IMG/VR virus record: IMGVR_UViG_3300032560_000095
Span: 1-28,283 of that record
Origin: a virus
DNA length: 28,283 nt
Strand: one strand, 5' to 3'
Shown: piece by piece, positions 1-28,283 of the stretch
Layout: every line of letters starts with the position of its first letter
Position numbering within the stretch: position 1 is the stretch's first letter
Translations under genes and position numbers: made by a program
Notes under the pieces: model-generated
Told to the model about the DNA's origin: nothing
Databases searched by the model: none
What the model saw: only the letters and a program-made list of their open reading frames with translations

Positions 1-48
1 AATATGACTGCTGGCGATGTTATTCTATTTATGGCAATGGCTTATTAA
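1..48 (+). CDS. C-terminal end of an upstream gene (partial)
   Basis: Only the last 15 codons are inside the window, ending MTAGDVILFMAMAY and TAA. The stop is followed by GGAG and then the ATG of the next gene at 57, so the two genes are probably in the same rightward late operon. The hydrophobic ending would fit the last strands of a virion protein, but too little is visible to name it. It could also simply be a short ORF starting at the ATG at position 4, which is less likely given the tight spacing. Confidence 0.5.
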   Translation, partial: NMTAGDVILFMAMAY

Positions 49-56
49 GGAGCATT

Positions 57-2465
57 ATGGCTGGCCCTTCTTCAACAGTAGATCAAAACCTACTGCCAGT
101 TCAGGCTTATTTTGATGTTTATGGAAATTTCCAAACATTTATAGGTCAGGGTCAGCCTTTTTATGCAACGCTTAATCCTGTTCAATCAGGGTTAACCATT
201 ACCAATAGTACGATTAATAGCACCACAATCGGAGCTACAAGCCCTTCTACTGGCGTTTTTACTAATATCTCTACAGCTACTGGTCAGATTTCAACTGCTC
301 CTTCTTCTGCTACCGATATAACAAATAAACTGTATGTAGATACTATTGCTCAAGGCTTAAACCCTAAAGCTGCTTGTAAAGTAGGAACTTTAACTAATAT
401 TACTTTGTCAGGTTTACAGACGATTGATGGTTATTCAGTCTTGGCTGGTAATCGAGTATTAGTTAAGAATCAAACAGCAACAGCCGATAACGGCATTTAT
501 GTAGCCTCTGCAAGCGCATGGACTAGAGCAGTTGACATGGATGTATGGGCAGAAGTGCCAGGAGCCTACACAGTCGTTTTATACGGCTCTCAAGCAAATA
601 CTGCATGGGTATCTACTTCTGCTGATACAGGAACTATTGGAGTTACTCCAATTACTTTTGTTCAGTTCTCTGGAATCTCTACTTATTATGCTGGCACAGG
701 GTTAACCCTTGCTTCTAATACTTTTAGTATTACCAATACTGCCGTTACTACTGGCACTTATGGAAATGCTGCAAGAACGATTACTCAAACAGTAAATCAG
801 CAAGGGCAACTCACTAACATTTTTGACCAGCCTATTGCTATTGCTGCTACTCAAATTACAAGCGGAACAATTAGTTCTAGCTTGATTAGCGGTTCTTATA
901 CTGGAATTACTGGTGTAGGAACATTGACTGCTGGAACTTGGAACGCAACTACTATTGGTGTTGCTTATGGCGGTACTGGGGCAACAACATTTACTGCTGG
1001 ATATTTAAAAGCTAGTGGCACAACGGCATTTAGCACAGTTGCTTCTATTCCAAGTTCAGATATTACTGGCCTTGGCACAATGTCAACTCAAAATGCCAAT
1101 GCTGTAGCAATTACTGGCGGTACTATTTCAGGTCTTTCTAGTCCTTTGCCTGTAGCTTCAGGTGGTACAGGCGCAGCTACTTTGACAGGCTATGTTAAAG
1201 GCAATGGAACAGGCGCATTTACAGCTTCTGCAACAATCCCAAATACAGCAATTACTGGTTTGGGTACTATGTCAACTCAAAACGCTAATGGCGTTGCAAT
1301 TACTGGTGGCACTTTAAATGGAGTAGCAATCGGTGGAACAACTGCTGGTGATGGTACTTTTGATATTCTTACTGCCAATGTATCAAGATTAAATACTGCA
1401 ACTGCAACAAGTCTGACTATTGGCACTTTGCCATATACGCCAGCTAATGCTTTAATTACAGCGCAAAGCTCTGCTACATCGTTCAATCAAGTAATTATTA
1501 GCAATACAAACAATACAAGCACAACTGCTTCTACAGACTATATTGTTAATAATTACAACTCTACCGATACCACCTATTATGGTGACTTTGGTATGAACGG
1601 CAATGCCTTTACAGGCACAGGCGCATTTAATCAGGCAAATAATGTCTATTTAACTGCTACTACTGTCGATTTAGCGATTGGCACAACAACTGCTAATGCT
1701 ATTCATTTTGTAGTAAATGGTGGTGCTACTGATGCAGCAACAATTAGCTCTGCTGGTATTTTCTCTTTAGGAACAGCTTTAGCGATTGCTTCAGGCGGTA
1801 CAAACTCTACAGCAACTCCTACGGCTGGCGGTATTGCCTATGGAACTGGTACTGCTTATGCTTTTAGCGCAGTAGGTACAACAGGGCAAGTTTTAACCTC
1901 TCAAGGTGCAGGGGCTCCAACCTGGACTACTCCAACTTCCTATGCGACTGTTACCGATGACACCACTACAAATGCAACTCGTTATCCTTTGTTCGCTAAT
2001 CAAACAACTGGAAACCTTACAACTGAATATACAAGCTCTACTAAGTACCAGTTCAATCCTTCTACTGGCCTTCTTACAGCCACAGGATTTAGCGGATCAG
2101 GCGCAAATTTAACTTCTTTGCCAGCAGGACAGCTTTCAGGAACTATTCCTAGTGGAGTTTTAGGCAATTCAACTCTTTATATTGGCACAACTGCCGTAGT
2201 TTTGAACGCAGCAAGCGGATCAATTACTTCTTTAGCGGTCAATATTAGCGGTTCTGCTGCAAGTGCAACAACAGCTACAACTGCCACAAATGCAAATAAC
2301 GTAGCTATTACTGATGACACTTCTACAGCAGCAACTTTTTATCCAACAATCGTAAGTAGTTCTACAGGAAATTTGCCTGTTAAAACTTCTTCCACTAAAC
2401 TTCAATTTAACCCATCGACAGGAGTTCTAACTTCTACTGGCGGTATGGGTGGAGGAGCTTTCTAG
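57..2465 (+). CDS. Phage tail fibre protein, repeat-rich
   Basis: 802 aa, very rich in Thr, Ser, Gly, Ala and Asn, with almost no Cys, Trp or charged residues, as expected for a trimeric beta-structured fibre. Residues about 130-205 carry a block seen in many phage fibres (VLVKNQTATADNGIY, then WTRAVDMD and ITFVQF). The middle contains repeats of the G-Y-x-K...ITGLGTMSTQNAN type and several GGTGA/GGTG turns. The protein probably sits at the tail tip and contacts the receptor; this is inferred from composition and neighbours. It ends GGMGGGAF, and the codons for the Gly run form the ribosome-binding site of the next gene, whose ATG directly abuts the TAG stop. The start ATG follows GGAG by 4 bases. 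No enzymatic domain is recognised. Confidence 0.85.
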   Translation: MAGPSSTVDQNLLPVQAYFDVYGNFQTFIGQGQPFYATLNPVQSGLTITNSTINSTTIGATSPSTGVFTNISTATGQISTAPSSATDITNKLYVDTIAQGLNPKAACKVGTLTNITLSGLQTIDGYSVLAGNRVLVKNQTATADNGIYVASASAWTRAVDMDVWAEVPGAYTVVLYGSQANTAWVSTSADTGTIGVTPITFVQFSGISTYYAGTGLTLASNTFSITNTAVTTGTYGNAARTITQTVNQQGQLTNIFDQPIAIAATQITSGTISSSLISGSYTGITGVGTLTAGTWNATTIGVAYGGTGATTFTAGYLKASGTTAFSTVASIPSSDITGLGTMSTQNANAVAITGGTISGLSSPLPVASGGTGAATLTGYVKGNGTGAFTASATIPNTAITGLGTMSTQNANGVAITGGTLNGVAIGGTTAGDGTFDILTANVSRLNTATATSLTIGTLPYTPANALITAQSSATSFNQVIISNTNNTSTTASTDYIVNNYNSTDTTYYGDFGMNGNAFTGTGAFNQANNVYLTATTVDLAIGTTTANAIHFVVNGGATDAATISSAGIFSLGTALAIASGGTNSTATPTAGGIAYGTGTAYAFSAVGTTGQVLTSQGAGAPTWTTPTSYATVTDDTTTNATRYPLFANQTTGNLTTEYTSSTKYQFNPSTGLLTATGFSGSGANLTSLPAGQLSGTIPSGVLGNSTLYIGTTAVVLNAASGSITSLAVNISGSAASATTATTATNANNVAITDDTSTAATFYPTIVSSSTGNLPVKTSSTKLQFNPSTGVLTSTGGMGGGAF
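999..1376 (+). repeat. Tandem 189-base coding repeat in the tail fibre gene
   Basis: Two diverged copies, at 999-1187 and 1188-1376, are offset by exactly 189 bases (63 codons). Both encode GY(L/V)K, a variable stretch, then ITGLGTMSTQNAN(A/G)VAITGGT. The ends of the second copy are approximate because similarity fades there. Such repeats are a common way for fibres to change length by recombination. Confidence 0.7.
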
Positions 2466-3962
2466 ATGGCGCAAACAGGATTTACCCCCCTATTAATATA
2501 TTCAAGCTCTACAGGAGGCAATGCTCCTACTGCTGGCAATCTATTAAATAACGCCACAGGCTCTGAATTAGCCATCAATATTGCTGATGGCAAGCTTTTC
2601 TATAAAGATTCTGGTGGTTCTGTTCAGGTAATAGCCTGGAAAACCACTCCAACAACTGCTGGTGGTACTGGTCTTACTTCATGGACTGCTGGTCAACTTC
2701 CTTACTATTCTTCAGGAACAGCTCTAAGCCAATTAAATATTGGAACTAGCGGTTACTTTTTAACTTCTAGTGGATCTGCGCCTCAATGGACTGATCCTAC
2801 AACTCTTGCTGTTACCAGTATTAGTTTTGGATCTACTGGATTAACACCTTCCACAGCCACAAAAGGTGCTGTAACTGTTGCAGGATTGTTGGCAACTGGA
2901 TATGGTGGAACAGGATTAACTGGATTTACAGCAGCCAATAATGCCATTTATTCCACTTCATCTTCAGCTTTAACTGCTGGAACTTTACCAGTTGCTGCTG
3001 GTGGAACAGGATTAACAAGTCTTACTGCAAACTATATTCCTTATGGCAATGGAACAGGGGCATTTAGTTCTACTTCTGCTTTTACTTATACAAGTACAGG
3101 TCTTGGCGTAGGAACATCTGCTACTTCTATTATTGATTGCCGAGTTGACCAAGCTTCAACTACATATTTAACTGTTCAAAATAGATACCATAACAGTACG
3201 CTTACACAAAAAGCTGGTTTAAAACTACAGCTTGGTGATATTTCAGAGTCTTTTAAATGGTGTTCTGTAGAAGCATACCCAGCATCCGCTTATGAGTCTG
3301 GTGGTGGTATTACATTTAATACATATAACGGCACAACGCCTGCTGAAGTAATGCGTATGTATCCTACTGGCGGTGTTTCTATTGGTAACACTACAGATCC
3401 AGGAGCAACTAACTTATCTGTAAACGGCAAATGTATTGTAAGTGGAACAGCAATAACGAATATTGGTGGTTCGTCTTTAAATCATGAAGTCTATGCAAAT
3501 GGTAATGGTGCTATTGGCGGTTATCAATTAGGTGCTGGTGGTTATGTCTATAACTCATACGCTGTAAGTAATGGTGGTACTTATTACCATGTTTATTTTA
3601 GCGATGCAGGAACTTCTCATGGAAGTATTACATCAAATGGTACAACTACTTCTTATAACATTACTTCAGACTATAGATTAAAAGAAAATGTAGCTCCAAT
3701 GCAAAACGCTTTGGAAACTATTGCAAAATTAAACCCAGTAACTTATAAATGGGTAAATTCTGAATTAACAGGACAAGGTTTTATTGCCCATGAATTACAA
3801 GAAGTTGTGCCAGATTGTGTAACTGGAGAAAAAGATGCTGTTGATAAAGACGGAAACCCTGTTTATCAGCAAATGGATTCTTCATTTCTAATTGGTCTTT
3901 TAACAAAATCAATTCAAGAATTAAACGAAAAATTTGATGCTTATGTAGCATCTCACCCATAA
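2466..3962 (+). CDS. Tail fibre with C-terminal S74 intramolecular chaperone
   Basis: 498 aa. The N-terminal two thirds is a Gly/Thr/Ser-rich fibre with GGTGLTS repeats. The last 98 residues match the peptidase S74 (intramolecular chaperone auto-processing) family: SDYRLKEN at 401-408, then LNPVTYKW, GFIAHELQEVVP and a C-terminal helix (LIGLLTKSIQELNEK). In this family the domain helps the fibre trimerise and then cuts itself off just before the conserved Ser, here Ser401; Lys406 is the conserved partner. The mature fibre would therefore be about 400 residues. The ATG abuts the previous stop (TAGATG) and is served by GGAGGAG lying inside the previous gene, so translation is likely coupled. 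The fibre and the preceding 802-aa protein may assemble together. Confidence 0.88.
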   Translation: MAQTGFTPLLIYSSSTGGNAPTAGNLLNNATGSELAINIADGKLFYKDSGGSVQVIAWKTTPTTAGGTGLTSWTAGQLPYYSSGTALSQLNIGTSGYFLTSSGSAPQWTDPTTLAVTSISFGSTGLTPSTATKGAVTVAGLLATGYGGTGLTGFTAANNAIYSTSSSALTAGTLPVAAGGTGLTSLTANYIPYGNGTGAFSSTSAFTYTSTGLGVGTSATSIIDCRVDQASTTYLTVQNRYHNSTLTQKAGLKLQLGDISESFKWCSVEAYPASAYESGGGITFNTYNGTTPAEVMRMYPTGGVSIGNTTDPGATNLSVNGKCIVSGTAITNIGGSSLNHEVYANGNGAIGGYQLGAGGYVYNSYAVSNGGTYYHVYFSDAGTSHGSITSNGTTTSYNITSDYRLKENVAPMQNALETIAKLNPVTYKWVNSELTGQGFIAHELQEVVPDCVTGEKDAVDKDGNPVYQQMDSSFLIGLLTKSIQELNEKFDAYVASHP

Positions 3963-3971
3963 GGTTAAATT

Positions 3972-5276
3972 ATGACTACACTTATTCCAAAAATTGACTT
4001 TAAAAATGGTGGCTCTACTCCTGTAGGTGCAGTCAATAGAACAATTAATCAAAAATTAGAAGAAACAGTTTCTGTTGGTGATTTTGGAGCAGTAGGTGAT
4101 GGAACTACTGATGATACAACGGCTATTCAAAATGCTTTAAATGCATCATCTGTTCTTAATTTTGTTGCAGGAAAAACATACAAAATAACTTCTGTATTAA
4201 CAAAAACAGGAGATATTATTATTAATGGTAATAATGCTGTTTTTAATGTTACTGGAGATATTAATGGATTCTCTTTTTCTAGTGGAAATGTAATATTTAA
4301 TAATATTGTTATTACTAGAAATGGCTCTCCTCAAACTTCTACATTAGCTGCAATAGTAACAACTAATCCAATATCAACTTATTTTTCTAATGTAAATGTT
4401 GCATATTTTCATATTGGTTTTAATTTTGCAACAACAACAGCATTAACTTTAGTTCAAGATTGTTCAGCACAACAATGCACTACTGGATTTCAAAATACAA
4501 GCACTCCAGGTTCTGCTACTACTACTGTTTTTGATAGATGCTATGCTTTGTCTTGTGGAACTGGTTATTATTTATACAATGTAACAGATGGCGAATTTAG
4601 AAATTGTGCTGTAGATATTGGCTCTCTTTCTTATACTGTAACAAATACAAATGCCTTTACATTATCTTCTTGTGGTTCAATAAATTTTTATGTAAGCCAT
4701 ATTGAAGGCAATCCATATGCAGGAAACTTTACTTGTTATTCATTCACAAATACGGATTCTGTAAATATTATTGGTGATGATATTGATATTTATCAAAATT
4801 CCAATACGACAACTTTATTTAGTGTTTATAACACTTCTCATGTAAATATTTTAGGTTGTCGTCAAACAACTTATGCAACACAGCCTACTACTATCCGTTA
4901 TCAAATGATTACAGATAATGTAGCAAATACTAATTATTTATATTCATTTAATAATAAATTTGTTGATACAAATTGCACAATTAGACAAGGAAATTCTGGT
5001 TCAGGAAATGTTGGTGTAAGTTGGGTGACAGAAAATAACACCCCTAACAGCACAAATCCTAATGCCTATAAATTAACAGGCACTAATAATGGTGTTGCTA
5101 CTAATACTTTTGCTCCTGGGGATGGAACTCCTATATGGACAAGTGGTTCAGGAAGTCCTAATGGAGTAGTAACTGCCGTAGTTGGTTCTATGTTTACAAG
5201 AACAGATGGTGGAACTTCTACTACTTTATATGTAAAAGAATCAGGCTCTGGAAATACTGGTTGGGTAGCAAAATGA
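3972..5276 (+). CDS. Tailspike with pectate-lyase-type beta-helix (434 aa)
   Basis: After about 33 residues containing GAVNRTINQKLEETV comes SVGDFGAVGDGTTDD (34-48), the entry motif of the pectate lyase superfamily domain (Pectate_lyase_3) found in phage tailspikes. The following 300 residues are Asn/Thr/Ile-rich with the periodicity of a right-handed parallel beta-helix. The C-terminus (LYVKESGSGNTGWVAK) resembles the ending of many such spikes. The likely role is binding or cleaving a surface polysaccharide; catalytic residues cannot be assigned from sequence alone. The short N-terminus lacks a long head-binding domain, so it may attach through another fibre rather than directly to the tail. 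The last codons overlap the ATG of the next gene (ATGA at 5273-5276). Confidence 0.85.
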   Translation: MTTLIPKIDFKNGGSTPVGAVNRTINQKLEETVSVGDFGAVGDGTTDDTTAIQNALNASSVLNFVAGKTYKITSVLTKTGDIIINGNNAVFNVTGDINGFSFSSGNVIFNNIVITRNGSPQTSTLAAIVTTNPISTYFSNVNVAYFHIGFNFATTTALTLVQDCSAQQCTTGFQNTSTPGSATTTVFDRCYALSCGTGYYLYNVTDGEFRNCAVDIGSLSYTVTNTNAFTLSSCGSINFYVSHIEGNPYAGNFTCYSFTNTDSVNIIGDDIDIYQNSNTTTLFSVYNTSHVNILGCRQTTYATQPTTIRYQMITDNVANTNYLYSFNNKFVDTNCTIRQGNSGSGNVGVSWVTENNTPNSTNPNAYKLTGTNNGVATNTFAPGDGTPIWTSGSGSPNGVVTAVVGSMFTRTDGGTSTTLYVKESGSGNTGWVAK

Positions 5277-5584
5277 ATTATAAATGGTCAATTCTTGATA
5301 TATCAGCCATTAATGGTTTGATTACTCATGCCAAATACAAAGTAGAACTTTCTGATCAAGATCAGATTGTGGAAACTGAAGGTAACTGGTGGTTTGATAG
5401 TCCTTCATTAAAAGTTCCTTTTGAACAAGTTACAGAAGAAATAATGGCTTCTTGGATTGAACAAGAAACTATGAAAGACGGCATAAACCTTATAAAATCT
5501 AGGTTAGAAGAACAGTTAAATGAGCTAAATAAGCAAGATTCTGTTGTTGCGCCTTGGTTGCCTCAAGTCTTTACCCCTAATTAG
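5273..5584 (+). CDS. Small protein of the tail-fibre region (DUF7936-like)
   Basis: 103 aa, starting at the ATG that overlaps the previous stop by four bases (ATGA). An in-frame ATG 12 bases further upstream lies inside the tailspike and is less likely. The sequence (WSILDI..., EGNWWFD, PFEQVTEEIMASWI, then a helix and a Pro-rich tail ending PWLPQVFTPN) resembles a group of about 100-aa proteins that occur beside phage fibre genes and that I recall as DUF7936. Function is unknown. Its place between two tailspike genes suggests a chaperone or connector for them, which is inference. The family name is from memory and unverified. Confidence 0.7.
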   Translation: MNYKWSILDISAINGLITHAKYKVELSDQDQIVETEGNWWFDSPSLKVPFEQVTEEIMASWIEQETMKDGINLIKSRLEEQLNELNKQDSVVAPWLPQVFTPN

Positions 5585-5593
5585 GAGCTATAA

Positions 5594-7738
5594 ATGGCAG
5601 TTAACCTTTCCCCTGTTTTTGGAGCTGGCGCACAGCTATTTGATAATAATGGAGTTCCTCTTGCTGGTGGCCTTATATACACTTATGCAGCAGGAACATC
5701 TACTCCACAAGCTGCTTATACAAGCGGTTCAGGACTAATTCAACATTCAAATCCTATTGTTTTAGATGCTTCTGGTCGTGTGCCAGGTGGCGAAATTTGG
5801 CTTTCAGATGGTGTTTCTTATAAATTTGTAGTTGAAACTTCAGCTTTTGTTTTAATTGGTTCTTATGACAATTTAGTTGGAATTAATTCAAACTTTGTTG
5901 CTTTTACTTCTCAAGAAGAAAAACAAACTGCAACTCAAGGTCAAACTGTATTTACTTTAACTACCATTCAATATCAACCTGGAACTAATAATTTATTGGT
6001 TTTTGTAAATGGATCTAAACAAATTTTTGGAACAAATTACACAGAAACAAGTTCAACTGTAGTTACTTTTGTAGATGGTTTAAATCTAGGAGATGTGGTT
6101 GATTTTACAACTGCAACTCCGATTTCTTCAAATGCTGTAGATTCAGCAAATGTTTATTATAACGAAGGTGGAACAGGAGCAGTAAATAGAAATGTTAAAT
6201 CTAAATTACAAGAATCAATTTCTGTATTAGATTTTGGGGCAATAGGTGATGGAGTAACAAATAACTATACGGCATTTCAAAATGCTATTGCAGCAATTCC
6301 TTCTGTTGGCGGTGTATTGCATATTCCTGCTGGAACATATTATTTAGGAACTTCAGGATTATTAATTTCTCGTTCTAATATCAGCATTGTTGGTGAAGGT
6401 ATGCCAGCAATTGCAGCCGATGACAGTCATTTAATTGGTGGGACAATACTGCAAGGAAATATAGTCATTGATGGTAACAACATAAACATAAGCAATTTTG
6501 GCGTTGATTGTGGAACAACTTTTGTTAATGCTCATTTTAGTGGCAATGGCATAGATGGTTTAGTTGTACATAATGTTGCTCAAACAGGAACTCTTAACAC
6601 CAATATTAATGTAAACAATGTTGTAGGACTTGCTAAATTAGCCACTTCCATTGCAGACACTTCTGCTGCTGTTCATGCTGTTTTATTGGAAAGTTTGCAA
6701 TATGTAAATGGTTCTAATATTGTTGGTTGTGGTGGTTGGTTTGGTGTTGTTCTAAAAGTATCTAATGGTAATTTTAGCGGAATATATGGTAAAGATAGCG
6801 ATACTATTGCAGTCCAATTAAAGTCAGATTCTTATGCTCCTGTATCTGATGTAAACATTTCAAACGTATATGTTACTAATACATTAGCACCAAGAACCTA
6901 TGAAGGTTTTGCAATTATTTCAGAAGCAACTCAACTACACAACGTAACTGCTTCTAATATTACGATTGATGGTGTTTGGACAGGTGGTAGAATTGATTGT
7001 TCTGCAAGCAATCCAGGATATGCTATTGCATTAAGCAATGTTTCTGTAACAAATTCGCAAAGTGGTATTGATGTTAGAGGACCAGCTTATGCAGTAGTAA
7101 TTGACAATCTTACAGTTTGGGAACCAAGTTCAGGATATGGTTTATCCATTAGTGCAGACCCAGTAGCAGGACAAACTCCTGAAACTGTGACTGTTAGTAA
7201 TATTCGTGTTGCCGTAACAAGTGCTTCTGCTGGTGGTGTGTTATTTACAGCATCCCCTTCTCCTGCTCATCATGTATTAAATAATATTAATGTGGCTAAT
7301 GCTGGTGGTGCAATAGCATCAAATTCAACTATTAACATTAATTCCCAAGTAACAATGGGTCAATCTTATGGAACAATTTTAGGTTCTAATAATCCAGCAA
7401 CATTAGTTAATGGATGGGCTGTTGCTTATTCAGGTCAATCTGTTGGTGTAATTGTAAAAAGCGGCTATACAAATGGTTATGGTCGTATTAAAGCTGCTTC
7501 CGCTACTAGTGATACTTTTTTACAATTACAAGATGGTATGGCTCCATATAACTTAGAGTTTTACACAACCATGACAGGGCTTGATGCAACTGGGAAATTG
7601 TCTTTGGTTTCTGTTTTTGTTTCTAATACAGGAGCTTGTTCTTTATATCCAAATAGAACAACTTATAGTACATACTCTTGGTTTAACTTAACTGATTTAA
7701 GAATCCCTACTGAACTTCCAGCTACAGGCGGTATTTAA
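5594..7738 (+). CDS. Large tailspike with N-terminal adaptor and beta-helix (714 aa)
   Basis: Residues 1-110 (NLSPVFGAGAQLFDNNG, PLAGGLIYTYAAGTSTPQAAY, DASGRVPGGEIWL) form the N-terminal domain typical of phage tailspikes, which attaches the spike to the virion. A second small domain follows at about 110-185 (QTVFTL, LLVFVNGSKQ). From residue 210 SVLDFGAIGDGVTNN opens a pectate-lyase-type beta-helix that runs most of the remaining length. It shares the GAVNR...KLQESISV lead-in with the 434-aa tailspike upstream (GAVNR...KLEETVSV), so the two helices are probably paralogues. The likely role is host polysaccharide recognition or depolymerisation. GGAG at 5584-5587 precedes the ATG. It is followed one base later by the gp4-like gene. 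Confidence 0.88.
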   Translation: MAVNLSPVFGAGAQLFDNNGVPLAGGLIYTYAAGTSTPQAAYTSGSGLIQHSNPIVLDASGRVPGGEIWLSDGVSYKFVVETSAFVLIGSYDNLVGINSNFVAFTSQEEKQTATQGQTVFTLTTIQYQPGTNNLLVFVNGSKQIFGTNYTETSSTVVTFVDGLNLGDVVDFTTATPISSNAVDSANVYYNEGGTGAVNRNVKSKLQESISVLDFGAIGDGVTNNYTAFQNAIAAIPSVGGVLHIPAGTYYLGTSGLLISRSNISIVGEGMPAIAADDSHLIGGTILQGNIVIDGNNINISNFGVDCGTTFVNAHFSGNGIDGLVVHNVAQTGTLNTNINVNNVVGLAKLATSIADTSAAVHAVLLESLQYVNGSNIVGCGGWFGVVLKVSNGNFSGIYGKDSDTIAVQLKSDSYAPVSDVNISNVYVTNTLAPRTYEGFAIISEATQLHNVTASNITIDGVWTGGRIDCSASNPGYAIALSNVSVTNSQSGIDVRGPAYAVVIDNLTVWEPSSGYGLSISADPVAGQTPETVTVSNIRVAVTSASAGGVLFTASPSPAHHVLNNINVANAGGAIASNSTININSQVTMGQSYGTILGSNNPATLVNGWAVAYSGQSVGVIVKSGYTNGYGRIKAASATSDTFLQLQDGMAPYNLEFYTTMTGLDATGKLSLVSVFVSNTGACSLYPNRTTYSTYSWFNLTDLRIPTELPATGGI

Positions 7739-7739
7739 T

Positions 7740-8729
7740 ATGACTAAGCCATTAGATATTATTAGTAGAGCATTAAAAGATATTGGCGCATTAGAAGCTG
7801 GTGAAGTTCCAACGGCTGATGCAGCTCAAGATGCTTTTGATATGCTTAATGACCTGATTGATCAATGGTCAAACGAAGATATGATGGTTTTTAACACCAC
7901 AGAAATCATATTTCCTTTGATTAGCGGTCAGGTTCAATACACTATTGGCCCTAATCCATCAACTGCAAACTACATTGGAGCTTCTTTTACAGGCTCTATT
8001 GCTGGCAATGTTTTGACTGTTACTAGCCTTACAACTGGCGCAGTAGCTCAAGGACAGACATTAAAAGGCACAGGAATTATTGCTGGCACTAAGATTGTTG
8101 AATTTATTACTGGTGCTGGCGGTCAAGTTAATGAAGTTGGTACTTATCGATTAAATATTACTTATCCAACTCCAGTAGCTTCTCAACTTATTACTGCTTA
8201 TTATCAAAAACCATTGTTTATTGATCAAGCTTATGTAAGGGTAAACACTCAGTCTAATGGTCAAGCTGTACCTAATGGCGGTTTAGATTACCAAGTAGCT
8301 GTTTTGTCTTTGGATAATTACAATCAAATTGGTTTAAAGACTTTAAATGGCCCTTGGCCTAAAGCCCTTTATTACAATCCTAATGCGGATACTGGTAACG
8401 TCTTTGTATGGCCTAATCCAAGCCAAGGTGAGATGCATATGTTCTCATCTACTATTTTTAGCAACTATGAAACCTTGTATGACGATATTGTTCTTCCACA
8501 AGGCTATTCAATGGCCCTTAGATGGAATTTGGCTGAACGATTGATGCCTATGTATGGTAAAGCTTCTGCAACGCAAATTGGCATGATTAATGCTTATGCA
8601 GCTCAATCTAAATCGACTATTAAACGCAATAATATGCGACCAATAGCTGCTGCTGGTTATCCAGACTCTATGCTTGTTGGCAGAGCAAAAGACGCAGGGT
8701 GGATTTTGAGTGGGGGTTTTTTCAGGTAG
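7740..8729 (+). CDS. P22 gp4-like head-tail adaptor / tail accessory factor
   Basis: 329 aa. The N-terminus (PLDIISRALKDIGALEAGE, then AAQDAFDMLNDLIDQWSNE) is the signature of the P22 gp4 family, which binds the portal ring and helps close the head after packaging. The rest of the family pattern resumes at KPLFIDQAYVRVN (about 157-169) and ends with the helical WNLAERLMPMYGK part. Between them, residues about 80-154 (GSIAGNVLTVTSLTTGAVAQ onward to VASQLITAYY) look like an inserted beta-rich domain of a type seen in virion proteins. This makes the protein about twice the length of P22 gp4 (166 aa, from memory). It starts one base after the tailspike stop. An HNH gene separates it from the gp10-like gene, its usual neighbour. 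Confidence 0.85.
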   Translation: MTKPLDIISRALKDIGALEAGEVPTADAAQDAFDMLNDLIDQWSNEDMMVFNTTEIIFPLISGQVQYTIGPNPSTANYIGASFTGSIAGNVLTVTSLTTGAVAQGQTLKGTGIIAGTKIVEFITGAGGQVNEVGTYRLNITYPTPVASQLITAYYQKPLFIDQAYVRVNTQSNGQAVPNGGLDYQVAVLSLDNYNQIGLKTLNGPWPKALYYNPNADTGNVFVWPNPSQGEMHMFSSTIFSNYETLYDDIVLPQGYSMALRWNLAERLMPMYGKASATQIGMINAYAAQSKSTIKRNNMRPIAAAGYPDSMLVGRAKDAGWILSGGFFR

Positions 8730-8737
8730 AGGATTGT

Positions 8738-8766
8738 TTGACAAGATTGATTCTTTTATGTATAGT
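8738..8766 (+). promoter_or_regulatory. Near-consensus sigma-70 promoter for the HNH gene
   Basis: TTGACA (8738-8743), a 17-base spacer and TATAGT (8761-8766) match the sigma-70 consensus at 6/6 and 5/6 positions. Transcription would start near 8773. An AGGAGA ribosome-binding site lies at 8782-8787, ahead of the ATG at 8793. It sits in the 63-base gap that came with the HNH gene, inside an otherwise tightly packed late operon. Confidence 0.7.
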
Positions 8767-8792
8767 GAAATTTCTTACAACAGGAGATTTTT

Positions 8793-9368
8793 ATGTATAC
8801 AAAAGAAGAAAAGTTGGCAAAACAAAGACATTGGTATCAACTTAGAAAAGCTGGGCTTGGTTCACCAAATTGCGGTAGACCAGCAAACACTCCTGAAGTT
8901 CTTTGGAGCAAAATTGATAAGCGTGGTGAAGATGAATGTTGGGAATGGAAAGGCTTTAGGAATCATGATGGATATGGAAGGACTTGGATTAATGACAAAG
9001 GCTACTATGCCCATAGAGTCATCTATTCGCTTGTCTATCCAAATACAATCAATCTTAATGCTCCAACTTCTCAAAATGAAACAGGCTTTCTTTTACATAC
9101 TTGCGATAATCCTTCTTGTTGCAATCCAAAGCATTTATGGGTTGGCACTCATGCTGACAATATGGCTGATAAAGCTGCAAAAGGTCGTAGCCCAGACTTT
9201 AGTGGTGGTAAAGGCCCTCGTTGCAAGCTTACAATGGAACAAGCTAGAGAAGCTCGTTTACTTAGGAAAACTGGTATGACTATTCCACAATTAATGGAAA
9301 AATTTAATATAAGTCGTGCAAGCATGAAAACCTTGTTGCGTGGTGATTCATACAAGGAAAGCGAGTAA
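8793..9368 (+). CDS. Free-standing HNH homing endonuclease
   Basis: 191 aa. Residues 37-63 (LWSKID, DECWEWKGF, GYGR) and 98-131 carry the HNH fold of phage homing endonucleases: His102, Asn111 and His114 within HTCDNPSCCNPKHLWVGTHA, followed by DNMADKAAKGR. The C-terminal 45 residues (LTMEQAREARLLRKTGMTIP, then FNISRASMKTLL) form a helix-turn-helix for DNA binding. Cys105, Cys109 and Cys110 may help bind zinc. It lies between the gp4-like and gp10-like genes, which are neighbours in P22-type phages, and neither gene is broken. It is therefore a mobile intergenic insertion rather than an intron. It has its own promoter at 8738-8766. A second ORF in another frame across this gene is a translational shadow. 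Confidence 0.9.
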   Translation: MYTKEEKLAKQRHWYQLRKAGLGSPNCGRPANTPEVLWSKIDKRGEDECWEWKGFRNHDGYGRTWINDKGYYAHRVIYSLVYPNTINLNAPTSQNETGFLLHTCDNPSCCNPKHLWVGTHADNMADKAAKGRSPDFSGGKGPRCKLTMEQAREARLLRKTGMTIPQLMEKFNISRASMKTLLRGDSYKESE

Positions 9369-9371
9369 TTT

Positions 9372-10841
9372 ATGGATTTTGGCTTTGTTGGCCCTTCCTA
9401 TGAAGCTCCTTCCATCTATCAAGATGATCAGGAATGTATCAACTTTTACCTAGAAATTGATCCTAATAAAGGTCAAGGTTCTAGGGGTGCAATAGCTTTA
9501 TATCCAACTCCAGGCATCGTAGAAGTAGCTCAACTGTTTCCAGGCGAAGTAAGGGCAATGCAGCCTTTATATGGAACAGATCCATTCGTTATGATTATGG
9601 TTTGCGCTAATCAAGTTTATAAGATTGATTTATCTTACACAGTTACTCAAATTGGAACTTTAAGCACTACTAGCGGAAATTGTCAGATTTCCTACAATAG
9701 AGATCCTCAAGACGGCATTTTTGCTTATATTGTAGATGGCCCTAATCGTTATTTTTATGTGCCTTTAACTAATACATTTACGCAATTAGCTTCTACAGAT
9801 GGCCCTTGGCAAGGTGCTACTTGCGTTGATGTAATCGACAACTATAACATTTACAACGAGCCTGGTACTAATAACTGGGCTGCAACTGATATTTCTTCAC
9901 CTTATTCGACTAATGCTTATTACGGCACAAAAGATGGTGAGCCTGATCCTATCGTAGCGGTAGTTGCCGATCATAGGCAAGTTTATCTATTTGGCTCGCA
10001 AACTACCGAAGTTTGGGTGGATGTCGGCAGTCAGATCTCAGGATTGACTACTTTCCCATTTAGCCGTATTTCAGGCACTATGATGCAACATGGTTGCGCT
10101 GCGGTAAATAGCGTATATCAATTTGAAGAACAGCTTATGTTTGTTTCTCAAGATGCTCGTGGTCAAGGAATTATTGGCGCAATTCAAGGCTATACCTTTG
10201 TCAGATTATCAAATCATGCCGTTGAGCAGTCTTTGATGAATCAAAAGATTGATGATGCTAGAACCTATACCTATCGTTTAGAAGGCCATGAAATGTATGT
10301 GGTCGTTTTCCCTTCTATTGATTTGACTTGGGTTTATGACTTAACCACTAAATCTTGGCATAAATGGCTTTCTTGGGATAATTTAACTGGCTATCATCGT
10401 CATCGTTCAAATTGCGGTGCTTTTTTTGGAAACGTCTATTTAGTAGGCGATTACGAAAATGGCAAAATTTATCAGTTAAACAATGAAGTTTATACAGATA
10501 ATGGCAATACGATTCGTAGATTGCGTAGATGCCCTCATTTAGTTTCAGACCTTCAACGTCAATATTTTGCAGAAATGCAGATCCAATTTCAGCCAGGCGT
10601 AGGCTTGCAAACTGGTCAAGGTGATGATCCTCAGTCTATGCTCCGTTGGTCATCTGATGGCGGTTCTACATGGTCTAATGAGCATTGGGTAACTATTGGC
10701 AAAGTTGGAAAATACAATAATCGTGCTATTTGGCGCAGATTAGGATGGTCAAGAGATCGAATTTATGAAGTAGCCGTTTCTGATCCAATTAAAGCAGTTA
10801 TTGTTTCTGCTAACTTAAAGGCTGAAGGTGGGGAAAATTAA
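9372..10841 (+). CDS. P22 gp10-like tail accessory (packaged-DNA stabilisation) protein
   Basis: 489 aa, close to the 472 aa I recall for P22 gp10. The opening FGFVGPSYEAPSIYQDDQEC, then INFYLE, ALYPTPGI and the later TEVWVDVG, RISGTMMQHGCAA and WVYDLTTKSWHKW are typical of the gp10/packaged-DNA stabilisation family. These proteins form a hexameric ring below gp4 in the podovirus tail. It starts 3 bases after the HNH stop, and the next ATG overlaps its TAA (TAATG). The assignment by family pattern is strong. Confidence 0.88.
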   Translation: MDFGFVGPSYEAPSIYQDDQECINFYLEIDPNKGQGSRGAIALYPTPGIVEVAQLFPGEVRAMQPLYGTDPFVMIMVCANQVYKIDLSYTVTQIGTLSTTSGNCQISYNRDPQDGIFAYIVDGPNRYFYVPLTNTFTQLASTDGPWQGATCVDVIDNYNIYNEPGTNNWAATDISSPYSTNAYYGTKDGEPDPIVAVVADHRQVYLFGSQTTEVWVDVGSQISGLTTFPFSRISGTMMQHGCAAVNSVYQFEEQLMFVSQDARGQGIIGAIQGYTFVRLSNHAVEQSLMNQKIDDARTYTYRLEGHEMYVVVFPSIDLTWVYDLTTKSWHKWLSWDNLTGYHRHRSNCGAFFGNVYLVGDYENGKIYQLNNEVYTDNGNTIRRLRRCPHLVSDLQRQYFAEMQIQFQPGVGLQTGQGDDPQSMLRWSSDGGSTWSNEHWVTIGKVGKYNNRAIWRRLGWSRDRIYEVAVSDPIKAVIVSANLKAEGGEN

Positions 10842-11089
10842 TGGCTACAGGGCCAATTAATACCAATATTAGGTATCCTCAAAGCCAATTTTTAGATCCT
10901 TTAACTCAAAGGCCAGCTAGAGAATGGCTTATTTGGCTTCAAAACCCTAATGTGGTTAGTCAAACAGTAAACTACATCATAATTAATGGTGGTCAGATTA
11001 ATAATACTCCTATTGGTAATATAACCCCATCTACAGGCGTATTTACTGATTTAACTGCTTTATTAGGAATCGGAGGGGGTCAGTTTTGA
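10841..11089 (+). CDS. Short fibre-like virion protein (82 aa)
   Basis: The N-terminus (MATGPINTNIRYPQSQFLDP, then REWLIWLQNPN) resembles the start of longer structural proteins that follow gp10-like genes in related phages. The C-terminal half (NGGQINNTPIGNITPSTGVF) repeats a motif of the 802-aa fibre (ATSPSTGVFTNIS). It ends GIGGGQF, like the GMGGGAF end of that fibre. It may be a shortened fibre or an anchor for one. The start overlaps the previous stop (TAATG), and the Gly codons at the end provide the ribosome-binding site for the next gene. Confidence 0.75.
   Translation: MATGPINTNIRYPQSQFLDPLTQRPAREWLIWLQNPNVVSQTVNYIIINGGQINNTPIGNITPSTGVFTDLTALLGIGGGQF
11072..11079 (+). promoter_or_regulatory. 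Strong ribosome-binding site that fixes a TTG start
   Basis: GGAGGGGG ends 6 bases before the TTG at 11086, which overlaps the previous stop (TTGA). No in-frame ATG nearby has a comparable site, so this supports TTG as the start of the cupin-like gene. The same bases encode the Gly-Gly-Gly near the end of the upstream protein. Confidence 0.65.
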
Positions 11090-11610
11090 ATACTCAATTA
11101 GTTGAAAAACAAACTCTTCCAGCAGTTCAGCTAAAAGAAAAAGTTGAACGGCTTCAAGAAGCTCTTTTGCAAATGCCTCAAGCTGATGTGAAGTTTTTGC
11201 ATGATTTTGAACCTGGCAAATATATACGCACAATGATTGCTCCTCCTTGGTCAGTTATTGTTGGAGCTGAACATAAAACCCCTTATAAAGTAATTCTTAA
11301 AAAGGGAACAATATCTGTCAATATTGATGATGAAATAAAGACTTTGACAGCTCCTATGGAATTTGATGCTCCAGCAGGAATTAAGCGAGTTGGTCGTGTA
11401 TTTGATGAAGAACTTATTTGGATTGATATTTACGAAAATCCAGATGATTGTACGGATATAGCAACAATAGAGGATAGGTTATACATTATTCCTGAATGTG
11501 GATTAATGTCTAATCGAATTTTAGAACATAAAACTGAACAAAAAGATACCGAAAAGCTTTCTAATGGCATTAAAATGTTATTAGCTAATAATCTCGGTTT
11601 TAGTGATTAG
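11086..11610 (+). CDS. Cupin-like protein of the virion region
   Basis: 174 aa, TTG start. Residues about 40-130 (FEPGKYIRTMIAPPWSVIVG, AEHKTPYKVILKKG, DEIKTLTAPMEFDAPAGIKR) follow the pattern of a small cupin-like beta-barrel common in podoviruses, typically G-T-V-x-T-G-x-x-H-K-T...K-G...A-P...P-G-x-K-R. His and Thr of EHKT are the most conserved positions in that pattern. The function is unproven; these proteins are found among structural and ejection genes. An N-terminal helix (about 1-35) and a C-terminal helical tail flank the barrel. A sugar- or metal-binding role is possible but nothing here shows it. Confidence 0.7.
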   Translation: MNTQLVEKQTLPAVQLKEKVERLQEALLQMPQADVKFLHDFEPGKYIRTMIAPPWSVIVGAEHKTPYKVILKKGTISVNIDDEIKTLTAPMEFDAPAGIKRVGRVFDEELIWIDIYENPDDCTDIATIEDRLYIIPECGLMSNRILEHKTEQKDTEKLSNGIKMLLANNLGFSD

Positions 11611-11621
11611 GGAGAAGCATT

Positions 11622-12410
11622 ATGGCAGGTGGAATAACAGCAGCAGTAATTGGAGGCGCAGCCGTTTTAGGCGGTGCTTATATGAGTTCGCAAGGACAGC
11701 AAAATGCTGCACAAACTCAAGCTAATGCTGCAACGCAAAATCAAGGAGCTTTATTAGCTGCCGGTCAAACTGCTTCTCAGCAATTTACTCCGTATGCAAA
11801 TTATGGAACAACTCCTTTAAGTAGCCTTACTGCAAATAATCCTTATTTTAATCAACAGTTTACTGCTGCTGATTTGTATTCTAATTTATCTCCCAATTAT
11901 CAATTTATGAAAAATGAAGGACTAGGGGCTACCAGCGAGAATGTAAACGTAGGGGGTGGTGGTTCTAATGCAAATATGGCTAGAACCAAATTTGCTGAAG
12001 ATTATGCTTCTAATGCTTATCAAAACGCATTTAATAACTTTCAAACCCAAAGAGGCAATATTGCAGCTATTGATTTAGCTAATACTAATGTAGGTCTTGC
12101 TGGTTCTACAGGATCTGCAAATGCTCAACTTGGTACTGCAACCAATATTGCAAATTTAGGAATTGGTTCTGCTAATGCTACTGCTGCTTCTCAAATTGCA
12201 CAAGGCAATATTTATGGTGGAGCAGCAAATTCATTAGGAAGTATTGGGTATGCTACGGCACTTGGTCAAAATAATGCAAATTCTGGAAGTGCTTTATCTT
12301 CTCTTAGTTCTCAAAATTGGAACGCACCTCAAATTGGTGGCGCACCTTCTGGAGGTTATAGCAATATGGGTGGCGGTGGTACTGGTATTGGTGGATTTGT
12401 ACCAGCTTAA
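11622..12410 (+). CDS. P22 gp7-like ejection / DNA transfer protein
   Basis: 262 aa. It opens with a hydrophobic Ala/Gly stretch (GGITAAVIGGAAVLGGAYMS), followed by a Gln/Ala/Asn-rich helical segment, then PYANYGTTPLSSL, NYQFMKNEGLGAT and DYASNAYQNAFNNFQTQRGN. This layout is typical of the phage DNA transfer protein family that includes P22 gp7. In P22 such proteins leave the virion at infection and help DNA cross the envelope. GGAG (11610-11613) precedes the ATG. It is the first of three consecutive genes that together occupy the position and number of P22 gp7-gp20-gp16. Confidence 0.7.
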   Translation: MAGGITAAVIGGAAVLGGAYMSSQGQQNAAQTQANAATQNQGALLAAGQTASQQFTPYANYGTTPLSSLTANNPYFNQQFTAADLYSNLSPNYQFMKNEGLGATSENVNVGGGGSNANMARTKFAEDYASNAYQNAFNNFQTQRGNIAAIDLANTNVGLAGSTGSANAQLGTATNIANLGIGSANATAASQIAQGNIYGGAANSLGSIGYATALGQNNANSGSALSSLSSQNWNAPQIGGAPSGGYSNMGGGGTGIGGFVPA

Positions 12411-12423
12411 TTAAGGAATAAAT

Positions 12424-13917
12424 ATGGCAATTGGCACAAGCGGAGTTTCAGTTCCATCATTAGGTCAAAATATTGATGCAAGCATTTATGGTAATCAAAA
12501 TGCTCCAAAACCTTTGACTATTGCGGATATGCTTGACATTTCAGGCAAAACTTTAGAACTGCAAAAAAAGAAAGCATTATTGCCTTCTGAAATTGAAACT
12601 GGTAAAGCAACAGCTAAAAAAGCAACTGCTGAAGCTGATACATCACAATTAGCAAATTATCAAAGTCATTTAACTAATGTTATTCAAGACCAACAAAGAT
12701 TAATTAATAATCCTGATTTAACGGCACAAGACATTATTGATTCTGTTAAAACTCACGCTAAAAATGCTGGAACTCCTGATAATGTAGTGCAACAAACATT
12801 ATCTGGCTTACCTGTAGGTGGAAATGAAAAACAATTAAAAGCATGGTTAGCTCAAAATATGGCTCGTTCTTTGACCGCACAAGGTCAATTAGAAGCGCTT
12901 TATCCAAAAGTTTCGCAAGTTGATGTTGGAGGAAATATAGTATCAACTGCAACAGGCAATCAATTATTAGCAGCAGAACAGCCTGGAGTTCCTACTGGGC
13001 CATATTTACAAAAATCACTTGCTCCACAAGTTGCTACATCTCCTACAGGAGCACCAATGGCTTTTGGAGGTGGCGGTGTTCCACAAGCAGGAAATCTTGA
13101 AAATAGACCTGTTTCTGTTCAAGCTGCTCCAGTACAAGGAGGCGGTGCAAATGTTACAAATATGCCATCTAATGTACCAGCAAGAACAACTGCTCCAGCA
13201 TCTACAGGTGGTGTAACTGCTCAAGCTATGAGTCAACCTAAAGGTTCATCGGCTGTTCCTTACATTGCAGGAGAGCCTTATGATGCGTTTAGAACTCGTG
13301 CAGGTGAAGTTTCAAAAATGCTTCCAACGGCTCAAAAAGCATTAAACATTAATGAGCCTGATGCAGTTCCAAATCAAAGATATACCAACGAAAAAATACA
13401 AAAATTGTTGGATGACCCAAGCCTTGATATTGGAGCAATTTCTAATGCTATTGCCAATAAAACTGGTGGAATTGGTCTTAATGACAAACAACAAGAAATT
13501 ATTAAATATCTTGAACAACGTATTCGTTATGAATCTGCAAGGTCTAATCAAGATCAATCTTCTCAAAGGTCTGCTTTTGGCTCATTTGGAACTAATAGAG
13601 GGGCATTAAGAGAAATTATTTATAAAGATAATGGCAATTTGATGGGGCAAGAGCTTTATCAAAGAGGATTATTGAATCATGGTGGAGATATTAATAAGCC
13701 TAATTTGCAATCTGTAAATCAATTTAACAATGATTATTCAAAAGTTGCTGAACCTAAAGTTGTTCATTTAATTAGCGTTATTGGAGATAAATCTGTTAAA
13801 GATTTAACTAAAGCAGATAAACAACATCTAGCTAAAGAATTTTCAGGAATGTCAGATGCTCAAATTCAAGAGTTGATGAACAAACGTCAAAAATTACTTG
13901 ATTTAGTAGGTAAATAA
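12424..13917 (+). CDS. Probable second ejection protein (gp20 position)
   Basis: 497 aa. Residues 35-75 are Lys/Ala-rich helix (LDISGKTLELQKKKALLPSE). The centre (about 185-270) is a low-complexity Pro/Gly/Ala/Thr region, and the C-terminal third is helical with many Gln, Asn and Lys. No enzymatic motif is recognised. It lies between the gp7-like gene and another long alanine-rich helical protein, overlapping the latter at TAATG. By position and composition it is the counterpart of P22 gp20 or another inner virion protein; that is inference, not recognised homology. Opposed ORFs in the Gln/Ala-rich centre are shadows. Confidence 0.65.
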   Translation: MAIGTSGVSVPSLGQNIDASIYGNQNAPKPLTIADMLDISGKTLELQKKKALLPSEIETGKATAKKATAEADTSQLANYQSHLTNVIQDQQRLINNPDLTAQDIIDSVKTHAKNAGTPDNVVQQTLSGLPVGGNEKQLKAWLAQNMARSLTAQGQLEALYPKVSQVDVGGNIVSTATGNQLLAAEQPGVPTGPYLQKSLAPQVATSPTGAPMAFGGGGVPQAGNLENRPVSVQAAPVQGGGANVTNMPSNVPARTTAPASTGGVTAQAMSQPKGSSAVPYIAGEPYDAFRTRAGEVSKMLPTAQKALNINEPDAVPNQRYTNEKIQKLLDDPSLDIGAISNAIANKTGGIGLNDKQQEIIKYLEQRIRYESARSNQDQSSQRSAFGSFGTNRGALREIIYKDNGNLMGQELYQRGLLNHGGDINKPNLQSVNQFNNDYSKVAEPKVVHLISVIGDKSVKDLTKADKQHLAKEFSGMSDAQIQELMNKRQKLLDLVGK

Positions 13918-15530
13918 TGGGAATAACAGCTCAAGATTTGTCTGGAATTATTAAAGGTGGCAAAGTTGAAGAGCCTGCGCCTAAAATTTCAAGTCAAGAT
14001 ATTTCTAGTATTTTAAAAAATACTGAACAAGAGGGTATTGATTGGGCTGATGTTCCTATTCAAGCAATTACAAATGTTCCAAAAAGTGCAATAGAATTTG
14101 GAAAAAATATTTATGAAACAGTAAGACATCCCATTAGAACTGCTGGCGGTGTAATGGATTTAGCAGCAGGAACTTTGCACAATATTACTCCAAATCATAT
14201 TGCTGATTGGATTGATAAAGCAGATTGGAATCCTGATGCTAAAGAGAGAGCAGTTCAAACAGCTAATGCTGTAGGCCATTTATATAAAAACAGATATGGC
14301 ACAAGCGAAGGCTTTAAAGAAGCAATTGCTACAGACCCAGTAGGAGTTGCTAGTGATGTTGCTGCCATTTTGTCTGGTGGCTCATCTTTGGCAAGTAAAA
14401 CAGGGGTTATTGAAAAAGCTGCAAATTTAGCTGAAAAAGCAGGTGTTCCTGAAAAAGTATTGCAAACAGCAGAAAAAGTTGCTGAAAATGTAAATCCTGT
14501 AACAGCTACAGGAAATGTTGTTTCAGCAGTAGGAAAGCCTTTGCTTGGTTCTCTTACTGGAGTTGGTTCAGAAAACATTGCCAATGCAGCAAAAGCTGGT
14601 TTCACAGGCGATACTTCATTTGTAAATCAAATGCGTGGTAATGCACCTATAAATGCTCCGTTAGACGCTGCTAGAGCTAATTTAGCAAAAATGCATGAAA
14701 ACAGAAGCAATGCTTATCGTTCAGGCATGACAGATATAACAGGAGATAAATCTGTCTTAAGTTTTAATGATATTGATTCTGCATTACAAAAAGCTAAAGA
14801 TTCTATTTCTTTTAAAGGAAAAGCAAAAGATGATATTGCATTGCAAAATATTGATGAATTGTCTAAAGAAATTAATGCCTGGAGAAATTTAAACCCTGCT
14901 GAATATCATACACCTGAAGGTTTAGATGCATTAAAACAACGAATTGGAGCAATTACAAATCGTATTCCATACGAGGAAGCTAATTCAAATCGTATTGGCG
15001 GAAATATTTATAACGCTGTTAAAGACACTATTTCTGCTCAAGCCCCTAAATATGCTCAAGTAATGAATGATTATCATGAGGCTTCAGACACAATTAAAGA
15101 AATTGAAAAAGCTCTTTCTCTGGGAAATAAAGCTTCTGCTGATACTGCAATGCGTAAATTGCAAAGCATTACAAGAAACAATGTAAATACAAATTATGGT
15201 CAAAGATTAACTCTTGCTCAACAATTAGAACAAGAAGGTGGTAGACCATTTATTAATGCTTTATCAGGACAAGCTATGAGTTCTCCTGTTGCCAGAGGAT
15301 TGGCTGGAACTGTTGAAAATGCTTCAACTCTAGCTGGATTAGTAAATCCTGCATTTTGGGCAGCAATTCCATTTCAAACACCTAGATTGGTTGGAGAAGC
15401 TTTATATGCTGGTGGTCGTGGCGCAAAAGCACTTTCTAAATTATCTGAAAAAACAGGCATAGGTCAGAAAAAAGCTAATGCTCTTGCTGATATGTTACAA
15501 AATATCAATAAAACGCAAGAAGAACAGTAA
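13917..15530 (+). CDS. Probable third ejection protein (gp16 position)
   Basis: 537 aa. The N-terminus has two copies of a short motif (ITAQDLSGIIKGG and ISSQDISSILKN). An Ala/Gly-rich, partly hydrophobic region at about 45-220 follows (VMDLAAGTLHNI, DVAAILSGGSSLASK), then long helices with many Lys and Asn. A second hydrophobic stretch lies near 455-490 (LAGLVNPAFWAAIPF). This fits a protein that ends up in or through membranes, as ejection proteins do. The start overlaps the previous stop (TAATG). It is the last gene of the structural block; a 58-base AT-rich gap separates it from the lysis genes. No lytic transglycosylase motif is seen. Confidence 0.65.
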   Translation: MGITAQDLSGIIKGGKVEEPAPKISSQDISSILKNTEQEGIDWADVPIQAITNVPKSAIEFGKNIYETVRHPIRTAGGVMDLAAGTLHNITPNHIADWIDKADWNPDAKERAVQTANAVGHLYKNRYGTSEGFKEAIATDPVGVASDVAAILSGGSSLASKTGVIEKAANLAEKAGVPEKVLQTAEKVAENVNPVTATGNVVSAVGKPLLGSLTGVGSENIANAAKAGFTGDTSFVNQMRGNAPINAPLDAARANLAKMHENRSNAYRSGMTDITGDKSVLSFNDIDSALQKAKDSISFKGKAKDDIALQNIDELSKEINAWRNLNPAEYHTPEGLDALKQRIGAITNRIPYEEANSNRIGGNIYNAVKDTISAQAPKYAQVMNDYHEASDTIKEIEKALSLGNKASADTAMRKLQSITRNNVNTNYGQRLTLAQQLEQEGGRPFINALSGQAMSSPVARGLAGTVENASTLAGLVNPAFWAAIPFQTPRLVGEALYAGGRGAKALSKLSEKTGIGQKKANALADMLQNINKTQEEQ

Positions 15531-15588
15531 ATTTATTTTTTATATCTAACGTAAAATTAAAAAATATTGGTAAATAAGGATTTATGAA

Positions 15589-15819
15589 ATGTCTTTCGAT
15601 TTTGATCCAGTTAGATATGGTGTTCTTTGGCAAAAAGTCGAAGATTATGAGCGTAAATTTGATTCAATGGAAAAGAAAATTGATAAGCTAGAAAGCTCTA
15701 TTGATCGCCTTGTCAGTATTGCCGATAAATCATCAGGTGGTTTATGGGTTGGAATGGCTTTAGTATCTGGAATTAGCGGATTACTAAGCTTTGTTGCTGG
15801 TCTTTATCATTCAAAATGA
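15589..15819 (+). CDS. Small membrane protein with coiled coil, holin-accessory candidate
   Basis: 76 aa. A charged N-terminal helix with heptad pattern (about 17-50: VEDYERKFDSMEKKIDKLES, IDRLV) is followed by one membrane segment (about 53-72, GLWVGMALVSGISGLLSFVA). This architecture resembles XhlA-type proteins that act with a holin. The AAGGA site 8 bases before ATG 15589 supports this start over the ATG at 15583, which is in another frame. The stop overlaps the next ATG (ATGA). It opens the lysis cassette, so a role in lysis is likely but inferred. Confidence 0.7.
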   Translation: MSFDFDPVRYGVLWQKVEDYERKFDSMEKKIDKLESSIDRLVSIADKSSGGLWVGMALVSGISGLLSFVAGLYHSK

Positions 15820-15998
15820 AAGCTCAAAGATCAAAAACAATGTGGTTTTCATTAGCATTGGTGATTTTTGGAGCTTTATTTGACAACTTTTCTTATGTCC
15901 AAAACCTTATTGATCCAAAATATTATGGCATTTGTCTTATTGTTATTGGCATTATCGTTGCTATATTGCGCTTTATAACTTCTAAACCAATAGAATAA
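15816..15998 (+). CDS. Putative holin, two membrane segments
   Basis: 60 aa with two hydrophobic segments (about 10-25 and 38-53), a short loop (NFSYVQNLIDPKYYG) and charged ends (MKAQRSKT, ITSKPIE). Size, topology and its place between the coiled-coil membrane protein and the spanin genes fit a class II holin, which makes the hole that releases endolysin. It overlaps the upstream gene by ATGA and the downstream gene by TAATG, so translation is likely coupled. Confidence 0.7.
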   Translation: MKAQRSKTMWFSLALVIFGALFDNFSYVQNLIDPKYYGICLIVIGIIVAILRFITSKPIE

Positions 15999-16405
15999 TG
16001 TTTCCTTTACCAATACTTACTTATGTCAAACTTGTAGCTATTGCTTTTGCTTTACTCTTTTCCGCTTACCTTGGTTACAATTTTGAACATAGTCGATTCT
16101 TGGCTTTTAAAGCATCAATTATTGAAGAAACAAGGAAAAAAGAAATTGAACAACAAGCCAAAACTGACGAAATAAGGAAAGTTAAAGATGCTCAAATACA
16201 GTCTATCAATAATCAGCTTGCTAATGCTCTTGTCCAGTTGCGGAACAGGCCCAGCCGTTCTGACACCACCAGCAATGGACAAAGTGGAACTGGGGCAACC
16301 CTTTATGCCGAAGATGCAGAATTTCTTATCAGGGAAGCTGCCAGAGCAGACCAAATAAGAACTGGTCTAGATGCTTGTTATAAACAATATGATGCAATTA
16401 AATAA
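15998..16405 (+). CDS. Rz: Rz-like inner-membrane spanin subunit
   Basis: 135 aa. One N-terminal membrane segment (about 8-25, YVKLVAIAFALLFSAYLG) is followed by a long charged coiled coil (about 40-85, rich in Lys, Glu and Gln). The C-terminal part contains EDAEFLIREAARADQIRTGL, a pattern usual in Rz-like proteins. In Gram-negative hosts this protein spans the periplasm with Rz1 to fuse the two membranes in the last step of lysis. A lipoprotein gene fitting Rz1 lies entirely inside it in the +1 frame (16188-16358), which strongly supports the assignment. The start overlaps the holin stop (TAATG). Its 3' end overlaps the endolysin gene. Confidence 0.85.
   Translation: MFPLPILTYVKLVAIAFALLFSAYLGYNFEHSRFLAFKASIIEETRKKEIEQQAKTDEIRKVKDAQIQSINNQLANALVQLRNRPSRSDTTSNGQSGTGATLYAEDAEFLIREAARADQIRTGLDACYKQYDAIK
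16188..16358 (+). CDS. Rz1: Embedded Rz1-like outer-membrane lipoprotein (o-spanin)
   Basis: 56 codons in the +1 frame wholly inside the Rz gene: ATG at 16188 and TAA at 16356-16358. The protein begins MLKYSLSIISLLMLLSSC, a signal peptide with a lipobox (L-S-S-C, lipidated Cys18), then GTGPAVLTPPAMDK and a mature part with several Pro (TPPAM, QPFMPKM, KLPEQTK). This is the classic form of Rz1, which anchors in the outer membrane and binds the end of Rz. An AAGGAAA site lies 8 bases upstream of the ATG. It is too short for ordinary length cut-offs and is easily missed. Confidence 0.88.
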   Translation: MLKYSLSIISLLMLLSSCGTGPAVLTPPAMDKVELGQPFMPKMQNFLSGKLPEQTK

Positions 16406-16994
16406 TCAACAGCTTCAAGCATTAGGAATTGATCCTAAATGGCTCAAACCTTTAAATGATACTTTTGCCAAATATGGCATAGATACTCCAAAACGCCAAG
16501 CAGCCTTTATAGGCCAATGCCAGCATGAATCTAATAATTTTAAAACCCTAGAAGAAAACCTTCATTATTCTGCTGGTGCTTTGATGAGAGTTTGGCCTTC
16601 TCGTTTTCCTGATGATGCAACTGCTGAGAAATACGCAAACAATCCAGAAGCTATTGCAAACAAGGTTTATGGCGGTAGAGCTGATCTTGGTAATACTGAA
16701 GATGGTGATGGCTGGAAATTTCATGGCAGAGGCGTTATACAGCTTACAGGCCGTTCTAACGTAACTGCTTGTGGAAATGCATTAGGTCAACCATTTGCAG
16801 AGCATCCAGAGCTTCTATTAGATCCTGAATGGGCTTGTATGTCTGCTGGATGGTTCTGGAACAAAAGAAACTTAAACGACCTTGCCGATAATGAATCGTG
16901 GGAATTAATTACAAAACGCATTAATGGTGGTGTCTTAGGTCTGCAAGACAGAATAGACAAAACTCATAAAGCAATGGATATTTTAGCGATGTAA
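16371..16994 (+). CDS. Endolysin, glycoside hydrolase family 19
   Basis: 207 aa from the first ATG. The GH19 (chitinase-like) lysozyme pattern is clear: AAFIGQCQHESNNF with Glu53, LEENLHYSA with Glu62 (the two catalytic acids), GGRADLGNTEDGDGW, KFHGRGVIQLTGRSN, and WACMSAGWFWNKRNLNDLAD. It cuts the peptidoglycan sugar backbone. No signal peptide is present, so release depends on the holin. The start is uncertain: ATGs at 16389 and 16392 would give an N-terminus MMQLNNQQLQALGIDPKWL or one residue shorter, more like relatives, and none of the three has a clear ribosome-binding site. The gene overlaps the end of Rz and ends 12 bases into the convergent leftward operon. Confidence 0.92.
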   Translation: MLVINNMMQLNNQQLQALGIDPKWLKPLNDTFAKYGIDTPKRQAAFIGQCQHESNNFKTLEENLHYSAGALMRVWPSRFPDDATAEKYANNPEAIANKVYGGRADLGNTEDGDGWKFHGRGVIQLTGRSNVTACGNALGQPFAEHPELLLDPEWACMSAGWFWNKRNLNDLADNESWELITKRINGGVLGLQDRIDKTHKAMDILAM

Positions 16995-17174
16995 TCGTTT
17001 TTTATGTTTAAGGTTAAGGGCAAGCTCTATTGTGTATTTAAGAGCTTCCCATTCACCTCTTTGCATCACTACTGGAATTAACTCTTGTTGAGCATCAATC
17101 TCAGCAAATTTTTTAGTTAAATATTCAGCCATTGCTTCTTGCTCATGCTTACTTCTTTTGGGCTTTTTTGTCAT
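16983..17174 (-). CDS. Small charged protein, unknown function
   Basis: 63 aa, last gene of the leftward operon. It is mostly helical and strongly charged: a Lys-rich start (MTKKPKRSKHEQEAMAEYL), an amphipathic middle (GEWEALKYTIELALNLKHK) and a basic end. Its ATG overlaps the stop of the gene before it (ATGA), and its 3' end overlaps the endolysin gene by 12 bases on the other strand. I do not recognise a family. Nucleic-acid binding is possible from the charge only. Confidence 0.6.
   Translation of the reverse strand: MTKKPKRSKHEQEAMAEYLTKKFAEIDAQQELIPVVMQRGEWEALKYTIELALNLKHKKRLHR
16985..17003 (+). terminator. Possible intrinsic terminator after the lysis genes
   Basis: AGCGAT (16985-16990), loop GTA and ATCGTT (16994-16999) can pair over 6 positions including one G-U, with a T run to 17003. 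It overlaps the endolysin stop codon at the meeting point of the two opposed operons, which is where a terminator would be expected. The stem is short and AT-rich, so it is weak. Confidence 0.4.
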
Positions 17175-17359
17175 ATAAGCTGAATTAAAGGCTTTTTGTT
17201 CTCAACATGGTCTAAAGATGCTTGCCAGGCTTGAGTCCACAGATTAAGAGCTGTAGATCCTTCATAAAAGAAATCAGGATAAACAGCAAAAAATGCTTCT
17301 TCACAATCATCTGATGGAACTTTCACGTTTCCAGCAAAAGGTATATCTTCACTTGTCAT
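17171..17359 (-). CDS. Small acidic protein, unknown function
   Basis: 62 aa with many aromatic residues (FFAVYPDFFYEGSTALNLWT, QAWQAS). The ATG overlaps the stop of the 31-codon membrane gene upstream, and its own stop overlaps the next start (ATGA), so it belongs to the coupled leftward operon. The WxQAWQAS ending resembles a helix found in several small phage proteins of unknown role. No function can be assigned. Confidence 0.6.
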   Translation of the reverse strand: MTSEDIPFAGNVKVPSDDCEEAFFAVYPDFFYEGSTALNLWTQAWQASLDHVENKKPLIQLI

Positions 17360-17444
17360 TATCTTTTCCGATTAAATACCAAATAATAAAGGCGAAGCCA
17401 ATCATTACGATTGCATTGAAAATCATGGCCTCGTCATTACTCAT
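17349..17444 (-). CDS. 31-aa single-span membrane micro-protein
   Basis: ATG at 17444, TGA at 17349-17351. The predicted peptide starts MSNDEAMIFNAIVMIGFAF and continues IIWYLIGKDNDK: an acidic start, about 19 hydrophobic residues (7-25) and a charged end, so one membrane helix. The ATG sits in a TAATG overlap with the upstream stop, and its own stop overlaps the start of the next gene (17359). The region would otherwise be an 84-base gap in a gapless operon. The reading frame and both overlaps make it a real gene candidate; function unknown. Confidence 0.6.
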   Translation of the reverse strand: MSNDEAMIFNAIVMIGFAFIIWYLIGKDNDK

Positions 17445-17728
17445 TACATTTTTTTCTTTTTAATGCCTTCAGCTCTACGAAGATTATGAGAATGTAGTTT
17501 TTTTCCTACAGACTTAGGAACTTCTCCAGCTTTTTCAGCTACTTTTGCTGCTACTTTACGAGTAACAATTCTGCCATTAGAAAGCTCAAATTCATGCTTT
17601 GCGCCTTTGGCAGCTTTGCCAGCCATCTTTTTAAGTTCATCATGGCTATAAGCTTTTGACTTAGCCACAATAACTTTTCCAGACTTTTCCTTGATAGCAG
17701 GAACCAAAACTTTTAGTTTAGTTGCCAT
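17444..17728 (-). CDS. Lysine-rich small basic protein, unknown
   Basis: 94 aa, very rich in Lys and Ala (KSKAYSHDELKKMAGKAAKG, then HEFELSNGRIVTRKVAAKVA and a terminal KKKKM). The charge suggests binding to nucleic acid or to acidic host proteins; nothing more specific is visible. Both ends overlap neighbours by TAATG (start at 17728, stop at 17444). It is likely part of the early leftward transcript. Confidence 0.6.
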   Translation of the reverse strand: MATKLKVLVPAIKEKSGKVIVAKSKAYSHDELKKMAGKAAKGAKHEFELSNGRIVTRKVAAKVAEKAGEVPKSVGKKLHSHNLRRAEGIKKKKM

Positions 17729-17931
17729 TATTTGATCCTAAAGATTTTATTGAGTTTAAGAGTGCCTTCATACTCAATTTTGCCTTGCTCATCTAAAGAA
17801 CGCAATGGAAGCTCTTGAAAGTATTTCCATTTGTCTTTGTATGACTGGATCTCTGATGGAGGAACCCAACCAGCTTTTCTCCAGCGCAAAGTAATGTCAG
17901 TACCACTTGCAGTCCAAATATGATGATTCAT
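17728..17931 (-). CDS. Small protein, unknown function
   Basis: 67 aa with several aromatic residues (MNHHIWTASGTDITLRWRKA, GWVPPSEIQ, KDKWKYFQELPLRSLDEQGK). A GGAGG site stands just upstream of the ATG on the minus strand, 3 bases away from the end of the secreted 48-aa gene. Its stop overlaps the next start (TAATG). No family is recognised. Confidence 0.6.
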   Translation of the reverse strand: MNHHIWTASGTDITLRWRKAGWVPPSEIQSYKDKWKYFQELPLRSLDEQGKIEYEGTLKLNKIFRIK

Positions 17932-17940
17932 ACGGCCTCC

Positions 17941-18087
17941 TTAAAAAACTCTGATTGATCCAGGTGGGCAAGAATAGCCTGAATAAACAAATACAGCTCC
18001 AGCAGGGGTTTTACAAGTAATTACTTGTTGTTGACCATAAGCTGAAATTGCAATCAAAAACAATAAAGCGCAAATTATTTTTTTCAT
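17941..18087 (-). CDS. 48-aa secreted protein with signal peptide
   Basis: ATG at 18087, TAA at 17941-17943, preceded by a strong AGGAGA site. The start MKKIICALLFLIAISAYG is a typical signal peptide (two Lys, hydrophobic core, cleavage probably near Gly18-Gln19). The mature part is about 30 residues with two Cys (QQQVITCKTPAGAVFVYSG, then YSCPPGSIRVF) that could form one disulphide. It would end up in the periplasm or outside. A secreted micro-protein in an early, recombination-type operon could affect the host envelope or superinfecting phage; this is inference. It fills the only sizeable gap of this part of the operon. Confidence 0.65.
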   Translation of the reverse strand: MKKIICALLFLIAISAYGQQQVITCKTPAGAVFVYSGYSCPPGSIRVF

Positions 18088-18095
18088 GATTTCTC

Positions 18096-18350
18096 CTAGA
18101 ACGGAATATCGGACTCAAGATCAGCCAAATTAGAAGATTTAGGTGTATCTACTTTATCTTCAGGAACATTGAGATAGGCCCAAAAAGAACCTTCTTTAAG
18201 TCCTAATAATGGAATCATTTCTAATTTCAACATTAAGTCACCTTTTTTAGTTTCGGTAACAATCCCAACTGTAGCATATCGTTTTTTACTTGTGCCATCT
18301 TGAGCTACATATTCCGAAACTGGAGCCTTTACATACCATTTAATAGCCAT
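18096..18350 (-). CDS. Putative single-stranded DNA-binding protein (short, SSB-like tail)
   Basis: 84 aa. The pattern KKRYATVGIVTETKKGDLML, then KLEMIPL and GSFWAYLNVPED looks like an OB-fold of the short phage type. The protein ends LADLESDIPF, matching the acidic D-I-P-F tip by which bacterial SSB recruits partner proteins. Its start abuts the stop of the YqaJ exonuclease gene (TAA then ATG). With an annealing protein further upstream it completes a recombination set. It is much shorter than E. coli SSB (178 aa), so the SSB call rests mainly on the tail and context. Confidence 0.6.
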   Translation of the reverse strand: MAIKWYVKAPVSEYVAQDGTSKKRYATVGIVTETKKGDLMLKLEMIPLLGLKEGSFWAYLNVPEDKVDTPKSSNLADLESDIPF

Positions 18351-18989
18351 TTAATTTCCCTTCATCAAATTTACTTCCACTTCTACTTCACTCAAAAACT
18401 GCTTAACTTCTGCTTCCATTTCAGCAATAAAAGCTTGATCCCTATCAACTCGCACAATTAGCAACTGACTACGTTCAGGCATCCGAGGATCAAAACTAAT
18501 AAAGTCGCACCAATCCCTACCAGTTACAGCCATTTGCGTTTGCATTTGGATAACATATTTGTTAGGTGCTTTTTTAGCTTTGAAATATTCCCAATGAGTT
18601 GCGCTATTAGGACACTTAATTTCCACAATCCCCCTATCAGACACAAGCCCATCAGGGCTACAGCCAAACCACTCAATACTAGGATGGTCGATGAAAGCGA
18701 CTTGATCGACAAAATTATTGGTATTAACTTCATAAGCTACCCTTGCTTGTGGTTCGGTTTGAGTACCCCACTCCATTGCTGCATTGGAGTAAGATTCTTG
18801 AATGATGCCTGTAGTGCGCTGTAAGGCTAATTCAATAAGGTAATTCTGTCTAGAAGCGGATGGCCCTGTCTTAGTCTTAGCCAATATGTCGGCTACTCTA
18901 GAAGCCGTTACCTTGCCTAATCTAAGCTGATGCCACTCTGGAGTACCTTGTTCTACGGCAATCCTATCCTCAGTTGTAAAAGTGGTCAT
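18351..18989 (-). CDS. YqaJ/lambda-exonuclease family recombination nuclease
   Basis: 212 aa. The N-terminal QGTPEWHQLRLGKVTASRVA and the nuclease core CSPDGLVSDRGIVEIKCPNS are diagnostic of the YqaJ viral recombinase family. Asp113 and the E-x-K pair Glu123/Lys125 are the metal-binding and catalytic residues, and Glu79 (WGTQTEPQAR) and Gln149 (IQMQTQM) fit the remaining motif positions. The enzyme chews one strand from a double-strand end so that the phage annealing protein can pair the single strand. That partner is encoded at 19977-20525 in the same operon. The ATG overlaps the upstream stop (ATGA). Length is normal for the family. Confidence 0.9.
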   Translation of the reverse strand: MTTFTTEDRIAVEQGTPEWHQLRLGKVTASRVADILAKTKTGPSASRQNYLIELALQRTTGIIQESYSNAAMEWGTQTEPQARVAYEVNTNNFVDQVAFIDHPSIEWFGCSPDGLVSDRGIVEIKCPNSATHWEYFKAKKAPNKYVIQMQTQMAVTGRDWCDFISFDPRMPERSQLLIVRVDRDQAFIAEMEAEVKQFLSEVEVEVNLMKGN

Positions 18990-19225
18990 TTTCTTGCTTC
19001 CATCATTGCGTCAGCAAATTGATAAGCAGTATTGGCAATCAATTCTTGATAATGTTTATCTGCTTGAAAATTGCTAGTTTTGTAAGTGTCATCATTTTCT
19101 TCGCTTGAATGGTAATTTTCCCAAACTTTAAAAGCCAATGGCATAGCTTTAGCCGCAAAGTAATCACGCAAATCCATTCCGTTATGTTCAGGATTGAATG
19201 TAGGGTTATATGGAAATGCGTTCAC
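18986..19225 (-). CDS. Conserved small phage protein (G-M-D-L-R-D-Y-F-A-A motif), GTG start
   Basis: 79 aa, GTG start at 19225 overlapping the upstream TGA (GTGA). It contains NGMDLRDYFAAKAMPLAF, a motif I recall from many small phage proteins of unknown function, followed by an acidic loop (SSEENDDTYK) and a helix (ELIANTAYQFADAMMEARK). It directly precedes and overlaps the exonuclease gene. A role with the recombination proteins would fit but is not shown. Confidence 0.65.
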   Translation of the reverse strand: MNAFPYNPTFNPEHNGMDLRDYFAAKAMPLAFKVWENYHSSEENDDTYKTSNFQADKHYQELIANTAYQFADAMMEARK

Positions 19226-19395
19226 TCTTGTGCCTTTCTTAAGTATTCAGCAAGTCTTTCGCCATAAGTTAAAGAATGTATTTCCATTTTCAACGCTTCT
19301 ATTTCAGCTTGTTGCTGGCGTATCGTGGTAACTGCTTCTTGTAAACAAGGCATTGCAGTAAATTCCAATTCCTTAATAAGTTCATTTGCGTTCAT
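19222..19395 (-). CDS. 57-aa coiled-coil protein
   Basis: ATG at 19395, TGA at 19222-19224. The protein MNANELIKELEFTAMPCLQE continues AVTTIRQQQAEIEALKMEIH and ends LRKAQE: helical throughout, with a heptad-like stretch T-T-I-R-Q-Q-Q-A-E-I-E-A-L-K that I recall from many small phage proteins. Its start overlaps the stop of the 87-aa gene, and its stop overlaps the next GTG, so the reading frame is held in place at both ends. Function unknown. Confidence 0.68.
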   Translation of the reverse strand: MNANELIKELEFTAMPCLQEAVTTIRQQQAEIEALKMEIHSLTYGERLAEYLRKAQE

Positions 19396-19655
19396 TCTTG
19401 TGCCTTTCTTAGTGCTTTAGCAGTAGCTAATACAATCTTTTTGTATTTGTTAAATTCTTCCCCAGTTTTCCAAATTTCATGCCCTAGTGGCACAATTTCT
19501 GCATCTTGAAGAATAGCTACTACATTTATCTCCTCATCTGTTAGCGTTTTTGCTGGATGGGTGTAGAGTGGAATATCGTAGTCAGTCTGAATAAAACCTT
19601 CCATTCTTGGCTTGCCTGTGTTTTTATCTATCCACGCTACTGGTTCATTGTTCAT
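19392..19655 (-). CDS. Small phage protein with P-V-A-W / P-L-Y-T-H-P motif, copy 1
   Basis: 87 aa. It has the pattern M-N-x-x-P-V-A-W-I...IPLYTHPAKTLTDEEI and ends LRKAQE. The next gene upstream (19652-19885) has the same beginning and PLY-HPAKTLTDEEI core, so they are tandem paralogues. This P-V-A-W / PLYT-P pattern is common in small phage proteins of unknown function. ATGA overlaps link it to both neighbours. Confidence 0.7.
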   Translation of the reverse strand: MNNEPVAWIDKNTGKPRMEGFIQTDYDIPLYTHPAKTLTDEEINVVAILQDAEIVPLGHEIWKTGEEFNKYKKIVLATAKALRKAQE

Positions 19656-19885
19656 TTCTCACTAGCCTTTCTTAGTATTGCTCTAGCAATTTGAATTGCA
19701 AACCTATGAGGAACATCCCAACAAGTCCCAATATCTTCATTTACTTTGATTATTTCTTCATCTGTTAGTGTCTTTGCTGGATGAATGTAGAGTGGAATAC
19801 CGCCATCATAATTAACTTTGTTGTCGTGTTTAATGCACATATATGCACCATCTTTTTCAAACATCCACGCTACTGGTTTGTTCAT
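19652..19885 (-). CDS. Small phage protein with P-V-A-W / P-L-Y-I-H-P motif, copy 2
   Basis: 77 aa, paralogue of the 19392-19655 product: MNKPVAWMFEKDG, GGIPLYIHPAKTLTDEEII and a final ILRKASEK. Between the shared ends the two copies differ, so the duplication is old or the copies are diverging quickly. A run of G on the minus strand just before the ATG at 19885 (GGGGGG) can serve as ribosome-binding site. The start overlaps the stop of the 32-codon membrane gene. Function unknown. Confidence 0.7.
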   Translation of the reverse strand: MNKPVAWMFEKDGAYMCIKHDNKVNYDGGIPLYIHPAKTLTDEEIIKVNEDIGTCWDVPHRFAIQIARAILRKASEK

Positions 19886-19980
19886 ATGCCCCCCAAACGA
19901 ATAGCTAAACGAATTACTGACATTAGGATTACTGAAGCTATAACTAACGTAGCTATGGCTACTTTGTCTGCCCAGCTCAT
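19882..19980 (-). CDS. 32-aa single-span membrane micro-protein
   Basis: ATG at 19980 overlapping the TGA of the annealing-protein gene (ATGA), TGA at 19882-19884 overlapping the next ATG. The peptide begins MSWADKVAIATLVIASVIL and continues MSVIRLAIRLGGI: about 20 hydrophobic residues (7-27) with Arg near the end, so one membrane helix. Overlap on both sides fits this operon's pattern and argues against a chance ORF. Function unknown. Confidence 0.6.
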   Translation of the reverse strand: MSWADKVAIATLVIASVILMSVIRLAIRLGGI

Positions 19981-20525
19981 GATTGCAACGCCATTAAAAT
20001 GCCTTTTTGTAGGTCTTTTGCATTAGCAATTATTTGAACGGCATTTTTGTCTTTAGCTACAGCAGAATAAGCTGTTCCATAAACTTGTTTTAAATCGTCA
20101 ATGGTTTTGCATACATTGATTTCTGCTGCCCATTCTTTTGCTAATACAGTCAAATCAGGTACATCTTCATCAGGAAGATCTTCACCAGAATAGATATACA
20201 AAGCCAGACCATGCAAAGCAATAGCTTTAACCAGGCATCGTTGCATTGCTGTATTTACTGCCATTGCATCAGGATTAGCAATAGCTTTGTTTTGATTATT
20301 AATGACAGGCATTTGAGCTGTCATAGTTTTGCCAAAAGCCGTTACTGAGCAAAATACCATTAGGGTTTCAGCAAAGTAAACTGGATCTCCATAAGTCCAG
20401 GTAGCTTGAGGATCTTGTTGAAGGAGCTGGTCAACAGCCCAAGACCAGCTTAAATAAGTGAACTTACCTTTCTTTTCAGTATGCTCGTTTACATTGATTT
20501 TGCGTAGTTCTAAAAATTTAGTCAT
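19977..20525 (-). CDS. DUF1071/Sak3-like single-strand annealing protein
   Basis: 182 aa from the ATG at 20525; an in-frame GTG at 20528 is too close to the AAGGA site. The family pattern is clear: KFTYLSWSWAVDQLLQQDP (21-39), MVFCSVTAFGKTMTAQMPV, then MQRCLVKAIALHGLALYIYS followed by GEDLPDE. DUF1071/Sak3 proteins pair complementary single strands in phage recombination and recombination-dependent replication. The YqaJ exonuclease and SSB-like genes downstream are its expected partners. The first residue after the core is followed by a helical C-terminal domain of about 60 residues, probably for partner binding. Its stop overlaps the ATG of a 32-codon membrane gene. Confidence 0.82.
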   Translation of the reverse strand: MTKFLELRKINVNEHTEKKGKFTYLSWSWAVDQLLQQDPQATWTYGDPVYFAETLMVFCSVTAFGKTMTAQMPVINNQNKAIANPDAMAVNTAMQRCLVKAIALHGLALYIYSGEDLPDEDVPDLTVLAKEWAAEINVCKTIDDLKQVYGTAYSAVAKDKNAVQIIANAKDLQKGILMALQS

Positions 20526-20534
20526 CACTTTTCC

Positions 20535-20828
20535 TTAATCGTTAATTTCAAACTCTGCTACTTTTTTGGCATGACCTTCCATGTATTCACAAGCCATTGA
20601 AATTAGTTTTTTACCTAATTGCTCGTAATCACCTGAATCAATAACATCTTGCAAAGCTTGAGAATCATCAACTCCCATTTCACTTAAAGCCTCAGAAATA
20701 GCCCCTGAAGTTCTATAGTCAAATTTGCCACCAACTTTTAAAAGTTGCCAGGTACGTTCCTCAATCTCATCAGAACGATCATCGTAATCATTTGGTTCAT
20801 AGTAAGCATCAGCTCTGTTCATTCCCAT
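20535..20828 (-). CDS. Acidic phage protein, unknown function
   Basis: 97 aa, strongly acidic (YYEPNDYDDRSDEIEERTWQ; acidic also in EMGVDDSQALQDVIDSGDYE). AGGAGGG lies 8 bases before the first ATG (20828), preferring it over the Met at codon 3. The site is made by the last codons of the upstream 29-codon gene. It stands directly before the annealing-protein gene. Very acidic early proteins sometimes mimic DNA to block host nucleases, but there is no specific evidence here. Confidence 0.65.
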   Translation of the reverse strand: MGMNRADAYYEPNDYDDRSDEIEERTWQLLKVGGKFDYRTSGAISEALSEMGVDDSQALQDVIDSGDYEQLGKKLISMACEYMEGHAKKVAEFEIND

Positions 20829-20830
20829 GA

Positions 20831-20920
20831 TTAAAACCCTCCTAAAAGAGCATAAGCAAACATTAATCCTAAAACTACACCAAGAGCTGCTACACCTACA
20901 AAGTCAATTACTTGTTTCAT
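20831..20920 (-). CDS. 29-aa membrane micro-protein, first gene of the leftward operon
   Basis: ATG at 20920, TAA at 20831-20833. The peptide MKQVIDFVGVAALGVVLG continues LMFAYALLGGF: a short polar start and one hydrophobic helix to the C-terminus with no charged tail. An AGGGA site stands 6-7 bases upstream. Its last codons (encoding LGGF) carry the AGGAGGG site of the next gene. It is the first ORF downstream of the predicted leftward promoter. Function unknown. Confidence 0.6.
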   Translation of the reverse strand: MKQVIDFVGVAALGVVLGLMFAYALLGGF

Positions 20921-20964
20921 GTTATTTCCCTTCATCACTTGTTGAACTGGATTCAGTATAGATC

Positions 20965-21041
20965 AAAATATAGGTTTGCAATAGGTTTTTTCAATTATTT
21001 TTATAGGGGGATTCCCTAATGCTCGCATTTTCCTATATTTT
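20965..21041. promoter_or_regulatory. Putative operator region between the divergent operons
   Basis: AAAATATAGG (20965-20974) and its exact reverse complement CCTATATTTT (21032-21041) form a 10-bp inverted repeat. Each arm contains a TATATT -10 candidate facing outward. ATAGGTTT occurs twice, 11 bases apart (20970-20977, 20981-20988), and ATAGGGGG once (21003-21010). The spacing of one helical turn and the position over the promoters suggest sites for a regulator, most simply the YdaS/Cro-like product encoded at 21072. The rightward promoter itself is weak: no good -35, and TGCTATATG at 21042-21050 is a possible extended -10. Confidence 0.5.
20967..20994 (-). promoter_or_regulatory. Leftward early promoter
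   Basis: On the minus strand TTGAAA (20994-20989), a 16-base spacer and TATATT (20972-20967) match the sigma-70 consensus at 5/6 each. Transcription would start near 20960, about 40 bases before the first leftward ATG. An alternative TTGCAA / 15 bases / TATACT pair (20981-20955) overlaps it. Two copies of ATAGGTTT (plus strand) lie in the spacer, where a repressor could block polymerase. Confidence 0.6.
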
Positions 21042-21071
21042 TGCTATATGATAGAGAAAAAGGAGCAATAC

Positions 21072-21269
21072 ATGAACCCATCAGATTTATTAAAGATTGA
21101 ATTTGGAAGCCTGATAAACCTGGCTGAAAAGCTTGGAATTAAGCCCCAGACAATCTATTTATGGAACTCTACTAAGGTTCCATTCAAGTATTTACGACAA
21201 ATTGAGGAGCTTTCAGAGCTGCGTTTAACAAGAGAAATGTTAAGACCTGATCTTTTTAAGAAGGGCTGA
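21072..21269 (+). CDS. YdaS/Cro-like helix-turn-helix regulator
   Basis: 65 aa. A helix-turn-helix lies at about 12-34 (SLINLAEKLGIKPQTIYLWN). The ending ELRLTREMLRPDLF is the hallmark of the YdaS/Cro-like family of phage regulators, in which it follows the DNA-binding helices. AAGGAG at 21060-21065 sits 6 bases before ATG 21072, so this start is preferred over an in-frame ATG at 21048, which has no site. As first gene of the rightward operon next to a repeat-rich divergent control region, it probably represses one or both early promoters, like Cro. A stand-alone toxin partner is not seen. Confidence 0.82.
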   Translation: MNPSDLLKIEFGSLINLAEKLGIKPQTIYLWNSTKVPFKYLRQIEELSELRLTREMLRPDLFKKG

Positions 21270-21270
21270 A

Positions 21271-22071
21271 ATGCACTACTACCAACACAATATTGGGGAT
21301 TATCGGAAAGATACTTCTCATCTATCGTTGCTTGAGCATGGAATTTATAGGCAACTTTTAGATAGTTATTATTTGGATGAAATTCCTTTAAGTAATGACC
21401 TTGCGAAGCTTATGCGTTCGCATAGCGTTCGGACTGCGGAAGAACAGCAATCGCTTCAAAACGTATTAACAGACTTCTTTGAATTGACTGAATTTGGGTA
21501 TATTCATAAAAGATGCGAGGATGGAATAGCTAAATTTCATGGTAAATCAGCTAGTGCTAGAGCATCCGCAATGGCTCGCTGGAGCAGTAAACATAAGGAA
21601 GTTGATGCGAACGCAATACCAACGCAATCCGAAGGCAATGCTAACCATAAACCAATAACCAATAACCATAAACCAATAAAAAACATACAGCCTATCGGCT
21701 TTGATTTATTTTGGGATGCTTATGATAAAAAAGTAGGCAAACCAAATTCACTAAAGGCATGGTCAAAAATAGCCTTCAAAGACGATTTATTACAAAAAAT
21801 TGTTGAAAAGGCTAAAGCAGACAAAAAAGCCAAGCCTGATAACAAGTTTAGGAAAGACCCTGAACGCTGGTTAAAAGGTCAGCATTGGCTGGATGAGGTG
21901 GTAATTGAGCAAGCTCCTGAAGAAAAGCTAATGCCTTTAGGTACTGATGCTCAGATTGAAGCTGCTTATAGGATTGAATGTGGTGGAGATCCGAGTAGAG
22001 CCAGGTTCAACAGTTACCAAGAAATGAGGAAATTTATTCTAGATTTTAGGGATAAAAGGAAGGTGGCATGA
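21271..22071 (+). CDS. DUF1376 family protein, replication-associated
   Basis: 266 aa. Residues 1-90 (MHYYQHNIGDYRKDTSHLSL, LEHGIYRQLLDSYYLDEIPL) match DUF1376, found in phage proteins encoded at the position of replication initiators, next to Cro-like genes. A charged linker (about 110-140) with Asn/His/Lys/Pro repeats (HKPITNNHKPIKN) follows, then a C-terminal domain (FDLFWDAYDKKVGKPNSLKA, WLKGQHWLDE) resembling the C-terminal part of phage replication proteins. DNA binding at the origin is the likely role, inferred from family and place. It starts one base after the regulator stop. Its own TGA overlaps the ATGAATG double start of the methyltransferase locus. Confidence 0.8.
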   Translation: MHYYQHNIGDYRKDTSHLSLLEHGIYRQLLDSYYLDEIPLSNDLAKLMRSHSVRTAEEQQSLQNVLTDFFELTEFGYIHKRCEDGIAKFHGKSASARASAMARWSSKHKEVDANAIPTQSEGNANHKPITNNHKPIKNIQPIGFDLFWDAYDKKVGKPNSLKAWSKIAFKDDLLQKIVEKAKADKKAKPDNKFRKDPERWLKGQHWLDEVVIEQAPEEKLMPLGTDAQIEAAYRIECGGDPSRARFNSYQEMRKFILDFRDKRKVA

Positions 22072-22808
22072 ATGAGTTGGCTCTTTTCGAAGGTGCTGGT
22101 GGAGGAATACTTGGGGGACATTTGCTTGGATGGCGAACAGTCTGTGCAGTCGAATGGGAAGCCTATCCAGCAAGCGTATTGTGCGCCAGGCAAAACGATG
22201 GACTTTTGCCGAGTTTCCCAATATGGGATGACGTTCAAACCTTTGATGGAAAGCCTTGGCGAGGAATTGTTGATGTCATTTCTGGCGGATTTCCATGTCA
22301 AGACATCAGCGCAGCAGGAAAAGGGGGGGGCATTGAAGGCGAAAGAAGCGGAATGTGGCGAGAGATGGCAAGGATTATTGGCGAAGTACGACCCAAATAC
22401 GCATTCATTGAAAACAGTCCAATGCTCACTTCTCGAGGACTCGAACGAGTCCTTGCAGATTTGGCCCAAATGGGGTTCGATGCGGAATGGGGTGTGTTGG
22501 GAGCAGACTACATCGGACTGCCCCATCGGAGAGAACGAATATGGGTGTTGGCTTCCGACTCCAGTCACCAGCATGTGGAGAGGCGCAGCAAGCAAAAGAT
22601 ATTGGGGAAGCCAAGATTACAGGGCATCGTTTACAACCGAGTGGATAAGAACGAGCAAGGACTCAGAGCAATACTATCATCCGGATTATGTAGAACTCAT
22701 AATGGACTTTCCGGACAAGTGGACAGAATTAAAGCCATTGGAAATGCACAAGTTCCAAGAGTGGCAGCAACCGCTTTTGAACTCCTTAAAAAACGATTAG
22801 ATGGATGA
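22068..22808 (+). CDS. C5-cytosine DNA methyltransferase
   Basis: 246 aa with the C5-MTase motifs in order: I FEGAGGG (8-14, SAM binding), IV GGFPCQDIS (73-81, catalytic Cys77), VI ENSP (115-118; ENV is usual), VIII RRERIW (154-159) and X IGNAQVP (224-230). The target-recognition region between VIII and X is only about 60 residues, so the enzyme is short for the family. It adds methyl groups to cytosines of a specific site, most simply to protect phage DNA from host restriction; no restriction enzyme is next to it. ATG 22068 overlaps the DUF1376 stop. Unlike its neighbours it uses many C/G-ending codons, and a second ORF covers it in the +1 frame. Confidence 0.9.
   Translation: MNELALFEGAGGGILGGHLLGWRTVCAVEWEAYPASVLCARQNDGLLPSFPIWDDVQTFDGKPWRGIVDVISGGFPCQDISAAGKGGGIEGERSGMWREMARIIGEVRPKYAFIENSPMLTSRGLERVLADLAQMGFDAEWGVLGADYIGLPHRRERIWVLASDSSHQHVERRSKQKILGKPRLQGIVYNRVDKNEQGLRAILSSGLCRTHNGLSGQVDRIKAIGNAQVPRVAATAFELLKKRLDG
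22072..22800 (+). CDS. Overlapping ORF in the +1 frame of the methyltransferase gene
   Basis: 242 codons that cover almost the entire methyltransferase gene on the same strand. It starts 4 bases later (ATGAATG) and ends in TAG directly before the next gene's ATG at 22801. The predicted protein has a start MSWLFSKVLVEEYLGD, then AKYDPNTHSLKTVQCSLLED (104-123), WPKWGSMRNGVCWEQ (131-145), WLPTP (160-164) and YYHPDYVELIMDFPDKWTEL (201-220). I recall these patterns from uncharacterised phage proteins, but cannot say here whether that family is itself always a shadow of methyltransferase genes. It is soluble-looking, with many Trp and Cys. Either it is a second, overprinted gene, or the methyltransferase sequence happens to keep this frame open. 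An opposed ORF of about 190 codons here shows that chance openness must be considered. Confidence 0.5.
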   Translation: MSWLFSKVLVEEYLGDICLDGEQSVQSNGKPIQQAYCAPGKTMDFCRVSQYGMTFKPLMESLGEELLMSFLADFHVKTSAQQEKGGALKAKEAECGERWQGLLAKYDPNTHSLKTVQCSLLEDSNESLQIWPKWGSMRNGVCWEQTTSDCPIGENEYGCWLPTPVTSMWRGAASKRYWGSQDYRASFTTEWIRTSKDSEQYYHPDYVELIMDFPDKWTELKPLEMHKFQEWQQPLLNSLKND

Positions 22809-22986
22809 AGAAAAGCATAAACATCGATGTGCTGTGCGCCAGCTTATTTATTGGCGAAGAACGTGGGGTTTGGCGCAATTTAGAATTTATTTGCAAAAAA
22901 GCAGATTTAGTAAGGAATTATTAAGAGATTTAGAAAACCAATGGATGAAGGGAAATAGAGCAGATGAATATGGAGAATGGAAATGA
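22801..22986 (+). CDS. Small basic phage protein (H-R-C...G-N-R motif)
   Basis: 61 aa: MDEEKHKHRCAVRQLIYWRR, then a helix and a final KGNRADEYGEWK. The HxHRC-VR-L start and GNR...W(K) end are shared with a group of small phage proteins that I recall as DUF7696; this is from memory. Its ATG directly follows the stop of the overlapping ORF at 22800 and lies 8 bases inside the methyltransferase gene. Function unknown; the charge suggests binding to nucleic acid or a protein partner. Confidence 0.7.
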   Translation: MDEEKHKHRCAVRQLIYWRRTWGLAQFRIYLQKSRFSKELLRDLENQWMKGNRADEYGEWK

Positions 22987-23315
22987 ATCTTGAACAATTA
23001 ACGGAAAACAGGGTGGAAGAAGCATTAATTAAACTTTCTTCTACAGATGAATCTCATGCAGCTTGGGCTGGTCAAGTTAAATACCTTGAGGAAGGCTTAA
23101 AACAGGCTAAGAGCCATTCTTTTCTATTGGCTGAAGGCACAGTAGCAGAAAGAGAAGCAAAGGCTCTATCAAGCGATAAATACGCACAAGCGGTACAAGC
23201 TTGGACTGAAGCTTTAAAACAATTTAAGAAAATAGACAATGAACGCAATCATGAAATGCGGATTATTGATATTTGGCGCACTTTATCTTCTAATCGCAGA
23301 CAAGGAAATATGTAA
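22983..23315 (+). CDS. Helical phage protein, unknown function
   Basis: 110 aa from ATG 22983, which overlaps the previous stop (ATGA) and has GGAGA upstream; the ATG at 22977 is too close to that site. The protein is helical and charged (VKYLEEGLKQAKSHSFLLAE, GTVAEREAKALSSDKYAQAV) and ends WRTLSSNRRQGNM. The GTVAEREAKA...NRRQGN pattern recurs in small proteins of the replication region of many phages, but no function is known to me. The stop overlaps the next start (TAATG). Confidence 0.7.
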   Translation: MNLEQLTENRVEEALIKLSSTDESHAAWAGQVKYLEEGLKQAKSHSFLLAEGTVAEREAKALSSDKYAQAVQAWTEALKQFKKIDNERNHEMRIIDIWRTLSSNRRQGNM

Positions 23316-23938
23316 TGCCTATTAAATTAATTGTTATTCCAATAAAGTCTGAAGAAGCTGTGCCTTGGATAATGGAAAAACATTATGCAAAGCGACTTCC
23401 TTGCATAAGTTACGCTTTTGGACTTTATGAGGAAAATCAATTAGTTGGAGTTGTAACTTATGGTACTCCAGCATCTAACAGTCTTTGTGAAGGTATTTGC
23501 GGTAAAGATTACAAGGAATTTGTGCTTGAATTAAATAGACTTTGTTTGCTTCATAACACTAAAAATCAGTCTAGTTTTTTGGTTGGAAATTCAATCAAAA
23601 TGTTGCCTAAACCTAAAATTATTGTTTCCTATGCAGATACAGCGCAAGGTCATGTAGGTTATGTGTATCAAGCTACAAACTTTTTGTTTACTGGAACTAC
23701 TAAAGAACGCACAGATATGAGTGCTGGTAAAGGAAAACATAGTAGACACGCTACAGACCCATCCATAAGGCAATTTAGAAGCGCAAAACATAGATACATA
23801 TACTTTCATGGCACAAAAACAGACAAAAAATTGTTGCAACGCAAACTTAATTATGATGTTTTGCCTTATCCAAAAGGTGAAACAAAACAATATGATGCTG
23901 GTGGCAAAGTTTTAACTCAATCAATACTTTTCACTTAA
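23315..23938 (+). CDS. Mom-like DNA modification protein (GNAT-type fold)
   Basis: 207 aa. EKHYAKRLPCISYAFGLYEE (21-40), LVGVVTYGTPAS, ELNRLCLLH (72-80) and SYADTAQGHVGYVYQATNF (105-123) follow the pattern of phage Mu Mom and its relatives: E-x-H-Y near the start, a GNAT-like core, and S-[YF]-A-D-x-x-x-G-H-x-G-x-[VI]-Y-Q-A. Mom changes adenines in phage DNA to a carbamoylmethyl form and so protects against many restriction enzymes. The chemistry is inferred for this protein. It lies two genes after the cytosine methyltransferase, which suggests a shared protective role. A different GNAT acetyltransferase function cannot be excluded. The start overlaps the upstream TAA (TAATG). Confidence 0.72.
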   Translation: MPIKLIVIPIKSEEAVPWIMEKHYAKRLPCISYAFGLYEENQLVGVVTYGTPASNSLCEGICGKDYKEFVLELNRLCLLHNTKNQSSFLVGNSIKMLPKPKIIVSYADTAQGHVGYVYQATNFLFTGTTKERTDMSAGKGKHSRHATDPSIRQFRSAKHRYIYFHGTKTDKKLLQRKLNYDVLPYPKGETKQYDAGGKVLTQSILFT

Positions 23939-23948
23939 AAGGAAAAAA

Positions 23949-24113
23949 ATGAAAGACTTTAGCTTACCTTTTTTAGTATCCAAAAAGCTTTTGGATGGTT
24001 ATTACGATGCAATGCTCAAACAAGATAAGCAAAGAGCTTATGAAATTGCTACCGATTTAGTAGAAATGGCCTTAAAACTACAGGATATTGCTGGTGAAGA
24101 TAAAAAAGTTTGA
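23949..24113 (+). CDS. 54-aa protein, unknown function
   Basis: ATG at 23949 with AAGGA 8 bases upstream, TGA at 24111-24113. The protein (MKDFSLPFLVSKKLLDGYYD, then AMLKQDKQRAYEIATDLVEM, ALKLQDIAGEDKKV) is amphipathic-helical and mildly charged. It fills the gap between the Mom-like gene and the next nuclease-like gene, overlapping the latter by 20 bases. The good ribosome-binding site and lack of another gene here support it. No family recognised. Confidence 0.65.
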   Translation: MKDFSLPFLVSKKLLDGYYDAMLKQDKQRAYEIATDLVEMALKLQDIAGEDKKV

Positions 24114-24522
24114 TCAGGCCCTTCATGACAAATACGATCCTCCAGCTAGAGCTGCGGTAGCTGAATGGATTTCTATGAAATGGGGGCTTACAGCTTTAGA
24201 TAATCCTGATATTTATGGCACAGACTTAATTATTCATAGGGGCTCTGTTCCTGTAGGGTTTGCCGAAGTTGAGGTTAGATCTTGGAATCCCCATTGTCCT
24301 TTTCCTACAATCCATGTGCCTGTAAGAAAAAAACATATGCTAGAAATACCTAAAACGCTGTTTTTTGCATTAAACCAAGATATGACTCATGCTTACTGGA
24401 TCACAGGAACAAAAGCTTTAAGCTTTCCGACCATAGAAATGCGTGATGAAACTAAGCATGAAGCTTATTATGATGTTCCTAAAACATTGTTTAAATATGT
24501 CGATTTAACGGAACTTTTTTAA
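24094..24522 (+). CDS. Possible restriction-endonuclease-like protein
   Basis: 142 aa from the GTG at 24094, which has AGGA 8 bases upstream; a TTG at 24088 is also in frame. The sequence GTDLIIHRG (42-50) followed by VGFAEVEVRS (55-64) could be the D...E-x-E core of a PD-(D/E)XK-type nuclease, with Asp44 and Glu58/Glu60; the usual Lys is absent. The PFPTIHVPVRKK stretch (69-80) is reminiscent of phage proteins with the same layout. The next two genes are also nuclease-like, which supports a DNA-processing role. The enzyme call is tentative; it may be non-catalytic. Confidence 0.5.
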   Translation: MKIKKFDQALHDKYDPPARAAVAEWISMKWGLTALDNPDIYGTDLIIHRGSVPVGFAEVEVRSWNPHCPFPTIHVPVRKKHMLEIPKTLFFALNQDMTHAYWITGTKALSFPTIEMRDETKHEAYYDVPKTLFKYVDLTELF

Positions 24523-24815
24523 TGGCAACCAAAGCAGAAAAAGAGATTTATGCAAAATTGACACGATTGGGCTGCATATTGTGTAGGCAGCAAGGAATTG
24601 AAACAACCGATACAGAAGTGGAAATGCATCACGTTAGAAGGTATGGAGGAAAAAGAAATCTTGCGCCTGTCATCCCCTTATGCGCTTACCATCATCGACT
24701 TGGAGATTCCAGTTATCACGCACTTGGGGCTAAAGGATTTACATCTTATTGGGGAATAAGCCCTGAAGAATTAATAGAAAAAACCAATGACTTATTACAA
24801 AAAACGAGTGGATGA
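24522..24815 (+). CDS. Ref-like HNH nuclease
   Basis: 97 aa: ATKAEKEIYAKLTRLGCILC, EMHHVRRYGGKRNLAP, PLCAYHHRLGDSSYHALGA and FTSYWGISPEELIE. This is the pattern of the phage P1 Ref / recombination-enhancing nuclease family, with Cys18/Cys21 and Cys54/His57 as zinc ligands and His36/His37 and His58 in the HNH active site. In P1, Ref cuts DNA in a RecA-dependent way; a similar role in recombination or host-DNA cutting is possible. The start overlaps the upstream TAA (TAATG). Length is shorter than P1 Ref (186 aa, from memory), so it is the core domain only. Confidence 0.78.
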   Translation: MATKAEKEIYAKLTRLGCILCRQQGIETTDTEVEMHHVRRYGGKRNLAPVIPLCAYHHRLGDSSYHALGAKGFTSYWGISPEELIEKTNDLLQKTSG

Positions 24816-25074
24816 AAACCAAAATCAAATAATTCATACGTTTATAGCGTTGGGGGCTTCTGTTTTAAATCTTTCTAGAGTAGGCCAAGGCTGTCCAGAT
24901 CTGTTAATTGGCTACAAAGGCGTAAGTTGTTTAGTTGAGATTAAGCGAGATTCAAAAGCTGCATTTACTGATCCTCAAGTAAAGTTTATGCAAACCTGGC
25001 GAGGTGGAGCAGTCAGTCGGATAGATTCAGTTGATGCTGCCATTAGATTAATTAAAATGCTTGACATGGGTTAA
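24787..25074 (+). CDS. VRR-NUC domain nuclease (Holliday-junction resolvase-like)
   Basis: 95 aa. VDENQNQIIHTFIALGASVL, RVGQGCPDLLIGYKG and LVEIKRDSKAAFTDPQVKFM are typical of the VRR-NUC family, a PD-(D/E)XK fold. Glu10, Asp38 and the Glu51-x-Lys53 pair are the likely metal and catalytic residues, with Gln64 in support. Stand-alone phage versions are thought to act as structure-specific nucleases on recombination or replication intermediates. It overlaps the Ref-like gene by 29 bases; a GTG at 24808 is an alternative start. The 3' end contains the -35 of the promoter at 25061. Confidence 0.85.
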   Translation: MTYYKKRVDENQNQIIHTFIALGASVLNLSRVGQGCPDLLIGYKGVSCLVEIKRDSKAAFTDPQVKFMQTWRGGAVSRIDSVDAAIRLIKMLDMG

Positions 25075-25088
25075 GATTGACCTAAAAT
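25061..25088 (+). promoter_or_regulatory. Strong sigma-70 promoter for the terminase-side operon
   Basis: TTGACA (25061-25066), 16-base spacer, TAAAAT (25083-25088): 6/6 and 5/6 matches. The expected start (about 25094-25096) coincides with the 5' arm of the stem-loop at 25093-25113. It lies at the end of the VRR-NUC gene, upstream of the 86-aa gene, and would drive the operon that runs to the terminase genes. Confidence 0.6.
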
Positions 25089-25092
25089 TAAC

Positions 25093-25117
25093 GGAGCTAC
25101 GATTTGTAGCTTCTTTT
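25093..25117 (+). promoter_or_regulatory. Stem-loop at the predicted mRNA 5' end (or intrinsic terminator)
   Basis: GGAGCTAC (25093-25100), loop GATTT and GTAGCTTC (25106-25113) pair over 8 positions with one G-U, followed by TTTT. Read as an RNA start it would give the transcript from 25061 a 5' hairpin that could protect it. Read from upstream genes it could terminate the early operon. Both are possible together. The ribosome-binding site of the next gene follows at 25121-25124. Confidence 0.5.
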
Positions 25118-25134
25118 GCAAAAGGAAAATTAAA

Positions 25135-25395
25135 ATGGCAATGGGCAAAACAACTAATCCAAACAGCACTAAAGGCGTACCAGCCAAGGGTGTAGTAGTT
25201 CCTAAAGGTGCTGATGCAGCCGATACTAAAGGCGAACGTCATGCTAAAGCAGTTCGTGGCGGTGTCGCTATGGGCAAAGAAGATGCTATTGGCTCTGACA
25301 AAGAGTTCAACACAGGCCGTACTGCTGGTGTTTGCTATGAGCATAAGCGCACAGCTTATGGCGCAGAAGATAAAAACGAAAAAGACCCTATGTAA
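25135..25395 (+). CDS. Conserved small phage protein (G-V-A-M-G-K-E-D-A-I-G motif)
   Basis: 86 aa, rich in Gly, Ala and Lys (TTNPNSTKGVPAKGVVVPKG, then GGVAMGKEDAIGSDKEFNTG, RTAGVCYEHKR). The second stretch is a pattern I recall from phage proteins of unknown function encoded near terminase genes. The composition suggests a largely unfolded protein. AAGGA precedes the ATG by 8 bases. A shadow ORF lies in another frame. The gene is the first behind the 25061 promoter. Confidence 0.7.
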   Translation: MAMGKTTNPNSTKGVPAKGVVVPKGADAADTKGERHAKAVRGGVAMGKEDAIGSDKEFNTGRTAGVCYEHKRTAYGAEDKNEKDPM

Positions 25396-25398
25396 TGC

Positions 25399-25432
25399 GA
25401 AAGCCCTGGGTGCGTGACCTCCCAAGGCTTTC
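25399..25432 (+). other. Long imperfect hairpin between two genes
   Basis: GAAAGCC (25399-25405) pairs with GGCTTTC (25426-25432), and inside it TGGG pairs with CCCA around the 10-base loop TGCGTGACCT, with one C-A mismatch. It begins 4 bases after a stop codon and has no T run after it, so it is not a standard intrinsic terminator. mRNA stabilisation, processing or a binding site are possible. Confidence 0.55.
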
Positions 25433-25458
25433 TAACCAAAAACTAATCGGAGAAGTTA

Positions 25459-25692
25459 ATGGCTGTAGAAAAGAATAAAGACAGTTGTAATTCCTGTCTA
25501 TTTTTCGTTGTAGGTGAACGCATGGGAATCTGTAAGCGATTCCCTTCTGCCGTTAATAAATCCAATGACGATTGGTGTGGCGAGTGGCAACTGACTGAAA
25601 GTTTAGCTTTAGAGCAAATAGTTCAAATGATGACTGAACCAGTATTGATTTCTGAACCAAAAAAGAAACCAGGAAGGCCAAGAAAAGCATGA
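25459..25692 (+). CDS. Four-Cys zinc-ribbon-like protein with AT-hook-like tail
   Basis: 77 aa. CNSCLFF (Cys10, Cys13), GICKRFP and DDWCGEW supply four Cys in the spacing C-x2-C...C...C of small zinc-binding phage proteins. After a linker the C-terminus reads KKKPGRPRKA, whose P-G-R-P-R-K core resembles an AT-hook that binds the minor groove of AT-rich DNA. This combination suggests a DNA-binding protein, possibly a regulator of the late genes that follow. GGAG lies 8 bases upstream. The stop overlaps the next ATG (ATGA). Confidence 0.65.
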   Translation: MAVEKNKDSCNSCLFFVVGERMGICKRFPSAVNKSNDDWCGEWQLTESLALEQIVQMMTEPVLISEPKKKPGRPRKA

Positions 25693-26003
25693 ATTTAAAG
25701 CCATTAGCAGACAAAATTGTTGTAAAACCTGATGTTCGAGAGCTTTCTAGCATTATTTTTGTTGATAACAAAGAAGTAGAAAACATGGGTACAGTCATAG
25801 CTGTAGGCCCTGGAAAGAAATTATCAGGTGGTCGCAGAGAAGATATGCCTATTCAAGTAGGAGCTAGAGTTCGATTTGGCACTATGAACGATGACAAAGG
25901 CGAGGAATATCTTAAATACTTCCCTTATGTTGAAGATGGCGTTAAATACCTAGTCATGAGCTGGCAAGATATTTGCTTTCAAGAGGAGTCTGAAAATGCT
26001 TAA
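25689..26003 (+). CDS. GroES-like co-chaperonin
   Basis: 104 aa. MNLKPLADKIVVKPDVREL (1-19), then SSIIFVDNKE (20-29), MGTVIAVGPGKK (33-44), VGARVRFGT (57-65) and VKYLVMSWQDI (85-95) match the Cpn10/GroES order of strands, with IIF in place of the usual I-V-L GroEL-binding tripeptide in the mobile loop. It would cap the host GroEL to fold phage proteins such as the coat, as T4 gp31 does for gp23. No GroEL gene is in the window, so host GroEL is the presumed partner. The start overlaps the previous stop (ATGA) and the gene overlaps the next ATG by 8 bases. Confidence 0.82.
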   Translation: MNLKPLADKIVVKPDVRELSSIIFVDNKEVENMGTVIAVGPGKKLSGGRREDMPIQVGARVRFGTMNDDKGEEYLKYFPYVEDGVKYLVMSWQDICFQEESENA

Positions 26004-26331
26004 ATGGTTAAAAAATGCATGGCCTTGGAAATCAAAGTCTATGACCACAGAACAAATCATCACTTCTTGGGCAGCATTTAACAATGAATCAGCCAAATTT
26101 AGAGAAACAAGACTTCAGCAGTTGTTAGATGAAGATAAACCTCGTAAACCAGCTCTTAAAAAAGCTACAACTCGGAGCAAGACCATGCCACTCAAAAAAT
26201 CAGCAAGCCCTAAAGCATTTAAAGAAAATATTAAAACCGAAGTAAAAGCTGGTAAACCAGTAAAACAAGCCGTTGCCATTAGTTACGCAGTTAAAAAAGA
26301 AGCAACAAAGAAAACGAAAGGTAAAAAATGA
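25996..26331 (+). CDS. Basic two-part protein (DUF6496-like C-terminal half)
   Basis: 111 aa. The N-terminal part has Trp-rich MLKWLKNAWPWKSKSM and a helical FNNESAKFRETRLQQLLDED. The C-terminal half (MPLKKSASPKAFKENIKTEV, then KAGKPVKQAVAISYAVKKEA) resembles a small basic unit I recall as DUF6496 in phage and bacterial proteins: K-x-N-I-K-x-E-x-K-A-G-K-P-x-K-Q-A-V-A-I. In other phages that unit is a separate short protein, so this may be a fusion. The high Lys content suggests DNA or RNA binding. Its stop overlaps the next ATG (ATGA). Confidence 0.65.
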   Translation: MLKWLKNAWPWKSKSMTTEQIITSWAAFNNESAKFRETRLQQLLDEDKPRKPALKKATTRSKTMPLKKSASPKAFKENIKTEVKAGKPVKQAVAISYAVKKEATKKTKGKK

Positions 26332-26483
26332 ACGTAACATTCACTATTGAACAACTAAACGCTATTTTGTCTTATTGCGACCAAATGCCGTATAGATTTG
26401 CTAAACCCCTAATTGATCAAATTCAGGCTATTGCTGAACCTCAAGTAAAAGAGCAAACTCCAGTAGAAGTAGTAGCGGAATGA
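26328..26483 (+). CDS. 51-aa protein of unknown function
   Basis: ATG at 26328 and TGA at 26481-26483, both in ATGA overlaps with neighbours. The protein MNVTFTIEQLNAILSYCDQM continues PYRFAKPLIDQIQAIAEPQV with an acidic tail. The beginning (N-[VI]-T-F-T-[IV]-E-[QE]-[LI]-N-x-I-L, then P-Y...A-x-x-L-I-x-x-I) is a pattern I recall from many small phage proteins. The double overlap and pattern make it a real gene despite its length. Confidence 0.72.
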   Translation: MNVTFTIEQLNAILSYCDQMPYRFAKPLIDQIQAIAEPQVKEQTPVEVVAE

Positions 26484-26680
26484 CAAGCCCTAATTTTTAC
26501 CTTCCTTATCCTGTTCCGCAAAGCATTGATGAAATTCAAGCGGATATGAACGCAGTTATCAATCAACCTGGAGTGCCACAAGAGTTGCAAGACCAATGGA
26601 AGAATGTGCAAAATAGTCCAGAGGTGCAAGCTGATGTAGATCAGGCTGAAGCTAATAGCGATTCAATGGCTAATGAGTAA
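26480..26680 (+). CDS. Small acidic protein, unknown function
   Basis: 66 aa, rich in Gln, Asn, Asp and Pro (MTSPNFYLPYPVPQSIDEIQ, then ELQDQWKNVQNSPEVQADVD). The start overlaps the previous stop (ATGA). It is followed by 35 bases without a gene, holding a poor promoter-like TTGTTT / 18 bases / TAAAAT, and then the small-terminase candidate. No family is recognised. Confidence 0.6.
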   Translation: MTSPNFYLPYPVPQSIDEIQADMNAVINQPGVPQELQDQWKNVQNSPEVQADVDQAEANSDSMANE

Positions 26681-26715
26681 GTAATTGTTTACTAACTTTA
26701 ATATCCAATAAAATC

Positions 26716-27030
26716 ATGGACATGGAACAAGAATCAATTATTCCTGATGAACCTAAAAAGGTAGGGGCTCCTATTGGCAATCAAAATGCTAAGAAGAAGC
26801 CTTTTACTGAGCAGATGAAAAGGTTTATTCTTGCCAATCCTGAAAAGATGGAAAAGATTATTGAAGGCATTTTTAAAGAAGCTGAAGATGGAAGTCTTGC
26901 TGCATTAAGCATCATTATGGATAGAGTAGAAGGAAAGCCAATACAGGCTACCGACATTACTTCATCTGATGGAACAGTCATTAGCGCAATAGCTATGAGC
27001 TTTGTAGAGCCTGATGGAAACAAAGATTGA
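26716..27030 (+). CDS. Putative small terminase subunit (DUF5681-like)
   Basis: 104 aa. KKVGAPIGNQNAKKKPFTEQ (14-33) has the G-x-P-x-G-N-x-N-A motif found at the start of phage packaging-region proteins, followed by helices (MEKIIEGIFKEAEDGSLAAL, then MDRVEGKPIQATDI). The gene lies directly before and overlaps the large terminase by 17 bases, the usual place of the small subunit that recognises phage DNA for packaging. No clear ribosome-binding site stands before either ATG (26716 or 26722). An unrelated DNA-binding protein is possible, but position favours the small terminase. Confidence 0.65.
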   Translation: MDMEQESIIPDEPKKVGAPIGNQNAKKKPFTEQMKRFILANPEKMEKIIEGIFKEAEDGSLAALSIIMDRVEGKPIQATDITSSDGTVISAIAMSFVEPDGNKD

Positions 27031-28283
27031 CGAAAAAGGGGTTATTTGGCCCCAATTTCCTGCCAAACTAAAATGCCTATTTGAACCAAAAAACAGCCGT
27101 TATCGTGTTCTTTATGGTGGGCGTGGAGCTGGTAAATCTCATTCTGTAGCTAGGGCATTACTCTGCATAGGTGCAACAAGAACAGTCAGAATCTTATGCG
27201 CTAGGGAGTTTCAGACTTCCATTAAAGACTCAGTTCACAAACTTTTGGTAGATCAAATCTACAATTTAAGGCTTGAAAGCCTATATGAGATTACTCAGAC
27301 CTCAATCAGAGGGGTAAATGGCACAGAGTTTATCTTTGCTGGAATCAAGAACAATATCAACGGCTTAAAGTCTATTGAGGGCATTGATTACTGCTGGGTA
27401 GAGGAAGCAAACAACGTAACAGCAGTTTCTTGGGATATTTTGATCCCTACCATTCGTAAAGAAAATAGCGAAATTTGGATTACTTTTAATCCAGAACTGC
27501 CAACAGATGAAACCTATAAGCGGTTTGTCATTAGTCCTCCTGATAATGCTGTAGTGCAAAAAGTTAACTGGAACGATAACCCTTGGTTTCCTGAAGTATT
27601 GGATATTGAACGAAATACCCTAAGAACTAGGGATTTTGAGGCTTATCAGAACGTATGGGAAGGCTTTACAAGGTCAACCATTGATGGAGCTGTATTTGCT
27701 AAAGAAATGGCTAGAGCAGAGCAAGACCAACGAATAACCAATGTGCCATACGATGCTACTAAGCCAGTAATGGCGGTATTCGATATTGGATGGGCTGATG
27801 CAACTGCGGTTTGGTTTGTTCAATTTGTAGGTATGGAAACCAGGCTAATCCGTTATTTTGAAACAACTCAGACCACAATCAGCGAAATATTGGCTAGGAT
27901 GCAGACATTCGGATATGTCTATGACACCTTATATTTGCCTCATGATGCTCAAAATAAGACTTTGGCAGCTAACGGTAGGAGCCTAGAAGATATTGTTCGC
28001 AACTCAGGCTATAACGTCAGAATTATTGGCAAGGTTCCTATTGCTGATTCAATTAATGCTGCAAGAACCATATTTGGATCATGTTATTTTGACAAAAATA
28101 ATACGGCAGCAGGGCTAGATTGTTTGCGACATTATCGGTACGATGTAGATCCAGACACCAAAGCTTTTAGTCAAAAGCCACTTCATGACAATTATTCGCA
28201 TGGAGCAGATGCTTTTAGGTACATTGGGCTTATGATTCAAGAGAAGAAAGTTGTGAAACGTAAGCCGATGAATTATGATGTGT
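27014..28283 (+). CDS. Large terminase subunit (TerL), 3' end outside the window
   Basis: 423 codons visible, open at the right edge. ATPase motifs: Walker A GGRGAGKS (35-42), Walker B/catalytic acid YCWVEEAN (126-133), motif III WITFNP (155-160). Nuclease motifs: AVFDIGWAD (254-262, Asp257), LPHDAQ (308-313, Asp311) and YSHGADAFRYIG (394-405, Asp399). These are the metal-binding acids of the RNase H-like nuclease. The protein pumps DNA into the capsid and cuts it. Pattern and context fit a terminase of the T4/P22-like large group. The ATG at 27014 overlaps the small-terminase gene by 17 bases; the ribosome-binding site is weak. Genes for portal and coat are expected just past the window. Confidence 0.93.
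   Translation, partial: METKIDEKGVIWPQFPAKLKCLFEPKNSRYRVLYGGRGAGKSHSVARALLCIGATRTVRILCAREFQTSIKDSVHKLLVDQIYNLRLESLYEITQTSIRGVNGTEFIFAGIKNNINGLKSIEGIDYCWVEEANNVTAVSWDILIPTIRKENSEIWITFNPELPTDETYKRFVISPPDNAVVQKVNWNDNPWFPEVLDIERNTLRTRDFEAYQNVWEGFTRSTIDGAVFAKEMARAEQDQRITNVPYDATKPVMAVFDIGWADATAVWFVQFVGMETRLIRYFETTQTTISEILARMQTFGYVYDTLYLPHDAQNKTLAANGRSLEDIVRNSGYNVRIIGKVPIADSINAARTIFGSCYFDKNNTAAGLDCLRHYRYDVDPDTKAFSQKPLHDNYSHGADAFRYIGLMIQEKKVVKRKPMNYDV

Follow-up and report, generated by a model that had tools for sequence, protein, structure and literature searches.

A predicted two-subunit C5-cytosine DNA methyltransferase encoded in two overlapping frames of a phage locus

Split C5-methyltransferases and the phage locus

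The beta polypeptide of the methyltransferase M.EcoHK31I is 176 aa long and is encoded inside the alpha gene in a different reading frame. Both M.EcoHK31I and M.AquI are two-polypeptide C5-methyltransferases (PMC3404938, PMC3439449). In M.EcoHK31I (alpha/beta, YGGCCR), motifs I-VIII and X are located on the larger subunit, as is the reported target-recognition domain (TRD), and motif IX on the smaller, and the small subunit of M.AquI carries IX as well as X (PMC3404938). A literature search recovered these two systems and no survey of nested pairs.

The locus analyzed here originates from the virus record IMGVR_UViG_3300032560_000095, a 28,283 nt stretch referred to as the window, and all coordinates are positions within it. 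A ~740-base stretch of this phage is read as two proteins in two reading frames of the same strand, designated A (frame 0) and B (+1 frame). As the preliminary description reported, both frames are open (A, 22068-22808; B, 22072-22800), the starts are four bases apart (ATGAATG) and the stops eight bases apart, the TAG of B (22798-22800) immediately precedes an ATG at 22801, and GC3 is higher in A than in the neighboring genes (0.40 vs 0.21-0.32).

The window's pair resembles M.EcoHK31I in that motifs I-VIII and X are on the large A and motif IX on B, the latter as a reading of motifs for which the profile test was not significant. Unlike M.EcoHK31I, for which the TRD is on the larger subunit, the linker between motifs VIII and X is unconstrained in A and constrained in B, and unlike the shorter M.EcoHK31I beta, B spans A end to end. 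The best reading is that the pair would work like M.EcoHK31I and M.AquI. It is likened to M.EcoHK31I by described motif layout and is not classified as a member because the reported large-subunit TRD differs from the pattern here. M.AquI, too, is naturally divided after motif VIII and ahead of the recognition region, but motif X is in frame 0 (A) in the window. The AquI-type split, with IX and X on the small subunit, is present in loci L249, L262-L265 and L299 and in mycobacteriophage Dylan. Homologous pairs are also on record. In Paenibacillus phage Lily (gp62/gp63, NC_028841) both proteins are annotated, gp63 as 'g62 internal gene', DNA methyltransferase, though its B begins internally and lacks the N-terminal extension seen in the window. 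Dylan gp7/gp6 are likewise homologous to the pair, as a protein with motifs I-VIII and its +1 partner; each carries the annotation DNA methyltransferase, but the overlap is only 209 nt and X is on the partner. The PHROG 1008 label 'DNA methyltransferase' is silent on a nested subunit without catalytic motifs. Two-polypeptide C5-methyltransferases are already known, and the pair described here is a variant of them that is widespread and under-annotated.

Division of motifs between A and B

The features of the locus, all on the + strand, are as follows.

22056-22071, +: Shine-Dalgarno-like AAGG 5' of both starts, 4 nt from the ATG of A and 8 nt from the ATG of B
22068-22808, +: A, predicted alpha subunit, C5-methyltransferase catalytic domain (motifs I-VIII) and motif X, 246 aa
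22072-22800, +: B, +1-frame protein predicted to be the beta subunit, with a variable/TRD-like region and motif IX, 242 aa
22072-22245, +: B codons 1-58, overlapping the first catalytic motifs of A; an N-terminal extension that is apparently derived and predicted to be disordered
22284-22310, +: A motif IV (GGFPCQDIS, catalytic Cys77); P76, C77 and S81 invariant in alignments A1 and A4
22410-22421, +: A motif VI (ENSP); E115 and N116 invariant
22462-22491, +: B WPKWGSMRNG block, over the region of A motifs VI-VIII; P132 96% and G135 97% conserved
22521-22547, +: A motif VIII (PHRRERIWV); R157 invariant
22549-22563, +: B LPTP module; 0-7 copies in relatives, copy number tracking B length (r = 0.66)
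22678-22731, +: B motif IX (HPDYVELIMDFPDKWTEL); E208 and M211 invariant in alignment A3
22725-22757, +: A motif X (RIKAIGNAQVP); R220 and N226 invariant in alignment A1

Along the DNA these motifs follow the canonical single-chain order of I-VIII, variable region, IX and X, with the LPTP module directly after motif VIII. The spacing from the Shine-Dalgarno-like sequence to the start of B peaks at 8-9 nt (226 loci).

The motifs that identify a C5-cytosine DNA methyltransferase (I, IV, VI and VIII) are all present in A, and a TRD, IX and X in one chain are not. A matches phrog_363 (E 3.6e-61) and PF00145 (E 1.3e-31, residues 4-183), the latter match ending at residue 183. The AlphaFold2 model (mean pLDDT 82.9) has a confident C5-methyltransferase large domain and a motif X helix that follows a linker predicted to be disordered (181-224), with no small domain, and a Foldseek search with it returned M.HaeIII and M.HhaI as best matches (M.HaeIII 1dct, E 2.4e-14 over 172 columns). 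The preliminary description had assigned all of the main C5-methyltransferase motifs to A, but motif IX and the target-recognition domain are absent, and A does not hold up as a complete methyltransferase. Among 251 loci scored by pattern, motif IX was detected in the A protein of none and in the B protein of 220.

B has no family match in Pfam or NCBIfam, but matches phrog_1008 'DNA methyltransferase' (E 6.2e-14), as do 31 of 32 B proteins of relatives. The C-terminus of B resembles motif IX of single-chain C5-methyltransferases (ECAKLMDFPDNYPF; LMDFPDNYPF). A profile comparison of B against single-chain methyltransferases was not significant, so the assignment of motif IX rests on the short block, its position and the fusions found in relatives. 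Modeled alone, B yields a low-confidence structure (pLDDT 58, mostly <50 for residues 1-58); a structural search of the PDB with this model was empty, and a search of solved structures with the B profile returned nothing credible. The ordered motifs that had been attributed to B are in part its own: A does not force the P or the G of WPxWG, but part of WPKWGSMRNG is a forced shadow, with the GFDAEWG of A fully dictating the G of MRNG (G140) and largely dictating W134. LPTP/WPTP modules are repeated up to seven times in the B proteins of relatives (e.g., L249, 2983-4497), and these may possibly represent several recognition domains, by analogy with multispecific phage methyltransferases. Orf14 of Streptococcus pneumoniae phage MM1, labeled 'beta subunit', was considered as a B protein and rejected; its alpha carries both IX and X, and orf14 lacks IX.

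Constraint on the +1 frame and competing explanations

The simplest objection to a second gene is that A alone is translated and its composition keeps the +1 frame open. A is strongly conserved and, as noted, forces the MRNG part of one B motif. Additionally, the excess in per-column conservation of B over synonymous shuffles, which appeared strong at first, is not specific to the frame; it was dropped as evidence because the +2 and antisense frames gave a similar excess. The distribution of stop codons contradicts this objection. When the A protein and its codon usage are held fixed, synonymous shuffles predict 7.3 +1 stops in the window, where none is seen, and none of 5000 shuffles was free of stops. 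The comparison set comprised ~290 related loci, and over 187 non-redundant loci there are 41 +1 stops vs 895 expected, compared to 3050 vs 2555 in the +2 frame. No +1 stop occurs in the core (codons 69-165; 484 expected) or in the VIII-X linker (199 expected), for a combined 0 vs 683, and the 19 stops within codons 3-58 (115 expected) are all confined to seven distant loci. Free +1 stops in close relatives had been named beforehand as evidence that would refute a second gene; the +1 frame withstood this test, and the freedom from stops applies to close relatives but not to the first ~70 +1 codons of distant ones. In loci collected with the A profile only, 63 of 64 non-redundant loci are wholly open in +1 and 0 of 64 in +2. 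Of 4111 A-synonymous differences, 6.3% would be expected to create or abolish a +1 stop, and none does. Conversely, the ordinary single-chain methyltransferases used as controls (L255-L259, from a viral scan seeded with frame 0 of L087 that returned only single-chain methyltransferases) have 12-17 stops in the corresponding frame.

The pattern of selection is also specific to the frame, and the differences silent in A provide the decisive test of this. The B changes that result from A-silent differences are conservative (BLOSUM -0.81 vs null -1.63) in every region, including the N-terminal extension (-0.78 vs null -1.40), over which the +2 frame displays no such conservatism. The third positions of A vary less than those of neighboring genes (pos3/(pos1+pos2) 0.84 vs 1.85, p 1e-20). 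The overlap-aware dN/dS test called for in the preliminary description was performed, and selection in the stretch from motif VIII to motif X acts on B only: in linker codons 166-215 the A dNN/dSN is 0.88 [0.65-1.17], the one region in which A is not constrained, and the B dNN/dNS is 0.20 [0.14-0.28], the strongest constraint observed on B. Neighboring single-frame genes treated identically as a control give 0.74, so the B values of 0.52-0.53 outside the linker offer only modest support; the core (codons 69-165) is modestly below the control at 0.52 [0.40-0.67], and the interval for the N-terminal extension (0.37-0.81) spans it. Combined with the stop depletion, this linker pattern already contradicts a shadow frame, a reading that can be given almost no credence, and the earlier suggestion that one locus gives two proteins is supported, with B as a real gene.

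It is very unlikely that B is instead a regulator, or an unrelated accessory protein that was overprinted on a methyltransferase able to act alone. The lack of a Pfam match and of a confident fold speaks for this, but A is without motif IX and a recognition domain, the IX block of B is at the canonical position in the DNA, motif X moves between A and B, and B is found only together with A, always in +1. Of the 'partner or regulator' initially proposed, the partner is favored and the regulator less so, because B has a motif-IX block that is missing from A and is fused to motif X in some relatives. Programmed frameshifting or slippage at an A4G8 run (22319-22330) could also join the frames in to one chain. 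This run is within the overlap and is the sole run of at least seven G in the window, the motif order would suit a join, and the two frames trade places close to it in the MAG locus L231, possibly through a sequencing error or slippage. However, B has an ATG of its own that is conserved in position in 171 of 187 loci, most relatives have GKGAGI-type sequence at this site and not the GKGGGI of the window, and a join at A4G8 would remove motifs VI and VIII, which makes frameshifting very unlikely.

Both frames are conserved, B is constrained at the protein level, the motifs are split between the chains and motif X changes frame in relatives. The locus very probably encodes one two-subunit C5-cytosine DNA methyltransferase, with beta nested in the alpha gene, and both chains would be translated, would form an active heterodimer and would have an anti-restriction role. 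A would bind SAM and provide the catalytic cysteine and motif X, and B would provide the target-recognition region and motif IX, such that B must join A for an active enzyme. Both proteins would be made from one mRNA, probably with a single Shine-Dalgarno sequence for the two starts, which lie four bases apart. The neighbors are phage genes, with a primosomal-type replication protein upstream and a Mom-like modification gene downstream, and no restriction gene was recognized among the adjacent genes tested. Because no restriction gene was recognized beside the locus and the Mom-like gene is just downstream, the pair would probably modify the phage's own DNA to protect it from host restriction. 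The downstream gene (23315-23938, +; 0.5 kb away) encodes a Mom-family DNA modification protein (PF25680, E 1.6e-40), apparently giving the phage a second DNA modification function that is separate from the first. Elsewhere in the window, two tandem small ORFs (19392-19885, -) share a PVAWI...IPLY(T/I)HPAKTLTDEEI layout and represent a duplicated small phage protein.

Spread, frame changes and significance of the pair

In an IMG/VR scan with B, all 80 loci listed have A in the same relative frame. As a scan seeded with B is biased towards B, IMG/VR was rescanned with the A profile only, and B was present in 80 of the 80 best loci. A genome scan with B listed 80 loci, in which B was likewise +1 relative to an A, in genomes that include Pseudomonas, Acinetobacter, Enterobacterales, Akkermansia, Flavobacterium and an archaeal MAG, among others. 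Evenly sampled genomes had matches in 16 of 349 Pseudomonadota and 2 of 346 Bacteroidota, each with B in +1 of an A-type gene, and the proposed search for +1 homologues without an overlapping methyltransferase identified no stand-alone B in these genomes. Further pairs occur on plasmids of Leptospira, Bacteroides and Acinetobacter and in E. coli prophages. Most of the 13 phage records inspected annotate A only, and that of Pseudomonas phage phPA-G annotates B only, as hypothetical, with the methyltransferase missed. The nested design is widespread in phages and bacteria and almost always half-annotated.

The E. coli PT62 prophage (L293, 2042-3028) has a second phage Dcm gene (MIHAAYYNEIDPFAAQWLRNL...), the +1 frame of which contains WPTP modules and a motif-IX-like LNPAHSRWLMGLP, with similar arrangements in L283-L286; this prophage is read as holding, besides the first pair, an alpha of a second subfamily that also has a nested beta. 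The E. coli PCP07014 prophage copy (L294, 4000-4761) is flagged as a pseudogene with an internal stop, the +1 frame is interrupted nearby, and both subunits look broken. In the phage locus L094 (MW202674, 1497-1832), each frame breaks off after its first ~30 codons and unrelated sequence follows; the locus is still annotated as a DNA methyltransferase and is read as a deletion remnant.

The position of motif X differs among relatives. In L249, L262-L265 and Dylan gp7/gp6, A stops after VIII and motif X is fused to the end of B, and mycobacteriophage Wachhund gp69 has I-VIII, LPTP modules, IX and X in one chain, with the first half of B still present in its +1 frame. In a catalytic-domain tree, L262-L265 form a supported group within the main clade, the other members of which mostly keep X in A, and Dylan is outside of this clade; a formal count also allows single origins. 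Read most simply, A and B jointly form a single enzyme, and a segment can move from one frame to the other and leave the complex as it was. As the DNA keeps the single-chain motif order, the most likely origin is that the variable region and IX came to be read in +1 from a new start within the catalytic domain, and that this frame was subsequently lengthened at its 5' end. In phages of Stenotrophomonas, Bacteroides and Paenibacillus and in a Flavobacterium, B is present only from approximately residue 50-75, with stops before it. Because distant relatives have stops there and the window's clade keeps the ATG of B, the simplest interpretation is that the first ~58 codons are a derived extension, by now maintained, that brings the start of B to four bases from that of A.

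We lean towards the view that the same-strand, fully nested pair is an old and widespread architecture for two obligate subunits (phages, several bacterial phyla and an archaeal MAG), in which colinear methyltransferase modules switched frame repeatedly, LPTP specificity units were gained and lost in the overlapped frame, and the window's clade took the overlap to its extreme as it grew a new N-terminus over the catalytic motifs. The pair provides a clean natural test of joint selection on two frames: alignable loci number in the hundreds, and in some stretches one frame is constrained and the other free. Should the two-subunit reading be true, many phage and prophage 'DNA cytosine methyltransferase' genes would be half of an enzyme with an unannotated recognition subunit, A would be inactive when cloned alone, and predictions of specificity made from A would have no meaning.
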